A DNA stretch of 64,000 nt from Halarchaeum grantii (GTDB taxonomy: Archaea; Halobacteriota; Halobacteria; Halobacteriales; Halobacteriaceae), in assembly GCF_014647455.2 (NCBI RefSeq), contig NZ_BMPF01000003.1, positions 372,001 to 436,000 on the forward strand, given 5' to 3'. The position numbers were made by a program, and so were the translations under genes. Numbering within the stretch: position 1 is the first letter of the stretch; the number at the start of each line of letters is the position of its first letter. A model generated the notes under the pieces. It saw only the letters and a list, made by a program, of their open reading frames with translations. It made no database searches and was not told the origin of the DNA. Below are positions 1 to 64,000 of this stretch, in pieces.

Positions 1-1205
1 GCGAGCTGACGCGACGCGCCGCGCGCGAGTCCATCACCCTCCTGAAGAACGAGGACGATACCCTCCCGCTCGCCGGCGACGCTCTCGACTCCCTCGCCGT
101 CGTCGGGCCGAAGGCGGACGACGCGCAGGAGCTCCTCGGCGACTACGCCTACGCCGCCCACTACCCGGACGAGGAGACGGCGTTCGAGGCGACGACGCCG
201 CTGGACGCGCTGCGCGCACGCGGCGACGCCGAGGGCTTCGACGTCCGACACGCCGAGGGCTGTACGACTACCGGCCCCGCTACCGACGGCTTCGACGACG
301 CCGTCGCGCAGGCCGAGGACGCCGACGTCGCCCTCGCCTTCGTCGGCGCCCGCTCCGCCGTCGACTTCAGCGGCACCGAGGCCGACATGGAGCAGCGCCC
401 GAGCGTCCCGACGAGCGGCGAGGGCTGTGACGTGACGGACCTCGGCCTCCCAGGCGTTCAGGAGGAGCTCGTGGCCGAGCTCCGCGAGACCGAGACGCCG
501 GTCGTCGTCGTCGTCGTCAGCGGGAAGCCCCACTCCATCGAGGAGATCGCGGAGGAGGCCCCGGCGGTCGTGCAGGCGTGGCTCCCCGGCGAAGAGGGCG
601 GGGACGCCATCGACGCCGTCGTCTTCGGCGACCACAACCCCAGCGGCCACCTCCCCGTCTCCATCCCCCGCAACGTCGGCCAACTCCCCGTCCACTACAG
701 CCGCCGTCCGAACAGCGCGAACGAGGAGCACGTCTACACGGAGAGCACGCCGTTGTACGCGTTCGGGCACGGGCTGAGCTACACGGAGTTCGAGTACTCG
801 GGTCTCGAGCTCTCGACGGACAGTCTCGAGCCGGCGGGGACGCTCACGGCGAGCGTCACCGTCACGAACGCGGGCGAGCGCGCGGGCACCGACGTCGTCC
901 AGCTCTACACGCGCGCAGAGAACCCGGATCAGGCGCGCCCCGTACAGGAGCTGACGGGCTTCGAGCGCGTCCACCTCGAACCCGGCGAGTCCGCGCGCGT
1001 CAGCTTCGACGTCCACGCCTCCCAACTCGCCTACCACGACCGCGACATGAACCTCGCAGTCGAGGAAGGCCCCTACGAGGTCCGCGTCGGCACCGCCGCC
1101 GACGACATCGTCGACACCGCCGCCTTCGACGTCACCGCGAGCAAGGAACTCCCGCGCACCGGCCGCACCTACTTCACCGACTCCCGCGTCGAGTCCGGCG
1201 AGTAA
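1..1205 (+). CDS. Beta-glucosidase-type glycoside hydrolase family 3, C-terminal part
   Basis: The reading frame is open from the window edge, so the gene is cut at its 5' end and about 400 C-terminal residues are visible. They begin with the SITLLKN motif that opens the GH3 C-terminal domain. The same domain later shows the conserved stretches VVVVSGKP, LPGEEGG, GDHNPSGHLPVS and YAFGHGLSYT. A fibronectin-III-like domain typical of beta-glucosidases and beta-xylosidases follows (VVQLYTR, ELTGFERV, LEPGES). The nucleophile-bearing N-terminal barrel is outside the window. The family releases sugars from the non-reducing end of beta-glycosides. Next to a pentose/sugar-acid oxidation module, a role in feeding it with monosaccharides is plausible. 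No terminator is obvious, and the next gene is convergent. Confidence 0.93.
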   Translation, partial: ELTRRAARESITLLKNEDDTLPLAGDALDSLAVVGPKADDAQELLGDYAYAAHYPDEETAFEATTPLDALRARGDAEGFDVRHAEGCTTTGPATDGFDDAVAQAEDADVALAFVGARSAVDFSGTEADMEQRPSVPTSGEGCDVTDLGLPGVQEELVAELRETETPVVVVVVSGKPHSIEEIAEEAPAVVQAWLPGEEGGDAIDAVVFGDHNPSGHLPVSIPRNVGQLPVHYSRRPNSANEEHVYTESTPLYAFGHGLSYTEFEYSGLELSTDSLEPAGTLTASVTVTNAGERAGTDVVQLYTRAENPDQARPVQELTGFERVHLEPGESARVSFDVHASQLAYHDRDMNLAVEEGPYEVRVGTAADDIVDTAAFDVTASKELPRTGRTYFTDSRVESGE

Positions 1206-1358
1206 CCCGACACGGCGGCCCTCGGTTTCGACCAGTGCGACGGCGCGACGAGGGGGGTCACTCGTCGTCGAAACGGTATAACTGTAGCGCGAAAAGGCGA
1301 CGGCGGCGACGTGGCTCTGTGGAGCGTGCGAACGTGAGAAAACCCGCGTCGCGTCGGT

Positions 1359-2234
1359 TCAGACAGTGACGGTCCCGTTGGTGAGTTCGCCGACGTTTTC
1401 GACGTCGATGGTGATCTCGTCGCCGTCCTGAAGGGTGAAGTCGTCGGGGACGAGACCGGTCCCGGTGAGGAGGACGGCGGTCTCGGGCAGGACGTTGTGT
1501 CGGCCGAGGTAGTCGACGAGTTCCTCACAGGAGTGCACCATCTCGCCTGTCGTCGTCTCGTCCTCGTAGACGACGTCGCCGTTGCGGGCGATCCGCATCG
1601 AGAGCGTCAGCTCGTGGGGGTCGCCGACCGTCCCCGGGGAGGCGACGCACGGGCCGATCGAGCAACAACGCTCGAACACCTTCGCCTGCGGGAGGTAGAG
1701 GGGGTTCTCCCCCTCGATGGAGCGACTCGATACGTCGTTGCCGACCGTGTAGCCGACGACGTCGCCGCGGTGGATGACGACGGCGAGTTCGGGCTCGGGG
1801 ACGTCCCACGTCGAGTCCCCGCGCACGCCGATCGGCTCGTTCGGCCCGACGGTTCGGGACGGCGTCGCCTTCAGGAAGAGCTCCGGGCGCTCGCTCTCGT
1901 AGACGTCGAGGTAGACTTCGGGCTTCCCGCTCTCCTCCTCACGGGCCTGCTCGCTGATCTCGTAGGTGACGCCGGACGCCCACACTTCCTCCGCCCGAAC
2001 GGGCTGGTCGGCCTCGGCGGCGAGGCGGCCGGGGTCGACCGAGTCCGCGTCCGGGATGCGTGCGGCCGCGACGTCGTCGAGGGTCTGCTCGGTCGCGTTC
2101 GCCGCGCGCGCCAGCGCCGTGAACGAGCCGAGGTCCTCGGACGCCGACGTCAGGTCGTACGCCTCGCCGTCGTTGGTCTCCGCGACCAGATGAGTGCCGT
2201 CACTACCCTCCACAGAGAGGTGGTAATACCGCAT
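1359..2234 (-). CDS. FAH-family 2-keto-3-deoxy sugar-acid dehydratase (XacE/KdaD-like)
   Basis: The 291-residue protein belongs to the fumarylacetoacetate hydrolase fold, in the branch of archaeal 2-keto-3-deoxy-pentonate dehydratases (Sulfolobus KdaD, Haloferax XacE), which are of similar length. Visible landmarks are VWASGVTYEIS near residue 86, ERPELFLKATPSR near 116 and PEPELAVVIH near 147, where acidic residues should bind Mg2+. The C-terminal half carries LTGTGLVPDD and GDEITIDVENVGEL. The expected reaction is loss of water from 2-keto-3-deoxy-xylonate or -arabinonate to give 2-oxoglutarate semialdehyde. It is the last of three same-strand genes (enolase-type dehydratase, aldo/keto reductase, this gene). 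The aldehyde dehydrogenase at 31958-33400 could take the product to 2-oxoglutarate. The exact pentose is inferred, not shown. Confidence 0.82.
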   Translation of the reverse strand: MRYYHLSVEGSDGTHLVAETNDGEAYDLTSASEDLGSFTALARAANATEQTLDDVAAARIPDADSVDPGRLAAEADQPVRAEEVWASGVTYEISEQAREEESGKPEVYLDVYESERPELFLKATPSRTVGPNEPIGVRGDSTWDVPEPELAVVIHRGDVVGYTVGNDVSSRSIEGENPLYLPQAKVFERCCSIGPCVASPGTVGDPHELTLSMRIARNGDVVYEDETTTGEMVHSCEELVDYLGRHNVLPETAVLLTGTGLVPDDFTLQDGDEITIDVENVGELTNGTVTV

Positions 2235-2254
2235 ACCTCACAATCCGTCACCGT

Positions 2255-2264
2255 GCATAAAAGC
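2255..2264 (-). promoter_or_regulatory. TATA element of the FAH dehydratase gene
   Basis: On the minus strand this reads GCTTTTATGC and sits about 27 nt before the ATG at 2234. This is the spacing of leaderless haloarchaeal promoters. It suggests the gene can be transcribed independently of the upstream aldo/keto reductase gene. Confidence 0.6.
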
Positions 2265-2347
2265 GTATCCCTATTGGCAACCCGTCCCCGGGCGTCGGGT
2301 CCGAGTGCGTAACGGTGGTCCCCGCTGTATCACACCGTCGCGAGCCC

Positions 2348-3322
2348 TCAGTGCCCGAAGACCGGGACGGGCTCGTAGGGCTCTTCGAGGTACGCCATCT
2401 CGGAGTCCGAGAGGTCGACGTCGGTGGCCTCGACGGCCTGCTCGAGGTGCTCGACGCTCGTCGTCCCGACGATGGGCGCGTCCACGGTGTCCTTGTGGAG
2501 GAGCCACGCGAGGCTGACCTGCGCCATCGTCAGGCCCTTCTCCGCCGCCAGCTCCTCGACGCGCTCGTTGATCTCCTCGCCGCCGGCACTCGAGTAGTCG
2601 GGGTTGGGGTTGTGCTTCTGCTCGGGGTCGCCGCGCGTCGTCGCGTGGATGTCCTCGTGGGGGCGCGCGAGGTAGCCCTGCGCGAGCGGGCCCCACGGGA
2701 TCAGGCCGACGCCGGCCGACTCACAGAGCGGGTTCATCTCGCGCTCCTCCTCGCGGTAGACGACGTTGTAGTGGTTCTGCATCGAGACGAACGACTCGAG
2801 GTCGAGCGCGTCGCTGGTGTGGAGGGCGTCGGCGAACTGGTGGGCCCACATCGACGACGCGCCGAGATAGCGGACGTCGCCGCGACGGACGGCGTCGTCG
2901 AGGGCTTTCAGCGTCTCCTCGATGGACGTCTCCGGGTCCCAGCGGTGGATCTGGTAGAGGTCGACCGTCTCCATGCCGAGCCGCTCGAGGGAGTTCTCCA
3001 ACTCCTGCTCGATGGTCTTCCGTGAGAGGCCCGTCGCGTTCGGGTGCGGGTCCGCCATCGCGGGGAACCGCACCTTCGTCGCGACCACCTGCTCGTCCCG
3101 GTCGTACCCCGCGAGGGCGTTCCCGAGGATCTCCTCGGATTCGCCGTTCGAGTAGGTGTTAGCCGTGTCGAAGAAGTTGATTCCGAGGTCGATGGCCCGC
3201 TCGATGATCTCATCGGCCTCGTCCTCCGCGAGCATCCAGTCGCTCCCGCTCCCGAAGCTCATACAGCCCAGACAGATCTCGCTGACGCTCATCCCGGTGG
3301 AGCCGAGTGTCGTGTACTCCAT
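2348..3322 (-). CDS. Aldo/keto reductase
   Basis: The 324-residue protein has the full AKR catalytic tetrad: Asp and Tyr in FDTANTYSNGES, Lys in VVATKV and His in YQIHRWD. The N-terminus (MEYTTLGSTGMSVSEICLG) is typical of the YajO/AKR11-13 type, and the C-terminus has the NADP-binding VGTTSVEHLEQAV segment. It would reduce or oxidise an aldehyde or sugar carbonyl with NAD(P). The ATG at 3322 was chosen because it begins the canonical MEYTxLG start and has a TATA element (GTATTTACG, 3345-3353) about 27 nt upstream. Its location between two sugar-acid dehydratase genes suggests sugar metabolism. A homologous but distinct copy lies at 44058-45065. Confidence 0.9.
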   Translation of the reverse strand: MEYTTLGSTGMSVSEICLGCMSFGSGSDWMLAEDEADEIIERAIDLGINFFDTANTYSNGESEEILGNALAGYDRDEQVVATKVRFPAMADPHPNATGLSRKTIEQELENSLERLGMETVDLYQIHRWDPETSIEETLKALDDAVRRGDVRYLGASSMWAHQFADALHTSDALDLESFVSMQNHYNVVYREEEREMNPLCESAGVGLIPWGPLAQGYLARPHEDIHATTRGDPEQKHNPNPDYSSAGGEEINERVEELAAEKGLTMAQVSLAWLLHKDTVDAPIVGTTSVEHLEQAVEATDVDLSDSEMAYLEEPYEPVPVFGH

Positions 3323-3470
3323 GCAGAAGCGCTCGGCGACGGAACGTAAATACCCACGGGTGGCGGAACTACGGCGTCGCTGCGCGCATCGAACGGAAGA
3401 GCGCCCCGGCGTGGAGCGCCCGGAAACGTGACAGAAGACGGCGACGGAGCCGGGTTGCGTCCCGGTTACT

Positions 3471-3541
3471 CGACGAAGCTTACGCTTCGTCGAACTGGGC
3501 GACGCGAGGCGTCGCTTGCTCGACGAGGCTACGCCTCGTCG
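3471..3541. repeat. Three consecutive perfect hairpins at the 3' end of the enolase-family gene
   Basis: Three perfect inverted repeats follow each other: 3471-3492 (arms CGACGAAGC/GCTTCGTCG, 4-nt loop), 3499-3515 (arms GCGACGC/GCGTCGC, 3-nt loop) and 3521-3541 (arms CGACGAGGC/GCCTCGTCG, 3-nt loop). The third contains the TAG stop codon of the enolase-family gene (3529-3531), whose last codons spell FDEA. The first and third are near copies, so duplication of the gene's 3' end is likely. They may act as an RNA 3'-end stabiliser or processing site between this gene and the downstream aldo/keto reductase gene. No poly-T tract follows, so this is not a typical archaeal terminator. Confidence 0.7.
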
Positions 3542-4767
3542 AACAGGGTCTCGCCGGCGACCATGTGGTCCCCGACGGCGTCGAGGTTGAGGGTGAGGCC
3601 GAGACCCGGTTCCTCGGGGATCTCCATGCGGCCCTCCTCGATGAGGTCGTCCTCCTCGACCAGGTCCTCCCACCAGCCGAGCTCGTAGGAGTGGTACTCG
3701 ACGGCGAGCGAGTTCGGGATGGCGGCGGCGACCTGTGCGGAGGCCATCGTGCCGATGGGCGAGGAGACGTTGTGCATCGCGACCGGGATGTAGTACATCT
3801 CCGCGAGGTCCGCGATCTTGCGGGTCTCGCGCATCCCGCCGACGCGCGGGAGGTCGGGCGCGACGATGTCGACGGCCTGCGGTTCGAGGAGGGTGCGCTG
3901 GCCGAACTTCCGGTAGACGTTCTCCCCGACGGCGATCGGCGTGGAGGAGAAGTCCGTCACCTTCTGCTGGACGTCGTGGTTCTCCGGCGGGACGGGGTCT
4001 TCGAGCCACCAGACGTCGTACTCCTCGAGTTCGCGCGCGAGACGCTTCGCGCTCCCCGCAGTGAACGACCAGTGGCAGTCGAAGGCGACGTCCGCCTTGT
4101 CGCCGACGGCTTCCGTGGTTGCCTCCACGATCTCGACCTTGTGGTCGATCTCGGGGTTGCGGAGGTGGCGGTTCGCGCGGTCCTTCTCGTGGCCGGAGGG
4201 GACGTCGAGGTCGAACTTGATAGCGTCGTAGCCGAGGTCCTCGACGACGCGTTCGGCCTCGGCGGCGCAGGCCTGCGGGTTCGCCTCGTCCTCCGTGTGG
4301 AGGTCACAGTAGATACGGACCTCGTCACGGTACTTCCCGCCGACGAGCTGGTAGGCGGGGACGTCGAGGAGCTTGCCCGCGACGTCGTGGAGCGCGATCT
4401 CGATCCCGGAGATGGCGGAGATGACTTTGCCGGAGATGGAGCCCTCGCCGCTCATCTTCTGGACGAGGTGCTCGTAGAGGCGATCGATGTCGAGCGGGTT
4501 CTCGCCGACGAGGAACGGCTTCATGCGCTCGATGATCTCGGCGTCGCCGCCGCCCCAGTATGACTCACCGGTGCCGACGACGCCGGCGTCGGTGTAGACG
4601 CGAACGAGGATCCACGGGTAGTTCCCGTCGACCATCGTCGTCTGTACGTCGGTGATCTCGGCGTCGCGCGTGCCACCACGCTCCTTCTCGACACCCATCG
4701 TCTCCGCTGAGAGGTCCCGCATCGTATACTCCGCGTTCGGGTCGCGGAGCTTCTCGTAGTCGACCAT
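3529..4767 (-). CDS. Enolase-superfamily sugar-acid dehydratase (mandelate racemase/muconate lactonizing family)
   Basis: The 412-residue protein has the N-terminal capping domain and the C-terminal barrel of the enolase superfamily. Metal-binding acids are seen in FDCHWSFTA, WLEDPVPPEN and VGENVYRKF, a basic residue in AIKFDLD, and the catalytic histidine region AMHNVSSPIG near residue 325. Haloarchaeal xylonate and gluconate dehydratases belong to this superfamily, and the neighbours (2-keto-3-deoxy acid dehydratase, XacR-like IclR regulator) favour a pentonate or similar sugar acid as substrate. An in-frame TTG at 4785 would add six residues. The ATG at 4767 is preferred because a TTTACTAC element lies about 28-35 nt upstream of it. 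Substrate is not determinable from sequence. Confidence 0.87.
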   Translation of the reverse strand: MVDYEKLRDPNAEYTMRDLSAETMGVEKERGGTRDAEITDVQTTMVDGNYPWILVRVYTDAGVVGTGESYWGGGDAEIIERMKPFLVGENPLDIDRLYEHLVQKMSGEGSISGKVISAISGIEIALHDVAGKLLDVPAYQLVGGKYRDEVRIYCDLHTEDEANPQACAAEAERVVEDLGYDAIKFDLDVPSGHEKDRANRHLRNPEIDHKVEIVEATTEAVGDKADVAFDCHWSFTAGSAKRLARELEEYDVWWLEDPVPPENHDVQQKVTDFSSTPIAVGENVYRKFGQRTLLEPQAVDIVAPDLPRVGGMRETRKIADLAEMYYIPVAMHNVSSPIGTMASAQVAAAIPNSLAVEYHSYELGWWEDLVEEDDLIEEGRMEIPEEPGLGLTLNLDAVGDHMVAGETLFDEA

Positions 4768-5386
4768 TGCGTCCGAGGTATTCAAAGGGGTCGTAGTAAA
4801 GGTTGTGGATACGAGCGCCCGGCCGCCACGCGATCGGGGAGGGCGAGAGGCGCGAATACGGGCCGTTCAGGGTCGGAATAGCTGAATTCGGGAGAGGGAC
4901 AACACGTCAGAAGAATCCGCCACAGCCGGACGTCCGTGAGGGCCGGAGACAGAGACGTGTCGCTGGTGTGGGACGAAGCGGTCGATCCTTCGTCCGGCTG
5001 TGGCGGATATTTGGCTGGGTTCGGGGCGAGAGCGGGAACGCGTCGGTCCGCGGCCGAAACCGGCGTCCGCGCGTGTTTCCGGAGCGCCGCGACCGGGAAA
5101 CGGACGGGGCGTTCAGCCATCGACCGGCACGCGCTCGTCCGCGACGCGTCAGCGGCGTCGACAGCGCGGATCGCGGTGGCGACGGCTCCTCCCTCCGGCG
5201 GCAGTCGGGGTGTGTCGACCGGCGTTCACACGACGTTCAGGCGGTTCCGAGACCGTTCGATCACCGATGCGTTCCTCAGGCGCGCGTAGCGGCGCCCTCG
5301 GCGTTGATCACCGGTGAGACCGTCGGCTCCCTTATGTTCACGATTGATGAATAATAGTTTTGTATGCTGGCGTATAACGTACGGTC
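4768..5386. other. 619-nt divergent regulatory region
   Basis: The region lies between the enolase-family gene (minus) and the IclR gene (plus). No reading frame in it resembles a protein. It contains an 18-bp perfect inverted repeat (listed separately), a TTTACTAC promoter element for the minus-strand gene near 4794-4801, and an AT-rich stretch from about 5340 to 5370 that includes TTTTGTAT (5358-5365), the likely TATA of the IclR gene. Its length suggests multiple regulator sites. Confidence 0.6.
4915..5008. repeat. 18-bp perfect inverted repeat with 58-bp spacer
   Basis: The left arm ATCCGCCACAGCCGGACG (4915-4932) is exactly complementary to the right arm CGTCCGGCTGTGGCGGAT (4991-5008). 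Arm centres are 76 bp apart. It lies roughly midway between two divergent genes, one coding for an IclR regulator. It could be a pair of oppositely oriented operators allowing looping, or a remnant of an inverted duplication. Confidence 0.75.
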
Positions 5387-6151
5387 ATGCTCAAGGAAGC
5401 GTCGAACCCAGTGAAGTCGACGGTACGGACGTTCGAGGTGTTGGAGGGCTTGAAGGAGTTGAACGGGGCGCGCGTGACGGAGCTCGCGACCCACCTCGAC
5501 CTCCCGAAGAGCAACGTACACAACTACCTGAGTACGCTGCGACAGGAGGAGTACGTGGTGAAGGACGGGGACGAGTACCGCATCGGCCTACGGTTCTTCG
5601 AGCTCGGTGCGTACGCGCGCAATCGGATGAAGATCCACAACATCGCGCGCCCGGAGATCGACGAGCTCGCGGCGGAGACGGGCGAGCTGACGAACCTCCT
5701 CGTCGAGGAGCACGGACGCGGGTCCTACCTCTATCGCGCCCGTGGCGAGCAGGCGGTTCGCGTTGCCGCTCACGTCGGAACGCGCGTCCCCCTCCACAGC
5801 ACCGGGCTCGGGAAGGCGATCCTCGCACATCTCCCCGAGGAGTACGTCGAGGAGATCATCGCCTATCACGGCCTCCCGAGGAGCACGTCGGAAACGATCA
5901 CGGAACCGAATGAGCTCTACGAGGAACTCGAGCGCACGCGCGAGCGCGGCTACGCCATCGACAACGAGGAGCGTCTGCGTGGGCTGCGGTGTGTCGCCGC
6001 GCCCATCCTCAGCAACGAGGACCGCGTCCTCGGCGCGGTCAGCATCGCCGGCCCGACGAACCGACTGCAGGGTGACCTCTTCGAGGAAGAACTCCCCGAG
6101 CGCCTCCTCGAGACCGTCAACGTCATCGAGTTGAACGTCACGTACTCGTAA
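5387..6151 (+). CDS. IclR-family transcriptional regulator (XacR-like)
   Basis: The 254-residue protein has an N-terminal winged helix (RTFEVLEGLKELNGARVTELA, recognition helix around KSNVHNYLSTL) and a C-terminal IclR effector domain. That domain shows the conserved HSTGLGKAILAHLP, RGYAIDNEE, GLRCVAAPI and GAVSIAGP segments. Haloferax XacR, the activator of xylose and arabinose degradation, is of this family and length. The gene is divergent from the enolase-type dehydratase operon and upstream of a Gfo/Idh/MocA dehydrogenase gene, so it probably controls both. The ATG at 5387 has a TTTTGTAT element about 25 nt before it. Confidence 0.92.
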   Translation: MLKEASNPVKSTVRTFEVLEGLKELNGARVTELATHLDLPKSNVHNYLSTLRQEEYVVKDGDEYRIGLRFFELGAYARNRMKIHNIARPEIDELAAETGELTNLLVEEHGRGSYLYRARGEQAVRVAAHVGTRVPLHSTGLGKAILAHLPEEYVEEIIAYHGLPRSTSETITEPNELYEELERTRERGYAIDNEERLRGLRCVAAPILSNEDRVLGAVSIAGPTNRLQGDLFEEELPERLLETVNVIELNVTYS

Positions 6152-6268
6152 CGTCGCGTCGCCTATACAGGACTCCTATTCTTCTGTCGAGAACGGTTGT
6201 ACAGTTCGATGCGGTGGTTTACAGCCATACAGCCATCAGTTCTAGGGGGTGCAGTCGGCGAGCGGGAG

Positions 6269-6285
6269 TTCGCCAGCGGAGAACG
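6269..6285. promoter_or_regulatory. Near-palindromic GTTC-C/GAGAAC site upstream of the dehydrogenase gene
   Basis: The sequence GTTCGCCAGCGGAGAAC differs at one position from the palindrome GTTCTC-N5-GAGAAC that occurs perfectly at 35772-35788 and 43199-43215. A weaker match (ATTCTT-N5-GAGAAC) lies at 6178-6194. The site is 108 nt upstream of the ATG at 6393, directly after the IclR gene, so it may be an operator for a regulator of the sugar genes. Confidence 0.4.
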
Positions 6286-6392
6286 GTTTCGGGTGTGGCC
6301 ATCGTTCCGGCGGTGGCGGACGGACGTGGCTCGCGTTCACCGGCGGTCGGACCGAGGGAGGATTTATGCGTGCGCGCGGGCAGAAACACACG

Positions 6393-7478
6393 ATGGCACA
6401 CGGCGTGATACAGGTCGGCACGGGCGGGCAGGGCGAGAACTGGTGTCGGACGTTCCTCGAACCGCACGTCGCGGCCGGGCGCGTCGAGCCGGTCGCGGCG
6501 GTGGACGTCGACGAGGACGCCCACGAGAACGCGGTCGACGGCCTCGGGCTCCCGCCCGAGCGGTGCTACACGGACGTCGAGGGGGCGTTCGCCGCCCACC
6601 CCGAAGCGGACTTCTGCACGGTCGTGGTTCCGCCGTGGATCCACGAGGACGTCGTGGACGCTGCCCTCGAGCACGGCCTCGATATACTCTCCGAGAAACC
6701 CATCGCGGACACGCTGGAGGCCTCCGTCCGCATCGCCGAGAAGGTCGAGCGCGCGGGCGCGAAGATGGGCGTGACGATGAGCCACCGCTTCGATCGGGAC
6801 AAGACGACGCTGCGCCGGGAGATCCGCGCGTCGCGAAACGGCCCGCTCGACTACCTGGTCGGGCGCTTCACCTGCGACCTCCGCGAGTACGGCGAGTGGG
6901 GGGCGTTCCGCCACGACATGGACGACCCGCTCCTCGTCGACGGCGCCGTCCACCAACTCGACTTCCTCGCGGACATGGCGGGTGAGACCTGCGAGACGGT
7001 CTACGCGGACACGTGGAAGCCCGAGTGGGCGGAGTACGACGGCGACTGTCAGGCGCTCGTCCAGATGCGCATGCGGAACGGCGTCCGTATCAGCTGGGAG
7101 GGCGCGAAGGCCAACGCGGTCGGCCTGAACAACTGGGGGCAGGACTACGTTCGGGCGGAGTGTCGGGACGCGACGCTGGTCCTCGACGACCGCGAGCTCG
7201 CCCGTCACGCCCACCAGGAGGAGCCGGCGCGCTGGGGGCGCGGCGACGACGACCCCGAGGAACTCGCGCTCGCGGAGCGCGAGCACTGGTCGAACACGTG
7301 GCTGGTCGGGCAGTTCTGTGAGTGGCTGGACGGCGGCGAGCCGATGGCGACGAACGTCCGGGCGAACCTCCAGTCGGTCGCGCTCGTCGCGGCCGCCGTC
7401 GAGTCGAGCGAGACCGGCGAGCCGGTTCGGGTCCAAGAGCGACTGCGTGAGGCGGAGGCCGACGTCGACCTCAAGTAA
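6393..7478 (+). CDS. Gfo/Idh/MocA-family NAD(P)-dependent sugar oxidoreductase
   Basis: The 361-residue protein has an N-terminal Rossmann motif (QVGTGGQGENW) and the family signature SEKPIA near residue 105, whose lysine is catalytic. The C-terminal alpha/beta domain includes DGAVHQLDFLADM, with the conserved Asp and His. Members oxidise or epimerise sugars and cyclitols; the haloarchaeal xylose/glucose dehydrogenases belong here. The ATG at 6393 was chosen over the in-frame ATG at 6366 because the latter overlaps the TATA element TTTATG (6362-6367), which is about 28 nt before 6393. It stands alone after the IclR gene and probably supplies the first oxidation step of the neighbouring pathway. 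Confidence 0.88.
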   Translation: MAHGVIQVGTGGQGENWCRTFLEPHVAAGRVEPVAAVDVDEDAHENAVDGLGLPPERCYTDVEGAFAAHPEADFCTVVVPPWIHEDVVDAALEHGLDILSEKPIADTLEASVRIAEKVERAGAKMGVTMSHRFDRDKTTLRREIRASRNGPLDYLVGRFTCDLREYGEWGAFRHDMDDPLLVDGAVHQLDFLADMAGETCETVYADTWKPEWAEYDGDCQALVQMRMRNGVRISWEGAKANAVGLNNWGQDYVRAECRDATLVLDDRELARHAHQEEPARWGRGDDDPEELALAEREHWSNTWLVGQFCEWLDGGEPMATNVRANLQSVALVAAAVESSETGEPVRVQERLREAEADVDLK

Positions 7479-7519
7479 CGCGGCGTGCGCGAGGGGTGGA
7501 GTGGCGGGCGGCCGAGGGC

Positions 7520-8302
7520 TCAGAGCGGGAGGCCGCCCCAGCGGAGGGAGACCATCGCGGCGATGATGACGAACTGGAGGACGCCCTGAACGCCGGATAT
7601 CTTGGCGTTTCGGAGGCCGATGTCGCCGACGAGGTCGGTGTCGGGGTTCTCGGAGGTTATCTCGCGGTAGATGCGGACTTCGCCGGGCATGAGGACGCCG
7701 TTCCCGAGGACGGTGAGGAGCGTGATGTCGACGAGGACGACGAGCATGACGGGGCTCGTCATCGCGAACGCGCCCATCGTGTCGTAGAGGAAGGCCGCGC
7801 TCCCGACGACGGCGACGCCGAACCACGCGAGCCAGCGCCGGTCGCGGAAGGCGTCGAACTGGTAGCCGATGCTGAGGAGCGAGGGGACGGTGACGGCGGC
7901 GGTGAAGAGTGCGAGCCACGGCATCGCGTGCGGGAAGACGCTCATCCGCATCGCGAGCGTGATGCCGCCGACCGTCGTGATCGCGGCGAGCGTCGGCATG
8001 ACGAAGAAGAGTTTCGGGGTGAACTTCTCGAAGACGGCGGCGCGGACGCGCGGGTCGACGCCGCCGAGGACGGGCCCGATGACGGCGGCCATGAAGACGT
8101 CGATGCCGGTCCAGAGGGCGCCCGCCATCACGTGGACGTAGGTGTGTTGTTGGACGCTCGCGGCGGTGACGGCGTAGACGAGCGCGAGGAGTGGGAGCGC
8201 GACGACTGCGAGCGCGAACGCGGGGTTCGCGCGCCGCGCCAATCCGCCGATGGTGGCGACGACGCTCGTCCGATTCGTCGGCTGCGCGGACCGTGTACTC
8301 AT
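7520..8302 (-). CDS. Polytopic membrane protein (CopD/DUF2269-like)
   Basis: The 260-residue protein has about six or seven hydrophobic segments. The first follows a short Arg-rich N-terminus, and a conserved-looking HVMAGALWTGIDVF segment near residue 57 resembles the first helices of CopD/DUF2269-type membrane proteins. Other segments include PTLAAITTVGGITLAMR and SPVMLVVLVDITLLTVLG. No catalytic motif is recognised. A palindromic ACAGTACTGG element lies 28-40 nt upstream of the start, in the core promoter position, and resembles the 13-bp units upstream of the next gene. Co-regulation of the two membrane proteins is therefore possible. Function unknown. Confidence 0.72.
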   Translation of the reverse strand: MSTRSAQPTNRTSVVATIGGLARRANPAFALAVVALPLLALVYAVTAASVQQHTYVHVMAGALWTGIDVFMAAVIGPVLGGVDPRVRAAVFEKFTPKLFFVMPTLAAITTVGGITLAMRMSVFPHAMPWLALFTAAVTVPSLLSIGYQFDAFRDRRWLAWFGVAVVGSAAFLYDTMGAFAMTSPVMLVVLVDITLLTVLGNGVLMPGEVRIYREITSENPDTDLVGDIGLRNAKISGVQGVLQFVIIAAMVSLRWGGLPL

Positions 8303-8368
8303 GCGCTATGCTGTCTCACTAACTCACTTGACAGTACTGGTCGCGGCGACGGGACGGGCGTTCGCGGC

Positions 8369-9064
8369 TCAGTCGTCCGCGTCGAGCACGCCCTCGAGGA
8401 CGCGGTCGCCGAACGCGAGCACGAGGAGCGCGCCGACGGCGTCGAAGAAGAGGTCGCCGAGCGTGTCTTCGTGCCCATACTGGATGAGGAGCGGTTCGAG
8501 GCCGAGGCGTCTGGCGGTCGTGTGGACGACGTACTCGAGGGCCTCCCAGAAGAGGCCGGCGCCGACGGTGGCGCCGAGGACGTAGCGCGTCGGGTCGCGG
8601 TCGCGGCGGCGAGCGAGGAGGTGGGCGGCGGCGCCGACGAGCGACGCGGAGAGCGTGTGCGTGACGTGGTCCCACCACCAGACGTCGTCGTAGGGTCCGA
8701 GCATCCCGGTGGCGTGGAGGAGCATGGAGCCGGAGAGCCAGACGCGGTGGCGGGGACCGAACCGGAAGCCGAGGGCGCACCGGAGGGCGCGCGGGAGGAA
8801 CGTCGCGACGAACGCGACGAGGCCGTTCGCGACCGCGCCGGGGTTATGCTGGCGGACGCCGGTGGCGACCACGCCGAGGATGGCGACGCGGAGCGTCCAG
8901 TCGACGGCCGCACCCGCCCGCTCGATGCTGTCGGTGCTCACTGTACCGGAGAGCACTCGCGCGGCCGAGTTAACTGCCGTGGTCCGGCGAGCGGGACGCA
9001 CTGCGAGGAGGAGGTACCCTGTCGGTTTGACCAATCCGGACATCCAGACAGGAGAGTCAGCCAT
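8369..9064 (-). CDS. DUF2238/YjdF-like membrane protein
   Basis: The 231-residue protein resembles the YjdF (DUF2238) family. It has several membrane segments, a YDDVWWWDHVTHTLSASLVG stretch near residue 123 (the family's Asp/His-rich helix), and C-terminal FWEALEYVVH and YGHEDTLGDLFFDAVGALL stretches. Function is unknown in the family. The ATG at 9064 is used. Four tandem 13-bp repeats begin only 5 bp upstream of it, which either places the promoter inside the repeat or means a downstream ATG (MSGLVKP, 8 codons later) is the true start. Confidence 0.7.
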   Translation of the reverse strand: MADSPVWMSGLVKPTGYLLLAVRPARRTTAVNSAARVLSGTVSTDSIERAGAAVDWTLRVAILGVVATGVRQHNPGAVANGLVAFVATFLPRALRCALGFRFGPRHRVWLSGSMLLHATGMLGPYDDVWWWDHVTHTLSASLVGAAAHLLARRRDRDPTRYVLGATVGAGLFWEALEYVVHTTARRLGLEPLLIQYGHEDTLGDLFFDAVGALLVLAFGDRVLEGVLDADD

Positions 9065-9068
9065 GCCA

Positions 9069-9120
9069 CTCAGACAAACTGGTCAGAAGTACTGTCCAGT
9101 AATACTGTACAGTAATACTG
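9069..9120. repeat. Tandem array of four 13-bp operator-like units
   Basis: Read on the plus strand the units are CTCAGACAAACTG (9069), GTCAGAAGTACTG (9082), TCCAGTAATACTG (9095) and TACAGTAATACTG (9108). The last two contain the 11-bp palindrome CAGTAATACTG (self-complementary around a central A/T). The array lies immediately upstream of the DUF2238-like gene. Similar arrays with the same 13-bp period occur at 23865-23916 and 51867-51905. Confidence 0.8.
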
Positions 9121-9232
9121 TATGGGGTTTCTGAGTGGTCGGGGTGAGCGGTGGCGCTGGATGGGCGTGCTGTGCAGGCGGGTTCGCTGTTCCGACGACG
9201 TGTTCGAGGAGACAGACGGGGTCGGTGTCGGG

Positions 9233-9976
9233 CTACCAGTCCGCGAACTTGTCGCGCCGGAAGAGGTCGAGTTCCTGGACGACGTTCGGGTCCTCCTGCT
9301 CGGCGGCGAACGCGATGGCGTCCGCGACGTCCTCGGGCGCGGCGGCCTCGTCGGGGTCGAGTTGCTCGCTGAACGCCGCGCCGTCCTCGCTCCCGAACTC
9401 CGTGCGGACCTCCGTCGGGTTCACCGCCGTGACGCCGACGCCCTCGGTGCCGACGTTCGCCTGCACGCTCAACGCGAGGCCGCGCGTCCACCACTTCGTC
9501 GCCGCGTAGACCGGGCTCGCCGGGCGCGGGTACTGCCCGGACATGCTGCCGAGGAAGATGAGGTTCCCGTCGCTCTCCTTCAGGTGGGGCATCGCGGCGC
9601 GCGCGACGTAGAACATCCCGTCGCAGTTCACCGCCATCATCTGCCGATAGGCCTCAAGGTCGAGGTCCTCGATGGTCGTCTCGTCGCGGCCGAGACCCGC
9701 GTTGTTCACGACGACGTCGAGGCCGCCGAAGGTGTCGACGGCGTCCGCGACGAGGGCCTCGACCGCCTCGGCGTCCGTGACGTCCGCCGCGTGGACGAGC
9801 ACGTCGACGTCGTGGTCGGCGAGGAGGTCGTCCCGGAGTGCTTCGAGGCGCTCCGTCCGTCGCGCACTGAGCGCGACGTCCGCGCCGCGTACCGCGAGTT
9901 CGCGCGCCGTCGCGCGTCCGATGCCGGAGCTCGCGCCCGTGACGAGCGCGGCCGCGTCTTCGAGCGAATCGCTCAT
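9233..9976 (-). CDS. Short-chain dehydrogenase/reductase
   Basis: The 247-residue protein has all classical SDR motifs: cofactor site TGASSGIGRA near residue 13, NNAG near residue 90, catalytic Ser in FLGSMSGQY and the YAATK (YxxxK) pair near residue 156. An Arg-containing stretch (ALSARRTERL) after the second strand favours NADP. It would interconvert an alcohol and a ketone; the substrate cannot be read from sequence. Its stop lies 168 nt upstream of the next minus-strand gene, with the 13-bp repeat array in between, so the two are separate transcription units. Confidence 0.9.
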   Translation of the reverse strand: MSDSLEDAAALVTGASSGIGRATARELAVRGADVALSARRTERLEALRDDLLADHDVDVLVHAADVTDAEAVEALVADAVDTFGGLDVVVNNAGLGRDETTIEDLDLEAYRQMMAVNCDGMFYVARAAMPHLKESDGNLIFLGSMSGQYPRPASPVYAATKWWTRGLALSVQANVGTEGVGVTAVNPTEVRTEFGSEDGAAFSEQLDPDEAAAPEDVADAIAFAAEQEDPNVVQELDLFRRDKFADW

Positions 9977-10001
9977 GGTCGAGCGGGTGAGTGACAGACC
10001 C

Positions 10002-10916
10002 TTAGGCGTTGTCCACTGGGACGCCCGTCGCGACGAAGTAGACGCCGGCGAGCGCGACGCCGGCGCCGGCGAGCGTGACGGCGGACGGCACCTCGTCGAG
10101 GAGGACGGCGGCGAGGAGCGTGCTGACGACGGGCGTGCCGAGCATCGCGGCGCTCCCGACGCTCGCGTCGACGTGCTCGAGCGACCAGTTGAATCCCGTG
10201 TGCGTGAGGAGGCCGGGGCCGACGGCGAGGCCGAGGAAGATGAGCCACTCGCGGGCCGGATACGGGCGGAAGACCGGCGTGCCCGTTCCGACGGCGAAGG
10301 CGCCGACGGCGAGCGTCGCCATCGCGTAGACGACGGTGACGTACGGGAAGAGCGGGAGGCGCTGCCGGACGGAGCGCCCGGCGAGCGTGTAGGCGGCGAA
10401 GCCGATGGCCGCGAGCACCGCGAACGCGTTCCCGAGGAGCGGGTGCGGGCCGCCGAGGAGCGAGGAGACGAAGACGCCGCCCGTCGAGAGGAGCGCGACG
10501 CCAGCGAACGCGACCGTGAGGCCGGCGAGCATCCGACGGGAGACGCGCTCGTCGAGGAGGGCGTACGCGCCGAGGGGGACGATGGCGGCGTGGAGTTGCG
10601 TGAGCGTCGTCGCGGCGGCGACGGTCGTCCAGTCGACGCTGCGGAAGAAGACGAGGAAGTGGCCGCCGAGGATGACGCCGGTGACGGCGCTCACGAGCAG
10701 GTCGCGCCCCGAGATCGCGCGGAGGGCGTCGCGGTGGCGGAGCAGGGCGACGGGCGCGACGGCCGCCGTCGTGAAGAGGAGGCGATAGAAGACCTGGGTC
10801 GCGGTCGGGGCGTGACTCCATCGGATGAGGATGGCGGCACTCCCGCCCGCGAGGATGGCGAGCAGGAGCACGAGCGGCGCGAATGCGCCGGGGTCAGAGC
10901 GGAATCGGTCGAGCAT
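10002..10916 (-). CDS. EamA/DMT-superfamily transporter
   Basis: The 304-residue protein is built from two EamA repeats of five membrane helices each (about 10-150 and 160-300). The motif LDERVSRRMLAGLTVAFAGV ends the first repeat, and its counterpart LDEVPSAVTLAGAGVALAGV ends the second. DMT transporters export or import small metabolites such as amino acids or sugars. The start ATG at 10916 is followed by MLDRFRSDPGAF. It ends 26 nt before the short-chain dehydrogenase gene begins, so the two may be co-transcribed. Substrate unknown. Confidence 0.88.
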   Translation of the reverse strand: MLDRFRSDPGAFAPLVLLLAILAGGSAAILIRWSHAPTATQVFYRLLFTTAAVAPVALLRHRDALRAISGRDLLVSAVTGVILGGHFLVFFRSVDWTTVAAATTLTQLHAAIVPLGAYALLDERVSRRMLAGLTVAFAGVALLSTGGVFVSSLLGGPHPLLGNAFAVLAAIGFAAYTLAGRSVRQRLPLFPYVTVVYAMATLAVGAFAVGTGTPVFRPYPAREWLIFLGLAVGPGLLTHTGFNWSLEHVDASVGSAAMLGTPVVSTLLAAVLLDEVPSAVTLAGAGVALAGVYFVATGVPVDNA

Positions 10917-10967
10917 TCACTCGCGGATTCGAGGGACGCCGCCAAGAATGGCGTGATACGGAGGCGA

Positions 10968-12620
10968 TTACGCGCGGTCGAGGTCGCTCTCGTACTCGCT
11001 CGCGGCCGCCGCCGAGGGTTCGTCCGGGTCGACGGCGACGTCCACGAGGTCGGGGCCGTCGCGGGCGAGCGCGGCGGCGACGGCGTCCGCGGCCGCGGTC
11101 ACGGTGTCGACGCTGGTGGCGCGCACGCCCATCCCCTCGGCGACCGTGGCGAAGTCGGCGGCGTCCCACGCGAAGGCGCCCTCCTCGGCGTCGCGTATCG
11201 CCGGGGACTTCGAGATGACGCCGTAGTCGGCGTTGTTCGAGACGACGACGGTGACGTTCAGGTCCGCCTCGGCGAGCGTGTGAAGCTCGTGAACGCACAT
11301 CATGAGGCCACCGTCGCCGGTGAGGCAGAGGACGGGCTCGTCGCGCCCGACGGCCGCACCGATGGCGGCGGGGAGGCCGACGCCCATGCCCGCCCACGAC
11401 CCGGCGGTGACGAACGTCTCGGGGGTATGGGCGTCGAAGGCCTGCATCGACCAGAGGCGGAAGCCCCCGACGTCCGTCGTCACCGGGACGTCGCGCGGGG
11501 TGGCGTTGCGGACGGCGCGCAGGAGCGCGGGCGCGCGCTCCGGGTCGAGGAGGTCCGCGTCGGCGAGGTGGCGCTCGTACTCCGCGCGGACGTCGCGGCC
11601 GACCCGCTCGCCGTCCCAGGTATCTCCCGAATCGAGGCCGTCGAGCAGGCGGTCGGCGGCGGCCGCGACGTCGTCGACGATGGCGACGTCCGCGTCGTAG
11701 GCGGCGTCGACGTCCGAGAGCGCGAGCGTGACGTGGACGAGCGCGTCGCCCATCGGGAGCGACCAGCCGTCGGTGGTGACGCCGTCGAAGTCCGTTCCGA
11801 GGGCGAGCACGACGTCGGCGGCGTCGAGCGCGGCGACGGCCCCGGCGGGCGTGTGACTGCCGGTGACGCCGAGACACCGCGGGTCGTCCTCGGGGAAGAC
11901 GCCCTTGCCCTTGTAGGAGGTGAGGACGGGTGCGTCCAGCGCGTCGGCGAGCTCGCGGACGGCCTCGGGGCCACCGGGAGAGCGCCGCGCGCCGCCGCCC
12001 GCGTAGACGAGGGGGCGCTCGGCGTCCGCGAGGAGGGCGCGCGCGGCGGCGTCGGCGGCCGCGTTGTCGTAGGTCCGCGTCTCGGGGGCGACCGCCGCGT
12101 CGGGGGCGTCGCCCACGTCGGCGGCGAGGAGCGAGGCCGGCACGCCCAGCCGAACGGGCCCGTAGGGCTCGGTGAGCGCCGTCTCGATGCCCGCCGCGAC
12201 GGCGCTCGGGAGGTCGACGGCGCGCTCGACGGTGACGTTCTCCTTCACGACGGCGTCGAACGTCCCGGGGTCGAGTTCGTGGATGGGGCCCTTCCCCCGG
12301 TGCTCGGGCGCGACGTCGGCGGAGACGTGGAGTATCGGCACGCAGTCCTCGTGGGCGTTCTGCAGGCCGTGCATCGCGTTCGTGTCGCCCGGGCCGGGGA
12401 CGGTGAGCGTCGCCGCCGGCCGGCCGGTCGCCTCGTAGTACCCCCACGCGACGTGCGGGATCGCCGTCTCGTGGCGCGCCATCACGTACGTCATCTCGTC
12501 GCGGTCGGCGACGACGCGGTCGAGCGCGAGCGTCTGCGTCCCCGGGAGACCGACGAGCAACTCGACGCCCGCGTCGCGGAGGGCGTCGTGGACGACGTCG
12601 GCGCCAGTTCGGCCCGTCAT
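10968..12620 (-). CDS. Thiamine-diphosphate-dependent enzyme, acetolactate-synthase-like
   Basis: The 550-residue protein has the three-domain layout of the acetolactate synthase/benzoylformate decarboxylase family. The catalytic glutamate is in the MARHETAIPHVAWGYYEATG segment near residue 50. The central domain carries YAGGGARRSPG. The TPP/Mg motif GDGG...SNN is near residues 430-460. Such enzymes decarboxylate or ligate 2-oxo acids. An in-frame TTG at 12647 is upstream, but the ATG at 12620 begins the conserved N-terminus (TGADVVHDALRDAGVELLVG). A degraded relative of its N-terminal region lies at 37717-37990. Divergent from a D-2-hydroxyacid dehydrogenase gene 91 nt away, perhaps acting on related 2-oxo/2-hydroxy acids. 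Confidence 0.88.
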   Translation of the reverse strand: MTGRTGADVVHDALRDAGVELLVGLPGTQTLALDRVVADRDEMTYVMARHETAIPHVAWGYYEATGRPAATLTVPGPGDTNAMHGLQNAHEDCVPILHVSADVAPEHRGKGPIHELDPGTFDAVVKENVTVERAVDLPSAVAAGIETALTEPYGPVRLGVPASLLAADVGDAPDAAVAPETRTYDNAAADAAARALLADAERPLVYAGGGARRSPGGPEAVRELADALDAPVLTSYKGKGVFPEDDPRCLGVTGSHTPAGAVAALDAADVVLALGTDFDGVTTDGWSLPMGDALVHVTLALSDVDAAYDADVAIVDDVAAAADRLLDGLDSGDTWDGERVGRDVRAEYERHLADADLLDPERAPALLRAVRNATPRDVPVTTDVGGFRLWSMQAFDAHTPETFVTAGSWAGMGVGLPAAIGAAVGRDEPVLCLTGDGGLMMCVHELHTLAEADLNVTVVVSNNADYGVISKSPAIRDAEEGAFAWDAADFATVAEGMGVRATSVDTVTAAADAVAAALARDGPDLVDVAVDPDEPSAAAASEYESDLDRA

Positions 12621-12711
12621 ACGCGACCGAGCGGGCGCAGTGTACAAGGCAGTATCCCCCGACCCCTGCCGTCGGCGGTACAGTTATGCGCGCCTCGCTG
12701 GACGAACGAGC

Positions 12712-13683
12712 ATGAGCGAGCACACGGTCCTCGTCCTCCGCGAGGGGACGCACGGAATGCCGATGAGCGAGTACGCCGCCGCGATACGCGAGCGACGACC
12801 CGACGACGACGTCGTCCTCGCGCGAACACGCGACGAGGAGCGCGAGCTGATCGCGGACGCGGACGTCGTCACCGGCGGCGGCCTCGGTCGGGACCTCCTC
12901 GAGCGCGCCGACGGGCTCGCCCTCTTCGCGGCAATCTCCGCCGGCTACGAGCACCTCCCGCTCGACGACATCACCGCGCGCGGCGCCGTCGTCACGAACG
13001 CCTCCGGGGTGCACGTCCCGAACATGGCCGAGCAGGTGCTGGGGAACCTCCTCGTCTTCGCGCGCCGCCTCGACGAGGGATGGCGCCGCCAGCAGGTGCC
13101 GCGCTGGGAGCACTATCAAGCGGGCGAGCTGAAGGACTCGACCGTCACCGTCGTCGGCCTCGGCGCCATCGGGCAGGGCATCGTCGCGCGCCTCGAGCCG
13201 TTCGGCGTGGAGACGGTCGGCGTGCGCTACTCCCCGGAGAAGGGCGGCCCGACGGACGAGGTCGTCGGCTTCGACGGCCCCGGCTTCGAGGCGGCGCTCG
13301 CGCGCACCGACTACCTCGTGCTCGCGTGCCCGCTGACGGACACGACCGAGGGCCTCGTCGACGACGCGGCGTTCGGGACGCTCCCGCCGGACGCCGTCCT
13401 CGTGAACGTCGCGCGCGGCGGCGTCGTGGAGACCGACGCGCTCCTCCGCGCCCTGCGCAAGAACGAGCTCCGGGGCGCCGCGCTCGACGTCACCGACCCC
13501 GAACCCCTCCCGGAGGACCACCCGCTCTGGGCGTTCGAGAACGTCCACGTCACGCCGCACATGGCGGGGAGCACGCCCGAGTACTACGAGCGGTGTGCGG
13601 ACATCCTCGCGCGGAACCTCGAACGCGTCGACGAGACCGGCGACTACGCGGGCCTCGAGAACGCCGTCGCCGAACCCGAGTAG
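12712..13683 (+). CDS. D-isomer-specific 2-hydroxyacid dehydrogenase
   Basis: The 323-residue protein has the Rossmann motif GLGAIGQG near residue 149 and the catalytic Arg in NVARGGVVE, Glu in DPEPLPEDHPLW and His in TPHMAGSTP. This is the full triad of the family, which includes phosphoglycerate, glyoxylate/hydroxypyruvate and lactate dehydrogenases. It reduces a 2-oxo acid to a D-2-hydroxy acid with NAD(P)H. The start ATG at 12712 has GTTATGCG (12683-12690) about 25 nt upstream. Specific substrate cannot be assigned. Confidence 0.92.
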   Translation: MSEHTVLVLREGTHGMPMSEYAAAIRERRPDDDVVLARTRDEERELIADADVVTGGGLGRDLLERADGLALFAAISAGYEHLPLDDITARGAVVTNASGVHVPNMAEQVLGNLLVFARRLDEGWRRQQVPRWEHYQAGELKDSTVTVVGLGAIGQGIVARLEPFGVETVGVRYSPEKGGPTDEVVGFDGPGFEAALARTDYLVLACPLTDTTEGLVDDAAFGTLPPDAVLVNVARGGVVETDALLRALRKNELRGAALDVTDPEPLPEDHPLWAFENVHVTPHMAGSTPEYYERCADILARNLERVDETGDYAGLENAVAEPE

Positions 13684-13729
13684 CGGGCTTCGACACGGTT
13701 TAGGCGACACGGGCGTTCGACTCGGACGA

Positions 13730-14632
13730 ATGTCCATCGTAGTCGTGGGGTCGTACGTGGCGGGATTGACGATGCAGGTGCCGCGCTTCCCGGTCGCGGG
13801 CGAGACGATTTCGGCGTCGTCGTTTACGGCAGGCGCGGGCGGGAAGGGGTCGAATCAGGCGGTCGCGGTGTCGCGGCTCGGCGTCGAATCGGCGTTCGTC
13901 GGGCGGGTGGGCGACGACGACTACGCGGCCGACGCCGAGGCGCTCTGGGCGCGCGAGGGCGTCGGGGCCGAGCACGCCGAGCGAGTCAGTGAGGCGACGA
14001 CAGGCGTCGCGTTCATCCTCGTGGACGACGACGGCGAGAACCAGATCGTCGTCTCGGGCGGCGCGAACAACCGACTCGGGAGCTCGGAAGTCGAGGCCGC
14101 ACGCGACGCCATCGCGGACGCGGACGTCCTGCTCACCCAACTGGAGATCCCGGTCGCGGCCGTCGAGGCGGCGCTCGACGTCGCGGGTGAGGTGGGGACG
14201 ACGGCGATACTGAACCCGGCGCCCGGCCACGGGTTGCCGAGGGAGGTGGTGGCGAAGGCGGACTACCTCACGCCGAACGAGAGCGAGGCACGCGTCGTCG
14301 CGGGCTACGGGCCGGACGACGACGTCTCTGATGAGACGGTGGCGCGCGACCTCCACGCGATGGGCGCGGGCACGGTCGTGCTGACGCAGGGCGCGAACGG
14401 CGCGATGGCGCTCGACGACGACGGCGTCACCTCGGTGCCGGCGCCGGACGTGACCGTCGTCGACCCGACGGGCGCGGGCGACGCGTTCAACGCCGGGTTC
14501 GCGGTCGGCCTCCACGAGGGCAAACCGCTGCGGGAGGCGCTCGCGTTCGGCTGTCGCGTCGGATCGCTCGCCACCACCGCAGAGGAAGTCGTGCCCGCGC
14601 TGCCGTCGCGCGAGGCCGTCGAGGAGTTCTAG
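13730..14632 (+). CDS. PfkB-family carbohydrate kinase, ribokinase-like
   Basis: The 300-residue protein is a PfkB sugar kinase with the N-terminal signature GGKGSNQAVAVSRLG near residue 37 and the C-terminal signature DPTGAGDAFNAGFAVGL near residue 244, whose second Asp is the catalytic base. The anion-hole GAGD is intact. The ribokinase-type GxNxxxA pattern (GGKGSNQAVA) points to ribose or a related sugar. The leaderless start at 13730 has GTTTAGG 26-32 nt upstream. The nucleoside hydrolase at 21556-22497 would release ribose, a plausible substrate. Its stop codon overlaps that of the convergent LutB-LutA fusion gene by 3 nt. Confidence 0.9.
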   Translation: MSIVVVGSYVAGLTMQVPRFPVAGETISASSFTAGAGGKGSNQAVAVSRLGVESAFVGRVGDDDYAADAEALWAREGVGAEHAERVSEATTGVAFILVDDDGENQIVVSGGANNRLGSSEVEAARDAIADADVLLTQLEIPVAAVEAALDVAGEVGTTAILNPAPGHGLPREVVAKADYLTPNESEARVVAGYGPDDDVSDETVARDLHAMGAGTVVLTQGANGAMALDDDGVTSVPAPDVTVVDPTGAGDAFNAGFAVGLHEGKPLREALAFGCRVGSLATTAEEVVPALPSREAVEEF

Positions 14633-16827
14633 GGACCGGGGTCGAGGAGCTCGACGGGGTGGGTGACGTCGCGCCCGAAGAGGTCGCCCATCTGCTCGGT
14701 GCAGGACGTCCCGCTCGCGACGAGCGTGCGGTCGTCCTCGTCGGCGAACTGCTCGTAGAGGTCCTCGCCGACGTCCATCGAGAGCTCGTAATACTCGGAC
14801 TTGTAGCCGAAGCTCCCCGCCATCCCGCAGCACTCGACGTCCGAGGTGACGACGTCGAAGCCGTGGTCCTCGAGGACGGCCTCGGTGTAGGCCTCGACGC
14901 CGAGGGTGCGCTGCTGGCAGTGCGAGTGGTAGGCGACCGGCTCCTCGGGAGCGGCGAGAGTCGACCCATCGGCGCCGTTCTCGAGGAGGCCGTAGACGTA
15001 CTCCATGACGTCGTAGCTGTTCTCGGCGAGGCGGTCGTGCGCCGCCTCCGGGAGGAGGTACTCGTACTCGCGGCGGAACGCCGCCAAGTCGGAGGGCTCG
15101 ATGACGGCGACGTCGAAGCCCGCCTCCAGGTAGGGCTCGAGGTCGGCGGCGACCGCGTCGGCCTGCTCGCTCGCGGTGTCGATCATCCCCTGTGAGAGTG
15201 GGGCGCGCCCGCTCTCGATGGGCGAGGCGAGTTCGACGTGCGCGCCGAGCGCTTCGAGGACGCGGACTGCGGCCTTCCCGCGCTCGACGAGCACGTAGTT
15301 CGTGTAGGCGTCCGGGTAGAGGAGGACTTTTCGGGTGGCGTCCGCGTTCGGCGCGCGCGGCCGTCGGGACTCGAACCACTCCACGAGCGTCTCGCGCTGG
15401 AACTGCGGGAGGTCGCGTTCCCGGGAGACGCCGAGGTACTCGTCCATGAGCGAGCGGACGGGGCCGAGTTTCGCCGTCCAGTTCGAGAGGGGCGCGGTCT
15501 TGCTCCCGAGTTCGGCGAGCGTCCCGAAGTTCCCGAAGAGGCGCTTCTGGAGGTCCACCGAGTCCTCGGCGTCCGGGGTGAGGCCCTCGACGAGGAACTC
15601 GAACTCGCTCGGGGTGGCGTCGCCGTTCAGCCGGTCGCGGACGACCGTGTTGATCCACGGGATATCGATCTTCACGGGGCAGGCGTTCACGCAGCGCGAG
15701 CACCCCGTACAGAGGTCGTTGAACTCGTCTGCGGCCTCCTCGCCGCGAAGGCCGGCCTCCCAGCCGGTCGCGATGCCGCCCGTGTAGGTCTCGCCGCCGA
15801 AGGCGTGGCCGCCGACGTGCTGGAAGTTCCCGCAGGAGTTCGCGCACGCGCCACAGCGGATGCAGTAGAGCGTCTCCTTCAACTGGTCGTCCTCGCGCAT
15901 GTCGAGGCGGCCGTTGTCGATGAGGACGAGGTGGAACTCGCGCTCGCCGTCGCCCGACCCGAGGGGGTCGTCGGGGTTCTCGAAGTCGATCGTGGGGGAG
16001 TCGACGGGCGGCGTGAACATCGAGACGTACTGCGAGATGTCCTGTCCGGTCGCGGTCTTCGAGATGAGCTCGACGAACGGCTGGAGCTCCTCGACGCTCG
16101 GGAGGATCTTCTCGACGCCGGTGACGGCGACGTGCGTGTCGGGCGTCACGGCGGTCTTTCGGGCGTTGCCCTCGTTGGTGACGAGCGTGATGGTGCCCGA
16201 GTCCGCGAGCACGAAGTTCGCGCCCGTCATCCCCATGTCGGCGGCGTGGATCTTCTCGCCGAGGTAGTCGCGCGCGAACGCCGTGAGCTCCTCGGCGGTC
16301 TCGAAGGGCTCCTCGGGGTCGAAGACCTCGTTGAAGAGGTCGGCGACGTCCTCGCGCGAGCGGTGGAGCGACGGGCCGATGAGGTGGGAGGGGCCCTCGT
16401 CGGCGACCTGAAGGACGAACTCGCCGAGGTCGGTCTCCCAGACGTCGACGCCGGCGGCCTCGAGGGCGTCGTTCATCTCGATCTCCTCGCTCGTCATCGA
16501 CTTCGACTTGACGAGGGTGTCGGCGTCCTTCGAGTCGGCGACGTCAGTGATGTACCGGTTGGCGTCGGCGGCGTCGTCGGCGACGTAGAGGTGGCCGCCG
16601 TTCGCCTCGACGCTCTCGCGGACCTGCTCGACGAGCGCGGGGAGGTCCGCGATGGCGTCCTCCTTGATGGCGCGCGCTTCCTCGCGGAGCGCCTCGAAGT
16701 CGTCGAAGCGCTCGATGGCGTCGTAGCGCTCCGCGTTCATGTGCGTGATGTTCTCGTGGACGGCGTCGCCCTCGGTCTCGAGGAGGTGGCGTATCTTCTC
16801 GGCCTTCCGGCGGCGCTCGGCGCTCAT
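14629..16827 (-). CDS. LutB-LutA fusion: LUD domain, two [4Fe-4S] clusters and CCG domain
   Basis: The 732-residue protein joins the domains of the lactate-utilisation proteins LutB and LutA. An LUD domain is at about 70-290 (LVKSKSMTSEEI, ADMGMTGANFVLADSGTI). Two ferredoxin clusters follow near residues 322-335 (CIRCGACANSCG) and 373-385 (CTGCSRCVNACP). A CCG-type domain at about 630-730 has cysteines in YHSHCQQRTLG, VECCGMAGSFG and GTSCTEQMG. With LutC, such proteins oxidise L-lactate to pyruvate, or act on related 2-hydroxy acids such as glycolate. The start ATG overlaps the LutC stop by 4 nt, indicating translational coupling. Bacterial LutA and LutB are separate; the fusion is common in archaea. 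Confidence 0.9.
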   Translation of the reverse strand: MSAERRRKAEKIRHLLETEGDAVHENITHMNAERYDAIERFDDFEALREEARAIKEDAIADLPALVEQVRESVEANGGHLYVADDAADANRYITDVADSKDADTLVKSKSMTSEEIEMNDALEAAGVDVWETDLGEFVLQVADEGPSHLIGPSLHRSREDVADLFNEVFDPEEPFETAEELTAFARDYLGEKIHAADMGMTGANFVLADSGTITLVTNEGNARKTAVTPDTHVAVTGVEKILPSVEELQPFVELISKTATGQDISQYVSMFTPPVDSPTIDFENPDDPLGSGDGEREFHLVLIDNGRLDMREDDQLKETLYCIRCGACANSCGNFQHVGGHAFGGETYTGGIATGWEAGLRGEEAADEFNDLCTGCSRCVNACPVKIDIPWINTVVRDRLNGDATPSEFEFLVEGLTPDAEDSVDLQKRLFGNFGTLAELGSKTAPLSNWTAKLGPVRSLMDEYLGVSRERDLPQFQRETLVEWFESRRPRAPNADATRKVLLYPDAYTNYVLVERGKAAVRVLEALGAHVELASPIESGRAPLSQGMIDTASEQADAVAADLEPYLEAGFDVAVIEPSDLAAFRREYEYLLPEAAHDRLAENSYDVMEYVYGLLENGADGSTLAAPEEPVAYHSHCQQRTLGVEAYTEAVLEDHGFDVVTSDVECCGMAGSFGYKSEYYELSMDVGEDLYEQFADEDDRTLVASGTSCTEQMGDLFGRDVTHPVELLDPGP

Positions 16828-17327
16828 CGTTCCTCCAGAATCAGGACGTGGACGTGTTTCGGGCCGTGGACGCCCTCGACGAGCGCGCCCATGTCGCCGG
16901 TGGAGCTGACGCCGGTCGCGAAGACGGACGACCCCCCGTCGGCGAAGCGCACGCCGAGGTGGTCGCTCGCGGACTCGACGTCCGGGAGGACGTCCGACTC
17001 GCGGACGACGGCGACGTGTGTCGGCGGGTAAAGGCTCACGGGCTCGGTCCCCGCGGGGTCGGAGTCGACGACGAGCGTCCCGTAGCGGGCGATGGCCTTC
17101 CCGGCGCGCGTCACGCCGGTGTTGGCCTCGCGCAGGAGACGCGGTGTCGGGGGCGTCTCCACGGCAGTCCCGTCGAGGGAGACGCCGTCGATACCCAAGG
17201 GCACGCCGACCGCAGGTGGGTCGATGGCGGACGCGAGCGCGTCCTCGAACCCGTCGGGGGTCGTCCGCGTCCACCCCACCTCCAGGCGGTCGAGCGACGA
17301 TTCGAAAGTCGATAGCGCGGTGCTCAT
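16824..17327 (-). CDS. LutC-like LUD-domain protein
   Basis: The 167-residue protein is a single LUD domain like LutC: TPRLLREANTGVTRAG, the strand-rich core GTLVVDSDPAG and the C-terminal GVSSTGDMGALVEGVHGPKHVHVLI. It is the partner of the LutB-LutA fusion encoded immediately downstream with a 4-nt ATGA-type overlap. The complex is expected to oxidise L-lactate or a similar 2-hydroxy acid in the cytoplasm. It starts 48 nt after the PdxA2-like gene, on the same strand, so it may belong to the same transcript as the C4-acid genes. Confidence 0.87.
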   Translation of the reverse strand: MSTALSTFESSLDRLEVGWTRTTPDGFEDALASAIDPPAVGVPLGIDGVSLDGTAVETPPTPRLLREANTGVTRAGKAIARYGTLVVDSDPAGTEPVSLYPPTHVAVVRESDVLPDVESASDHLGVRFADGGSSVFATGVSSTGDMGALVEGVHGPKHVHVLILEER

Positions 17328-17375
17328 GTCCGGGTCTTCTTCGACCGTCCTGTTAACCCTTGGCTTGCCGGGTGG

Positions 17376-18389
17376 TCACGCGTCCCGGTCGCGGCGGTTG
17401 CGGACGGCGGTCGCGGCGAGCGAGATGGCGTCGCGCATGCTCGCCGGGGAGGCGACGCCGTCGCCCGCGATGTCGAATGCGGTGCCGTGGTCGACGCTCG
17501 TGCGGACGATGGGGAGGCCGACGGTCACGTTGACGCCGCTCACGCCCCCGGCCTCGTCGAAGCCGAGCGTCTTGATCGGGATGTGGCCCTGGTCGTGGTA
17601 CATGGAGACGACGCAGTCGAAGGCGCCGCGCGCGGCGCGGACGTACACCGTGTCCGGGGACTCGGGGCCGACGGCGTCGATGCCCTCGGCGCGGGCGCGC
17701 TCGACGGCGGGCGCGATCTCGTCGGCTTCCTCGTCGCCGAGGAGGCCGCCGTCGCTCGCGTGCGGGTTCAGGCCGGCGACGCCGATGGTCGGGTCGTCGA
17801 GGCCGAGGTCGCGCAGGCCCTCGCGCGTGACGCGAATCGTGTCGAGGACGCGCTCCTCGGTGACGAGGTCGCAGGCCTCGCGGAGCGGGACGTGCGTGCT
17901 GACGTGCGTGACGCGGAGGTCGTCCTCGACGAGCATCATCGAGTAGGTCTCGGTGCCCGTGCGCTCGGCGAGGAGGCCGGTGTGCCCGGCGTGCTCGGCG
18001 CCCGCCATGCGGGTCGCCTGCTTGTTGATCGGCGCGGTGACGATGCCGTCGACGACGCCGTCGAGCGCGAGGTCGATGGCGCGCTCGACGTAGTCGAGGC
18101 TCGCCGCGCCGAACGACTCGCGGAGGACGCCCCACTCGTGGTCGGCGACGTTCGCGAGGTCGAGGACGTCCATCGTCCCGGCGTCGTAGCGCGCCTCTCG
18201 CGGGTCGTCGATGGCGCGCACGTCGAGGTCGAGGCCGCGGATGGCGAGCGCGCGCCGGAGGACGGCGGCGTCGCCGACCACGAGGAGGTCGGCGTCCGTC
18301 GCTCCCTCGGCGAAGGCGGCGGCGACGACTTCCGCGCCGATACCGGCGGGGTCACCCATCGTCACGGCGAGTCGCGGGGGTCGCTCCAT
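17376..18389 (-). CDS. pdxA2: PdxA2-type 4-phospho-sugar-acid dehydrogenase (D-threonate/D-erythronate 4-phosphate)
   Basis: The 337-residue protein has the complete PdxA metal/substrate site: MGDPAGIGAEV at the N-terminus, HAGHTGLLAERTG with the first metal His, MYHDQGHIPIK with the second, and SVDHGTAFDIAG with the third. Biosynthetic PdxA makes a pyridoxal precursor. PdxA2 proteins encoded beside a DUF1537 kinase instead oxidise D-threonate or D-erythronate 4-phosphate and release CO2 to give dihydroxyacetone phosphate. The adjacent upstream gene (28 nt away) is exactly such a kinase, so the catabolic role is preferred. Confidence 0.88.
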   Translation of the reverse strand: MERPPRLAVTMGDPAGIGAEVVAAAFAEGATDADLLVVGDAAVLRRALAIRGLDLDVRAIDDPREARYDAGTMDVLDLANVADHEWGVLRESFGAASLDYVERAIDLALDGVVDGIVTAPINKQATRMAGAEHAGHTGLLAERTGTETYSMMLVEDDLRVTHVSTHVPLREACDLVTEERVLDTIRVTREGLRDLGLDDPTIGVAGLNPHASDGGLLGDEEADEIAPAVERARAEGIDAVGPESPDTVYVRAARGAFDCVVSMYHDQGHIPIKTLGFDEAGGVSGVNVTVGLPIVRTSVDHGTAFDIAGDGVASPASMRDAISLAATAVRNRRDRDA

Positions 18390-18416
18390 TCGCCGATGCT
18401 TCGGCAGGTGGGGGCT

Positions 18417-19664
18417 TTACCGTTTCGCGCCGGGGACGCGCCGGACGTAGTCGAGGGCGTCGGCGAGCGTCGCGTCGCCGCCGAACGCGCCGGCTTTCGT
18501 GACGAGCGGCGTCCCGTCGGCGCGGCCGCCGCGCACGACGCTCCCGGGGACGCCGGGCGCGACGGCCTCGCCACGGAGCGCCAACCCGCCGGCGTCGAGG
18601 GCGTCGAGGGCGGCGCGGGCGACGGCGCCGCCGGTGAGAACGAGGCCGTCAGGCGCGCTCGCGTCCCAGACGGCGCGTGCGGCACGCCCGAGGGCGTCGG
18701 TGACGCGGTCGCGCGCCGCGCGCTCGCTCACGTCGGCGTCGCGGGCGGCGGCGAGCGTCGTCTCGACATCCTCGCGGGTTCGCGCGGACGCGAGGACGAC
18801 GACGGACGAGGCGGCGAGGCGGTCCCGGCAGGTCGAGACGGCGTCGGCGGCCGCACCCTCGGGGTCGGTGACGGCGCGCTCGGCGGCGAGCGAGACGACC
18901 GCCGAATCGGGCAGGTGGTCGAGTTGGGCGAGCGTCTCGGGGGCGACGCTCCCGGCGACGCCGAACGCCGTGCCGGTGGGGGTCTCGCGGAGGGACTGGC
19001 GCTCGACGGTGGGCGCGTCGAGGGTGACGTGCTCGGCGAGGCCACCGCTCCCGACGAGAAGGGCGTCTCGCTCGCGCGCGGCGTCCGCGACCGCGGCGAG
19101 ATGGGAGTCGTGGACGGCGTCGACGGCGGTGACGCGCGCGCCGTCCAGCGCGACGTCGCCGCGCGCGACCCGTTCGACGCCGGTGTGTCCGACGTCGTCG
19201 AGGCCCTGCGCACGCAGGAGGCCGGGAAGCGAGGAGTCGGTGACGGGGCCGTCCGGGTCGTTTCCGGCGGGCGTGTCGGCGACGAGGTCGCCCTCGACGA
19301 GGTGGACGCCACACGCGGTGACGCGGCCGTTCGAGGGGAACGCGGGCGCGACGGCGGCGGCCTCGGCGTCGGCGGCGTCGAGCGCGGCCGCGATCTCGGG
19401 GCCGAGGTTCCCGCGAAGCGTCGAGTCCACCTTCTTGTAGACGACGGCGGCGTCGACGCCCGCGAGGACGTCGCGGACGCGGCGGGCGGCCGCGTCCGGG
19501 GCGAGATAGCGCGAGTCGGTGTCGGCGACGACGACGGCGGCGTCCGTCTCGAAGTCGGGGGTGAGGCAGACGACCGTCTCGTGGCCGCGCGCGGCGAAGC
19601 CGTGGCCGGTGTCGCACGCGCCCGTGAGGTCGTCCGCGACGACGAGCGCCGCCCGCTCAGTCAT
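18417..19664 (-). CDS. DUF1537 four-carbon acid sugar kinase
   Basis: The 415-residue protein has the two-domain DUF1537 architecture. The N-terminal sugar-acid-binding domain carries VVADDLTGACDTG near residue 8 and the signature YKKVDSTLRGN near 72. The C-terminal nucleotide-binding domain carries LVLTGGAVARAAL and the final VVRGG...VTKAGAFGG. The family phosphorylates threonate, erythronate and related acids at O-4. The ATG at 19664 begins the conserved N-terminus; the stop of the upstream LarA-like gene lies inside the first codons (8-nt overlap). With PdxA2 downstream, it makes a two-step route from a four-carbon acid to dihydroxyacetone phosphate. Confidence 0.9.
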   Translation of the reverse strand: MTERAALVVADDLTGACDTGHGFAARGHETVVCLTPDFETDAAVVVADTDSRYLAPDAAARRVRDVLAGVDAAVVYKKVDSTLRGNLGPEIAAALDAADAEAAAVAPAFPSNGRVTACGVHLVEGDLVADTPAGNDPDGPVTDSSLPGLLRAQGLDDVGHTGVERVARGDVALDGARVTAVDAVHDSHLAAVADAARERDALLVGSGGLAEHVTLDAPTVERQSLRETPTGTAFGVAGSVAPETLAQLDHLPDSAVVSLAAERAVTDPEGAAADAVSTCRDRLAASSVVVLASARTREDVETTLAAARDADVSERAARDRVTDALGRAARAVWDASAPDGLVLTGGAVARAALDALDAGGLALRGEAVAPGVPGSVVRGGRADGTPLVTKAGAFGGDATLADALDYVRRVPGAKR

Positions 19665-20979
19665 CGTCGAAGCCGAACGCGAAGTCCCCGGCGGCGTCGA
19701 AGGAGAGGGCGACGCGCGGGCCGACGGTCGTGTCGTCGCGCGCATCGAGGTCGGCGGCGACCGGCTCGGAGACGTAGAGCGCGTCGGGTTCGAGGGTGTT
19801 CTCGATGTAGGCGATGCGGAGGTCGGCGGGGTCTTTCACGCCGAGCATCGAGTAGGCGAGTTCGAGGGTCGCGCGGTCGCTCGGCGTGACGACGGGCACG
19901 AAGACGCGCGCGGGTTCGCCGCTCGTCGCCGCGTTCGTGTAGGTGTCCGCGAGGTCGACGTCCGCGAGCAACTGCTCGTGGGCGAAGTCCGCGAGCCCCA
20001 TCCCGATGGCGTTCCCGTGCGAGGCGAGCGTGAGACCACGGACGTAGATACGGCCGATGTCGGGTGTATCTGGCTCCTCCTCGCCGGCGTAGCGATAGCG
20101 TCCGATGACGTTCGTGTCCATGCCCGACCCGGAGACGTCCTTCCCGAGTTCGTCGACGACGAGCAGGTCGAGGTCATCAACGGGGAGGCCGGCGAAGAGG
20201 TCGGCGGATGCCTCGAGCAACTCGGGTTCGCGATCGAGTATCTCGTCGGCGGGCACGCCCTCGATGCGGGCGGCGCGCTCGCGGGCGTTGTCGAGGAGGG
20301 CGATGCCGCCGACGACGGGCGTTTCCTCGAAGAGGAGCGCGGCGCGCTCGCGGATGACGGTTTCGAGGCCGCGCGAGATGGCGGCGTTGTGCATCTCCTC
20401 GGCACCGCGCTGTTTCCCGAGGCCGACGACGGCCATCTTCGCGAGGCCGGACTCGACGTCGCCCCGGAAGTCGGTGTGGAGTTTGACGCGGTTCGCGAGG
20501 AGGACGGCGTCCGCATCGAGCGCGACCGTCGAGGCGGGGACGGGACGCCCCTCGTCGTCCTCGGCGACGGATTCGACGGCCATCGACGCGCGTATCTCAC
20601 ACCCCAGCGAGTCCTCGGTGACGCCGTACTCGGCGAGGACCTCGCGCTGTCCCTCGGCGGTGGCGCCGCCGTGGCTCCCCATCGCGGGGAGGACGAACGG
20701 TTCGAGGCCGCGCTCGCGGAGTTCGTCGACGGCGGTGGCGACGAGTTCGGGCATGTCGTGGATGCCGCGACTCCCCATCGTCACCGCGACGTCGGCGCCG
20801 TCGTCCAAGGACTCGAGCGCGGGAATCGCGTCGATGGCGTCGCGGGTCGCCGCCGCGACGTCGTCGACCCGTGGCGGGTCGCGGTGGCGTTCGGCGAACG
20901 CAAATCGCGGGAAGTCGGCGACGTCGACGTCGTTGATGGCCGCGAGCGCGTCGGCGTCGGGCACGTCGAGTTCGACCAT
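19657..20979 (-). CDS. LarA-like (lactate racemase family, DUF2088) protein
   Basis: The 440-residue protein resembles the LarA superfamily. It has the motif MGSHGGATAEGQ near residue 105 (position of the first catalytic His), then VKLHTDFRGDVESGLAKM near 165 (second His and the Lys expected to bind the nickel-pincer cofactor), and a C-terminal domain with DELGKDVSGSGMDTN. LarA homologues include racemases and epimerases of 2-hydroxy acids. Co-translation with the DUF1537 kinase suggests it interconverts a C4 sugar acid before phosphorylation, but a non-racemase role is possible. The ATG at 20979 is preferred over an in-frame GTG at 20994 that adds five residues. Confidence 0.72.
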   Translation of the reverse strand: MVELDVPDADALAAINDVDVADFPRFAFAERHRDPPRVDDVAAATRDAIDAIPALESLDDGADVAVTMGSRGIHDMPELVATAVDELRERGLEPFVLPAMGSHGGATAEGQREVLAEYGVTEDSLGCEIRASMAVESVAEDDEGRPVPASTVALDADAVLLANRVKLHTDFRGDVESGLAKMAVVGLGKQRGAEEMHNAAISRGLETVIRERAALLFEETPVVGGIALLDNARERAARIEGVPADEILDREPELLEASADLFAGLPVDDLDLLVVDELGKDVSGSGMDTNVIGRYRYAGEEEPDTPDIGRIYVRGLTLASHGNAIGMGLADFAHEQLLADVDLADTYTNAATSGEPARVFVPVVTPSDRATLELAYSMLGVKDPADLRIAYIENTLEPDALYVSEPVAADLDARDDTTVGPRVALSFDAAGDFAFGFDDD

Positions 20980-21036
20980 GTGAGGTACTCGCACGAGGGT
21001 CGTCTTAGCGGTGGCGACTCGTCGCCCCCGTCGGCC

Positions 21037-21462
21037 TTACTCGGTGCGCGACTCGACGGTGTCGAGGAGGGCGTCGGCGGAGTCGTCGAGCGTCGTGAGC
21101 GCGCCGTGAATCATCGCGTTGAGGGTCTCGTCGGGGGCGAAGACGCGGTCGTCGGTCTTCAGGCCGAAGACGGGGACGTCGTTCTCGTGGGCGATGCCGA
21201 TCTCGACCATCACGCCCTCGTCAGGGACGCGGCCGTCGAGGACGGCGACGACGGCGTCCGACTCGACGACGCCCTCGCGGTCGAGTTCGAAGATCGTCTC
21301 CATGCGCTCGGCCTCGGAATCGAACTCCCGGTCCACGGTCTCGACGCCGTCGCGCTGCGGGAGGAAGACGTCGTGGCCGGCGTCCTCGAGACGGTCGGTG
21401 AGGTCGGCGTTGAACGAGCGCTCCATCGGGTTGAACAGCGGCGCGGCGAAGTAGAGTCGCAT
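21037..21462 (-). CDS. Nucleoside 2-deoxyribosyltransferase family protein
   Basis: The 141-residue protein matches the short, single-domain deoxyribosyltransferase fold: RLYFAAPLFNPMER at the N-terminus, LPQRDGVET in the middle, and DAVVAVLDGRVPDEGVMVEIG, which holds the catalytic Glu. These enzymes transfer deoxyribose between bases or hydrolyse deoxynucleotides, for nucleoside salvage. A minus-strand GTTAATC element about 24-30 nt upstream suggests a leaderless transcript. It is divergent from the nucleoside hydrolase gene 94 nt away, which fits a shared salvage role. Confidence 0.87.
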   Translation of the reverse strand: MRLYFAAPLFNPMERSFNADLTDRLEDAGHDVFLPQRDGVETVDREFDSEAERMETIFELDREGVVESDAVVAVLDGRVPDEGVMVEIGIAHENDVPVFGLKTDDRVFAPDETLNAMIHGALTTLDDSADALLDTVESRTE

Positions 21463-21555
21463 ACCGCAGCATCGGCCCAGCGGGGATTAACGGTTCCGCG
21501 TCGCGCACGCCACCGACGGCGAGCGCTTAAGTGCGTCTCGGCCCGCCGTTGGAGT

Positions 21556-22497
21556 ATGTCCCGGAAAGTCCTCTTCGACACCGACCCCGGCTGCGACGAC
21601 GCGGTGATGCTCGCCGTCGCGCTCGGCCACGACGATGTCGACGTCGTCGGCCTCTCGACCGTCTGCGGGAACACCACCGTCGAGAACACGACGCGGAACG
21701 CGCAGGCCATCCTCGAGCTCGGCGGACGCGACGACGTGCCGGTCGCTCGCGGCTGTGCGCGCCCGCTCGTGGACGAGCTCGCGACCGCCGAGTGGGTCCA
21801 CGGCGAGGGCGGCATCCGGGGCGACCTCCCCTATCCGGAGGAGGAGGAGGTCGTCGAGTCGCACGGCGCGGACTTCATCCTCGAGCAGGCCTACGAGCAC
21901 GGCGCGGACCTCACGATCGCGGCCGTCGGCCCGCTCCCGAACCTCGCGCTCGCGCTCGCCAAAGAGCCCGACCTCCCGGAGATCGTCGGCGAGATCTACG
22001 TGATGGGCGGGGCGGCGCTCGCCGGCGGGAACGTCACGCCGGTCGCGGAGGCGAACTTCCACAACGACCCGGCGGCGGCGAGTCGCGTCGTGCAGGACGC
22101 GCACGCGAAGATGGTCGGCCTCGACGTCACCGACAGTGCCTCGATCCCCTTCGCGGACATCGAGGAGTACGAGGAGCGCGGCGGCGCCTTCGACGTCGTC
22201 GCGGAGTGGCTGCGCTACCCCACGGAAACGCTCGACGTCGGCGAGGAGGGGCCCGCGATCCACGACGCCGCCGTCGTCGCGGACCTCATCGACCCGGGCG
22301 TCCTCGACTTCGAGGAGTACTACTGCGAGATCGACACGACGGGCGGCCCATCCCACGGTTCCGTCATCTGCGACCAGCACGACATCTACGGCGAGGAGCC
22401 GAACACCCACGTCGCCGTCGACATCGACGTCGAGCGCTACCGCGAGACCGTCGAGGCCGGCCTCGAGGGGTACGCGGCGGGCGCGAGCGGCGACTGA
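21556..22497 (+). CDS. Inosine/uridine-preferring nucleoside hydrolase
   Basis: The 313-residue protein has the calcium-binding DTDPGCDDAVML signature at residues 8-19, the family segment STVCGNTTVENTTRNA near 35, AVGPLPNLALAL near 121 and NFHNDPAAA near 165, and the C-terminal active-site Asp (AIHDAAVVA). It cleaves ribonucleosides into base and ribose. The leaderless ATG at 21556 has CTTAAGT 24-30 nt upstream. Ribose could be phosphorylated by the kinase at 13730-14632, and the deoxyribosyltransferase gene is divergent from it. Confidence 0.92.
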   Translation: MSRKVLFDTDPGCDDAVMLAVALGHDDVDVVGLSTVCGNTTVENTTRNAQAILELGGRDDVPVARGCARPLVDELATAEWVHGEGGIRGDLPYPEEEEVVESHGADFILEQAYEHGADLTIAAVGPLPNLALALAKEPDLPEIVGEIYVMGGAALAGGNVTPVAEANFHNDPAAASRVVQDAHAKMVGLDVTDSASIPFADIEEYEERGGAFDVVAEWLRYPTETLDVGEEGPAIHDAAVVADLIDPGVLDFEEYYCEIDTTGGPSHGSVICDQHDIYGEEPNTHVAVDIDVERYRETVEAGLEGYAAGASGD

Positions 22498-22671
22498 CGG
22501 GGGACGGCGGTTTTCCGGCTGGTTCATCGAGCGGTTAGCGGCGGCGCCGGCGACATCGAGTCCCGTCGAGACGCCACACCGAACCCAGATAAACTGTATG
22601 TCGCGATATTCAATGCCGGGGTGCGGACGCGTGCGGAGTGGCGCACGATAGCGCTCGGCGCGAGCGATGCT

Positions 22672-23658
22672 CTAGATCCAGTCCTGGCGGCGGAAGTGCG
22701 CGAGCATCAGGCCGGTGACGAGCACCATCCCGAGCATGGTCGCGGGGTAGGCGTAGTCCCAGCCGAGTTCCGGCATCGCGACGGCGCCGCCGTCGAAGTT
22801 CATGCCGTAGACACCGACGACGAACGTGAGCGGGATGAAGATGGTCGCGACGACGGTGAGCGTCTTCATCACCTCGTTGGTGGACTGGGAGACGGAGTTG
22901 AGGTAGATGTCGCGCGACCCGCTGGAGAGGTCGCGATAGGTCTCGATGAGGTCGACGACCTGGACGAGGTGGTCGTAGACGTCCCGGAAGTACTTCTCGT
23001 TCTCGTCGGCGACCTCGGGGATGTCGCCCCGGGAGAGGTAGGAGAGGGTTTCGCGGGCGGGCCACGCGATCTTGCGGAAGGCGAGGAGGTCGCGCCGAAC
23101 GTCGTTCAGCTCCTCGAGGATGTCGGGGCTCGGGTTGTCGAGGACGCGCTCCTCGACGGACTCGATGTCGTCCTCGATCTCGTCGAGGAGGTGGAAGTAG
23201 TCGTCGACGATGGCGTCCATGATGCGGTAGGCGAGGAAGTCGGTGCCTCGGTTGGCGACGCGCTCGCTGTGGGACGACCACCGCGACGTCCCGGGTTCGA
23301 CGACGTCGACGTCGGTGGTGGAGAGGGTGACGAGCCAGTCCTCGCCGATGAAGAAGCCGACGGGACTGGTGCGGATCTCCTTGTCGAACTCGACGTCGGC
23401 ACGCTGACTGAGGGTAGCGGTCTTCATGAGGACGAACGTGTGCGCGTCGTACTCCTCGACCTTCGGGCGGGTCTCCTCGCGGACGACGTCCTCGACGGCG
23501 AGCTGGTGGATGTCGAAGCGCCGGCGGAGGCGTCGGAGGTCGGCCGATTCGGCGGCGTCGGCGTGGACCCACGTCTCGCCGTCGGTGTCGACGGCGGCGC
23601 CGAGGTCGTCGAAGCGCTCGACGCCGTCCGGCGTGTACGTCATCGCGTGGAGCGTCAT
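22672..23658 (-). CDS. corA: CorA-family Mg2+/divalent cation transporter
   Basis: The 328-residue protein has the CorA layout: a long cytoplasmic alpha/beta and helical funnel domain (VHADAAESADLRRL, VVREETRPKVEEY, FFIGEDWLVTL), then two C-terminal membrane helices. The first ends in the pore signature YGMNF near residue 286; the second (TMLGMVLVTGLMLAHFR) precedes a basic C-terminus. It forms a pentameric Mg2+ channel. The ATG at 23658 overlaps the stop of an upstream small membrane-protein gene by 4 nt. Confidence 0.92.
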   Translation of the reverse strand: MTLHAMTYTPDGVERFDDLGAAVDTDGETWVHADAAESADLRRLRRRFDIHQLAVEDVVREETRPKVEEYDAHTFVLMKTATLSQRADVEFDKEIRTSPVGFFIGEDWLVTLSTTDVDVVEPGTSRWSSHSERVANRGTDFLAYRIMDAIVDDYFHLLDEIEDDIESVEERVLDNPSPDILEELNDVRRDLLAFRKIAWPARETLSYLSRGDIPEVADENEKYFRDVYDHLVQVVDLIETYRDLSSGSRDIYLNSVSQSTNEVMKTLTVVATIFIPLTFVVGVYGMNFDGGAVAMPELGWDYAYPATMLGMVLVTGLMLAHFRRQDWI

Positions 23659-23822
23659 CGCGTGTCCTCCACGGATGGTTGGGGGATCACGATGAGGCTG
23701 ATGCCCGCCATGACGGCGGTGAGGGAGAACGCCCGGCCGGGGTATGCGACGGAGACACCGGCGACGTAGGCGAGGAGGCCGGGAACGAGGAGCGCGCTCC
23801 CCGCGACGGTGTAGCGGTCCAT
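23655..23822 (-). CDS. Small two-helix membrane protein upstream of corA
   Basis: The 55-residue product from the ATG at 23822 has two hydrophobic segments (about residues 6-24 and 30-48), starting MDRYTVAGSALLVPGLLAY. An in-frame GTG at 23858 would add 12 residues. It resembles no family I recognise. The 4-nt overlap with corA argues that it is a real gene translated with it, possibly a regulator or accessory of the Mg2+ channel. The tandem 13-bp array begins 43 nt upstream. Confidence 0.55.
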   Translation of the reverse strand: MDRYTVAGSALLVPGLLAYVAGVSVAYPGRAFSLTAVMAGISLIVIPQPSVEDTR

Positions 23823-23864
23823 ACGCCCGCTCACACGCCCCGGAGGGATAGAAGACACGGGCCA

Positions 23865-23916
23865 TACGATAATACTAGACAGTACACTTAGTCAGTAATA
23901 CTTCGTAGGTGTACTG
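23865..23916. repeat. Second tandem array of 13-bp units
   Basis: Four consecutive 13-bp units read TACGATAATACTA (23865), GACAGTACACTTA (23878), GTCAGTAATACTT (23891) and CGTAGGTGTACTG (23904). The consensus NNCAGTAATACTG and the 13-bp period are the same as at 9069-9120, though the copies are more diverged. It lies between the divergent corA operon (43 nt from its ATG) and the parA-like gene (47 nt from its ATG), so it could control either or both. Confidence 0.65.
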
Positions 23917-23963
23917 AGTGGGTTGGCGAAAGCTACTTGGTCGGCCCCGCGCATGGAGTGCGT

Positions 23964-24848
23964 ATGCCGACGACCGCATACACGATCTGGAGCGAGGCCG
24001 GCGGGGTGGGGAAGACCACCTTCACGGTCACGCTCGCGGCCGCGCACGCCCGACACGGCCAGCGCGTGCTCGTCGTCGACCTCGACCCGCAGGACGGCGG
24101 GGCGACCCACCACTTCGGCGCGACCGACGAGCGCTCGAACCCCGAGGCGGACAACCTCGTCCGGCACATGATCGGCCGTCCGAAGGGCGACTTCGCGGAC
24201 CTCGTCGAGGGCGTCGCCGACGGGATCGACCTCGTGCCGTCGCACAACATGCTCGAATCCCTCGAGCGCAACCTCCTGCGCGCCCAGCGCATGGAGGAGG
24301 ACATGGGCGAGGAGTTCGTCCCCGAACGCCAACTCCGCCGCGTCCTCAGCGAGAACGCGATTCCCGAGACGTACGACGTCATCATCATCGACCCGCCCGC
24401 GACCGGCGGCCAGCACGTCTACAACGCCGTCTACGCGGCGTCGAACCTCCTCATCCCCATCGAGCTCTCCGCGAAGGGACAGGAGTCCGTCGAGGGGATG
24501 CGCGACACCGTCGAGGGCATCGAGGCCGAGCTCGAGGACGTCGAAGTCGGCGTCCTCGGCGTCGTCCCGAACCGCGTCTCGAACACGAAGACCCAGTCGG
24601 CGTACAAGGAAGCCCTCGAGGAGCAGGGCTTCCCCGTCGCGCCGGTGGAGGTCCGCGAGCGCCGCGCGATGCTGGAGGGCGCGTGGGACGCCCAAACGAC
24701 CCCCTACGAGTTCGCGACCGGTCGCGAGCGCGTTCGCGAACGCGAGCTCGAGACGCTCCGGCAGTTCGACGAGCTCGCGCGCTACGTCGCCGCGCAGTTC
24801 GGCGTCGAGTTGGACGAATCCGACATCGACGAGGAGGTGCGACTATGA
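23964..24848 (+). CDS. ParA-family ATPase with atypical Walker A
   Basis: The 294-residue protein is a ParA/MinD-type ATPase: P-loop EAGGVGKTTFTVTLA at residues 10-24, VLVVDLDPQDGGATHHF (Walker A' Asp) near 43 and YDVIIIDPPATGG (Walker B) near 134. The canonical deviant P-loop is KGGxGKT; here the signature lysine is replaced by Ala, while the P-loop lysine is present. Such proteins form ATP-dependent dimers that segregate DNA or position complexes. The ATG at 23964 begins MPTTAYTIWSEAGG; an upstream in-frame start would add nine residues. The next gene overlaps by 4 nt. Confidence 0.88.
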   Translation: MPTTAYTIWSEAGGVGKTTFTVTLAAAHARHGQRVLVVDLDPQDGGATHHFGATDERSNPEADNLVRHMIGRPKGDFADLVEGVADGIDLVPSHNMLESLERNLLRAQRMEEDMGEEFVPERQLRRVLSENAIPETYDVIIIDPPATGGQHVYNAVYAASNLLIPIELSAKGQESVEGMRDTVEGIEAELEDVEVGVLGVVPNRVSNTKTQSAYKEALEEQGFPVAPVEVRERRAMLEGAWDAQTTPYEFATGRERVRERELETLRQFDELARYVAAQFGVELDESDIDEEVRL

Positions 24849-25210
24849 AGTCCGGCGCGAGCGACCCGTTCGCAAACGACGACGACGAAGGCGAGGAGGC
24901 GAGGGAGTCCGAGGCCGACGCGTCGTCCGAGGGTGCGGCGAGCGAGAGCGGGGACGCGTCGAGCGACGAACCGATCGAACTCCCCTACATCTACCGGCGC
25001 GACAAGGTGAAGGACGAGCGCCCGGACGTCCACCAGCTGTTCGTGCGCTCGGAGACGGACGAATCGGCGCGCGACGCCGAGCGAGACCTCGAGAAACTCC
25101 TCGGCGAGGACGTCTACCGCCTCGACGCCCGCGAAGCAATCTACCTCGCGGGGATGCGCCACCTCGACGAGGCGGCGGACGTGCTCCGCGAGTGGGGGTA
25201 CGACCGCTGA
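24845..25210 (+). CDS. Small acidic partner protein of the ParA-like ATPase
   Basis: The 121-residue product has a disordered acidic N-terminus (about 1-45, rich in Asp, Glu and Ser) and a folded C-terminal part. The latter contains ELPYIYRRDKVKDERP, VHQLFVRSETDE and a helical end (DAREAIYLAGMRHLDEAADVL). Its ATG overlaps the parA-like stop codon (ATGA), a standard sign of translational coupling, so it is probably the cognate partner (ParB-like or adaptor). No HTH or CTPase motif is visible. A haloarchaea-specific family is likely. Confidence 0.75.
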   Translation: MKSGASDPFANDDDEGEEARESEADASSEGAASESGDASSDEPIELPYIYRRDKVKDERPDVHQLFVRSETDESARDAERDLEKLLGEDVYRLDAREAIYLAGMRHLDEAADVLREWGYDR

Positions 25211-25273
25211 CCGGCGAGCCGGCGGACCGGGCCGTACCCGCTCTGAGCCCGCCGAATACCAGCTGACAGGCAC

Positions 25274-25293
25274 TTACATAGATAGGGGTGTAA
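25274..25293 (+). promoter_or_regulatory. 20-bp palindromic operator TTACAT-N8-GTGTAA upstream of rdfA
   Basis: The sequence TTACAT-AGATAGGG-GTGTAA has complementary ends and an 8-bp spacer starting AGATA. Matching sites occur at 30471-30490, 35648-35667 (reverse orientation) and 43466-43485. Here it ends 17 nt before the TATA element of the RdfA gene, an activator-type position. Confidence 0.6.
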
Positions 25294-25310
25294 ACCGACG
25301 CGGCAGAACA

Positions 25311-25317
25311 CTTATAT
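25311..25317 (+). promoter_or_regulatory. TATA element of the RdfA gene
   Basis: CTTATAT lies 26-32 nt before the ATG at 25343, indicating a leaderless transcript. Confidence 0.65.
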
Positions 25318-25342
25318 CGCGGCTCGGCTTACGTGACGTAAC

Positions 25343-25960
25343 ATGAGTGCAGACGAAGCGACCTGCAACTGCAAGGTCGGCCGGGTCGCGTCCGAGTACG
25401 GGCTCGGGGAGATCGGCGAGGAACTGGCGTCGCTCTGGCGCGGCGAGGAGGGCGAGTCGTACAGCCTGCGCGACCTCCAGCATTACTTCAACCAGCGCGT
25501 CCTCGAAGCGGAGTTGCGCTCGGCGAACGTCGAGGTGCTCGACGGCGAACTGGAGAACACCTATCGCCTCCTCACGGACGACGACGTGAGCGCGGGGATG
25601 CGGACGCAGGCGATGGGGCGACTCGAGCGCGACGGCGTCGACGTCGAGGCCGTCGAGAAGGACTTCGTCTCCCATCAGTCCATCCACACGCACCTCCGGG
25701 AGTGCCTCGGCGCCGAGAAGGACCCCGAGCCGGCGGACCGCGTCGCCTCGACGCAGAGCACGGTCGGATCGCTGGAGGCGCGCACGGAGAAGATCGCGGC
25801 CAACAACCTCGAACGCCTCGCCGGCGAGGAAGTGTCGCTCGAAGGCTTCGACGTCATCGTGACGACGCACGTCACCTGCGACGAGTGCGGGCGGCGCTAC
25901 GAGTTCGGCGACCTACTCGACGACGGTGGCTGTGAGTGTCGCCTCCCACAGCACGCCTGA
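25343..25960 (+). CDS. rdfA: RdfA-like rod-determining factor
   Basis: The 205-residue protein matches the haloarchaeal RdfA family. The N-terminal CNCKVGRVASEYGLGEIGEE stretch is near-invariant in the family. A helical middle part (LQHYFNQRVLEAELRSANV) follows, and the C-terminus holds a zinc-binding cluster (CDECGRRYEFG...CEC, near residues 177-200). RdfA in Haloferax volcanii is needed for rod-shaped cells, and its gene is likewise followed by an SMC-related gene; the same order is seen here. The protein probably acts in regulation or in a complex with the SMC-like protein. It has its own promoter and a 20-bp palindrome upstream. Confidence 0.85.
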   Translation: MSADEATCNCKVGRVASEYGLGEIGEELASLWRGEEGESYSLRDLQHYFNQRVLEAELRSANVEVLDGELENTYRLLTDDDVSAGMRTQAMGRLERDGVDVEAVEKDFVSHQSIHTHLRECLGAEKDPEPADRVASTQSTVGSLEARTEKIAANNLERLAGEEVSLEGFDVIVTTHVTCDECGRRYEFGDLLDDGGCECRLPQHA

Positions 25961-26005
25961 CGGCTTGCAGTACCTATAAGTCGGCACGCTTCGTCAGGGG
26001 CGGGT

Positions 26006-27967
26006 ATGCAAACGAGTCGTGCCGAGGGGACGGACGCGAGTATCCGAGTCTCCAACATCGGCGGTATCGAGTCGACGGAAGTCGACCTCACACCGGGCGT
26101 GAACGTCCTCGTCGGACGGAACGCGACCAACCGGACGTCCTTTCTCCAGTCGCTGATGGCGGTCTCGGGGAGCCAGCGCGCGTCGCTGAAGGGCGACGCC
26201 GAGGAGGGCCGCGTCGAACTCGAGCTCGGCGACGAGACGTTCACGCGCGTCCTGACGCGGCGCGGCGACGGCGTCGACTTCTCCGGCGACCCCGTCCTCG
26301 ACGACCCCGAGCTCGCGGACCTCTTCGCGTTCCTCCTCGAGGACAACGAGGCGCGTCGCGCCATCGCCACGAAGGGCGACCTCCGAGACCTCGTGATGCG
26401 ACCGGTCGACACGGAGGCGATCAACGACCGCATCGACGAACTCGTCGCGGAGCGCGAGCGCATCGACGACGAGATCGAGAGCGCGGACGCTGCGAGCCGC
26501 CGGATTCCCGAGCTCGAGGAGCGCCGCGTCGACCTGCAGGACGAGATCGAGGCGAAGCGCGAAGCCCTCGAAGCCAAGCAGGACGAGATCGACGAAGCCG
26601 ACGCCGGCGTCGAGGAGTCCCGCGAGGAGAAGGACGACCTCGAGCAGGCGCTCGACCGGCTGAACGACCGGCGCGCGGAGCTCGAACGCGTCGCCTCGCG
26701 GCTGGAGAACGAGCGCTCCAGTCTCGCGTCCGTCCGCGAGGAGCGCGAGGACGTCGAGGAGACGCTCGCGGACCTCGACGCGGTCGACGAGGACGAGGTG
26801 ACGTTCCTCGAGGAGCGCGTCTCCTCGCTTCGCGATCGGAAGCGGCGCCTCGACTCGACGATCACGCAGCTCCAGAGCCTCATCCAGTTCAACGAGGAGA
26901 TGCTCGACGGCGAGCACACCGAGGTCCTCCAGCTCCTCGCGGACGAGGAGGGCGCGGAGTCGAGCGCGGTGACGGACGCGCTCCTCCCGGAGTCCGAGCA
27001 CTCGCAGGGCCGCTGTTGGACGTGTGGCTCCGAGGTGTCGATGGACGACGTCGAGGAGACGCTGGAGAAGCTCCGCTCGCTCGCGCGCGAGAAGCGCACG
27101 GAGCGCTCGGACGTGACGAGCGAGCTCGAGGACGTGCAGGCCGAGCGCAACGAGCTCGAGACGCGCATCGAGCGCCGCGAGAGCCTGGAGTCGCGGCTCG
27201 AGGACCTCGGCGAGGAGATCGAGGAGCGCGAGGACGCCGTCGAGCGCCTCACCGACGAGCGCGAGGAGGCACAGACGGCGGTCGAGGACCTCGAGGAGAC
27301 GGTCGAGGACCTCGAGGAGGGCCGGCACAGCGCGGTGCTCGACCTCCACCGGGAGGCGAACGAGCTCCAGTTCGAGCTGAACGACCTGCAGGACGACCTC
27401 GAGCGCGTCGAGGAGGAGATCACGGAGCTGCAGGCGGAGGCGGACCGCCGCGAGGACCTCGAAGCGGAGCGCGAGGAACTGACGACGGAACTCGAGGACC
27501 TGCGGACGCGCATCGACCGCCTCGAAGCGGAGGCTGTCGAGTCGTTCAACGAGCACATGGAGACGGTGCTCGACGTGCTCGATTACGGGAACGTCTCGCG
27601 GGTGTGGATCGAGCGCGCGGAAGAGCAGGTCCGGCAGGGCCGCCGGAAGGTGGAGAAGACGGTGTTCCGCCTGCACGTCGTCCGCACGGGCGCGGACGGC
27701 ACCGCCTACGAGGACACGGTCGACCACCTCTCGGAGTCCGAGCGCGAGGTCATCGGCCTCGTCTTCGGCCTCGCGGGCTACCTCGTCCACGAGGTCTACG
27801 AGGAGTGCCCGTTCATGCTGCTGGACTCGCTGGAGGCCATCGACTCGGATCGCATCGCGGCGCTCGTCGACTACTTCCACGAGTACGCGCCCTACATCGC
27901 CGTCGCGCTCCTGCCGGAGGACGCGCAGGCGCTCGACGACGACTACCGGCGCGTCACCGAGATCTGA
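26006..27967 (+). CDS. Archaea-specific SMC-related protein with lysine-less P-loop
   Basis: The 653-residue protein has SMC/Rad50 layout. An N-terminal ATPase half has the P-loop GRNATNRTSFL near residue 36, where Lys is replaced by Arg. Long coiled coils span about 135-330 and 345-520, separated by a CWTCG zinc-hook-like pair near residue 338. The C-terminal ATPase half carries a signature-like LSESEREVIGLVFGLAGY near 582 and Walker B MLLDSLEAID near 611. The altered P-loop is characteristic of the haloarchaeal SMC-related family. A TATA element (CCTATAAG, 25973-25980) gives it its own promoter, although it follows rdfA by only 45 nt. Likely role: chromosome organisation or cell-shape control. 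Confidence 0.9.
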   Translation: MQTSRAEGTDASIRVSNIGGIESTEVDLTPGVNVLVGRNATNRTSFLQSLMAVSGSQRASLKGDAEEGRVELELGDETFTRVLTRRGDGVDFSGDPVLDDPELADLFAFLLEDNEARRAIATKGDLRDLVMRPVDTEAINDRIDELVAERERIDDEIESADAASRRIPELEERRVDLQDEIEAKREALEAKQDEIDEADAGVEESREEKDDLEQALDRLNDRRAELERVASRLENERSSLASVREEREDVEETLADLDAVDEDEVTFLEERVSSLRDRKRRLDSTITQLQSLIQFNEEMLDGEHTEVLQLLADEEGAESSAVTDALLPESEHSQGRCWTCGSEVSMDDVEETLEKLRSLAREKRTERSDVTSELEDVQAERNELETRIERRESLESRLEDLGEEIEEREDAVERLTDEREEAQTAVEDLEETVEDLEEGRHSAVLDLHREANELQFELNDLQDDLERVEEEITELQAEADRREDLEAEREELTTELEDLRTRIDRLEAEAVESFNEHMETVLDVLDYGNVSRVWIERAEEQVRQGRRKVEKTVFRLHVVRTGADGTAYEDTVDHLSESEREVIGLVFGLAGYLVHEVYEECPFMLLDSLEAIDSDRIAALVDYFHEYAPYIAVALLPEDAQALDDDYRRVTEI

Positions 27968-28004
27968 ACCGCGTCGCGTTCAGCGACGCGGAACGCCCGC
28001 CGCG

Positions 28005-29486
28005 CTAGACGGTGAGCGTGGTCTCGGCCCACCCGGACGCGCCCGAGGGGAAGGTGTCCGTCTCCGCTCGCGGTTGGACGGTGCCGTCGTCGGTGACGGC
28101 GCGCGCGCGGACGTCGTGCTCGCCGCTCGGCGGAGCCTCCCACGTGTAGGCCCACTGGCGCCAGACGTCGCCATCGAGCGCGCCGTCGAGGCGCTCGGAG
28201 AGTCGGGCGTCGCGCCACGTCTCGCCGCCGTCGACGCTGACCTCGACGCGGGCGACGCCGCGCGTGCCGGCGTAGGCGACGCCGGCGAGCGTGACGGCAT
28301 CGGGGGCGCGCTCGGTCGCCCAGATCTTCGTGACGGCGTTCACGGGACCGGTGCCGTGCCAGCCGCGGCGCTCCCAGTAGCCGTCGGCCTCGCGCTCAAG
28401 GAACTCGAGGGCGGTCACCCACTTGACGTTCACCTCGCCCCAGTGGCCGGGGACGAGCAGGCGGACCGGGTGGCCATGCGCGCGGGGGAGGGGGTCGCCG
28501 TTCATGCCGAACGCGAGGAAGCCGTCGCGGAGCGCGGCGAGGGGGAACTCGACCTCGTAGCCGTCGGCGGCGTGGACCATGACGCAGCCGCAGTCGCTCG
28601 ATATCGCGCGGCCCTCGAGGAGCGCGTCGACGGGGACGCCGGTCCAGACGGCGGTGTCGGTGAGTTTCCCGTCGACGGGGTCGGAGACGCAGCGGAGGGT
28701 GTCGACGGCGTCGGTGCGCTCCTCGCGTTCGCGGAGGGCGTCGAAGCCGACGGGCGCGGGGTCGTCGATGGCGCCCTCGAAGCGCAGCTCCCAGTCGGCG
28801 GCCTCGACGTAGGGGTCGGCGCTGTTGATGTCGACAGTGTAGAACTCGTCGTTCGTGGAGAGGAGGCCGGGGAGGCCGTCGACGGCGAGCGATTTCTCGT
28901 CGGCGTCGGCTTCGAGGGCGGCGACGCGTTCGTCGCGGTAGCGCCCGTCGGCGGGGACGGGTGTGCGGACGGCCGTGTTGCGGCCTGCGTAGCCGGCGAG
29001 CGCGCCGAAGACGGCGACGCCGCCCGCGGCGCGGAGGACGCGGCGACGGGCGGGCGAGAGCGCGGCGCGGGGCGGTCGCGGGTCGGCGAGGAAGTAGAGG
29101 ACGACGACGGCGGCGGGGACGCCGGCACCGAACGCGCGAAAGAGGGAGCCGGTGGTGACGGCGGTGACGGCGGTGACGAGGAGGGCGACGGCGAAGACGC
29201 CGAGCGCGGGGGCGTCGAGTCGGAGGGCGATTTCGACGATGCTACCGACGAGCGCGGCGAGCACGAGCACGGTGAGGGCGAACGCGACGGCGTAGGCGAC
29301 GGCGTCGGTGAGGCCGGGGGCCTGCGAGACGACGACGCCGACGAGGGCGCCGGGCGTGTATCGTGCGACGACGTCGTAGGCGGGGGTGACGACGAACGCG
29401 AGCGTCGCGCCGGCGACGGCAAACGACCCGGCGACGGCGGCGAGCGCGGCGAGCACGGGCGCGGCGACCCGGTCTATGTCGGCCAT
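28005..29486 (-). CDS. Membrane-anchored sulfite-oxidase-family molybdopterin oxidoreductase
   Basis: The 493-residue protein has four hydrophobic helices in the first 135 residues. An RRRVLRAAGGVAVFGALAG segment near 147, like an internal twin-arginine signal or fifth helix, follows. The soluble part has the sulfite-oxidase fold: the Mo-ligand Cys in TLRCVSDPVDG near 264, HGHPVRLLVPGHWGEVNVKW near 338, and a C-terminal Mo-co dimerisation domain (RVEVSVDGGETWRDA near 420). The catalytic domain should therefore lie outside the cell. Substrate may be sulfite, or oxidised methionine as in YedY. No partner cytochrome gene is adjacent. Confidence 0.88.
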   Translation of the reverse strand: MADIDRVAAPVLAALAAVAGSFAVAGATLAFVVTPAYDVVARYTPGALVGVVVSQAPGLTDAVAYAVAFALTVLVLAALVGSIVEIALRLDAPALGVFAVALLVTAVTAVTTGSLFRAFGAGVPAAVVVLYFLADPRPPRAALSPARRRVLRAAGGVAVFGALAGYAGRNTAVRTPVPADGRYRDERVAALEADADEKSLAVDGLPGLLSTNDEFYTVDINSADPYVEAADWELRFEGAIDDPAPVGFDALREREERTDAVDTLRCVSDPVDGKLTDTAVWTGVPVDALLEGRAISSDCGCVMVHAADGYEVEFPLAALRDGFLAFGMNGDPLPRAHGHPVRLLVPGHWGEVNVKWVTALEFLEREADGYWERRGWHGTGPVNAVTKIWATERAPDAVTLAGVAYAGTRGVARVEVSVDGGETWRDARLSERLDGALDGDVWRQWAYTWEAPPSGEHDVRARAVTDDGTVQPRAETDTFPSGASGWAETTLTV

Positions 29487-29571
29487 GCACGCGATACGGG
29501 TGGTCCCGTGTTAGCAGTTGTGCCTCCCGTGGTCCCGAAACCACTATGGCTCTCTCGAACCCCGAGTCTGT

Positions 29572-30435
29572 ATGAGCGAGACGGCACGCGCGGACGGGGG
29601 GACCGGGGGAGAGGAGGAGCGACGGGACGTGGTGGTCGTCGGCGGCGGGCCGGCGGGCTGTGCGGCGGCGGTGTTCACGGCACGCTACGGCCTCGACACC
29701 GTCGTCTTCGACCGCGGTCCGTCCTCGATTCGGCGCTGTGGCCACCTCGAGAACTACCTCGGCTTCCCCGCCGGCATCGACATCGAGACGTTCGTCGCCC
29801 TCGCCCACGACCACGTCGAGCAGTCCGGTGGCGACGTGATCGCCGACACCGTGGAGTCGGTCGAGCGCGCCGACGGTGGCTTTCGGGTGGCGACGGCCGA
29901 CGGCCGCGTCGTTCGTGCGGAGCGCGTCGTCGCCGCCGCGAAATACGGGGGCGACCCGTTCCTCGGCCTCGACGAGGACGCCGTGGAAGTCGTCGCACAC
30001 GACGGCGAGGAGTCCGAGCGCTTCGACTCGGCGTACGCGGACCGAGAGGGCCGAACCCCGACGGAGGGCTTCTACGTCGCGGGGCCGCTCGCTGGCGTGC
30101 GCGACCAAGCGCTCGTCGCGGCGGGCCACGGCGCCGGGGTCGGGTGCGCCATCGTCGAGGACGTCCGCCGCGAAGCGGGCTACTGGGAGGCCGTCGCCGC
30201 CTACTACGACTGGGTGCGCCGCGAGGAGAACCTGACCGGCGAGTGGGCGGACCGCGAGCACTGGCGCGAGTACCTCGCGGCGAACGCACCCGAGGACGTG
30301 GACGAGGAGACGTTCCAGCGGGTGTGCGAGGCGTACATCGACGAGCGCTTCGCGCAGTACCGCTCGCCCGAGGAGCGCGAACGCCTCCAGTCGGAAGGCC
30401 ACGCGCGCCTCGCCGAGCACCTCGACGTCGAGTAG
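29572..30435 (+). CDS. FAD-dependent NAD(P)-type oxidoreductase, thioredoxin-reductase-like without CxxC
   Basis: The 287-residue protein begins, after an acidic leader, with a dinucleotide fold (VVVVGGGPAGCAAAVFTARYG near residue 21). It continues with FDRGPSSIRRCGHLENYLGFPAGI, as in thioredoxin-reductase relatives, and has a second FAD motif (EGFYVAGPLAGVRDQALVAAGHG near 165). The redox CxxC and a complete NADPH domain are missing, and the C-terminal third is helical and charged. It may use a bound flavin in a reaction I cannot specify. The ATG at 29572 was chosen because the leader upstream is not family-like. It is divergent from the molybdopterin oxidoreductase gene (85 nt between starts). 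Confidence 0.82.
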   Translation: MSETARADGGTGGEEERRDVVVVGGGPAGCAAAVFTARYGLDTVVFDRGPSSIRRCGHLENYLGFPAGIDIETFVALAHDHVEQSGGDVIADTVESVERADGGFRVATADGRVVRAERVVAAAKYGGDPFLGLDEDAVEVVAHDGEESERFDSAYADREGRTPTEGFYVAGPLAGVRDQALVAAGHGAGVGCAIVEDVRREAGYWEAVAAYYDWVRREENLTGEWADREHWREYLAANAPEDVDEETFQRVCEAYIDERFAQYRSPEERERLQSEGHARLAEHLDVE

Positions 30436-30470
30436 GTGCCGTCGTGTTCGCCCGACGGGAGCGGGGTCGA

Positions 30471-30490
30471 TTACACAGATACGGTCGTAA
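30471..30490 (+). promoter_or_regulatory. 20-bp palindromic operator copy, TTACAC-N8-TCGTAA
   Basis: TTACAC-AGATACGG-TCGTAA shares the outer arms (one mismatch on the right) and the AGATA spacer start with the sites at 25274, 35648 and 43466. It follows the FAD-oxidoreductase stop by 35 nt and is 180 nt upstream of the second IclR gene. Confidence 0.5.
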
Positions 30491-30639
30491 AACGCCTGTA
30501 ACCGACGGTACTGCGTCGATGAACGATGGCCCGTCTCCACGGGCGGCCGTAGACAGTGGTCCCCGTTTCCCGCTGGAGGATCCCGAACGCGCTGTCCGGG
30601 CTTGTGGCTGATGTGTTCGTTTGCACACCGAGAACAACA

Positions 30640-30646
30640 CTTATAC
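30640..30646 (+). promoter_or_regulatory. TATA element of the second IclR gene
   Basis: CTTATAC is 24-30 nt before the ATG at 30670, consistent with a leaderless transcript. The surrounding sequence is more AT-rich than the neighbouring genes. Confidence 0.65.
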
Positions 30647-30669
30647 GATTCCAGTGTAGTCGATCAAAT

Positions 30670-31434
30670 ATGCCCGAACAAAGCCGGCGAACGGTCGACG
30701 CAGTCCACACCGCCTGCGATATCCTCGATGTCCTCCAGACGCGCGAGCGTGCGGGAGTTACCGAAATCGCCGAGGAGGTCGGACTCGCGAAGGGAGCTGT
30801 CCACCGTCATCTAGTGACGCTCAACAACCGCGAATACGTTGTGAACGAGGACGGCGAATACCGCCTAAGCCTCCGCTATCTCGATATGGCGAACCAGGTG
30901 AAGGGGATGGTCGGGAACTACGACGTCATCGCGGGCGAACTCCAGAACCTCGCGGAGGCTACGGGCGAAATCGCGCAGTTCGCGACTGAAGAGCACGGAT
31001 GGGTGACGTACGTGTACAAATCAACCGGTGATTCCGGTATTCAAACGGCCTCTTCGGCGGGCAAGCGCGAGTACATGCACTCGACGTCGCTCGGGAAGGC
31101 GATGCTCGCAGAGATGGACGAGGAGCGTGCCCGCGATATTCTCGCCGATCACGAGATGCCAAAGAAGACCGAACACACGTGCACGGACGCCGAGGCGCTG
31201 ATGGAACTTCTCTCGGACGTCCGCGAGCGCGGCTACGCCCTCGATAACGAGGAAAACATCACCGGCCTGCGCTGTGTCGGGATGCCACTCACGGACAGCG
31301 ACTCAGACGTCTTCGGCGCGGTGAGCGTCTCCGGGCCGGTGAGTCGTATGACGGACGAGCGCATCGACAGCGAAATCGCCGAGACGCTCGAGCGCTCTAC
31401 GAACGTCATCGAAATCAACTCGAAATTCGCCTGA
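30670..31434 (+). CDS. IclR-family transcriptional regulator (second copy)
   Basis: The 254-residue protein has a winged helix (TACDILDVLQTRERAGVTEIA, recognition helix KGAVHRHLVTL) and an IclR effector domain (HSTSLGKAMLAEM, RGYALDNEENITGLRCVG, GAVSVSGPVSR). It is a paralogue of the regulator at 5387-6151, of equal length. Codon use is less GC-biased than in most of the window. Its neighbours are an aldehyde dehydrogenase, a Gfo/Idh/MocA dehydrogenase and an FAH protein on the opposite strand, likely targets in sugar-acid catabolism. The start at 30670 is supported by a TATA element. Confidence 0.92.
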   Translation: MPEQSRRTVDAVHTACDILDVLQTRERAGVTEIAEEVGLAKGAVHRHLVTLNNREYVVNEDGEYRLSLRYLDMANQVKGMVGNYDVIAGELQNLAEATGEIAQFATEEHGWVTYVYKSTGDSGIQTASSAGKREYMHSTSLGKAMLAEMDEERARDILADHEMPKKTEHTCTDAEALMELLSDVRERGYALDNEENITGLRCVGMPLTDSDSDVFGAVSVSGPVSRMTDERIDSEIAETLERSTNVIEINSKFA

Positions 31435-31957
31435 GGAGCACGGCTCTCCGCGTCGGCGACGGGCACCGAGGGGTGCGTGACACTTCCACACACGACACAG
31501 TGCCGGCGACCTCCGCGACAGTCCCTCGATGCGGAGGGCGCCGGGCTTCGCTTCGACAAAGAGCAGAGCGAGGCGTCGAGCCGCTCTCTCGGAACGCATG
31601 CACGAGGACAAAAACCGGGACGAAATCGCTACTGTGAACCCCCACCGGTCGAAGGGGAAGAGGAAGTCACCTCGGGTTCGCATCTCGCGTACATCCGCTC
31701 GTAAACATCGCGGTGCATACGCTATCGCCGCCGATCGATTCTCCGCGGAGAGTGAGTCCGTCGTCGAGGAGTATCCCTACGTCGAGGGGGCGTGGACGGA
31801 GTTCGAGTACGACGACGCGTGAGCCGAGTGCCAGACGCTCGACTGTGCGGGGCGGTGCGTCGTCGGACCGCGTGCGTCGGGTTGGTCGTGTGAACCGCGA
31901 CGCCGAAACGAGAGCGCGACGGCCCGCGGGACCGTCGCGTCCGGCGTTAACGGACGT
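31435..31957. other. 523-nt intergenic region with no assignable gene
   Basis: The region lies between convergent genes. An open frame from 31529 to 31822 ends in residues AESESVVEEYPYVEGAWTEF before its stop. This looks protein-like and might be the C-terminal relic of a lost gene, but the N-terminal part is low-complexity basic sequence and I cannot match it. No RNA gene or clear terminator is visible. Confidence 0.35.
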
Positions 31958-33400
31958 TCAGTAGTTGTCGTAGACGGTCTTGGAGATGGTGTAGAAGTCG
32001 ATACCGGCGTCGCCCTGCTCGCGCCACGTCTCGGAGGAGGAGCGCTTGAAGCCGCCGAAGGGAACGTGGAGCTCGAGGCCCGTGGTCTTGTCGTTGACCT
32101 TCACGACGCCCGCCTCGGAGTCGTCGATGAAGCTCTTGGCTTCGGTGTGGTCGTCGGTAACGATGCTGGAGGAGAGGCCGTAGTCGACGTCGTTCGCGAC
32201 GTCGAGGGCCTCCTCGTAGTCCGAGACCTTGATGACAGCGACGACGGGACCGAAGACCTCCTCTTGGGCGATGCGGTAATCGCGTTCCACATCGGTGAAC
32301 ACGGTGGGCTCGACGTAGAACCCGTCACCGAGATCGTCGGGGACGCCGCCGCCGGTGGCGAGCGTCGCGCCCTCGTTCTCGGCGATGTCGATGTACTCGA
32401 GGGTACCCTCGACCTCGGACTCGGAGACCTGCGGACCCATGTCCGCCTCGTTGCCGGGGCCGATCTCGATGGACTCGGCCTCGTCGACGAGGGCGTCGAC
32501 GAACTCGTCGTAGACGTCCTCGTGGACGATAGCGCGCGAGCAGGCCGTACAGGACTGCCCGGTCGTTCCGAAGCCACCGGACGCCACGATGTCGGCGGCC
32601 TCCTCGGGGTCGGCCGAAGAGGCGACGACCGTCGGGTTCTTGCCGCCCATCTCCATCTGGGCGCGCTTGCCGTGGTCGGTCGCCTGATCGTAGACCATCT
32701 CGCCGACCTGCGAGCTCCCGGTGAAGGAGACGGCGTCGACCTCGTCGGCCTCCACGAACGTGTTGGCGACGGAACTACCGGGACCGGTGACGACGTTCAG
32801 GACGCCGTCGGGGAGGCCGGCCTCGTCGAGGGCCTCGGCGAGCGCAACGGCGGGACCGGGCGCGACGCTCGCGGGCTTGAGGACGACCGCGTTCCCGGTC
32901 GCGAGGGCGGGCGCGAGCTTCCAGGCGGGAATCGCGATGGGGTAGTTCCACGGCGTGATGAGCGCGGCGACGCCGACCGGCTCCTGGATCGTGTAGAGGT
33001 CCGTGTCGGGGCCGCTGGCCTGTTTGCGCGTTCCGCCGAGGTCGGACGCCTTCTGTGCGAAGTAGTAGAAGATGTCGATGGCGCGCTGGACCTCGCCGGC
33101 GGCCTCGCCGCGTGCCTTGCCCTCTTCGGCGACGAGCTGGTCGGTGAGTTCGTCCTTCTTGTCGTCGAGGATCTTCGCGGCCTCGCGCAGGACCGTCCCG
33201 CGCTCGGGGCCGGGCGTCGCCGCCCACTCGTCGGCCGCCTCGGCGGCCGCCTCGACTGCCTCGGTCGCGTCCTCGCTCCCGGACTGCTGGTAGCGTGCGA
33301 CGACTTCGCTCGGGTCGGCGGGGTTGACGACGTCGAGCGTCTCGCCCGTCTCCGTCGTCGTCCACTCGCCACCCACGTAGTTCTTGTTCGCGTCTGGCAT
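31958..33400 (-). CDS. Aldehyde dehydrogenase, 2-oxoglutarate-semialdehyde-dehydrogenase-like (XacF type)
   Basis: The 480-residue protein is a complete ALDH: ITPWNYPIAIPAWKLAPAL near residue 150, the catalytic Glu in EMGGKNP near 249, the catalytic Cys in GTTGQSCTACSR near 283, and the C-terminal FGGFKRSSSETWREQG. The DKTTGLELHVPFGG segment is typical of archaeal 2-oxoglutarate semialdehyde and related dehydrogenases. It would oxidise the semialdehyde formed by an FAH-type dehydratase (1359-2234 or possibly 34695-35423) to 2-oxoglutarate. A decayed relative of its C-terminal quarter is at 36144-36370. Confidence 0.9.
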   Translation of the reverse strand: MPDANKNYVGGEWTTTETGETLDVVNPADPSEVVARYQQSGSEDATEAVEAAAEAADEWAATPGPERGTVLREAAKILDDKKDELTDQLVAEEGKARGEAAGEVQRAIDIFYYFAQKASDLGGTRKQASGPDTDLYTIQEPVGVAALITPWNYPIAIPAWKLAPALATGNAVVLKPASVAPGPAVALAEALDEAGLPDGVLNVVTGPGSSVANTFVEADEVDAVSFTGSSQVGEMVYDQATDHGKRAQMEMGGKNPTVVASSADPEEAADIVASGGFGTTGQSCTACSRAIVHEDVYDEFVDALVDEAESIEIGPGNEADMGPQVSESEVEGTLEYIDIAENEGATLATGGGVPDDLGDGFYVEPTVFTDVERDYRIAQEEVFGPVVAVIKVSDYEEALDVANDVDYGLSSSIVTDDHTEAKSFIDDSEAGVVKVNDKTTGLELHVPFGGFKRSSSETWREQGDAGIDFYTISKTVYDNY

Positions 33401-33482
33401 GCAGACGTGTGGTTTGTCGTCCGACTTGAGGCATCTTTGGGTACCGGCGGGCTTTGCTCACCTTGTCACGCTGTCTCGCGAT

Positions 33483-34577
33483 TCACCACGACGTGATGGT
33501 AACGTCCCTGAGCGGGCGGCTCAGCGGGATTTCGACGCGGCCACCGGTGTATTCAGAAAGATAGAACGCGACGATGATTTCGAGCGATCTGAGCGCGTCC
33601 GTTCCGGGCGAGCGGTTCTCCGCCTCGCCGTCGAGGAGGGCGACGACGTGCGCGGCGGCGTTCGGGAACGCGCGCTGGTAGTCCTCGTCCCACGTCCACG
33701 CCCCCTCGATCCCCGGGAGGTCCGCCTCCGTGTGCTCGCCGTCCTCGAGCCCCCAGTAGCGCCACTCGCCGTCGTCGTTGTTCATGTAGAGTTTCCCCCC
33801 CGAGCCGACGAAGTTCAGCGTCATCGAGGAGTCCTCGCGCGGTATCGTGCAGTCCACGGTCACGAACGTCCCGTCGTCCATCACGACGAAGCCGCCGCCG
33901 CCCGCGTCGTCGACGTCCACGGCCGCGTCCAGCGACTCCACCGCCTCGTTCTCGCCGGTGATGTGGCCGGTGACGGACTCGGCGCGCGCGTCCAGCAGGT
34001 AGACGAGCGTGTCCAGCAGGTGCGTCGAGTTCCGCAGGAGCTCCATGCGGTACTGCGCGCTCACCGAGTGGACGTCGCCGAGCAGGTCCTCCTCCTGCAC
34101 GAGCGCGCGGAGGCGCTCGAGCTTCTCCGTGAAGCGGAAGGAGTGGTTCACGAGCAACTCCGCGTCCGCCTCCTCGCAGGCCGCGATCATCCCCTCGGCG
34201 TCCGAGACGCTGGACGCGATGGGTTTCTCGCACCACACCACGTCCGGGTCGCCGATCTCCACGGCGTCCGTGACGTGGTCGTGGTGGAGGAACGACGGCG
34301 TACAGACGGAGACGACGTCGAGGTCCTCGGCCTCCAGCATCGCCGTGTGGTCCGCGTAGAGGGCGTCATCCGGGAGGTCCCACGCGTCGCCGAACGTCGA
34401 GAGCTTCTCCTCGTCGAGGTCCGCGATGGCGACGAGCTCGACGCCGTCGGTCGCCGCGTAGCCGCCCGCGTGACTCGCCTCGAACTTCTTCCGTCCGATG
34501 TCCTCCTCGTCGTGCATGCCGAGGATGCCGAGGCCCGCGATGCCGCCCGCCCCGATGATGCCCGCGCGGTACGTCAT
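33483..34577 (-). CDS. Gfo/Idh/MocA-family oxidoreductase (second copy)
   Basis: The 364-residue protein has the Rossmann motif GIIGAGGIAGLG at the N-terminus, the catalytic-Lys signature VVWCEKPIASS near residue 113, and a C-terminal beta-sheet domain (YRMELLRNSTHLLDTLVYLL with the conserved His). It is a distant paralogue of the protein at 6393-7478. It oxidises or reduces a sugar or sugar derivative with NAD(P). An AT-rich promoter-like stretch (TATATAATAAATTATG, about 34670-34685) lies about 95 nt upstream of the start, so the transcript may have a short leader. Confidence 0.88.
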   Translation of the reverse strand: MTYRAGIIGAGGIAGLGILGMHDEEDIGRKKFEASHAGGYAATDGVELVAIADLDEEKLSTFGDAWDLPDDALYADHTAMLEAEDLDVVSVCTPSFLHHDHVTDAVEIGDPDVVWCEKPIASSVSDAEGMIAACEEADAELLVNHSFRFTEKLERLRALVQEEDLLGDVHSVSAQYRMELLRNSTHLLDTLVYLLDARAESVTGHITGENEAVESLDAAVDVDDAGGGGFVVMDDGTFVTVDCTIPREDSSMTLNFVGSGGKLYMNNDDGEWRYWGLEDGEHTEADLPGIEGAWTWDEDYQRAFPNAAAHVVALLDGEAENRSPGTDALRSLEIIVAFYLSEYTGGRVEIPLSRPLRDVTITSW

Positions 34578-34694
34578 CCGCCCACCTCACTGTCCGGCGT
34601 CACCGGATGCCCAGCTCGCGTTCCTCGACGCGCCGCACGCTGCTCGTCCATACCCGCCCTATTCGGACGATATATAATAAATTATGGTGTGTCG

Positions 34695-35423
34695 TTACCG
34701 CTCGACGGCGTGCTCGAGGGTGCCGATGCCCTCGATTTCGACTTCGACCTCGTCGCCGTCCTCGAGGCTGTTGACGCCGGCGGGGGTGCCGGTGATGATG
34801 ACGTCACCCTCCTCGAGGGTCATGTACTGGGTGATCTCCGCGACGAGTTCGGGGACGCTGAAGATGAACTCGGCGATGCTCGAGGACTGCCGGACCTCGC
34901 CGTTGACGCGGAGTTCGACGTGTGCGTCGTCGGGGACGTGCTCGGGGTCGGCGACGACGGGGCCGAGCGGGCAGGCGCCGTCGAAGGCCTTCCCGCGCAC
35001 CCAGTTCTGCTCGACGTACTGGTCGTCGCGGTTCGAGACGTCGTCCGCGACCGTGTAGCCCGCGACGACGTCCATCGCCTCCGACTCGGGGACGTTCCGA
35101 CACTGCTCGCCGATCACGATGCCGAGCTCGACCTCGTGCTCGATCGTCTCCTTCCCCTCGGGGGGCGTGATGGTGTCGCCGTGGCCCGCGACGGTATTCG
35201 GCGGCTTCAGGAAGAGCAGCGGTCGGTCCGGAACCTCCATGCCCTCCTCCTCCGCGTGGTTCGCGTAGTTCAGCCCCACGCAGATGATCTTGCTCGGGTC
35301 GCTCGGCGGCAGGACGTCGACCTCCGAGGGCTTGTACGTGCGCTCGCCGAACTCGATACCGTCGTCCGTCCAGTTACCGTTGCGGATCGCACCAGCAGGA
35401 TCACGGAATCTGACGTGTCGCAT
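34695..35423 (-). CDS. FAH-family hydrolase/isomerase
   Basis: The 242-residue protein is a compact FAH-domain enzyme. It shows KIICVGLNYANHAEE near residue 44, PLLFLKPPNTV near 67, the metal-binding EHEVELGIVIGE near 92 and GDVIITGTPAGV near 206. Relatives include 5-oxopent-3-ene-tricarboxylate decarboxylase, acylpyruvate hydrolase and 2,4-didehydro-3-deoxy-L-rhamnonate hydrolase. The last would fit the sugar-acid context, but this is inference. The ATG at 35423 (MRHVRFRDP) begins the usual FAH N-terminus and has CTTAGTACT 22-30 nt upstream. The in-frame ATG at 35435 is less likely. Confidence 0.86.
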   Translation of the reverse strand: MRHVRFRDPAGAIRNGNWTDDGIEFGERTYKPSEVDVLPPSDPSKIICVGLNYANHAEEEGMEVPDRPLLFLKPPNTVAGHGDTITPPEGKETIEHEVELGIVIGEQCRNVPESEAMDVVAGYTVADDVSNRDDQYVEQNWVRGKAFDGACPLGPVVADPEHVPDDAHVELRVNGEVRQSSSIAEFIFSVPELVAEITQYMTLEEGDVIITGTPAGVNSLEDGDEVEVEIEGIGTLEHAVER

Positions 35424-35647
35424 CGTCCAAGGCATCACCGAGAAAGTACTAAGCAATGTCGGTCCCAAGTGGTCCGGTCTTGACGGATTTAGGTCGAGTT
35501 CGTGAGCCAAGTCGTTTCCCGAAGGAGAACGCGGCCGGCCACAGATGGGCGGGCAGTGAACCGACCGGTATAGCCGGAGAGGACCAGCAATAGGAGGTGA
35601 GGATAGGTCGAGTGGTGGTCTCCAGACGTGACGACAGCAGGTGGCTG

Positions 35648-35667
35648 TTACACGCATATCTGTGTAA
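35648..35667 (-). promoter_or_regulatory. 20-bp palindromic operator copy, reverse orientation
   Basis: On the minus strand it reads TTACAC-AGATATGC-GTGTAA, with perfectly complementary outer hexamers. It is the cleanest of the four copies (see 25274, 30471, 43466). Confidence 0.6.
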
Positions 35668-35771
35668 ACGGTTCGACCTGGCGGAGCGGCCACCGTCATC
35701 GCGTAACCAATCGATAACGCCCGTTATCGGGTCTCGAAGGGTATCAGCCAAACGAGCAGCCAAGTGAGCGC

Positions 35772-35788
35772 GTTCTCAACAAGAGAAC
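35772..35788. promoter_or_regulatory. Palindrome GTTCTC-N5-GAGAAC
   Basis: GTTCTC-AACAA-GAGAAC has perfect 6-bp arms with a 5-bp centre. The same arms and spacing recur at 43199-43215, and with one mismatch at 6269-6285. This has the form of a dimer-binding operator. Confidence 0.55.
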
Positions 35789-36143
35789 TGACGGCGTGTC
35801 TCCCAGTGCGAGAATCGTACACAGACCGACCCAACGGCGTAGTGGAAACGGCGTTCAGGCCGCGTACGGGAGGCGGTCGTCGTTCGCCACGGGGGAATAG
35901 GACAGTGAAGCGGCCCACCGCCGCCTCGCGGCCGATAGTCATAACAGCCCGTTGAGGAACTTGGAACACGAAATCGAGGTTGCCTTCGGAACTCACCCTC
36001 ACGAGCGTCTTCTAGTTTGTTGCGGTCGAGTGTACGATCTCGGGGACCTCTGATTGGAGCGTGCCCGTGCTCTACGATGCACTCTCGTCGGGCGACCGGG
36101 CCCGCGTACGCATACGCCGCGATGCCCGTCTCCTCCATCTGAG

Positions 36144-36370
36144 GTCCGCGGCTGGATCGGCGTCGATACCCACATGCACGTCGCACAGGGGGAAATCTTC
36201 GCCCCTGTCCTCGACCACATCGAAGCGGGGGACGCCAAGGTCAGCGAGAAGACGACTGGCCCCGAGCAGCACGCGCCCTTCGGCGGGATCAGCAGTCCTT
36301 AGGCACATGTACCGAACAGGGCGACGCCGGTCTCGGCTACTCCATCACAACGAAGACGGTCTGCCGGAAC
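36144..36370 (+). pseudogene. Relic of an aldehyde dehydrogenase, C-terminal fragment
   Basis: Frame 1 reads VDTHMHVAQGEIFAPVL, then, after an apparent deletion of about 40 codons, IEAGDAKVSEKTTGPEQH and APFGG, ending at a stop (36300-36302). A shift of frame then gives TCTEQGDAGLGYSITTKTVC. These pieces line up in order with the intact enzyme encoded at 31958-33400 (IAQEEVFGPVV; EAGVVKVNDKTTGLELHVPFGG; TWREQGDAGIDFYTISKTVY). It is therefore the decayed end of a paralogue carried on the opposite strand. It ends about 120 nt before the lyase gene. Confidence 0.82.
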
Positions 36371-36457
36371 CGCCGAGCAGTCCTGCGGTCGGTGAACCGG
36401 TTACCTGTCTCCCGTACAGCGATTGCCGGGCACGTCCTGAACCGCTTTCGTCGACAG

Positions 36458-36465
36458 CTTTATAT
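36458..36465 (+). promoter_or_regulatory. TATA element of the lyase gene
   Basis: CTTTATAT is 25-32 nt before the ATG at 36490, consistent with a leaderless transcript. Confidence 0.65.
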
Positions 36466-36489
36466 CACATCTCCCTGTTTACGGTACCA

Positions 36490-37428
36490 ATGCCATCGGC
36501 CACCAAACAGGTCAAGCAACGGCTACGCGGCGTCGCAACTGGACTCCTCACTCCGTTTGACGAGGACCGGGAAATCGTCCACTGGAAGATCGAAGAGAAC
36601 GCGAAGTCGCTGTACGACAGCGGCATCCGGACGTTCTTGGCGGCTGCAAACATCAGCGAATACCACTCCCTGTCGCAGAGCGAGCGGATCGCTGTCACCA
36701 AGACGAGCGTCGATGCGCTCCCCTCCGACGCGTGCGTCCTCGCCGGCGTGGGCGGTAGTACGGACGACGCGATAGAACTGATCGACGCGTACGATCAGAT
36801 CGGGGTCGACGCGATGATGATCATGCCCCCCGACCACACCTATCTCCACGAACAGGGGCTACTCAACTACTATCGCGATCTCGGTGAAACATCGGAAGCA
36901 CCGCTCGTTCCATACGTCCGCGGGTTCGACCCGTCGGTTGACTACTTGGCCGAGCTGACCCGCCTCGAGAGCGTCGTCGGTATCAAATACGCCCTCGAGG
37001 ACCCAGTGAAGCTGGGCGCCGGCGTCGCAGCCGGTACCGATGACGTCGTCTGGGTGGACGGGCTCGCGGAGCCGTACGCGGTCAGTTTCTGGGCGGAGGG
37101 TGTCGAGGGGTTCTCCGCCGGCGTCAGCAACTTCCGTCCGGAAGTGGGCTTGGAGCTGTACGACGCCCTCGTCGCCGAGGATTGGGACCGAGCACGGAAG
37201 CTACGAGATGCGTGTCTCCCCTACCAGCAGTTCCGAGAACAGACCGGACAGAACAACACCATCGCCGGTGCGGTCAGTGTCCCGGCGGTCAAGAAGGGGC
37301 TCGAGCTCGCCGGCCTCCATGGCGGTGCCGTTCGCGATCCGATTCGGCCGCTCGACGACGAGAAGGAACAACGCGCGGAGGAGTTGTATCGGCAGTTAGA
37401 CGACGACATCAGCCGTCTCGTCAGGTAA
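36490..37428 (+). CDS. Dihydrodipicolinate-synthase-family lyase/dehydratase (keto-deoxy sugar-acid type)
   Basis: The 312-residue protein is a class I aldolase-type barrel of the DapA family: GVATGLLTPFDEDREI at the N-terminus, the catalytic Tyr in APLVPYVRGF near residue 140 and the Schiff-base Lys in VVGIKYALED near 162. Relatives outside lysine synthesis cleave or dehydrate 2-keto-3-deoxy sugar acids (KDG aldolase, 5-keto-4-deoxyglucarate dehydratase). The neighbouring TRAP transporter and mannonate dehydratase support that role. It is flanked by relics of two other metabolic genes, suggesting it survives from a larger cluster. Confidence 0.86.
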   Translation: MPSATKQVKQRLRGVATGLLTPFDEDREIVHWKIEENAKSLYDSGIRTFLAAANISEYHSLSQSERIAVTKTSVDALPSDACVLAGVGGSTDDAIELIDAYDQIGVDAMMIMPPDHTYLHEQGLLNYYRDLGETSEAPLVPYVRGFDPSVDYLAELTRLESVVGIKYALEDPVKLGAGVAAGTDDVVWVDGLAEPYAVSFWAEGVEGFSAGVSNFRPEVGLELYDALVAEDWDRARKLRDACLPYQQFREQTGQNNTIAGAVSVPAVKKGLELAGLHGGAVRDPIRPLDDEKEQRAEELYRQLDDDISRLVR

Positions 37429-38061
37429 CCGAACACCGTTAGTGTCGGAGTGGTCAGTAGCCCAGACGATGAGGTAGCGTAGGAGTCCGGGAAGCGGTCT
37501 ATTAGCCGCCATCGTCGCTGGCCACCGAGGCCTCGTGTTTTCTGAAACCGACCACCATTTGAAGGCTGTATAACCGGGACCGGTAATAGTCAGAGAGCAA
37601 GGCCCGACTGCAATCGTTCATATATGATTTCCGTATAGACACGTCTACGATATATCCTAACAAATGGGAGGAGGCCACAGGATAGCAGTGAGTACCTGCA
37701 CTGGACATTCGTGGGTCACGGTATCGACCTTCTCGTCGGGTGTCCGGGAACGCAGACACTCCCCTCCTTGATCAAATCGTCGCTGAACGTGAAGAGGTTC
37801 GGTACGTGATGGCGCGCGACGAGACAGCGTAGAGACAACATTGACACGATGAAGGCGACAGCGCCCCGACGGCGGCGCTAACGATTCCGGAGCTAGGCAA
37901 TACGGACGCGGTTCACGGCCTCAAGAACGCACTGGACGACTACGTCCGGATACCCCACGTCTCAAACTGGCTTAATCAGACAAGACTGGCCACCGTGGGC
38001 TGACGGAGATCCCATATTAAGAGTGAGAGACAGGACTGAAGAAGAAAAGAGCGGGGACCGG
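37429..38061. other. 633-nt region between lyase and TRAP genes
   Basis: Apart from the TPP-enzyme relic at 37717-37990, nothing coding is seen. The part before it is AT-richer than average (about 37540-37680) and contains no recognisable element. Confidence 0.5.
37717..37990 (+). pseudogene. Relic of a TPP enzyme (acetolactate-synthase-like), N-terminal fragment
   Basis: Three consecutive pieces in shifting frames match the protein encoded at 10968-12620. HGIDLLVGCPGTQTL (37717-37761) matches VELLVGLPGTQTL. LDQIVAEREEVRYVMARDETA, written without its first residue as DQIVAEREEVRYVMARDETA (37767-37829, then TAG), matches DRVVADRDEMTYVMARHETA. ALTIPELGNTDAVHGLKNAL (from 37875) matches TLTVPGPGDTNAMHGLQNAH. 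Each frameshift or stop is inside conserved sequence, so the gene is dead; only about 90 N-terminal residues remain. The catalytic Glu position is still recognisable. Confidence 0.85.
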
Positions 38062-39357
38062 TTATCCCGCGAGGTTATACGGGATCCACGTGGTGAGGTC
38101 GGGGAAGAACACGATCAGCAGGACGACGAGAAGGATGGGGATGTAATAGGGAATGACCGCCTTCATGACTTCTTTCAACGTCGCGTCGGTCACTTTCTCC
38201 AAGACGAACAGCACCGATCCGAGTGGCGGCGTGACGACTCCCAGCATCAGCGTGAGGATCATCACGATGCCGAAGTGAATCGGATCGATACCAACCTGCT
38301 GGATCACGGGCATGACGATTGGCGTCATGATCATGATCGTCGCGGTGATACTCATGAACGTCCCGAGGAGCAGGAACAGGCCGACGAACAGGAAGAGGAC
38401 GGCTGTCTGGTTCGTCGTGGTCGCGAGTACCGTCTCCGCCAAGAGGGTCGGGATACCGAGTTGCAGTGCCACGAGTCCGTACAGCATCGCGATGCCGATG
38501 ATGAACAGGATGGCGAACGTCTCAACCATCCCCCCCCTGAACTCCTTGACCATGGAGCCGGGGGTCAGGTCTCCGTTAACGAAGCCGAGAAGGAGCGTGT
38601 AGAGGACAGCGAGCGCCCCGGCCTCGGTCGGGGTGAACATCCCGGTCGTGATGCCGGCAATGATGAAGATGGGAATCGCGAGCGCCGGAAGCGCGCTGAC
38701 GAAGCTCCGGTAGCACTCACCGAAGTCGAAGCTGCCGGTCTTGCCCGGACCGTTCTTGAGGACGACCGCGTAGACAAACAGCGACAGGAACAGTGCGAGG
38801 AGAACACCCGGAATGATGCCGGCTAGGAAGAGCGAACCGATCGACTCCTGAGCCAGCACCGCAAAGAGGATGATCGGGACACTCGGGGGAATGATCGGGC
38901 CGATGATCGAGGAGGTCCCCGTGACGCCGATCGCCGTCGACTTGTCGTAGTCGTACTCGCGCATCGACGTATACTCAACGCGACCGAGGCCCGCCGCGTC
39001 CGCGACCGCGAGCCCAGACATTCCCGAGAATATCAGGCTGGCGAGGATGTTCACCTGGGCGATACCGCTTCTGAACTGACCGACGAGCGAATTGGCGAAC
39101 TCAAAGACGTTTTCGGTCATCCCCGTCCGGTTCATCAGCCGCCCCAGCATGAGGTAAAACGGTACCGCCAGCATAACGAAGCTGTTCAGGCCATGCAGGA
39201 GTTGATTGGAGATAATCCCCGGATTGAAGCTCGGCCCGATGGGGAGTAGCATCACGAAGACTGACGTCGCGCCGAGTGCGATTGCGATAGGGACGCCGAT
39301 CGCGTACAGGAGCAACAGAGTCCCAAGGAATGCCAACAGGATCGTGTCTACTGCCAT
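38062..39357 (-). CDS. TRAP transporter large permease (DctM type)
   Basis: The 431-residue protein has about 12-13 membrane helices and the DctM signatures: YAIGVPIAIALG near residue 19, AVPFYLMLGRLMNRTG near 64, TGTSSIIGPIIPPSVP near 143 and a matching second half (LGTFMSITATIMIMTPIVMP, GVVTPPLGSVLF). With the small permease and the binding protein it forms a sodium-driven importer of an organic or sugar acid. Its start overlaps the stop of the DctQ gene by 1 nt. Product of the uptake is probably metabolised by UxuA-like dehydratase and the DapA-family lyase. Confidence 0.93.
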   Translation of the reverse strand: MAVDTILLAFLGTLLLLYAIGVPIAIALGATSVFVMLLPIGPSFNPGIISNQLLHGLNSFVMLAVPFYLMLGRLMNRTGMTENVFEFANSLVGQFRSGIAQVNILASLIFSGMSGLAVADAAGLGRVEYTSMREYDYDKSTAIGVTGTSSIIGPIIPPSVPIILFAVLAQESIGSLFLAGIIPGVLLALFLSLFVYAVVLKNGPGKTGSFDFGECYRSFVSALPALAIPIFIIAGITTGMFTPTEAGALAVLYTLLLGFVNGDLTPGSMVKEFRGGMVETFAILFIIGIAMLYGLVALQLGIPTLLAETVLATTTNQTAVLFLFVGLFLLLGTFMSITATIMIMTPIVMPVIQQVGIDPIHFGIVMILTLMLGVVTPPLGSVLFVLEKVTDATLKEVMKAVIPYYIPILLVVLLIVFFPDLTTWIPYNLAG

Positions 39358-39896
39358 TACTCGGCTACCTCCGTGGTGATCTTATCTGTCCAAGTCGTGA
39401 CGCCGAGCGATTCGAACAGGTTCCAAACCTCGTAGACGAGTGTCACCGCCAGTCCGAGCGTAATGCCTGCGTAGACGTAGCTGGACTGGATTGGTAGGTC
39501 CAGCAGCCGGTCGCCCCAGTTTTCGATTCCGGCGAGGCCGGCGGCGTAGACGGCCACGGCGAGGAACGCAACCACGATCAGCTGCGTGACGGCGTCAATC
39601 GCCATCGCGGCTCGCGGGGACCGGGTCTCGATCGTGTCGCGCAGAATGTCCATCTTGATGTGCTCGTCGTTTCTCGAGGCGACGGCCGCGCCGAAGAACG
39701 TCCCGAAGATCAACGTGTATCGGGCGACGGGCGTAGTCCACCAAGCTCCACCTGCAATCGGGAGCTCGAACACGCGGACCACGACCTGGACAGTCGCCAG
39801 GAAGACGATTATCATGAAGAGGAACGTTGCCACGTTCAGGACGACCCGATCGAATACAGTGTCGTCTCGTAACTCGAGTGACTGGTCTATATCCAT
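39357..39896 (-). CDS. TRAP transporter small permease (DctQ type)
   Basis: The 179-residue protein has four membrane helices (beginning VLNVATFLFMIIVFLATVQVVVRV) and the family segment RNDEHIKMDIL near residue 81 between helices 2 and 3. It couples the binding protein to the large permease. The ATG at 39896 is preferred to a GTG 30 nt upstream because a TATA element (ATTATATGTG, 39923-39932) is about 27-36 nt before it. That element would also drive the downstream DctM gene. Confidence 0.9.
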   Translation of the reverse strand: MDIDQSLELRDDTVFDRVVLNVATFLFMIIVFLATVQVVVRVFELPIAGGAWWTTPVARYTLIFGTFFGAAVASRNDEHIKMDILRDTIETRSPRAAMAIDAVTQLIVVAFLAVAVYAAGLAGIENWGDRLLDLPIQSSYVYAGITLGLAVTLVYEVWNLFESLGVTTWTDKITTEVAE

Positions 39897-40093
39897 GGCA
39901 CTCGTACTCTTCCCATCTAATAACACATATAATTTACTGAAACCGGAAGTGCTGGCGTGGTATCTAATCTAGCCAGTACCCGACAACGAGAGGACCGCAA
40001 AAACGTCAGAGGCGATTATCTGGAGTTAGTTCTCGGTCTCGGCTGGTTCGCGTTCGCTGTTCAGTTACGGGGTTCTACGCAATCGTGGCCCTA

Positions 40094-41176
40094 TTACAGA
40101 TTTCGCCATTTGTCCCAAGTCCCGGCATAGGTCGTCTCGAACAGTTCCTCGACGGCAGGACGTCCGGCCTCGGCGAAGGCCTCCTGATCGACATCGTCGA
40201 CGATGGTCATTCCTTCTTCTTTGATCCTAGTCATCAGCTTTTCCTCCTGTTTCATTGCCTCTTCAGACGCCTCGGCAGTGGCCTCGTTGGCCGCCTGCGT
40301 GATCATGTCCTGGTAGGTCTCGTCGAGGCCTCGGAAGAAGTCGTCGTTGATGTACATACTCCCGCCGAGGACGAGATGACCGGTCAGGTTGTAGTAGTCC
40401 TGCACTTCCCAGAGCTTCAGCGACGAAATCTGTGCCGGCGGCCCCTCAGACGCTTCCACGACACCAGTTCGGAGTCCCGAGTACAGTTCGTTGAGTGCCA
40501 CCGGCGTCGGGCTCGCACCGATTTCCTCCCAGATCTGTATCCAAGCGTCCTCTTCGGGCAGGCGGAGGTCCATGTTCTCAACGTCACCGGGCTTCTTGAC
40601 CTCGTTGTTGGACGTGTAGTGTCGGACGCCGCGGTAGACGCGGGGCTCACCCATCACGCGGACGTTCCCGTCTTCGCGGATCTGATCGTACGCCGGTTGG
40701 TACTCGTCGCTCTGCATCACGGTGAGCAGCTGATCGAAGCTCTCCATGACAAACGGCTGGTTGACGAAGTAGTACTCGTTTGCCCAGCGCTGGTACGGAG
40801 CGGAGCCGCCGGTGTACATCTCGATGCTTCCACTAGAGAGGAGGTCGATGCTCTCGGGTTCGGACCCGTAGGAGCCACCGGGAGTGACCTTAACGGAGAT
40901 GGCGCCGTCCGACTCGGACTCGACCTTCTGCTTAAACTTCTCGCCGGCGTTGACCATCGGCGTTCCGGTCTCGTTGACGCTGGGAAGCGTGATGCTGACC
41001 TCACCACCGCCGCTACCACCGCCGTTACTACTGTTGCTGCCGGACCCGGTTCCGCCGCCATCCGACGAGCTACATCCGGCAAGTCCGACGACGCCGGCGG
41101 AGGAGAGGGCGGCGAGGACGCTGCGGCGATTGTACACTCTACTCGACTCTGGCTTACCGTCATCTCGGCGCGGCAT
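40094..41176 (-). CDS. TRAP transporter substrate-binding lipoprotein (DctP type)
   Basis: The 360-residue protein begins with a twin-arginine signal (NRRSVLAALSSAGVVGLAGC) whose lipobox Cys is near residue 35. A Ser/Gly-rich linker and a DctP domain follow. The domain has the conserved Arg-containing segment MDLRLPEEDAW and the ASPTPVALNELYSGLRTGVVEAS motif near residue 222, which binds the carboxylate. It is exported folded and lipid-anchored, and delivers an organic acid to DctQM. The gene is 197 nt upstream of dctQ, with its own promoter region shared with the divergent UxuA-like gene. Confidence 0.93.
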   Translation of the reverse strand: MPRRDDGKPESSRVYNRRSVLAALSSAGVVGLAGCSSSDGGGTGSGSNSSNGGGSGGGEVSITLPSVNETGTPMVNAGEKFKQKVESESDGAISVKVTPGGSYGSEPESIDLLSSGSIEMYTGGSAPYQRWANEYYFVNQPFVMESFDQLLTVMQSDEYQPAYDQIREDGNVRVMGEPRVYRGVRHYTSNNEVKKPGDVENMDLRLPEEDAWIQIWEEIGASPTPVALNELYSGLRTGVVEASEGPPAQISSLKLWEVQDYYNLTGHLVLGGSMYINDDFFRGLDETYQDMITQAANEATAEASEEAMKQEEKLMTRIKEEGMTIVDDVDQEAFAEAGRPAVEELFETTYAGTWDKWRNL

Positions 41177-41315
41177 ACCTCCTCAGTATCACCAAGAATT
41201 AATAACGTTTGTGGTGCCGAAGGTTGGGTCGCCCGGAGAAATAGAGACTAGCCGACACTTCAGGCTGGATTGGATACCGTCGAGTCGGGACGCAACTGCA
41301 CCTGACACCCACACA

Positions 41316-41323
41316 TATTTATA
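41316..41323 (+). promoter_or_regulatory. TATA element of the mannonate-dehydratase gene
   Basis: TATTTATA lies 23-30 nt before the ATG at 41346. The transcript is leaderless or nearly so. Confidence 0.7.
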
Positions 41324-41345
41324 GTTCGACGGAACACCTCACGGT

Positions 41346-42380
41346 ATGCCCGTGAGACAAGGTACTATTAGCGTCGGCGTACGGACGCGGAACCTCTCCA
41401 CGTCACGGTTGAACTTCATCCGGCAGCTGGGAGCAACCGATGTCTTCGTTGACCACGCCGATACCGACGAGGAACCGGACGAGTTCAATGACCGGACGGC
41501 GTCATACACCGTCGAGGTCGGTCGCGGCACGATCCCGTCGGCCGAAGAACTCACCGAGGCCCGCGAACACGTCGAGGAACATGACCTCACGCTCCGTGGC
41601 ATCCAGTCGCTCCCGTACTCACTGTACGGTGACATCATGCTCGGCCGCGAGGGCCGCGAGGAAGCGCTCGAACAGATCAAGACGCTCATTCGCAACCTCG
41701 GCGAGGCGGATATCCCGATCCTCGGATACCAGTGGAACCCCCGCGGCGTCGTCCCCATGCGCACGGAGCCGGTTGAGCTACGGGGGAACGCCACGGGGAC
41801 GGCCTTCGACCTCGACGAGATCGACAACCCCGACGAACCGGTCCTCGACCACGAGTACACCGAGGAGGAGTTCTGGGACAACTACCACGGTTTCCTCAAG
41901 GAGGTGCTGCCAGTTGCCGAGGAGGCGGGCGTTGACCTCGCACTCCACCCCGTTGATCCGCCGTCGATCGAGTCGATCGGCGGCATTCCGCGGCTGTTTC
42001 GGAACGTGGAGAACTTCGAGAAGGCGATGGACCTCGTTCCGAGCGACAACCACGGGCTCAAGCTCTGTCTCGGCTGCTTCTCCCAGATGGGCGAGGACGT
42101 CACGGAAGTCGTCCGCCGGTTCGGTGAGAGCGACGACATCGTCTTCATCCACTTCCGTGACGTCGTCGGCGCAGTCCCGCAGTTCCACGAGACGTTTGTC
42201 GACGAGGGGAACTTCGTGACGGCGGATGTCGTACGCACGCTGGAGGATGTCGGCTTCGACGGCGTCGTGATCCCGGACCACGTCCCCGAAATGGAGGGCG
42301 ACGACGACTGGCGACACCGCGCGCGCTCGTTCACCGTCGGCTACCTCAGAGGTGTCGTCGACACCGTCACCTCGGAATAA
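41346..42380 (+). CDS. UxuA-like D-mannonate dehydratase
   Basis: The 344-residue protein is a TIM barrel of the UxuA family. It shows ALHPVDPPSIESIGGIPRLF near residue 198, LCLGCFSQMG near 239, IVFIHFRDVVGAVPQFHETF near 259 with the metal-binding His, and the DEGNF motif just after. UxuA removes water from D-mannonate to give 2-keto-3-deoxygluconate in hexuronate breakdown. The divergent TRAP importer suggests that its substrate or a precursor (a uronate or aldonate) is imported. The DapA-family lyase could cleave the keto-deoxy product. Confidence 0.9.
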   Translation: MPVRQGTISVGVRTRNLSTSRLNFIRQLGATDVFVDHADTDEEPDEFNDRTASYTVEVGRGTIPSAEELTEAREHVEEHDLTLRGIQSLPYSLYGDIMLGREGREEALEQIKTLIRNLGEADIPILGYQWNPRGVVPMRTEPVELRGNATGTAFDLDEIDNPDEPVLDHEYTEEEFWDNYHGFLKEVLPVAEEAGVDLALHPVDPPSIESIGGIPRLFRNVENFEKAMDLVPSDNHGLKLCLGCFSQMGEDVTEVVRRFGESDDIVFIHFRDVVGAVPQFHETFVDEGNFVTADVVRTLEDVGFDGVVIPDHVPEMEGDDDWRHRARSFTVGYLRGVVDTVTSE

Positions 42381-42408
42381 AGAGTCGTCACGGTACCGTC
42401 GTTGACTT

Positions 42409-42852
42409 CTATTCGGTGTGGACCGTCACTGGGCCGTCGAAGTTGAGCAGAATCGATTGCGCCAGATCACCGAAGATCGCTTTCCCTGTGGGACTGCGTT
42501 TCTGGCTGACGACGTAGATGTGCGTGCAGTCGTTCTCCTCAGCGAACGAGATGATTCCATCCGGTAGTGATGCGATTTCACTGACCACATCGTACTCCAC
42601 GTCAACGTCGCGGAGCACCCGATCGGCGAGCTCCGTCGTTTCCTCTCGCATCCGGGATTCGAGATCATCGACTGACTCGATTTCGTCTACGCGACTATCA
42701 CTCGATCGCTGGAGAGTCGACCTGTAGTCGTTCTCGTCGACAGCCGCCAGGACTATCAGTTCTGCACCGATCCCGGCAGCGTGCCTTCCAGCGGTGCGCA
42801 GCATTTTCTCTCCGACATCGGTCTCGCGAGCTAGCACCAGCAGGCGATCCAT
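42409..42852 (-). CDS. Universal stress protein (UspA family)
   Basis: The 147-residue protein is a single UspA domain: MDRLLVLARETD at the N-terminus (first strand), a VYVVSQKRSPTGKAIFGDLA-like nucleotide loop near residue 120, and the final strand GPVTVHT. Usp proteins bind nucleotides and help during stress. The ATG at 42852 has a minus-strand ATTTTATAC element (42874-42882) about 27 nt upstream. Its short distance to the convergent UxuA-like gene may reflect linkage to TRAP genes, next to which Usp genes are often found. Confidence 0.88.
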   Translation of the reverse strand: MDRLLVLARETDVGEKMLRTAGRHAAGIGAELIVLAAVDENDYRSTLQRSSDSRVDEIESVDDLESRMREETTELADRVLRDVDVEYDVVSEIASLPDGIISFAEENDCTHIYVVSQKRSPTGKAIFGDLAQSILLNFDGPVTVHTE

Positions 42853-43198
42853 ACCTAAGAGTTCCGCCGTATCGTATAAAATAGTATCGCCTATCACGCC
42901 GGACCACTGACGAGCCCCTCTATTCCCGGTCGTTGAGGAGCGTTCTCTACTACCGAGCCGAGTCATCAAGCCCACTAGACCGTCTGTACCGCCATGTCAG
43001 ACATGTCATGGAAGGTGGCTTTCACTGCTCTCCCCGGGACCGAATACCGGGCGAAACACTCCGAAGATGTGTGTTCACGAGTGGGGAACAGTTTCCGGCC
43101 GACCACAACGATGACTGGAATTTCACAGCCGACCACCGACTCATCTATCCTCATATCTCACGCCGTTAGCGTGGGGGCAACGTCATCCCGATCGGTGC

Positions 43199-43215
43199 GT
43201 TCTCGGAGCGAGAAC
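43199..43215. promoter_or_regulatory. Palindrome GTTCTC-N5-GAGAAC, second perfect copy
   Basis: GTTCTC-GGAGC-GAGAAC has the same arms and spacing as the site at 35772-35788; only the 5-bp centre differs. Conservation of arms but not centre is what a dimeric regulator would leave. Confidence 0.55.
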
Positions 43216-43465
43216 AGAGAATGAGCGGTCGCCTCGCTACGAACAATCGGTAGGACTGGTACCTGCAGAACGACCGGTCAGTCCTGTACGGTCGCCTCTT
43301 GGATGATCGTCCACGGGGGCGGTGCCGTTGCGTTCGTCAACGGAATCGTCGAGCACACCGGGTCCATCGGAATCGGAGCCGACCTCAACTCGTTCATGTT
43401 CCCGAGAGTGTCTGCTGTTACTCGTTCTCTTCATGAGCACAGCGTCGTACACTGGGCGATAGGGA

Positions 43466-43485
43466 TTACATGGATACTCGTGTAA
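43466..43485 (+). promoter_or_regulatory. 20-bp palindromic operator copy, TTACAT-N8-GTGTAA
   Basis: TTACAT-GGATACTC-GTGTAA, followed by AC, matches the copy at 25274-25293 in arms, spacing and the GATA in the spacer. No intact gene starts directly downstream; the epimerase-type relic begins about 190 nt later. Confidence 0.55.
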
Positions 43486-43676
43486 ACTATCCGCTCTCGG
43501 GCGCGACAGCCACAGAAGGGATCCGACGATCCCAAGATCGTTTCTCAAAAGAGAACGGCCGGTCGTGTCAGGTGAAGCGTACCGTCCGAAGTAATCCGTG
43601 GAGTGGCAGATTAGGTCAGGTTCCTCGATGGAGCCCCACGTCGCCTTCTGCTCGTCGGTGAGGCCACTTCAGTAGA

Positions 43677-44003
43677 CTGCCTATGAACGTCCACGCTCGC
43701 GGGGACGACCACCCGTACGCGGGCGCGGAAGCGGGCGTCGCCGACGGGCGCTTCGAGCGGGGGTCGCCCGCGTACGAGCGGAAGGTCGCGCACATCGCGG
43801 CGATGTGGCAGTCGCGGCGGGACTTCGCTCACCAGGTCGCGTGCTGTCTCGACGACGACACCGTCGAGCACGGCGTCTACACGGGACTGAGCGACAACGC
43901 GAACCGGTGGTTCAGCCTCGAACGCGTGCGGACGGAACTCGGCTATCGGCCCGAGGACGACGGCGCGGCGTGGGACGCGCCACCCGAGGAAGAGATAAAG
44001 TAG
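43677..44003 (+). pseudogene. Truncated NAD-dependent epimerase/dehydratase-family dehydrogenase, C-terminal third
   Basis: The frame from the ATG at 43683 encodes 106 residues that read as the C-terminal third of an extended short-chain dehydrogenase: MNVHARGDDHPYAG, MWQSRRDFAHQVACCLDDD, YTGLSDNANRWFSLERVRTE and LGYRPEDDGAAWDAPPE. The NAD-binding Rossmann half and the YxxxK site are absent, and upstream in frame there is a stop at 43659-43661. It resembles the ends of haloarchaeal sugar dehydrogenases of this family, such as the NAD-dependent glucose-6-phosphate dehydrogenase type. Expression as a short protein cannot be excluded, but it cannot be an oxidoreductase. Confidence 0.8.
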
Positions 44004-44057
44004 TGACTCTATGTAACGATTGTACGGGACGGATAAAACCGTTCGGGTGGGGCGCGC

Positions 44058-45065
44058 TCAGGCGGACGTCTCGTAGTACTCGCCGCCCTCGTCGTAGCGG
44101 GCGTCGAGGATGCGCTCGAACTGCGCGTCGGAGAGCGAGACGTCGACGGCGCCGAGGTTCTCGGCGAGTTGCTCGGTGGTGCGCGCGCCGACGATGGGAA
44201 CGCAGGTGAAGGAGGGCTGATCCATCAGCCAGCGCAGCGACACCTGTGCGGGCGTCGCGTCCTCCTCGTCGGCGACCGCCTTCACCGCCTCGAGGACGTG
44301 CCAGCCGCGCTCGGAGACGTAGTAGTCCGAGAAGACGTCGTCGAGTTGGCCGCGCGAGCCCTCGGGCGCCTCGACGTCGTAGGTGTCCTCGCCAGCACGC
44401 TCGTACTTCCCGGTGAGGAAGCCGCCCGCGAGCGGGGAGTACGGGCAGACCGCGAGGTCCTGATCCGCACACACCTCGAGGTAGTCGGAGACGTCGCGCT
44501 GGTAGGCAGCGTGGAAGAGCGGCTGCGTCACGTCGAAGCGCTGGAGACCCTCCGTGTCGGCCTTCCAGAGCGCCTTCGTGAGCTTCCAGGACGCCATCGT
44601 CGAGGCGCCGAGGTAGTTCACTTTGCCCTCCTCGACGAGCGCCGTGAGGGTTTCGAGGGTCTCCGTGATGGGGGTGTCGTCGTCCCAGCGGTGGATGTAG
44701 TAGACGTCGAGGTAGTCCGTGCCGAGGCGGTCGAGCGTCCCCTCGATCTCGGCGCGGATCGTCTTCCGGGAGAGGTTCTCCTGGAAGCGCGACTCCTGCG
44801 TCCAGTAGACCTTCGAGGCGAGCACGTAGTCCTCCCTGTCCCGGTCGGCGAGCCAGTCGCCGATCCACTCCTCGCTCTTCCCGTCGCCGTAGCCGTTCGC
44901 GGTGTCGATGAAGTTCCCGCCCGCGTCCGCGAACGCGTCGAGGAGGTCGTGCGCGTCCTCCTTCTCCGTCTCGACGACGCCGTTCGACTCCTTCCCGAAG
45001 CGCCACGTCCCCAGACAGAGCTGCGAGACGTCCACGCCCGTCGCGCCGAGTTTCGTGTACTCCAT
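44058..45065 (-). CDS. Aldo/keto reductase (second copy)
   Basis: The 335-residue protein has the AKR tetrad: Asp and Tyr in FIDTANGYGDGKSE, Lys in VLASKVYW and His in VYYIHRWDDD. The C-terminal NADP motif is PIVGARTTEQLAENL. It is a paralogue of the protein at 2348-3322 and begins likewise MEYTKLGATGVDVS, which fixes the start at 45065. An in-frame upstream start would add ten residues that are not family-like. It is divergent from the F420-type oxidoreductase gene (97 nt between starts). Substrate unknown; sugar context. Confidence 0.9.
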   Translation of the reverse strand: MEYTKLGATGVDVSQLCLGTWRFGKESNGVVETEKEDAHDLLDAFADAGGNFIDTANGYGDGKSEEWIGDWLADRDREDYVLASKVYWTQESRFQENLSRKTIRAEIEGTLDRLGTDYLDVYYIHRWDDDTPITETLETLTALVEEGKVNYLGASTMASWKLTKALWKADTEGLQRFDVTQPLFHAAYQRDVSDYLEVCADQDLAVCPYSPLAGGFLTGKYERAGEDTYDVEAPEGSRGQLDDVFSDYYVSERGWHVLEAVKAVADEEDATPAQVSLRWLMDQPSFTCVPIVGARTTEQLAENLGAVDVSLSDAQFERILDARYDEGGEYYETSA

Positions 45066-45162
45066 GCGCGAATGGTCACCGCCTGCGACAGTCAATCCAT
45101 CGGTTCACCAACGGAGCGGGGAGCGAGGAAGGCTTTTAGTCGTGTTGGTGCGACGGTGACGC

Positions 45163-46167
45163 ATGACACGGTTCGGCTACTTCGCGTCGCTCGAGGAGTT
45201 CTCGCCGGCGGCGTGCCTCGAACAGGTCACGCTCGCGGAGGAGGCGGGGTTCGAGACCGTCTGGGTCAACGACCACTTCCACCCGTGGTTCGACCACCTC
45301 GCCGACGGGAGCGAGGCCCACGGCGGGAACTGCTGGTCGTGGCTCCCCGCCGCGCTCGAACGCACCGACGACGTCGAAATCGGCACCGGCGTCACCGCCA
45401 TCCTCGAGCGCTACCACCCCGCCAACGTCGCCCACCAGCTCGCGACCCTCTGTGAGCTCTACCCGGAGCGGGTCTTCCTCGGCCTCGGGACCGGCGAAGC
45501 GCTCAACGAGCGCCCGCTCGGCTACGAGCGCCCGGCATACGGCGAGCGAGCCCGGCGCACTGCCGAGGCGATTCGCGTCATCCGCGCGCTCTTCGAGGGG
45601 TCGTTCGTCGACTTCGACGGCGAGTTCTGGGAGCTCGACGGCGCGAACCTCTACACCGGTCCCGAGGAGACCCCGCCGATTCACGTCGCCGGGAGCGGGC
45701 GGACGTCCGCGCGGCTGGCGGGCGACCTCGGCGACGGCTACGTCACCGTCTACGAGGACCCCGAGCGGGTCGAGGAGGAGCTGTTCCCGGCGGTCGAGCG
45801 CGGCGTCGAGAAATCGGCGCGCAACGGGACGCTCGACGACGTCGAGAAGACCGTCCACATACACGTCGCCTACGACGAGGACGAATCGCGCGCGCTCGAA
45901 GCCTGCGAGCCGTGGCGCTGTACGCTCCTCCCCATCGTCTTCGAGGCCGACGTCGCGGACCCCCGATACCTCCAGTCGCACGGCGACAAAGTCAGCGAGC
46001 GCGCGATGCGCGACGCCTTCGTCGTCACGGACGACCCACAGGACCTCCTCGACGTCACGGAGACGTACGTCGACGCGGGCTTCGACCAGATCGTCTATCA
46101 GAGTTCGAGTCCCGACCAAGCGGCCTTCTGCGAGGTCGTCCGCGAGGAAGTGATGCCCTCGTTCTGA
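45163..46167 (+). CDS. F420-dependent luciferase-like oxidoreductase (FGD-type)
   Basis: The 334-residue protein is a bacterial-luciferase-like barrel of the F420-dependent glucose-6-phosphate-dehydrogenase subgroup: FGYFASLEEFSP at the N-terminus, the VWVNDHFHPWF segment near residue 33 (the catalytic His of FGD lies in the corresponding SDHF/H motif), GTGVTAILERYHPANVAHQLAT near 75, LGLGTGEALNE near 106 and PPIHVAGSGR near 170. It would oxidise a sugar phosphate, alcohol or similar substrate with coenzyme F420. Its place among sugar genes fits, but substrate is unproven. Confidence 0.85.
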   Translation: MTRFGYFASLEEFSPAACLEQVTLAEEAGFETVWVNDHFHPWFDHLADGSEAHGGNCWSWLPAALERTDDVEIGTGVTAILERYHPANVAHQLATLCELYPERVFLGLGTGEALNERPLGYERPAYGERARRTAEAIRVIRALFEGSFVDFDGEFWELDGANLYTGPEETPPIHVAGSGRTSARLAGDLGDGYVTVYEDPERVEEELFPAVERGVEKSARNGTLDDVEKTVHIHVAYDEDESRALEACEPWRCTLLPIVFEADVADPRYLQSHGDKVSERAMRDAFVVTDDPQDLLDVTETYVDAGFDQIVYQSSSPDQAAFCEVVREEVMPSF

Positions 46168-46180
46168 GGGCGCACGCCGC

Positions 46181-47059
46181 TCACTCGACGGGGAACGCCG
46201 AGCGGAACTCCGGTCGGCCGGTGACGCCGGCGGGGGCGTCGAAGCGGAAGAGCGCGCCGGCGCCGTCGCCCTCCGTCCCGCGCTCGCCGCCCTCGAGCGC
46301 CGTCGTCACGTAGACGTCGTCGTAGTCGGCGCCGCCGAAGGTGACGCAGGACACCTTCCGCGCGGGGAACTCGATGCGGCCGCGTTCCGCGCCCTCCGAC
46401 CCGTAGCGCGCGACGACGCCGCCGTTCCAGCGCGCCGACCAGAGGTCGCCATCGGCGTCGACCGTCATGCCGTCGGGGACGCCGGCCTCCTCGGAGAGGT
46501 CGAGGAAAGTGCGCCGGTCGGAGAGCGCGCCCGTCTCGCGGTCGTAGTCGTAGCAGTAGACGGAGTTGGCCTCGGACTCGGTGAGGTAGAGGCGCTCGCG
46601 GTCGAGCGTGAACCCCATGCCGTTCGGGATGTCGTAGCCGTAGTCGTCGGCCTCGGTCACCGTGCCGTCCGTATCGAGGCGGTAGAGGCGGCCGAGTTCG
46701 TCGTCGGTCGGCATCGTCCCGGCGTAGACGCGCCCCTCGGGGTCGGCGATGACGTCATTGAAGCGCGTGTGCGTCGCGGACTCGACAACGGTCACGTGCT
46801 CGAGTCGGCCGTCGACGAACCGGTCCACGCGGCCCGCGCCGCGAAAGCAGAGGAGCGAGCCGTCCTCCTGGATGGTGAACCCGCCGAGCGCTATGTCGTC
46901 GTCGAGGACGCGCTCGTAGTCGTCGCGCGCGGGGTCGTAGCGGTAGAGGCGGCCGTTCGGGATGTCCGTCCAGTAGAGGCGTTCCTCGTCGGGGTGCCAG
47001 AGCGGTCCCTCACCGGTGTGACAGCGCGTGTCGGCGACGCGCTCGATGTCCACGTGCAT
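46181..47059 (-). CDS. SMP-30/gluconolactonase-family lactonase
   Basis: The 292-residue protein is a six-bladed propeller of the SMP-30 family. The metal ligands are visible: Glu in HTGEGPLWHPDE near residue 17, Asn in YDIPNGMGFTLD near 147 and Asp in GVPDGMTVDADGDLW near 197, with RFNDVIADPEGRVYAGTM between. It hydrolyses aldono-lactones formed by sugar dehydrogenases to aldonic acids, the substrates of dehydratases such as the DgoD-like enzyme downstream. The ATG at 47059 has a minus-strand CTTTATGTGG element (47081-47090) about 27 nt upstream. Convergent with the F420-type gene. Confidence 0.9.
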   Translation of the reverse strand: MHVDIERVADTRCHTGEGPLWHPDEERLYWTDIPNGRLYRYDPARDDYERVLDDDIALGGFTIQEDGSLLCFRGAGRVDRFVDGRLEHVTVVESATHTRFNDVIADPEGRVYAGTMPTDDELGRLYRLDTDGTVTEADDYGYDIPNGMGFTLDRERLYLTESEANSVYCYDYDRETGALSDRRTFLDLSEEAGVPDGMTVDADGDLWSARWNGGVVARYGSEGAERGRIEFPARKVSCVTFGGADYDDVYVTTALEGGERGTEGDGAGALFRFDAPAGVTGRPEFRSAFPVE

Positions 47060-47113
47060 GCGTCGCCCTACCGCCGACCACCACATAAAGAGTCGGTCGA
47101 CGGGACGGGCGCG

Positions 47114-47845
47114 CTACCAGTACCGCTCGACGACCGCGTCAGCGTGCGCGAGCGTCTCGTAGGAGTCCGGGCGCTCCTCGGCCTCGTAGATGAGCCACGA
47201 GAACCCGTGCTCGCGACAGGCCTCCACGACGGCGGCGATGTCGATGTCACCGTCGCCGACCTTGACGGTGCCGGGTTCGCCCGCGACGTAGTCCTTCAAG
47301 TGGACCTGGTCGATGCGGTCGGCGTGCGCGTCGAGGAAGGCGAGCGGGTCGCCGCCGCCCGCGCCGATCCACCCGAGGTCCGGTTGGAGGCCGACGACGT
47401 CGGTGACGTCCGCGAGGTAGTCGAGTGCGTGTCGGCCGTCCACCTCGACGAGCTCTTGGTCGTGGTTGTGGTAGTGGAGCGTGAGGCCGTGCTCGTCGAG
47501 GGCGCGCGCGGCGGCGTCGAGGCGCTCGCCCGTGGCTTCGACGGCTTCGGCGGACGCGAAGTGCTCGGGGTCGAGCCACGGGACGGCGACGTCCGTACAG
47601 CCGAGCGCGCGGTACGTCTCCGCGACGCCGGCGGGGTCGGCCTCGATATCGTCGAGCGCGACGTGGGCACCGGCGGCGTCGAGGCCGGCGGCGTCGAGCG
47701 CGTCCGTGAGCGCCGCGACGCTCGCGCCGTCGAGTCCCGCGAACTCCACGCCCCCGAAGCCGGTTTCGCCGACGCGCTCGACGACGGCCGGGAGGGGGTC
47801 GTCGACCGCGTGCAGACTGTACAGTTGGAAGCCGACGTTCGTCAT
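47114..47845 (-). CDS. Sugar phosphate isomerase/epimerase (AP-endonuclease-2 barrel family)
   Basis: The 243-residue protein is a xylose-isomerase-like barrel: VGFQLYSLHAVDDPLPAVV at the N-terminus, ETGFGGVEFAGLDG near residue 30, LTLHYHNHDQEL near 125 (metal His/Glu region), LQPDLGWIGAGGGDP near 152 and IDQVHLKDYV near 180. Relatives include inosose isomerases, tagatose 3-epimerases and sugar dehydratases. The ATG at 47845 has CTTATTACG (minus strand, 47867-47875) 22-30 nt upstream. It ends 54 nt upstream of the SMP-30 lactonase start, so it could be read into it. Confidence 0.87.
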   Translation of the reverse strand: MTNVGFQLYSLHAVDDPLPAVVERVGETGFGGVEFAGLDGASVAALTDALDAAGLDAAGAHVALDDIEADPAGVAETYRALGCTDVAVPWLDPEHFASAEAVEATGERLDAAARALDEHGLTLHYHNHDQELVEVDGRHALDYLADVTDVVGLQPDLGWIGAGGGDPLAFLDAHADRIDQVHLKDYVAGEPGTVKVGDGDIDIAAVVEACREHGFSWLIYEAEERPDSYETLAHADAVVERYW

Positions 47846-48013
47846 GGGCCGGTATCGGCGGAGTGACGTAATAAGTTCGGTGGTGCGACCGACGCCGTCG
47901 CGTCCGCCGGCGTGGGCGGCGGCGCGTGACCGGAGGGGAAACCACCAAGAGGACAGCGGCAGAACGGGGGAGCGTAGTGTGTACTTTAGTTCTCGATAGA
48001 CGGAGTGTGGGCG

Positions 48014-49036
48014 ATGACTGACGTCCTCGTCGTCGGCGGCACCGGCCTCATCAGCACGGGCGTCGTCCGTGGGCTCGTCGCGGCCAGCCACGACGTCACG
48101 GCGTTCACGCGCGGGGAGCGCGACGCCGAGGTGCCCCAGTCGGTCGCGCACGAGACCGGCGACCGGAACGACGACGCGCGCCTCGCGGAACTCGCCGCCG
48201 ACGTCGCCCCGGACGTCGTCATCGACATGGTCTGCTTCACGCCCGAGCAGGCCGAGGCGGCCGTCGAGGCGTTCGGCGGCGAGATAACGCAGTACGTCTT
48301 CTGCTCGACGGTGGACGTCTACGCGCGCCCGCCCGAGCGCAATCCCGTCACGGAGGACGCCCAGCGCCACGACGCCGACCACCACGTGAGCGACTACGGC
48401 CTGAACAAGACGCGCGCCGAGGACGTCTTCTTCGACGCCCACGACGACGGCGCGTTCGCGACGACGGTCCTGCGGCCGTGGGACACCTACGGCGAGGGCG
48501 CCCCGCTCAACCACACCCTCGGCAACGGCACCTACTACGTCGACCGCCTGCGGGCGGGGAAACCCATCGTCGTCCACGGCGACGGCACCGGCCTGCTGTC
48601 GGCGTGCCACCGGGACGACGTCGCGCGCGGGTTCGTCGGCGCCGTCGCGAACGAGGCCGCGTACGGCGAGGCGTACAACGTCACGGGCGACGAGTGCATC
48701 ACGTGGAACCAGTACCACCGGCGGGTCGCGGCGGCCATCGGCGCGCCCGAGCCCGAGCTCGTCCACGTGCCGACGGACGTGCTCGTCGACGTCGCACCCG
48801 AGCGCACGGGGATGCTCCGCGATCACTTCCAGTTCTCGACGCTCTACGACAACACGAAGGCGAAACGCGACCTCGGCTTCGCGTACACCGTCCCACTCGA
48901 GGAGGGCGCGCGACGGACGGTCGAATCCCTCAAGGAGGAGGGACGTATCGCGGAGTGGGAGAGCGAGCCGTTCGACGACCGACTCGTCGCGGCGTGGCGG
49001 GACGCGACGGCGGACGTCCGCGAGGAGCTCGCTTAG
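48014..49036 (+). CDS. NAD-dependent epimerase/dehydratase family protein (extended SDR)
   Basis: The 340-residue protein has the N-terminal nucleotide-binding motif VLVVGGTGLISTGVV at residues 4-18, the catalytic region CSTVDVY near 98 and YGLNKTRAE (YxxxK) near 134, and the C-terminal substrate domain (AYNVTGDECITWNQYH near 222). Members act on nucleotide sugars or isoprenoid/sugar substrates. The ATG at 48014 was preferred over a GTG nine nt earlier. Its stop codon overlaps that of the convergent small zinc-finger gene by 4 nt. Confidence 0.88.
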   Translation: MTDVLVVGGTGLISTGVVRGLVAASHDVTAFTRGERDAEVPQSVAHETGDRNDDARLAELAADVAPDVVIDMVCFTPEQAEAAVEAFGGEITQYVFCSTVDVYARPPERNPVTEDAQRHDADHHVSDYGLNKTRAEDVFFDAHDDGAFATTVLRPWDTYGEGAPLNHTLGNGTYYVDRLRAGKPIVVHGDGTGLLSACHRDDVARGFVGAVANEAAYGEAYNVTGDECITWNQYHRRVAAAIGAPEPELVHVPTDVLVDVAPERTGMLRDHFQFSTLYDNTKAKRDLGFAYTVPLEEGARRTVESLKEEGRIAEWESEPFDDRLVAAWRDATADVREELA

Positions 49037-49161
49037 TCGTCGGCGACGGCGAACGCCCCGCCGTCGTCGGCGTCGCAGTCGTGCTCGAAGAAGACGTCGA
49101 GGTCGTCGAACTCGGTCTCACAGACCGCACACCGGAGGTCGCCGACGGTCGCGGTCGCCAT
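49033..49161 (-). CDS. Small zinc-finger protein
   Basis: The 42-residue product MATATVGDLRCAVCETEFDD... contains CxxC followed 12 residues later by HxC (EHDC), a C2HC zinc-finger pattern, and an acidic tail. Small zinc-finger proteins of this size are common and mostly uncharacterised in haloarchaea. The start ATG overlaps a TGA stop of a frame ending HRGYRCPATGEVVA, which hints at a further small coupled gene upstream. Convergent overlap with the epimerase gene is 4 nt. Confidence 0.55.
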   Translation of the reverse strand: MATATVGDLRCAVCETEFDDLDVFFEHDCDADDGGAFAVADD

Positions 49162-49470
49162 CAGGCGACCACCTCCCCGGTCGCGGGACACCGATAGCCT
49201 CGATGGCATGTCGGCGCGGCGGCCGGAACCGTGGACCCGGCCCGACCGCGAGGGGTGGTGTCCGCGCGACGCGTGGTGTCGACGGGTGAGGACAACGACG
49301 TCACGACTGCTGCTTGCGCGCGGATCCATGTAAGTGTATCCCAGAGGGCCACTCGAACGCACGAAGGCGGAAGTAGGAGAGGGAATGGACCCACGCGGAC
49401 GAGTACCGAGGGCGCGGCAACCCGCCCGCCGATCCGCGACTTTTACTGGTCGGGCGTGGACGATACCGAC
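49162..49470. other. 309-nt region upstream of the MFS gene
   Basis: Holds the MFS promoter (CTTTTACT about 30 nt before the ATG at 49471). On the minus strand a frame ends with CHRGYRCPATGEVVA and may be a very short gene coupled to the zinc-finger gene, but no start is convincing. Nothing else is seen. Confidence 0.4.
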
Positions 49471-50628
49471 ATGAGCGCTCGTCGCCGCTGGACGGCCGCC
49501 GTGTTCGGCTTCACCGTCGGCGACGCGCTCGCCCTGCAGGTGCGGGGCGCGCTCGTCCCGAGCCTCCAGCGCGCCTTCGACGTCGACCCCGCGCTCCTCG
49601 GCCTCGTCGCGCCCGCGGGCACCGTCGGCTTCCTCTGCACCGTCCTCCTCGCCGGCGCGGCCGCCGGCCGCCTCGACGTCCGCCGTACCGTCCTCGCCGC
49701 GCTCGCGGTGGCGAGCGTCGCGCTCCTCGCGATGAGCGCCGCGCCCGCCTACGGCGTCTTCCTCGCGTTCCTCTTCGTACAGGGGAGCGCGGACGGCGTC
49801 GTGCGCGGCCTCGACCGCCCCGTCCTCGCGCACTTCTATCCCGAGCAGCGCGGGCGCATCTTCAACGTCTACGGCCTCGTCTGGGCGGTCGGGGCCGCCG
49901 CCGCGCCGCTCGTCGTCGTCGCCGTCCTCGCCGTCGGGAACTGGCGCTGGGTGTTCGCCGTGCTGTCCGTGGCGTTCGTCCCCGCCGCTGTCCTCGTCGC
50001 GCGCGCCGGCCCGCCGAGCATCGAAACGGGCGAGCGCGCGCTCTCACGGGAGCGACTCGCGGCGCTGCTTCGCGACCGGCGCATCCTCGGCGTCCTCCTC
50101 GCGCTCGTCTGCAGCGGCGGCATCGAGGGCTGTCTCTTCACGTGGCTCCCCTACTACGCGAGCGGCTTCCTCCCGGAGGCGTACGCGAACGTCCTGCTCT
50201 CCGCGTACCTCGTCGCGTACGTCCCGGGGCGCGCCCTCTACGGCGCTATCGTCGGCCGCGTGGACCCGCTGGCCCTCGTCGCCGTCCTCGGCGCCGTCAC
50301 CGCGCCAGCGCTCTACGTCGCGTTCACCGCGAGCGGGACGGTCGCCGTCGTCGCCGCCGTCCTCGTCGTCGGCCTCTGCGTCTGTGGGCTCTACCCGACG
50401 CTCTCGGCGTTCGGCGTGAACGTCGCACCCGCGTACAGCGGCCCGGTGAACGCGCTCACGACCGGCGCGAACTACCTCGGTCTCTCGCTCGCGCCCGCCG
50501 CCGTCGGCGTCCTCGCGTCCGCGACGAGCGTCGGCACCGCGCTCTCGTCGCTCGTCGCGCCGGCCGTCGGGGTCGTCGCCGTCGCACTCGCGCTCCGAAC
50601 ACGCTCGGGGACGGCAACGGCGGCCTGA
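49471..50628 (+). CDS. Major facilitator superfamily transporter
   Basis: The 385-residue protein has 12 predicted hydrophobic helices in two halves. The first half carries GFTVGDALALQVRGALVPSL and a GRLDVRRTVLAAL loop (the 2-3 loop motif position). A central charged loop at about 185-205 separates it from the second half (ILGVLLALVCSGGIEGCLFTWLPYY, PAYSGPVNALTTGANYLGL). MFS proteins of this size move sugars, sugar acids or drugs. Being followed by the convergent galactonate dehydratase gene 25 nt away, an aldonate or sugar substrate is plausible. Confidence 0.87.
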   Translation: MSARRRWTAAVFGFTVGDALALQVRGALVPSLQRAFDVDPALLGLVAPAGTVGFLCTVLLAGAAAGRLDVRRTVLAALAVASVALLAMSAAPAYGVFLAFLFVQGSADGVVRGLDRPVLAHFYPEQRGRIFNVYGLVWAVGAAAAPLVVVAVLAVGNWRWVFAVLSVAFVPAAVLVARAGPPSIETGERALSRERLAALLRDRRILGVLLALVCSGGIEGCLFTWLPYYASGFLPEAYANVLLSAYLVAYVPGRALYGAIVGRVDPLALVAVLGAVTAPALYVAFTASGTVAVVAAVLVVGLCVCGLYPTLSAFGVNVAPAYSGPVNALTTGANYLGLSLAPAAVGVLASATSVGTALSSLVAPAVGVVAVALALRTRSGTATAA

Positions 50629-50653
50629 GGAAGGGTGGCGCTCGCTCAAGGGG

Positions 50654-51805
50654 TCACCACTCGGCGACGCTGCCGTCGTCGTGGCGCCAGACCGGGTTGT
50701 GCCAATTCACCTCCTGCTCGGCCATCTCGCGCACGTGCGCTTCGTCGATCTCCACACCCAGCCCGGGTGAGTCCGGGATGTCCACGTACCCCTCCTCGTA
50801 CTCGAACACCGACGGGTCAACGAGGTAATCGAGGACGTCGCTCGTCTCGTTGTAGTGGATGTCCAGACTCTGCTCCTGAATCAGCGCCGCGTGCGACGTC
50901 GCGTCCACCTGGATGCACGACGCCAGCGCGATGGGGCCGAGCGGGCAGTGGGGCGCCATCGCCACGTCGTACGCTTCGGCCATGTCCGCGATCTTCTTCA
51001 CCTCGCTGATCCCCCCGGCGTGCGAGAGGTCCGGCTGAATCAGGTCCACCACCCCCTGCTCGAACACCTCCTTGAAGTCCCACCGCGAGAACAGCCGCTC
51101 GCCCGTCGCGATCGGCACCGTCGTCGTCTCCGCGATACCCGGCAGCGCCTCGTTGTGCTCGGGCAGCACCGGCTCCTCGATGAAGAACGGCTCGTAGGGC
51201 TCCAACGCGCGCCCGAGTCGCTTCGCCATCGTCTTCGACACCCGCCCGTGGAAGTCCACCCCGATGTCCACCTCGTCGCCGACGGCCTCCCGAACCTCGG
51301 CGAGGCGCTCAACGGCCCGCTGGACCGCCGCCGGGCTGTCGATGCGCTCCATCTCCGCGGTCCCGTTCATCTTCAGCGCCGTGAACCCCGCCTCCACCTT
51401 CTCCGCAGCGGCCTCGCCGACCTCGGCGGGCCGGTCGCCGCCGATCCACTGGTAGACCCGCACTTTGTCGCGGACCTTCCCGCCGAGGAGTTCGTGGACG
51501 GGCGCACCGTACTGCTTGCCCTTGATGTCCCAGAGCGCCTGGTCGATGCCGGCGATGGCGCTCATGAGGACGGGCCCGCCCCGGTAGAAGCCGCCGCGAT
51601 ACATCGTCTCCCAGTGGTCGGCGATCCGCGACGGGTCCGTCCCGAGGAGATAGGTGTCCATCAGTTCCTCGACGGCCGTCCGCACCGTCTTCGCGCGCCC
51701 CTCCACCACCGGTTCGCCCCATCCGACGACGCCGTCCGACGTCTCCACCTTCAGGAACAGCCACCGTGGCGGCACCTCGAACAGCTCGTAGTCGACTATT
51801 TCCAT
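50654..51805 (-). CDS. dgoD: D-galactonate dehydratase-like enolase-superfamily enzyme
   Basis: The 383-residue protein closely follows bacterial DgoD in length and motifs. Asp/His are in IGVDFHGRVSK near residue 183, Glu in FIEEPVLPEHNEAL near 209, Glu in ATGERLFSRWDFKEVFEQG near 238, and the second catalytic His in MAPHCPLGPIALASC near 284. The C-terminus NPVWRHDDGSVAEW is the DgoD ending. It dehydrates D-galactonate to 2-keto-3-deoxygalactonate. Gluconate or another aldonate is possible. The start at 51805 has GCTTAAGC (51828-51835) about 27 nt upstream, and the 13-bp repeat array begins 32 nt beyond that. Confidence 0.9.
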   Translation of the reverse strand: MEIVDYELFEVPPRWLFLKVETSDGVVGWGEPVVEGRAKTVRTAVEELMDTYLLGTDPSRIADHWETMYRGGFYRGGPVLMSAIAGIDQALWDIKGKQYGAPVHELLGGKVRDKVRVYQWIGGDRPAEVGEAAAEKVEAGFTALKMNGTAEMERIDSPAAVQRAVERLAEVREAVGDEVDIGVDFHGRVSKTMAKRLGRALEPYEPFFIEEPVLPEHNEALPGIAETTTVPIATGERLFSRWDFKEVFEQGVVDLIQPDLSHAGGISEVKKIADMAEAYDVAMAPHCPLGPIALASCIQVDATSHAALIQEQSLDIHYNETSDVLDYLVDPSVFEYEEGYVDIPDSPGLGVEIDEAHVREMAEQEVNWHNPVWRHDDGSVAEW

Positions 51806-51866
51806 GGCGGCGCTTGGCTCACCGGGCGCTTAAGCGTTGGTCATCCCGGCCCCGTCGTGCAAACAC

Positions 51867-51905
51867 TCTAGTAATACTGACCAGTAGTATTGTTCAGACA
51901 GACTG
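51867..51905. repeat. Third tandem array of 13-bp units
   Basis: Three units follow in register: TCTAGTAATACTG (51867), ACCAGTAGTATTG (51880) and TTCAGACAGACTG (51893). They match the consensus NNCAGTAATACTG of the arrays at 9069 and 23865. The third unit resembles the first unit at 9069 (TCAGACAAACTG). The array is 62 nt from the dgoD-like ATG (minus) and 214 nt from the alcohol dehydrogenase ATG (plus). Confidence 0.75.
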
Positions 51906-51919
51906 TTTGTGTTGTCTGT

Positions 51920-51952
51920 CTCGGTCGTGCGCTCGACCGGCACACGACCGAG
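51920..51952. repeat. Inverted repeat with 10-bp perfect arms
   Basis: CTCGGTCGTG (51920-51929) and CACGACCGAG (51943-51952) are exact complements with a 13-nt loop, just downstream of the 13-bp array. The rest of the divergent region (51953-52118) shows only the alcohol dehydrogenase promoter (GTTTAACC about 29 nt before its ATG). Confidence 0.5.
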
Positions 51953-52118
51953 GACGCAGTCGTGGCGGTGTCCGCCGACGGCGAGCGCGGCGTGCAGACC
52001 GCGCCGCAGCGCCCACCGACGCGTCGAGCGCTCGTGCGGCCGTCGGGTTCGGCGCGCGACAGCGCACTCGGACAGGCGGTCGCGGGCGTTTAACCCGCCG
52101 GCGGACCGAGGGAGGGGT

Positions 52119-53315
52119 ATGCACGCACTTGAGGACCCGGAGGCACCGTTTCGCTTCGACTACCGGCCGGCGGCGATACGGTACGGCGCGGGCGAGGTGA
52201 CGGGGCTCGGCGACGAACTCGCTCGCGTCGGCGTCTCGAACGCCCTCGTCGTCGCGGGGACGACGACCGGGACGACGCCCGCCGTGATCGACCCCGTTCG
52301 GGAGGGCGCGGGGAAGCGCCTCGGCGAGGTGTTCGCGGAGACCACGCCGGAGAAGCGCCTCGACACCGCGCTCGCGGGCGCGGCGCGCTACGACGACCGG
52401 GGCTGTGACGGCATCGTCGCGCTCGGCGGCGGGTCGAGCCTCGACGTCGCGGCGGCGGTTCGCGCGCTCGTCGCACACGACGACCGGGAGGAGGCGGTCG
52501 CGGCGTTCGCCGACACCGGGCGCCTGCCCGTCCCCGAGGGCCTCCCGCCGCTCGTGGTGGTGCCGACGACGCTGGCGGGCGCGGACCTCTCGCTCGGGGC
52601 GGGCCTCACGGCGACGCCAGCGAACGGCCACGTCGAGACGGCGGTCGACGGCGGCCTCTCCGCGCCGGGGTTGATGCCGGAGGCGGCCGTCTACGACCCC
52701 GAGTTGGTCGCGACGACGCCCACGGGCGTGCTCTGCGCGTCCGCGATGAACGGCTTCGACAAGGGCGTCGAGTCGCTCTACGCGCGGACGGCGACGCCGA
52801 TCACCGACGGGACGGCCGCGCGCGGCCTCGCGTTGCTCCGGGACGCGCTCCCGACGCTTCGCGGCGACGATCCCGACTACGGGCGGGCGCTCAGGGGGAT
52901 GGTCCTCGTCCAGTACGGCATCGCGCGCCCGGAGGGGTCGACGCTCGCGCTGATTCACGCGTTCGGGCACGGCCTCACCGCGCACGCGCCGGTCCAGCAG
53001 GGCGCCGCGCACGGGGCCGTCGCGCCACACGCGCTCGCACACCTCTTCGCGGGGGCGGACGGGCGACGCGAGCTACTCGCGGACGCAGTGGGCGTCGAAG
53101 CCGACGACCCGGCCGGGGGCGTCGTGGAGGCGGTGGCGAGCGTGCGGGACGCGCTCGGACTGCCGGCGCGATTGCGCGACGTCGACGGCGTCGAGCGCGA
53201 GGCCCTCCCGGCGATCGCGGCGACGACGGCGGCCGACGCACTGGTCGAGAACGTCCCCGCCGGGGTCGCGGTCGACGCGAACGCGCTCGAAGGCGTCCTC
53301 GACGCGGCCTGGTGA
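52119..53315 (+). CDS. Iron-containing alcohol dehydrogenase family protein
   Basis: The 398-residue protein has the family's N-terminal cofactor domain (FRFDYRPAAIRYGAGEV, GCDGIVALGGGSSLDVAAAV near residue 97) and PLVVVPTTLAGADLSLGAG near 148. The C-terminal metal domain shows the Asp in FDKGVESLYAR and the His residues in LALIHAFGHGLTAHAPVQQGAAHG near 283. These four ligands bind Fe2+ or another divalent metal. It reduces aldehydes such as lactaldehyde or oxidises alcohols with NAD(P). It is divergent from the dgoD-like gene. Confidence 0.9.
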   Translation: MHALEDPEAPFRFDYRPAAIRYGAGEVTGLGDELARVGVSNALVVAGTTTGTTPAVIDPVREGAGKRLGEVFAETTPEKRLDTALAGAARYDDRGCDGIVALGGGSSLDVAAAVRALVAHDDREEAVAAFADTGRLPVPEGLPPLVVVPTTLAGADLSLGAGLTATPANGHVETAVDGGLSAPGLMPEAAVYDPELVATTPTGVLCASAMNGFDKGVESLYARTATPITDGTAARGLALLRDALPTLRGDDPDYGRALRGMVLVQYGIARPEGSTLALIHAFGHGLTAHAPVQQGAAHGAVAPHALAHLFAGADGRRELLADAVGVEADDPAGGVVEAVASVRDALGLPARLRDVDGVEREALPAIAATTAADALVENVPAGVAVDANALEGVLDAAW

Positions 53316-53472
53316 GCGAGCTTAACCGTTGGCTACCGGACGAGAGGACGTGACGCGAACGAGTCCGCCGCCCCGGCCGAGGGGGGAGAGGGGGGGAGTG
53401 GCCGAGGCGCACCGTGGCCATCGGGGCCACGATACAGTGGAGGCGACGGACCGGCAAAGGGGAAGTCCCTAA

Positions 53473-54086
53473 CTATGTAGACTCGGCGAGGAGGCAGTCG
53501 TCGACGTACCGGTGGAGTTCGGCGCGGGTGGCGGCGGCGACGTCGCTGTCGGTGGTCACGCGGTCGAACATCGCCCCGGAGAGCACGGTGGCGAGGAAGC
53601 TCGCGACCCGCTCGGGGTCGACGTCGCGGAAGACGCCGGTCTCGACGCCGTCGGCGACGATGTCGGCGAGGTGCGCGTGGAAGCGCTCCTGCGTGCGGGT
53701 GAACTGCTCGCGGTAGGCCTCGTCGTGGGCGGCCTGCGCGCGTAACTCGATGAGCGCCCGCAGGAAGTCGGGGTTGTGTTCCTCCCCGGACACCGGGAGG
53801 TGTGGTCGAGGAAGTCCCGGAGGCGCGTCTCCGGGTCGGCCTCGCCGTCCGCGGGGGCCTCACGTTCCTCGAAGCGTTCGAGCATATATCCCAAGAACTC
53901 GAGGAGGAGGTCGTCCTTCCCCTCGTAGTGGTGGTAGAGCAGCGACTTCGACTTCGGGAACTCCTCGCCGATGCGCTGGATGGTGAGGTCGGCGTAGCCG
54001 TGCGTGCAGAGCGCGTCGTACGTGGCCCGCATGATGGCGGTTCGGGTGTCCGCTGGCTCCTCGGGGAAGGGGCCGTCGTCGTCCAT
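53473..54086 (-). pseudogene. TetR-family regulator broken by a frameshift
   Basis: The N-terminal part (from the ATG at 54086) is a clear TetR DNA-binding domain: AIMRATYDALCTHGYADLTI, then FPKSKSLLYHHYEGKDDLLL. The frame runs correctly to DPETRLRDFLDHT, then becomes nonsense near 53790-53806. The neighbouring frame resumes with GEEHNPDFLRALIELRAQAA and continues to a normal C-terminus ending at 53473. One missing base (or two extra) in the run around CACCTCCCGG explains it. Either the gene is inactive or this is a sequence error. A palindromic operator at 54453-54477 suggests it regulated the small gene and itself. Confidence 0.8.
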
Positions 54087-54112
54087 GTCGGGAGGGTTGC
54101 GGGTCACGGCAG

Positions 54113-54397
54113 TTAGCTACTTCCTTCGACGGTCGCGTCCGACCCGGCGCGGGCGGCGTCGTTCCCGGCGCGCCACGCGTCGAGGCAGTACCGACACCAC
54201 GTGCGGTGGGCGGGCGGGTAGACGGCGAGCGACTTGGCGCGGAAGTCGCCGTCGACGGAGCAGCGCGGGCGGGTCGTGTCGCCCTCGTCGTCGGGCCGGG
54301 GGAGGTGGAGCCGGGGTCTGCCGGTGGGGGAGACGAGGACGGTGTCGTCGGCCGGGCCGGCGGGAGGGGCGTCAGCGGGGGTGGTCGCGTCAGTCAT
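54113..54397 (-). CDS. Small Cys/His protein beside the TetR gene
   Basis: The 94-residue product has a low-complexity Pro/Ala-rich N-terminus and a conserved-looking C-terminal part. The latter has RPRCSVDGDFRAKSLAVYPP, followed by HRTWCRYC; the three Cys and one His may bind zinc. It starts 27 nt upstream of the TetR gene on the same strand and is likely co-transcribed from the palindromic operator 56 nt upstream. No family is recognised. Confidence 0.55.
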   Translation of the reverse strand: MTDATTPADAPPAGPADDTVLVSPTGRPRLHLPRPDDEGDTTRPRCSVDGDFRAKSLAVYPPAHRTWCRYCLDAWRAGNDAARAGSDATVEGSS

Positions 54398-54452
54398 CGG
54401 TGGGGTGGTGTCGCCGGCGTTCGGGGTCGGGTGAACGGTCAGCCACCACGCA

Positions 54453-54477
54453 TTGACTGAACGTTCACTCAGCAATA
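54453..54477. promoter_or_regulatory. TetR-type palindromic operator
   Basis: The core TGAACGTTCA (54459-54468) is a perfect 10-bp palindrome inside a longer imperfect one bounded by ATTG and CAAT. It lies between the minus-strand small gene/TetR unit and the plus-strand ATP-grasp gene, the usual place for an autoregulatory TetR site. Confidence 0.65.
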
Positions 54478-54541
54478 AGCGTTTCGTGCGAGCGGCGCGA
54501 GCGCCCCCCAGGCTTTACTCGCCGCCGCGCCACTCCCGAGT

Positions 54542-55858
54542 ATGGATACGAAGAACTTCCTCTTCTGCTCGCTCGACGCCGCGCTCATCACGGACCTCGC
54601 GTGGCAGGTCCACCGGGAGGGCCACAGCGTCAAGTACTACATCGAGGCCGAGAGCGACCAGGAGATCGGCGACGGGTTCGTCCCGAAGACCGACGACTGG
54701 GAGAGCGACGTCGAGTGGGCCGACGTCATCGTCTTCGACGACATCTGGGTCGGCGCCGACATCGGCACCGGCGCGCTCGCCCAGGACCTCCGCGAGCGGG
54801 GGAAGGCCGTCGTCGGGGGCACCCCGAACACCGACCACTTGGAGGAGGACCGCGGCTATGCCATGGAGGTCCTCGAAGAGCACGGCGTCAACACCGTCGA
54901 GCACCACATCTTCCACGACTTCGACGAGGGCGTCCAGTTCGTCCAGGAGAACCCCGCACCCTACGTCATCAAGCCTCTCGGCGAAGTGCAGAACGTCAAG
55001 CGCCTCCTCTACGTCGGCAACGAGGACGACGGGAGCGACGTCGTCGACGTCCTGCGCGCGTACAAGAAGGCTTGGGGCCACCGCATGAAGGGCTTCCAGC
55101 TCCAGCGCAAGGTCGAGGGCGTCGAGGTCGCCATCTGCGGGTTCTTCGACGGCGAGCAGTTCATCGACGACGTCAACTTCAACTTCGAGCACAAGAAGCT
55201 GTTCCCGGGGAACATCGGCCCGTCCACCGGTGAGATGGGGACGAGCATGTTCTGGGGCGGCCGGAACAAGCTCTTCGAGGAGACGCTCGGCAAACTCGAG
55301 GGCTGGCTCGCCAACGAGGGATACGTCGGGAGCATCGACGTCAACTGCATCGTCAACGAGACGGGCATCTACCCGCTCGAGTTCACGCCGCGCTTCGGCT
55401 ACCCGACCATCGCCCTCCAGGAGGAGTCCATCGAGTCGAGTACCGGGGAGTTCTTCTACGACCTCGCGCACGGCAACGATCCCGACCTGCAGGTGCACAA
55501 CGGCTACCAGATCGGCGTTCGGATCGTCCTCCCGCCGTTCCCGTTCGACGACGAGAAGACGTACGACGAGAACTCGCGGAACGCCGCCGTCGTCTTCGAC
55601 ACCGACTCGCGCGAGGGTATCCACATCGAGGACGCGAAGCAGGTCGACGGCCAGTGGCGGGTCGCCGGCGAATCCGGCATGCCCCTCGTCGTCACCGGGA
55701 AGGGCGAGACGATGCAGCAGGCGCGCGAGCAGGCCTACGGCCGCATCGACGACATCGTGATGCCGAACATGTACTATCGGGACGACATCGGCGAGCGCTG
55801 GACCGAGGGCGACGGCGACCGCCTGCAGGCGTGGGGCTACCTCGGGCCGCAGTCGTAG
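54542..55858 (+). CDS. PurD-like ATP-grasp ligase family protein
   Basis: The 438-residue protein resembles phosphoribosylamine-glycine ligase (PurD). The N-terminal domain has NFLFCSLDAALITDLAWQVH, the ATP-grasp region has APYVIKPLGEVQNVKRLLYVG near 140 (ATP-binding Lys), and GFFDGEQFIDDVNFNFEHKK is near 200. The segment FPGNIGPSTGEMGTSMFWGG near 222 matches the PurD glycine-rich loop, followed by the metal-binding EFTPRFGYPT near 280. It probably ligates an amine to a carboxylate using ATP. The large differences from canonical PurD leave the substrate open. The ATG has CTTTACTC 22-29 nt upstream. Confidence 0.82.
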   Translation: MDTKNFLFCSLDAALITDLAWQVHREGHSVKYYIEAESDQEIGDGFVPKTDDWESDVEWADVIVFDDIWVGADIGTGALAQDLRERGKAVVGGTPNTDHLEEDRGYAMEVLEEHGVNTVEHHIFHDFDEGVQFVQENPAPYVIKPLGEVQNVKRLLYVGNEDDGSDVVDVLRAYKKAWGHRMKGFQLQRKVEGVEVAICGFFDGEQFIDDVNFNFEHKKLFPGNIGPSTGEMGTSMFWGGRNKLFEETLGKLEGWLANEGYVGSIDVNCIVNETGIYPLEFTPRFGYPTIALQEESIESSTGEFFYDLAHGNDPDLQVHNGYQIGVRIVLPPFPFDDEKTYDENSRNAAVVFDTDSREGIHIEDAKQVDGQWRVAGESGMPLVVTGKGETMQQAREQAYGRIDDIVMPNMYYRDDIGERWTEGDGDRLQAWGYLGPQS

Positions 55859-55892
55859 ACGACGCGAAGTGCAGGCGTCGCGGAGGCGGACG

Positions 55893-56879
55893 CTACGCCC
55901 GCCGGAGCGTCACGGCGAAGACGGCCCCGGTCGGGTCGTTGGCGCCGGCGGTGATGTCGCCGCCGAAGGCATCGACGAACTTCTTCACGAGATAGAGGCC
56001 GAGGCCGTTCCCCCGACTCTCGGCGCCCTGTTCGCCGCGCTCGAACAGCGTCTCGGCGCAGTCGGGCGGGATCCCGGGGCCGTCGTCGGCGACGCTGACG
56101 GTGACGGTGTCGGGCGTGTGGTCGACGGTGACGGTGACGTGCGGTTCGCTCGCGGGGTTGTGCACGACGGCGTTCTGGAGGAGGTTGTAGAAGACCGTCC
56201 CGAGCATCGGCGTCGCCTCGACGGCGAGGTCGGCGTCGAGGTCCGGGGCGCTGACGACGGCGTCGGGGTGCTCGCGACGGACGGCCTCGACTTCGCGCTC
56301 GAGCGTCTCCGCGAGCGGGACGGGGTCGGTGACGACTCGGCCGTCGACGACGGCGCCCGCCATGCCGTCGGCGGTCTCGGTTGTGCGGATGATGTCGTCG
56401 ACGGCGCCGACGATGCGATCGTAGGTCGGGCACTCGACGGCGTCGGACTGCTCGCGGAGGTGGTCGACCCACCCCCCGATGATCGTAGCGCGGTTCCGGA
56501 TGTCGTGTCGGAGGACGCGACAGAGGAGCGCGAGGTCCTCGACGCGCGGGTCGTCCTGCTCGCGGAGGACGGCACAGACGGGACGCGGGGGGTCGTCGGC
56601 GACCGGCGTGAAGCGCGCGCTCAGGGTACGGTCGCCGACGGAGAGCCGGGCGCGGGCGTCGTCGCGCTGGCCGACGCGGACGGCAGTGAGCGCGTCGCGA
56701 TAGGACCGCATTCCGCCGTCGACGGCGTCGAAGGCATCGTCGAGGAGCGCGTCGGGAAGATCGTCGTGCGCGGCGGCGTTCGCGTCGCTGACGGCCCCAT
56801 CGGTGTCGTAGACGAGGACGGCGTCGCGCGTCCGCTCGAGAACGTCACCCGCTCCCGGAACGGTGTGCTCGACGCCCAT
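55893..56879 (-). CDS. PAS-domain sensor histidine kinase
   Basis: The 328-residue protein begins with a PAS-like domain (about 10-105; RDAVLVYDTDGAVSDANAAA). A dimerisation/phosphoacceptor helix follows with the H-box VLRHDIRNRATIIGGWVDHL near residue 123. The ATPase domain has the N-box FYNLLQNAVVHNPAS near 228, the G1 box VADDGPGIP near 265 and the G2 box GNGLGLYLVKKF near 292. There is no membrane helix, so it senses a cytoplasmic cue. No response regulator is encoded next to it. The ATG at 56879 is used; an upstream GTG would add six residues. Confidence 0.9.
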   Translation of the reverse strand: MGVEHTVPGAGDVLERTRDAVLVYDTDGAVSDANAAAHDDLPDALLDDAFDAVDGGMRSYRDALTAVRVGQRDDARARLSVGDRTLSARFTPVADDPPRPVCAVLREQDDPRVEDLALLCRVLRHDIRNRATIIGGWVDHLREQSDAVECPTYDRIVGAVDDIIRTTETADGMAGAVVDGRVVTDPVPLAETLEREVEAVRREHPDAVVSAPDLDADLAVEATPMLGTVFYNLLQNAVVHNPASEPHVTVTVDHTPDTVTVSVADDGPGIPPDCAETLFERGEQGAESRGNGLGLYLVKKFVDAFGGDITAGANDPTGAVFAVTLRRA

Positions 56880-57008
56880 GTATGAGAGATAGCACACCGG
56901 ACACGTACTTATTCCTGTCGGTTAAATATAATTTTCAGGTGGTCGGACCGGGAAAGGGCCGACGGGAGCGTCGCGGGCCCCACCGAACGACCGGGCCGAA
57001 ACCGAAGA

Positions 57009-57016
57009 CATATAGC
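57009..57016 (+). promoter_or_regulatory. TATA element of the DUF2298 gene
   Basis: CATATAGC is 24-31 nt before the ATG at 57040. An AT-rich patch just upstream (56915-56940) serves the divergent intergenic region. Confidence 0.6.
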
Positions 57017-57039
57017 CACCACTCACGCGATTTCCGACG

Positions 57040-59328
57040 ATGCAATACGGGCTGGTCGGCCTCTGGTGGCTGGTCTTCGCCGCGCTCCTCCTCGTCGGCG
57101 TTCCGCTCGCGTCCCGGCTCTATCCGGGCGCCCCCGAGCGCGGCGTCGCCGTCGCGCTCCCGCTTTCGCTCGTCGCGCTCCTGCTCGGCACCTACTGGGT
57201 CGGCCAACTCGCGTTCGGGCCGCCCGCCGTCGCGCTCGTCGCCCTCGCGCTCGTCGGCCTCTCCGCGTCCGTCGCGTCCCGCGAGGCCTTCTCGTTTCCG
57301 CGGCGGGCGTACGCCGAAGCGCTCGTCGTCTTCACGCTCGCGTTCGGACTGCTGCTCGCGATCCGCGCCGTCGACGCCGGCGCCGTCCCGGGCGCGGGCG
57401 AGAAGTTCCTCGACTTCGGTCTCCTGCAGGCGCTCCTCCGCGCGCCCGCGCTCCCGCCCGAGGACTTCTGGTTCGCCGGCCACCACGTCGTCTACTACTA
57501 CGGCGGCCACCTGCTCGCCGCGACGCTCGCGACGCTCACCGACACCGCCGGCCGCTACGCGTACAACCTCGCGCTCGCCGGCGTCTACGCCACCGAAGTG
57601 ACGGCGGCGTTCGGCCTCGCGCGGAACCTCGCCGCCGACAGGGGGTATCCCGCGCGCGCCGCCGGCGCGCTCGCCGCCGTCTGCTTCGGCCTCGCGAGCA
57701 ACCTCCTCACACCCGTCCGCCTCCTCGCCGGCCTCCTCCCCGATCCGTGGACGGCGGCGCTCGCGGACGCCCTCGGACGCACCGTCGCGGAGGCGAGCGT
57801 CACCCCCGAGACGTTCACCTACTGGACGGCCTCGCGCGCGATGCACGACGCCGACACGGTCTACATCACCGAGTTCCCCTTCTTCAGCTACCTGAACGGC
57901 GACCTGCACGCGCACATGGTCGCCGTCCTCGTGACGTTCCTCGTCGTCGGCGTCTGTGAGGCCTACTGGCGCGCCGACGACGTCGGACACCGACGCCGCC
58001 TCCTCTGCGTCCTCGGGGCCTGCGTCGGCGCCGTCACCCTCGTGAACACGTGGGGTCTCGCGACCGCCACCGGCCTCGTCGCGCTCACCGTCGCGCTCGC
58101 GCCGGCCTCGCCGCGAACGCTGCTCCCCGCGCGCCTCCGAACCGGATTCGGCGCGCGCCGTGGCGGTCTCGCCGCACTCGACGGGCGCGGCTCGCTACGG
58201 TCGCGACTGCCCGAAGAGGGCACACGGCTCGCCCTCGGCGTCACCGTCGCCGTCGGCGTCGCCCTGCTCGGCCTCCTGCTCGTCGCGCCGTTCGTCGACA
58301 ACGTCCTCCTCAGCGGCGTCAGCGGCCGCAGTCCCGCCCTCCTCCCGAACCGGAGCCCGCTCGGCGGCTTCCTCGTCGTCCACGGCGCGTTCCTCCTCGT
58401 CCTCGGGAGCTACCTCGCCGGGCGAACCGCGCTCACGCCGCGACGCGTCGGCGCGCTCTCCGCGCTCGCCGTCGGTCTCCTCGTCGCCGGGTGGCGTCTC
58501 GACCTCGTCGGCCTCGCGCTCGCCGGCCCGCTCGTCCTCGCCGGCTGGTACCTCCTGCGCACCCGCTCCGACCGGGTGGGCTTCGAGACCGTGCTCGTCG
58601 TCGCGGGCGCCGGCCTCGTCGTCCTCGTCGAGTTCGCCTACCTCCAGGACTCCGCCGCCGCCGGCCGCCTCAACACCGTCTTCAAGGCCTACTTCTCGGC
58701 GTGGGCGTTCTGGAGCGTCGCCGCCGGCGTCGCGCTCGCGAGCCTCCTCACCCGCGCGCGAACGTGGCTGCCCGTCTCCCGCGACGACCGTCGCGTCGTC
58801 GGCGCCGCCTGCGTCGCCCTCGTCGTCGCCACGCTCGTCCTCCCCTACGCCGGCCTCGCGCTCACCGACCAGTTCACCGGGACGAGCGACCCGACACTCG
58901 ACGCCATCGAGTACGCGCACACCGACCACCCCGAGCAGGCGGCCGCCATCGAGTGGCTCGCGAACGAATCGGGAACGCCGACCATCGTCGAACGCCCGGG
59001 GCGGACCGCGTACGCGTGGCGCAACCCCGCCTCCAGCCTCACCGGCGTCCCGACGGTCGTCGGCTGGGTGCACGAATCCATCTATCGGGGCGGTGAAGCG
59101 TACGCGACGCGCGCGAACGACGTCGACGCCATCTACACGACCACCGAGACGACGAGTCGCCACCTCCTCCTCGAGAAGTACGACGTCGAATACGTCTGGG
59201 TGAGCGCGCTCGAACGCGAGCGCTACGGGAACGTCACGGCGCGCTTCGCGGACGACCCCGCGCTCTCCGTGGCCTACGAGAACGACGGCGTCACCGTCTA
59301 CGCCGTCGCGGAGAACGCGAGCACGTAG
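57040..59328 (+). CDS. DUF2298 (Chlor_Arch_YYY) polytopic membrane protein
   Basis: The 762-residue protein has about 16 hydrophobic segments and the DUF2298 landmarks: GAGEKFLDFGLLQALLRAP near residue 119, DFWFAGHHVVYYYGGHLLAA near 143 (the tyrosine run gives the family its name), EFPFFSYLNGDLHAHM near 277, and LNTVFKAYFSAWAFWSVAAG near 543. A soluble C-terminal part (AIEWLANESGTPTIVERPG) follows. The family shares features with membrane glycosyltransferases of the GT-C type, so a role in surface glycoconjugate assembly is possible but not established. Convergent with the lipoprotein gene with no gap. Confidence 0.9.
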   Translation: MQYGLVGLWWLVFAALLLVGVPLASRLYPGAPERGVAVALPLSLVALLLGTYWVGQLAFGPPAVALVALALVGLSASVASREAFSFPRRAYAEALVVFTLAFGLLLAIRAVDAGAVPGAGEKFLDFGLLQALLRAPALPPEDFWFAGHHVVYYYGGHLLAATLATLTDTAGRYAYNLALAGVYATEVTAAFGLARNLAADRGYPARAAGALAAVCFGLASNLLTPVRLLAGLLPDPWTAALADALGRTVAEASVTPETFTYWTASRAMHDADTVYITEFPFFSYLNGDLHAHMVAVLVTFLVVGVCEAYWRADDVGHRRRLLCVLGACVGAVTLVNTWGLATATGLVALTVALAPASPRTLLPARLRTGFGARRGGLAALDGRGSLRSRLPEEGTRLALGVTVAVGVALLGLLLVAPFVDNVLLSGVSGRSPALLPNRSPLGGFLVVHGAFLLVLGSYLAGRTALTPRRVGALSALAVGLLVAGWRLDLVGLALAGPLVLAGWYLLRTRSDRVGFETVLVVAGAGLVVLVEFAYLQDSAAAGRLNTVFKAYFSAWAFWSVAAGVALASLLTRARTWLPVSRDDRRVVGAACVALVVATLVLPYAGLALTDQFTGTSDPTLDAIEYAHTDHPEQAAAIEWLANESGTPTIVERPGRTAYAWRNPASSLTGVPTVVGWVHESIYRGGEAYATRANDVDAIYTTTETTSRHLLLEKYDVEYVWVSALERERYGNVTARFADDPALSVAYENDGVTVYAVAENAST

Positions 59329-59694
59329 TCAGCCGGTGTGGACGTCCGCGCGAGCGCCCACGTCCTCGGTCGTCGCCTCCTCGTACGCGACGTCGAAGGA
59401 CGCCGCGACGACCGTCGTCGAGTCGGCGGGGACGCGCACGCGCTCGCGTCGAACGAGCGTGTCGTCGCCGAGGTCGGCGTAGAGGTAGACGTCCGCGCTC
59501 GCGCGTGACGACGCGGGGTTGGCGATGCGCGCCCGCACGGACAGGGCACCGGTCGCGTCGCCGCCGGCGGGCAGCCAGACGCGCTCGACGCGCAGCGGCG
59601 ACCCCGGCGAGTCGAGACAGCCCGCCGCGCCCGTGAGCGCCGCGAGCGCGCCGAGGCCACAGGCACGGACGATCCGTCGTCGACGCCACTCCAT
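59329..59694 (-). CDS. Tat-type small lipoprotein
   Basis: The 121-residue protein starts MEWRRRRIVRACGLGALAAL and reaches a lipobox GAAGC near residue 26, the pattern of haloarchaeal Tat-exported, lipid-anchored proteins. The mature part is beta-rich (LSVRARIANPASSRASADVY, VRVPADSTTVVAASFDVAYE) and resembles a small immunoglobulin-like fold. No enzymatic motif is seen. The ATG at 59694 was chosen because it places the Arg run at the N-terminus. It abuts the DUF2298 gene stop; function unknown. Confidence 0.7.
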   Translation of the reverse strand: MEWRRRRIVRACGLGALAALTGAAGCLDSPGSPLRVERVWLPAGGDATGALSVRARIANPASSRASADVYLYADLGDDTLVRRERVRVPADSTTVVAASFDVAYEEATTEDVGARADVHTG

Positions 59695-59791
59695 ACCCGG
59701 AGGGTACGCGCCGGCGGACAAGTGCTTTCCGCACCCGGCGGCCGCGGACGCTCGCGTCAACTACATACCCACAGAGGCCCTTCGAGGGAGT

Positions 59792-60322
59792 ATGAGCGAG
59801 CGAGCAACCGCGACGTTCGGCGGCGGCTGTTTCTGGTGTATCGAGGCGGCCTTCGAGGAACTCGAAGGCGTCGAGAAGGTCACGTCCGGCTACGCCGGCG
59901 GCCACGCCGAGGACCCGACGTACGAGGAGGTCTGCGCGGGCGAGACGGGCCACGCGGAAGTTGTCCAACTCGAGTACGATCCGGCCGTCGTGAGCTACGA
60001 CGAGCTCCTCGAGGTGTTCTTCACCGTCCACGACCCGACGCAACTGAACCGGCAGGGCCCGGACGTCGGCACGCAGTACCGCTCCATCGTCCTCTATCAC
60101 GACGACGAGCAGCGCGAGCAGGCCGAAGCGTACGTCGACGCGCTCGACGAGGAGTACGACGACGACGTCGTCACCGAGGTCGAGGCACTCGAGACGTTCC
60201 ACCGGGCGGAGGAGTACCACCAGAACTACTTCGAGAAGAACCCGGACGACGCCTACTGCACGATGCACGCCCAGCCGAAGGTCGAGAAGGTCCGCGAGCG
60301 CTTCGAGGCGAAGCTCGCGTAA
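59792..60322 (+). CDS. msrA: Peptide-methionine (S)-S-oxide reductase
   Basis: The 176-residue protein is MsrA with the catalytic signature FGGGCFWCIEAAFEEL at residues 9-24, GYAGGHAEDPTYEEVC near 34, the HDPTQLNRQGPDVGTQYRS segment near 77 and AEEYHQNYFEKNP near 132. It repairs oxidised methionine in the S form. The second resolving Cys may be the one in AYCTMHAQP near the C-terminus. The ATG at 59792 has ACTACATACC about 24-33 nt upstream. It is a single gene. Confidence 0.95.
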   Translation: MSERATATFGGGCFWCIEAAFEELEGVEKVTSGYAGGHAEDPTYEEVCAGETGHAEVVQLEYDPAVVSYDELLEVFFTVHDPTQLNRQGPDVGTQYRSIVLYHDDEQREQAEAYVDALDEEYDDDVVTEVEALETFHRAEEYHQNYFEKNPDDAYCTMHAQPKVEKVRERFEAKLA

Positions 60323-60431
60323 CCCCCGGCGAAACCGTATCGCGATATCGGATGTATGAGGAGCGGGACGAGACGGCAGGCGTCCCCGCCCGCCGGAACG
60401 CGTTTTTACCACGCATCCGTACACGGAGTCG

Positions 60432-61370
60432 ATGACCCGAGCCGGGTTACGCGCGCTGATGGCGGTCGTCGGCGTGACGCTCCTCGTCGCCTACTTCGGC
60501 GCCGCCTACCTCGCTTACTGGGTGCTTGCGTCGCTCTGGGCGGCGCGGCCCGACCCGGCGACGATGCTGCTCGTCGTCGCCGTCACGGCGCTCGTCTTCG
60601 GCACCCTCAGCTACGCGTTCGGCACGCGTCGTCTCCTCTCGAACCTGAACGCGACCTACCTCCCGCCCGAGCGGGCGTCGCGGCTCTACGACCGCATCGA
60701 GGAGTTCGCGGCGGAGATGGATATCGACGTCCCGGACGTCTACGTGGGCGCGATGGCGGCACCGAACGCGTTCGGGGGCGTGCGCAGCGGCGCGGTCGTC
60801 CTCGACCGCTCGCTCTTTCGCTTCCTCACGACCGAGGAACTCGACGCGATACTCGCACACGAGCTCGCGCACCTCGAGAGTCACGACGGCCTCGTGCAGA
60901 CGCTGGCGTTCAGCCTCGGCCAGACGGTCGCGGGCGTCCTCTCCGTCGCGCTCTTCCCGGTCGCGCTCTTCGCGACCGGGCTCGCGAAGGCGTGGGCGTG
61001 GCTCGCCGGGCGGCCGGAGGGGTGGGCGGAGACGCCGTTCGGGCGTTTTCGCGCCGCCGTCGACGGCGTCACCGTCGTCGTCCTCGTCGTCCTCACGCTC
61101 GCGGTGCGCGCGCACTCGCGAAACCGCGAGTTCGCCGCCGACGACCGGGCCGCCGAGCTGACGGGGCGGCCGCTCGCGCTCGCGTCCGCCCTCAGGAAGA
61201 TCCAGCGCGCCACCGAGCCCGGGTGGGGCGTCCTCTCGCCGCTCTACGTTCACAGCGACGACGAGAACCCGATCGCGGAGTGGTTCTCGACGCACCCGAG
61301 CCTCGACGACCGAATCGAGCGCCTCCGCGAGCGGGCGGCGGAGAGGGGCGTCCGCGTCCCGGTGGAGTGA
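60432..61370 (+). CDS. HtpX-like M48 family membrane metalloprotease
   Basis: The 312-residue protein has two N-terminal membrane helices (about 10-35 and 45-62), the zinc-binding AILAHELAHLESHD near residue 143, further membrane segments at about 160-190 and 215-235, and the third-ligand region NREFAADDRAAELTGRP near 236. It matches HtpX in layout and cuts misfolded membrane proteins. The GTTTTTACC element about 22-30 nt before the ATG suggests a leaderless start. Confidence 0.92.
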   Translation: MTRAGLRALMAVVGVTLLVAYFGAAYLAYWVLASLWAARPDPATMLLVVAVTALVFGTLSYAFGTRRLLSNLNATYLPPERASRLYDRIEEFAAEMDIDVPDVYVGAMAAPNAFGGVRSGAVVLDRSLFRFLTTEELDAILAHELAHLESHDGLVQTLAFSLGQTVAGVLSVALFPVALFATGLAKAWAWLAGRPEGWAETPFGRFRAAVDGVTVVVLVVLTLAVRAHSRNREFAADDRAAELTGRPLALASALRKIQRATEPGWGVLSPLYVHSDDENPIAEWFSTHPSLDDRIERLRERAAERGVRVPVE

Positions 61371-61427
61371 GCGGCGAGCGCATCGGCGGGACGAAGAGCG
61401 AAGTGGCGGGGTAGCGTAGCGAGATAC

Positions 61428-61904
61428 GTGTACGAGCACATCCTGGTGCCGACGGACGGGAGTGACGCGTCGATAGAGGCGCTGGACGAGGCGTTCGAAC
61501 TCGCGGAGCGGTTCGAGGCGACGGTACACGCACTCTACGTCGTCGACGACGCCGCGCTGGCGTCCACCGGACTCGACGACATGAGCTTCGACACGCACGT
61601 CGACGACTTCTTCGCGGACATGGAGGCGGTCGGTGAGCGTGCGACCGACCGGATCCGCGAGGCCGCGGCCGAAGAGGGGATCGACGTCGTAACCGCAGTC
61701 GTCAATGGAACGCCGGCACACGAGATCGTCACGTACGCGAACGAGCACGACATCGACCTCGTCGTGATGGCGACGCACGGGCGACGCGGCGTCGAGCGCG
61801 TGCTTCTCGGGAGCACGACCGAGCGGGTGGTCCGTCGAGCGAACGTGCCGGTGTTGACGGTCCGGATCGGTGCCGAAAAACCGCCGAGGGGGTCGACAGA
61901 ATAA
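61428..61904 (+). CDS. Universal stress protein (UspA family), GTG start
   Basis: The 158-residue protein is a full UspA domain: YEHILVPTDGSDAS at the N-terminus, TVHALYVVDD, then the nucleotide loop VVMATHGRRGVERVLLGSTTERVVRRANVPVL (shown here in two parts: VVMATHGRRGVERVLL and GSTTERVVRRANVPVL), with the classical G-2x-G-9x-G(S/T) pattern. The start codon is GTG at 61428; no ATG exists near the conserved N-terminus. It is the last gene before the replication origin. Confidence 0.92.
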   Translation: MYEHILVPTDGSDASIEALDEAFELAERFEATVHALYVVDDAALASTGLDDMSFDTHVDDFFADMEAVGERATDRIREAAAEEGIDVVTAVVNGTPAHEIVTYANEHDIDLVVMATHGRRGVERVLLGSTTERVVRRANVPVLTVRIGAEKPPRGSTE

Positions 61905-61965
61905 ACGCGGACGACAGCCGGACGTGGCGATGTCGGTTCGGCGACGCTGAGGCGGACCACCAGCC

Positions 61966-61989
61966 AGTACTGCGGACGGGATGGTGTCG
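61966..61989 (+). repeat. Origin recognition box-like repeat 1
   Basis: Plus-strand sequence AGTACTGCGGACGGGATGG and following GTGTC share the ACTGCGGAC core with the other copies, but the AAAG centre is replaced by GGGA, so this is the most diverged copy. It is the outermost box, at the UspA side. Confidence 0.55.
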
Positions 61990-62280
61990 AACGGGGTCGG
62001 AGACCGGTCGGAGAGCGGACGCAGTGTACGGCGAATCGAACACCACCGTGTCCGGAGAAAAAGTCCGTTTCAGGCACTATATCACTCGATCTATCGAGTT
62101 CGGGGCGTGGTGGTGGGGGGACACCGGTCCGTCCGGGATACCGCCGAGCCCTGAGCGCGGAAAGGGAGGAGGAGAGGAAACCGACGGAAGCGGTGGTCGA
62201 GCGGGCGTCGGGACGAGAATCGGGACGTCGAGATACCGGCGGACAGCGCTGGTGGGGAGCCGGGACGCGCCCGACCGTGG

Positions 62281-62305
62281 ACACACCACTATGTCCGCTG
62301 TTCTG
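62281..62305 (-). repeat. Origin recognition box-like repeat 2
   Basis: On the minus strand it reads ACAGCGGACATAGTGGTGTG (from 62301 downward), two mismatches from the core ACTGCGGACAAAGTGG. Confidence 0.6.
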
Positions 62306-62340
62306 TGGAGTGGGCGGAATGCGACGGCCACCGGGGGGGG

Positions 62341-62369
62341 ACACTCACCCCACTTTGTCCGCAGTAACG
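62341..62369 (-). repeat. Origin recognition box-like repeat 3
   Basis: On the minus strand it reads TTACTGCGGACAAAGTGGGG, identical to repeat 4 over ACTGCGGACAAAGTGG. Together with repeat 4 it forms an inverted pair bracketing the AT-rich stretch. Confidence 0.75.
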
Positions 62370-62429
62370 ACGGGAGAAGACCGGGTGGGGGAACGGGATG
62401 CGGCAATACGTGCCGCCGCGGTTCGGGAA

Positions 62430-62573
62430 GGATTGAAGCAACAGAGAAGAGAGAAGAAGACAAGGAGAAGAATAGTTTGATAGAAGACATATCTTCATTC
62501 TATATGTTCTATTTTGTTCGCAGTGCGGATACTGTTTTGTTTTCTCTTTATTCAATCTTTTCCCTCATCTAGA
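62430..62573. other. AT-rich putative unwinding element
   Basis: A stretch of about 140 nt with purine-rich (GAAGA repeats, left) and T-rich (right) halves and ATATCTTCATTC in the centre. It is by far the most AT-rich segment of the window and lies between origin-box repeats 3 and 4, as expected of a duplex-unwinding element. It includes a GCAGTGCGGATACTG segment that faintly resembles the box core. Confidence 0.7.
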
Positions 62574-62606
62574 GTCCTCTCTTCCACCCCCTCCCTCCCT
62601 TTCGCC

Positions 62607-62635
62607 AGTACTGCGGACAAAGTGGAGGGGGTGTG
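62607..62635 (+). repeat. Origin recognition box-like repeat 4
   Basis: AGTACTGCGGACAAAGTGGA followed by GGGGGTGTG: full core and the G-string typical of haloarchaeal origin boxes. It lies 126 nt before the orc1 ATG. Confidence 0.75.
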
Positions 62636-62693
62636 TTAGCCGACACCGTTATCCGTCTTCGATAGGCCTTCAAGTGAACTCGGAACAGCGGAC

Positions 62694-62720
62694 GCTCCGG
62701 ACACTCCGGACACTCCGGAC
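62694..62720 (+). repeat. Three 9-bp tandem repeats at the orc1 promoter
   Basis: GCTCCGGAC, ACTCCGGAC and ACTCCGGAC follow each other directly, 8 nt before the TATA-like CTTTATTG (62728-62735) of orc1. Just before them is ACAGCGGAC, which matches the start of origin box 2, so Orc1 itself may bind here and control its own synthesis. Confidence 0.75.
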
Positions 62721-62760
62721 GCGGTGGCTTTATTGTGGTCGGCGGTCTGGGACGTTCGCA

Positions 62761-64000
62761 TGGGGCTCTTCGAGCGGGACACCGACATCTATCGGGACCG
62801 CGACGCACTCCGGGAGGACTACCAGCCAGCCGAACTCGTCGGGCGGGACGAGGAACTCTCAACCTACACGTCCGCCCTCCAGCCGGTCATCAACGGCGAA
62901 CAGCCGAACAACGTCTTCCTCTACGGGAAGACGGGCGTCGGGAAGACTGCGGCGACGCGCTACCTCCTCGACCACCTCCGCGAGGACGCCGACGAGTACG
63001 ACGACATCGCCCTCGACATCATCTTCCTCAACTGCGACGGCCTCTCCTCCTCCTACCAGGTCGCCACCCACCTCGTGAACGAACTGCGCGCCGAGCACAA
63101 CCAGATCAGTACGACGGGCTACCCGCTCGCGACGGTCTACGAGATGCTCTGGGAGGACCTCGACTCGCACGGCGGCACGGTCCTCATCGTCCTCGACGAG
63201 ATCGACAACATCGGCGACGACTCCATCCTCTATCAACTCCCGCGCGCTCGCGCGAACGGCAAACTCGAGGACACCCAAGTGGGCCTCATCGGCATCTCGA
63301 ACGACTTCTCCTTCCGCGACGACCTCTCGCCGAAGGTGAAGTCCTCGCTCTGCGAGAACGAGATCCACTTCCCCGCGTACGACGCCACCGACCTGAAGGC
63401 CATCCTGAAACAGCGCGCGGACGTCGCGTTTCACGACGGCGTCCTCGACGACGGCGTTATCCCGCTCTGTGCGGCCTACGGCGCGAAGGACGCCGGTGAC
63501 GCCCGCCAATCCATCGACCTCCTGATGAAGGCGGGCGACGTCGCGCGCGACGACGAGGCCACCACCGTCACCGAGGACCACGTCGACCGTGGGCGCACCG
63601 CGCTCGAACGCGGCCGCATCGAGGAGGGCATTCGAGGGCTCACCGAGCACGGCCACCTCGTGCTCTACGCGCTCGTGACGAACGACCTCGAGGGCGAGAC
63701 GCCGATCCGCTCGCGCGACGTCCGCCCGCGCTACACGCGCTTCGCCGAACTCGCGAACCGCGACCCGCTCGTCCCCCGCCGTATGCGCGATCACCTGAGC
63801 GAGCTCGCGATGCTCGGCATCATCTCGGTCACGGAGCGCAACGAGGGGCGACGCGGCGGCACCTACCGCGAGTACGAACTCGACATGCCGGTCCAGCAGG
63901 TCCTGAGCGCGCTCTCGGAGACCGTCGAACTCGTCGGCGTTCACGAGTCGGTCGTCGAACTCGCGACGGACGTGATGCCGGACGTCGCGGCGGCGGCCGC
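62761..64000 (+). CDS. orc1: Orc1/Cdc6 replication initiator, 3' end outside the window
   Basis: The visible 413 residues cover nearly a whole Orc1/Cdc6. The N-terminus is MGLFERDTDIYRDRDALRED, then LVGRDEELSTYTSAL and Walker A LYGKTGVGKTAATRYLL near residue 59. Walker B VLIVLDEIDNIGDD near 143 and sensor-1 GLIGISNDFSFRDDL near 179 follow, then GDARQSIDLLMKAG (sensor-2 area) near 247 and a C-terminal winged helix (about 305-400). It binds origin boxes and loads the MCM helicase. No stop appears before the window ends. The leaderless ATG at 62761 has CTTTATTG 26-33 nt upstream. Confidence 0.95.

Follow-up and report, generated by a model that had tools for sequence, protein, structure and literature searches.

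The window considered here, 64,000 nucleotides of the Halarchaeum grantii genome, is part of a 500-kb contig (C3) of a 3.02-Mb draft assembly. It holds a gene for a ParA-type ATPase (parA, 23964–24848, plus strand; Walker A SEAGGVGKT), which is overlapped by the gene for a putative centromere-binding protein of 121 residues (CBP, 24845–25210, plus strand). Downstream on the same strand lie an rdfA-like gene (25343–25960) and the gene for an archaea-specific SMC-related protein (ASRP, 26006–27967; NF045487, E 1.9e-203). The rdfA-like gene has no NCBIfam match at E 0.001, and its equivalent on the annotated plasmid pCBA1220-01 is the rod-determining factor RdfA. In Haloferax volcanii, RdfA and the SMC-like protein Sph3 are reported to be required for rod shape, and genes of the rdfA and sph3 families are described as mostly adjacent (PMC10869688). 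An orc1/cdc6 replication initiator gene (62760–63998, plus strand; TIGR02928, E 7.6e-133; start codon picked by eye) lies ~38 kb from parA and runs off the window end. Just upstream of it, at 62689–62720, is a 9-bp tandem repeat, CGGACACTC (3.6 copies, 95% matches), possibly part of an origin.

Three short arrays of 13-bp units are interspersed among the genes of the window. The array at 9069–9120 has the end of an SDR gene (9233) on one side and a hypothetical gene on the other, and comprises four units in exact register: CT-CAGACAAACTG, GT-CAGAAGTACTG, TC-CAGTAATACTG and TA-CAGTAATACTG. Four degenerate units form the parA-proximal array (23865–23916), between parA and a minus-strand corA-like gene named after its pCBA1220-01 equivalent; this array is weaker, with its best three units totalling 8 mismatches. 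The third array (51867–51905) has three units and lies between divergent genes. Each unit pairs a CAGTA half-site with an inverted one, TACTG; along a row, the spacing from centre to centre is 6 and 7 bp in turn (~6.5 bp). The 11-mer is matched 17 times in the window at up to two mismatches, counting both strands, as compared to 1.5 expected. Three-unit arrays at a 13-bp period occur at these three places only, were found in none of 200 dinucleotide shuffles of the window, and have no counterpart in the window when other periods between 8 and 24 bp are tried. Local shuffles likewise failed to reach the score of each array in 1000 attempts, ruling out chance or low complexity as their origin. 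The three 13-bp arrays are real.

A preliminary description of this DNA had reported four palindromic units in strict 13-bp register at 9069–9120 and companion arrays of equal period at the two other places, all of which the sequence and the shuffles bear out. Its statement that the companions stand beside unrelated genes fails for 23865–23916, where the neighbor is parA, but holds for the other neighbors. It is doubtful that the 9069–9120 array abuts the start of a membrane-protein gene, as the gene annotated on pCBA1220-01 begins 129 bp beyond the array, and the “DUF2238-like” label given to that gene is backed by no credible Pfam match. The related single site described near 8330 is CAGTACTG at 8332. 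This site is not counted here because the 3-bp centre is absent and the 8-mer occurs three times in the window.

The window ParA matches AAA_31 (E 1.1e-25) and CbiA (E 1.3e-18) in Pfam and the ParA-like phrog_164 (E 4e-39), and scores 81.5 bits against NCBIfam ParA_partition, below the 180-bit cut-off. Its sequence qualifies it as a predicted ParA/MinD-type P-loop ATPase. The Walker A motif carries Ala at the position of the usual signature lysine, and the deviant form KGGxxK is absent. SEAGGVGK is found in 23 of 24 parA loci searched and SEAGGIGK in the remaining one; the 15 further ParA rows and most loci of the genome scan were selected with a SEAGGVGK-type motif, and that they agree simply reflects the selection. 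With Ala in place of the signature lysine, the ATPase cycle may be a different one. McdA (SGGQGKT) is described as another ParA-family member without that lysine (PMC9178275).

The counterpart of contig C3 in Halarchaeum sp. CBA1220 is the closed plasmid pCBA1220-01 (602,938 bp). Five C3 arrays fall in stretches 91–97% identical to this plasmid, and the arrays are present there too. The equivalent of 9069–9120 is at pCBA1220-01 65997–66040, inside a 93.5% identical stretch, and that of 51867–51905 is at 5627–5657. Arrays read on C3 comprise roughly two to four units (four to eight half-sites) and are found as far as ~290 kb from parA. All five arrays on pCBA1220-01 are intergenic, two between divergent genes, two between same-strand genes and one between convergent genes; the array between convergent 3' ends is seen in both the window organism and pCBA1220-01. 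Among 24 arrays checked in fetched stretches, 19 overlap no plausible acidic ORF. Five were flagged, and for one of these (L033) the ORF is contradicted by the plasmid annotation.

The arrays are specific to their replicon, although the confinement is imperfect. In the organism's own genome, the CAGTAnTACTG array pattern (TACTGnnCAGTAnTACTG) at up to two mismatches has 14 matches, all on C3. At three mismatches, 15 of 34 matches lie off C3 (reversed control, 9), and one exact single 11-mer is also present on contig C1. In other Halarchaeum genomes, the CBP-carrying contig holds 10 of 10 matches (G002), 15 of 16 (G003) and 5 of 8 (G001, an assembly of 170 contigs). The genes flanking the 9069–9120 array are ~60–70 kb apart in G002 and G003, each still near an array (L126, L127, L130, L131), so that a rearrangement breakpoint coincides with the array.

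Contig C5 of the window organism holds another parA/CBP pair, whose upstream array has a different sequence, TATAGCTATA. Arrays of TATAGCTATA at up to three mismatches give 12 rows in the organism's own genome, all on C5 and at three loci; a palindromic pattern gives one row per strand. In other genomes, they lie on the contig of their own parA in 8 of 8, 4 of 4 and 6 of 6 rows, there next to parA only, and a fifth genome has none. For the CAGTA pattern, the parA contig holds 7 of 10, 9 of 10, 22 of 26 and 1 of 5 matches in four other genomes. A third pattern, a pair of GTTnCAAAC, has no match in the window genome and falls on the parA contig in 7/7, 7/7, 14/15, 4/8 and 3/7 matches in five genomes. 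Throughout these other-genome comparisons, the parA contig was read from matching coordinates. Each large DNA circle seems to carry its own array sequence along with a matching small protein.

To place the window locus within a family, 98 parA loci were analyzed, drawn from a genome scan with the ParA alignment (80 of 218 relatives kept) plus other loci; L115, whose SEAGGIGK escaped the search expression, was dropped from this set. A CBP-like gene abuts or overlaps parA directly downstream at 97 of the 98 loci, as judged by eye from the C-termini. L159, which has another ORF after parA, and L198, which is garbled by ambiguous sequence, were left out of the CBP alignment, leaving 96 CBPs, or 74 after removal of those ≥95% identical. 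One haloarchaeal-type locus, L174, is on a metagenome-assembled contig labelled Mollicutes, which is probably misassigned because the locus is otherwise haloarchaeal. In Natrinema hispanicum, two par loci ~186 kb apart on one contig (L152 and L153) have identical array matches. A further nine distinct loci with distant CBP relatives (eleven ids: L078 (=L099), L079, L081–L083, L086–L088, L089 (=L095)) have no EAGGVGK-type ParA in the short stretches fetched and were left out of the analysis; they are possibly orphans or belong to other partition types.

The 13-bp register is a property of the family. In the 420 bp upstream of parA, a lag of 13 bp leads all 27 autocorrelation lags at 69 of the 98 loci and ranks in the top three at 83 (53 and 63, respectively, of the 74 non-redundant loci). 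At the window locus, with its degenerate array, this lag ranks 13th of 27, and in two sister species it comes 7th and 8th. The mean over 97 loci peaks at lags 13 and 26; in 83 control stretches taken 2.5 kb upstream, only multiples of three are prominent. Other parA loci in the CAGTA group carry between 2 and 15 sites. Upstream of parA at the 21 loci of this group, site spacings of 13, 26, 39 and 52 bp are accompanied by a minor series of 22, 35 and 48 bp, equal to 9 modulo 13, which looks like two array blocks joined at a fixed offset.

While the register is kept, the sequence is not. The commonest upstream words in seven CBP groups are CAGTAnTACTG, TATAGCTATA, TATCTnAGATA, TTAGGCTAAC, TAGTCTAACTA, the TGTTCATT type and GTTTCAAAC, and the array upstream of parA persists in every group as the motif changes. 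At up to one mismatch, the group's own motif is present at 20/21, 15/15, 6/12, 7/10, 4/4, 7/7 and 5/5 loci. Some motifs spill over between groups, as with TAGTCTAACTA in group 4 (3/12) and group 7 (4/10), GTTAGnCTAAC in group 3 (4/4) and TGTTCATTA in the CAGTA group (9/21). Since CBP distances served to define the groups, these group motifs are descriptive; the Mantel tests work without groups. By this measure, the correlation of upstream k-mer distance is stronger with the CBP (r 0.70) than with ParA distance (r 0.59). The partial correlation is 0.49 for the CBP given ParA and 0.17 for ParA given the CBP. None of 2000 permutations reached any of the observed values, and in the control region r is about 0. 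On these sequence distances, the palindrome follows the CBP more than it follows ParA.

In the AlphaFold2 model of the window CBP, the N-terminus is acidic and of low confidence, and the C-terminal domain is helical, with a strand-like segment, VHQLFVR, ahead of it; in the monomer, this segment has no regular structure. This segment changes together with the motif: VHQLFV is found with CAGTA, VHQFFL with CAGTG, VPYFLR with TATAGC and TVQLHL with TATCTTAGATA. Eleven segment types cover all 74 non-redundant CBPs, most with a distinct palindrome, and the RPIFLR and VPYFLR types have nearly one motif in common. Outside the training set, three VHQLFV loci (those of g25, below) carry CAGTA arrays, each also matching the overlapping CAGTGTnACTG, and one MVQFYL locus has the expected motif. 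Two Halarchaeum VHQLFV loci have no site at up to one mismatch and two sites each at two mismatches. Three IMG/VR contigs of 47–54 kb classed as viral (L236, L237, L238) encode a ParA and a TVQLHL-type CBP; two of them have the expected motif upstream and the third does not.

The pattern of the strand-like segment resembles the DNA-reading strand of the Arc repressor. Structure matches of the CBP in VIA place Arc on top (Z 3.6, rmsd 2.0, 41 residues), with AtaR2, TacA1 and TCP domains among the further top matches; an earlier VIA run put TCP domains first (Z 3.5), and all of these matches are weak (Z below 5). Arc, AtaR2, TacA1 and the TCP domains are ribbon-helix-helix (RHH) or RHH-like. A Foldseek search with the CBP model gave no significant match (E above 2). 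No credible family was found for the CBP in Pfam, NCBIfam, PHROG or PDB sequences, and its profiles match no PDB chain credibly. A ParB domain was matched in the window CBP by neither Pfam nor NCBIfam, and is absent from the 13 Pfam families listed for 19 members.

The family is widespread in the order, where the CBP profile is matched in at least 126 of 194 genomes and at least 47 of 64 genera, with at least 8 matches in one genome (the maximum among the matches listed). In the same 194 genomes, the CAGTA pattern at up to one mismatch gives 133 matches at 80 places in 44 genomes (reversed control, 10 matches). A CBP of any type is encoded on the same contig for at least 64 of the 80 places, leaving at most 16 on contigs without a listed CBP. 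For places with two or more overlapping registers, at least 26 of 27 share a contig with such a CBP.

In the three species of genus g25 (G046, G061 and G113), parA-CBP lies beside orc1 (TIGR02928 confirmed in two of the three) on contigs of 2.74–2.95 Mb, presumably the main chromosome. Of all groups, the CAGTA group has on average the ParA least like theirs (mean identity 0.52); the closest ParA is that of L158, from another group (0.70). Their CBP, with VHQLFV, is closest to the CAGTA group, and their arrays are CAGTA. This is not a clean swap, because L158 has a related strand, VHQFFL, and a CAGTG-like motif. In G046, a single contig, six array places lie within ~355 kb of 2.78 Mb if circular, and all six have at least three units in register. 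G061 also has six, within ~451 kb of 2.74 Mb if circular, of which those at 126139 and 384397 have no further unit in register, and G113 has two, 72 kb apart.

We propose that the arrays are parS-like centromeres of a replicon-specific ParA/CBP system, a reading to which we assign a probability of roughly 0.8, slightly lowered on account of the g25 case. The sequences themselves establish the arrays, their 13-bp spacing, their conservation, their replicon specificity and their co-variation with the CBP; that the CBP has an RHH fold, binds this DNA and recruits ParA, and that the system regulates itself and serves segregation, we infer from them. The CBP, encoded directly after parA, would bind as a line of dimers to the inverted half-sites, in which CAGTA alternates with TACTG. 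These dimers are probably ribbon-helix-helix, with the strand VHQLFV reading the bases; for an RHH protein, two dimers per 13 bp (one per half-site) and one dimer per unit are equally possible. The CBP-coated row would then recruit ParA, which would move the replicon over the nucleoid. By analogy with the parS sites of RHH systems (PMC9499535), the array upstream of parA probably also represses the parA-CBP operon. Many haloarchaeal replicons would each be equipped with a ParA/CBP pair and a half-site sequence of their own, which would allow several replicons in a cell to be sorted independently.

The preliminary description viewed the arrays as tandem palindromic sites for a protein, a prediction that we share for these conserved, intergenic arrays, and as operators of scattered genes. 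Were they operators, the CBP or another protein would repress or activate the neighbors, and linkage to parA would be mere autoregulation. Several arrays do lie upstream of genes, and the parA-proximal ones are near the start of that gene, where, as judged by eye, a TATA-like stretch follows directly. We nonetheless consider this improbable as the main function, because the arrays keep to the replicon that encodes the protein, their neighboring genes are unrelated, one array sits between convergent 3' ends in both species, and the motif changes with the parA-adjacent small protein while an array stays upstream of parA in all seven CBP groups. A role as replication iterons, binding Orc1/Cdc6 to set copy number or incompatibility, would fit the presence of orc1 near parA at several loci. 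It is very hard to reconcile with an array sequence that tracks the CBP, with arrays up to ~290 kb from parA, and with the lack of an orc1 or AAA ATPase gene in the fetched stretch at 6 of 10 annotated plasmid loci, and we regard it as highly improbable.

The arrays might instead be organizer or loader sites, where the CBP marks a domain in which ASRP loads and shapes the replicon and ParA serves as a regulator. The arrays are dispersed, a parA-CBP-rdfA-ASRP cluster occurs in the window, in pCBA1220-01 and in Haladaptatus halobius, and ASRP is near parA in Halalkalicoccus FCH27. At 8 of 10 annotated plasmid loci, however, neither rdfA nor ASRP is in the fetched stretch, and we judge this reading unlikely. 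Our confidences in it and in the centromere reading overlap because the two are not mutually exclusive. Taking the centromere reading further, we lean towards a general, replicon-addressed, mitosis-like system in haloarchaea, in which a strand-to-half-site code would reside in a fast-diversifying CBP, several systems would coexist per cell, some lineages would have an orc1-adjacent and presumably chromosomal version with dispersed arrays, and some replicons would be coupled to ASRP and RdfA.

A 2016 review lists the joint segregation of chromosome and megaplasmids in halophilic archaea, and the form of archaeal centromeres, as open questions (PMC5120986). A 2025 survey of ParB-CTPases infers that chromosomal ParABS is generally absent in archaea (PMC12704722); the haloarchaeal ParA/CBP system would escape such a survey because the CBP shows no ParB domain. 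Among the matches listed from the open-licence PMC literature (titles and abstract openings), we recognized no description of the arrays or of the ParA-CBP family. In that literature we also found no published motif that matches; the preliminary description, too, knew of no described haloarchaeal regulator with such a layout. A precedent in name dates from 1995, when the long tandem repeats of Haloferax that are now called CRISPR were suggested to have a role in partitioning replicons (PMC2841640); as partition sites, the arrays described here are better candidates. They supply exact DNA sites and an exact protein for tests in standard haloarchaea (relatives occur on pHME132 of Haloferax mediterranei and on pNRC200 of Halobacterium), and might also furnish a set of orthogonal partition modules.

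Several known systems invite comparison. CdrS is likewise a small RHH protein of haloarchaea whose DNA motif is symmetric, but it is encoded with ftsZ2, and its 18 sites are all on the main chromosome, 15 of them 41–110 nt upstream of a transcription start (PMC8406309). CdrS was rejected as the array binder on account of these differences in gene context and targets, as was haloarchaeal CsmR, whose motif TATCA-N4-TGATA differs. In the AspA-ParB-ParA system of pNOB8, AspA is described as a winged-helix protein that spreads from a 23-bp palindrome, and an extra protein, ParB, works with AspA and ParA (PMC5120986).

SegAB of the Sulfolobales also pairs an archaeal ParA-like ATPase with a site-specific RHH protein, and has palindromic sites both upstream of the operon and elsewhere on the replicon (PMC12284271). 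The SegB sites are 13-bp TCTAGA-S-TCTAGA, mostly intragenic in S. solfataricus (83.7%; PMC12284271), whereas the haloarchaeal arrays are mostly intergenic multi-unit rows of other sequences; TCTAGA-S-TCTAGA equals none of the seven CBP-group motifs.

The delta/omega/parS system of pSM19035 (type Ib, with an RHH ParB) likewise combines a ParA and a small CBP with tandem short repeats at the promoters of partition genes, and its six parS sites per plasmid consist of contiguous repeats in direct or inverted order (PMC9499535). Activation of ParA by omega is reported to need at least four contiguous repeats (PMC9499535). In the simplest reading, the haloarchaeal CBP would behave like omega on pSM19035, coating tandem half-sites and presenting the array to ParA. 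Omega recognizes non-palindromic 7-bp heptads, while the haloarchaeal half-sites alternate in 13-bp pairs and their motif has diversified among sister replicons. The haloarchaeal ParA has Ala where the ParAs tabulated in PMC9178275, a comparison that does not include delta, mostly have the signature Lys. Because this lysine is absent, CBP homology is undetected and the fold is putative, we do not file the haloarchaeal system as a member of either class, and describe it as one that would work like type Ib or SegAB.

Follow-up and report, generated by a model that had tools for sequence, protein, structure and literature searches.

What does a LarA-superfamily protein do in an operon with a four-carbon acid sugar kinase and a PdxA2-type dehydrogenase? 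The question is raised by a 64,000-nucleotide stretch of Halarchaeum grantii DNA, called the window here in its full length, in which the following genes lie side by side:

19657-20979, minus strand: LarA-superfamily gene, 440 aa, ATG to TGA; NPN-dependent isomerase group 22
18417-19664, minus strand: DUF1537 four-carbon acid sugar kinase gene, 415 aa, ATG at 19664; PF07005 and PF17042
17376-18389, minus strand: PdxA2-type 4-phospho-tetronate dehydrogenase gene, 337 aa; PF04166, 358 bits
16824-17327, minus strand: LUD-domain (LutC-like) gene, 167 aa; PF02589, 55.8 bits
14629-16827, minus strand: LUD / dicluster 4Fe-4S / CCG fusion gene (LutB-LutA-like, nearest LdhH), 732 aa

All five genes are intact and equal in length to those of Halarchaeum sp. 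CBA1220, where the same locus is found on plasmid pCBA1220-01 and the LarA protein is 95.5% identical. The 8-nt overlap of the LarA and kinase genes pointed out in the first-pass annotation is indeed present: the kinase starts with the ATG at 19664, the LarA reading frame spans 19657-20979, and the shared letters, ATGACTGA, hold the stop of the one and the start of the other. An overlap at this junction is annotated elsewhere too, with 8 nt in CBA1220 and 11 nt in Haladaptatus, and at the other end of the locus the fusion gene overlaps the short LUD gene by 4 nt.

The LarA-like protein passes the NCBIfam model NF052515 (NPN_iso_grp_22, "nickel pincer cofactor-dependent isomerase, group 22") with 485.7 bits against a cut-off of 400, and falls short of the cut-off of Pfam Lar_N (14.4 bits vs 23.3); proteins of the group are mostly annotated as DUF362 or "lactate racemase domain" proteins. 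No LarA structure was retrieved from the PDB by sequence or profile comparison of the protein, only by the fold search: when the AlphaFold2 model (pLDDT 90.5) was compared with the PDB using Foldseek, the best 19 matches were all of the LarA family, with a probability of 1.00 and 9-17% identity, and there were no confident fold matches outside it. Residues R71, H103, H168, K181 and H197 are the equivalents of LarA R75, H108, H174, K184 and H200; a profile alignment with canonical haloarchaeal LarAs identifies H103 and H168 as the catalytic histidines and K181 as the NPN lysine, while the equivalence of H197 is based on the conserved 16-residue spacing to the lysine and that of R71 on position. 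The Lys-to-His spacing of 16 residues is that of known LarAs, whereas the His-to-Lys spacing is 13 residues vs 10 (residue numbers of the known LarAs from PMC12611868 and PMC11770544). Both histidines of the catalytic pair, the lysine and H197 are kept in 209/209 relatives, and R71 in 208 of them.

An absence of cofactor genes had been named beforehand as refuting the proposed role. The suggested look for larB, larC and larE elsewhere in the genome found all three above their cut-offs: a full-length LarB at 216 bits (cut-off 175), LarC at 194 bits (cut-off 90) with LarC2 at 117 bits (cut-off 50), and LarE at 293 bits (cut-off 150). The one detectable LarA homolog in the genome is the group-22 protein of the operon; a Pfam Lar_N search of the genome gave no match, which reflects the sensitivity limit of that model and not an absence of LarA. 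Among 292 haloarchaeal genomes surveyed, 129 carry a group-22 LarA, and LarE is present in 125 of these vs 113 of the 163 others (p=2e-10); it is likewise found in 108/112 genomes that have a group-22 LarA and no Lar_N-type LarA. In bacteria, group-22 genes directly adjoin larC, or larB, larC and larE together.

The identities given to the two partner enzymes in the first-pass annotation hold at the level of families, with Pfam and NCBIfam recovering an SBD_N plus NBD_C kinase and a PdxA protein over the cut-off of TIGR00557. The kinase has the two-domain DUF1537 architecture (PF07005, 169.5 bits; PF17042, 86.4 bits), and its nearest PDB sequences are 4xfm and 4xgj; it stays below the D-threonate kinase equivalog NF047819 (222.6 bits, cut-off 450), though this is its best NCBIfam match. 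Judged by its sequence, it is a DUF1537 kinase divergent from the model of the characterised D-threonate kinase (DtnK). The PdxA protein scores about 280 bits to the PDB sequences 4jqp and 6e85, the latter a D-threonate 4-phosphate dehydrogenase, vs about 197 bits to PdxA itself (1ps7 and 1ptm), and is below NF002891, the model for D-threonate 4-phosphate dehydrogenase, with 306 bits for a cut-off of 583; by these similarities it is PdxA2-like and resembles D-threonate 4-phosphate dehydrogenase more than it does the PdxA of vitamin B6 synthesis. The genome has no other PdxA, and PdxS is present; the PdxA is therefore not needed for vitamin B6, and we rejected that role on the strength of PdxS.

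Our main argument for placing the three proteins in one pathway is that the same trio has been re-assembled in different gene orders. The order is LarA-kinase-PdxA-LUD-LutAB in Halarchaeum, LarA-kinase-cupin-PdxA with an ABC transporter and LUD genes downstream in Haladaptatus, kinase-PdxA-LarA in Natronococcus and others as well as in Pseudonocardia, and kinase-PdxA-LUD-LutAB-LarA in two haloarchaea; in Rubrobacter indicoceani, LutABC is divergent from kinase-PdxA-LarA, and an Oscillospiraceae MAG has PdxA-LarA. Across these orders, the gaps within the trio are mostly 4-120 nt. Across the 292 haloarchaeal genomes, at least 18 of the 51 DUF1537 kinases, coming from seven genera, lie less than 7 kb from a group-22 LarA gene vs 0.30 expected, a count to be taken as indicative only since the genomes are related rather than independent and its Poisson p-value overstates the significance. 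When the kinase+PdxA state is mapped on a FastTree tree of 209 group-22 LarAs, no fewer than seven changes are required. The clade of the window protein has 23 members (support 99), with 15 kinase+PdxA loci and one locus with PdxA alone; the remaining seven are without adjacent kinase and PdxA, and each has a DUF1537 kinase at another place in the same genome or plasmid. Most group-22 LarAs, however, sit in sugar-acid contexts other than kinase+PdxA, and family membership therefore does not fix the substrate. These contexts include DUF4147 glycerate kinase, enolase-family/SDR/cupin, altronate dehydratase and glucuronate isomerase genes and, with such varied sugar-acid enzymes beside it, group 22 has the appearance of a sugar-acid epimerase family in which each clade has its own partners. 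We also considered residues 170, 302 and 320 as a specificity code: the combination D170, E302 and S320 (DES) occurs in 21/21 kinase+PdxA loci, and NDT in 32/32 MLE-type loci. The pattern follows the tree and provides no independent support, DES being found also outside kinase loci (e.g., in Actinopolymorpha and Oceanobacillus), and we rejected it.

We consider the chances somewhat better than even that the LarA protein is an NPN-dependent C2-epimerase of a tetronate, working in an operon for the catabolism of four-carbon sugar acids; the tetronate pair is probably D-erythronate and D-threonate. The only difference between these two acids is at C2, which is the position inverted by LarA enzymes. 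For both of them the DUF1537 family has known kinases, DtnK for D-threonate and DenK for D-erythronate (PMC10971088), and LarA homologs epimerise C2 of 4-deoxy-threonate/erythronate (PMC11770544); from the single-carbon difference, the two kinases and the 4-deoxy precedent, we infer a succession of C2 epimerisation, O4 phosphorylation, C3 oxidation and decarboxylation. In this scheme, inversion at C2 by the LarA protein would involve a proton-coupled transfer of hydride to the nickel-pincer cofactor, and the tetronates interconverted would most likely be D-erythronate (2R,3R) and D-threonate (2S,3R). The DUF1537 kinase would then phosphorylate O4 of the preferred epimer, and PdxA2 would oxidise C3, with decarboxylation yielding dihydroxyacetone phosphate; the epimerase would thus let one kinase/PdxA2 pair use both epimers. 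The expectations formed from the letters of the locus are thereby partly supported: a nickel-pincer 2-hydroxy-acid epimerase serving a C4 kinase and PdxA2 is backed by the NPN residues, the LarA-only fold, the presence of larB, larC and larE, and the recurrent clustering, whereas the suggestion that the operon may start from a stereoisomer unhandled by known pathways does not gain support, kinases for both acids, DtnK and DenK, being known already (PMC10971088).

The genes that follow the trio open another way of reading the locus. They had been described as LutABC-type, and LUD genes do follow directly; there are, however, only two of them, one for the short LUD protein and one for the 732-aa fusion, which most resembles LdhH. 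The cluster motifs of the fusion protein are intact (CIRCGACANSC, CTGCSRCVNAC and CCG), and it scores below the LutABC and LdhH equivalogs (TIGR00273, 341.8 bits for a cut-off of 444.8; NF045670, 451.2 bits for a cut-off of 800), so that the predicted link of the pair to LutABC/LdhH L-lactate oxidation is one of domain architecture only. The LarA protein could nevertheless serve these genes, racemising a lactate- or glycerate-like acid of which a LutABC-type oxidase takes one enantiomer, with the kinase and PdxA as mere neighbours. LUD/LutAB genes do occur near group-22 LarAs in clusters of other kinds, in Haloarcula with a DUF4147 glycerate kinase and in Haloferax gibbonsii, and LutAB is found within 9 kb in 20/188 non-kinase loci vs 6/21 kinase+PdxA loci; yet the other 15 of those 21 are without LutAB in the same range and their LarA is still tightly coupled to kinase and PdxA, and in the window LarA overlaps with the kinase gene and with neither of the LUD genes. 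We regard this explanation as unlikely, and the LUD/LutAB-like pair may rather be a redox module that is optional, present with some of the kinase-PdxA-LarA clusters only.

Two further explanations keep the LarA protein with the kinase and PdxA2 and change its substrate, and to each of them we give very little weight. If the enzyme converted 4-phospho-D-erythronate to 4-phospho-D-threonate, between the kinase and PdxA2 steps, its linkage to both genes would be explained equally well, but the characterised LarA homologs use unphosphorylated 2-hydroxy acids (PMC7583248, PMC11770544). Alternatively, it might act on a longer sugar acid from pectin or hexuronate breakdown on the same island, of which only a product or side product reaches the kinase and PdxA2. 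Pectate lyase, enolase-family and aldehyde dehydrogenase genes near the locus on the syntenic CBA1220 plasmid fit this idea, as do the bacterial group-22 members beside altronate dehydratase or glucuronate isomerase genes; on the other hand, Rubrobacter and many haloarchaea have the kinase-PdxA-LarA trio with no such genes nearby.

Each protein family of the locus is known. With tetronate epimerisation as the favoured role, what is new is the step of the epimerase rather than the growth substrate, because kinase routes are already known for the likely substrates. The open literature that we searched, which excludes Table S1 of Desguin et al. 2020 (gene contexts per LarA group), has no report of a group-22 substrate or of the combination of LarA, kinase and PdxA2. 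More broadly, and with the chances about evenly balanced, group-22 LarAs would be sugar-acid C2-epimerases whose partners have been swapped between clades, and the clade of the window protein would be the first NPN-dependent tetronate 2-epimerase, by which archaea and bacteria would turn both D-erythronate and D-threonate into dihydroxyacetone phosphate along a single, merged route. The locus offers a concrete candidate substrate for a nickel-pincer group that occurs in various bacteria and in 129 of the 292 haloarchaeal genomes of the survey. If true, four-carbon sugar-acid catabolism gains an epimerase step, and it is explained why haloarchaea without any Lar_N-type LarA have kept the cofactor genes.

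Compared with the characterised enzymes LarA, Mar, Hgr and GntE (PMC7583248, PMC11770544), the window protein has the same fold, the same NPN-binding Arg, Lys and His and the two catalytic histidines, and the same dependence on LarB, LarC and LarE is expected; it differs in its low identity to the solved structures and its score under the Pfam Lar_N cut-off, and in its stretch from the second catalytic histidine to the NPN lysine, which is three residues longer. Unlike the single-histidine LarAs of PMC12611868, it has retained both catalytic histidines. Among the known members, GntE, a D-gluconate 2-epimerase, is like it in being a LarA-family C2-epimerase of a sugar acid, the activity that we propose for the window protein; the latter, however, belongs to another LarA group and has other partner enzymes. 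The pathways for D-threonate and D-erythronate (Zhang et al. 2016, cited in PMC10971088) share with the operon the DUF1537 kinase and the PdxA2-type dehydrogenase and the expected product, dihydroxyacetone phosphate, and compared with these pathways, the operon of the window adds a LarA-type epimerase and a LUD/LutAB-like pair.

Around the operon, the window contains the genes listed below, of which the last two give this region the look of an island for sugar-acid catabolism:

10968-12614, acetolactate-synthase-like thiamine diphosphate enzyme, operon flank
12709-13683, D-2-hydroxyacid dehydrogenase, operon flank
13733-14632, ribokinase-like gene, operon flank
30670-31434, IclR-type regulator (closest models BhcR/KdgR)
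31958-33400, haloarchaeal 2,5-dioxovalerate dehydrogenase (NF052305, 875.8 bits; cut-off 750)

Acetolactate-synthase-like and D-2-hydroxyacid dehydrogenase genes also occur near other group-22 LarA genes, and a pectate lyase is an addition on the related plasmid.

A single LarA homologue was found in the window's genome, whereas Halarchaeum sp. CBA1220 carries a second group-22-like gene, annotated as DUF362 and located about 12 kb from the operon (plasmid locus L253, 28259-29578). In Halarchaeum acidiphilum, the match to the group-22 LarA gene (L108, 7014-8152) is split into two separate pieces, and the gene is therefore possibly frameshifted, as a pseudogene or through an assembly error.

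By NF052515, the model defining group 22, 129 of 292 haloarchaeal genomes contain such a LarA. Most of these proteins (e.g., homologues H1-H40) are publicly labeled "DUF362 domain-containing" or "lactate racemase domain-containing." As the window's LarA protein scores under the cut-off of Pfam Lar_N, haloarchaeal enzymes dependent on the nickel pincer cofactor (NPN) are under-counted. Among the same 292 genomes, 59 have LarE with neither a group-22 LarA nor a Lar_N match; these may contain unrecognised NPN clients or use LarE in another way.

In the alignment of 209 group-22 LarAs, the residues at positions 170, 302, and 320 (window protein numbering) read DES in all 21 kinase+PdxA loci and NDT in all 32 loci of the enolase/SDR/cupin type; of the 14 glycerate-kinase loci, 11 have DAT. 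Although the triple tracks phylogeny across these proteins, it may serve as a marker of substrate classes. In Haloarcula-type loci (L125, L176, L182, L211, L219, L229, and others), a DUF4147 glycerate kinase gene adjoins the group-22 LarA and LUD/LutAB pair, which suggests that the LarA is there a glycerate racemase supplying the kinase.
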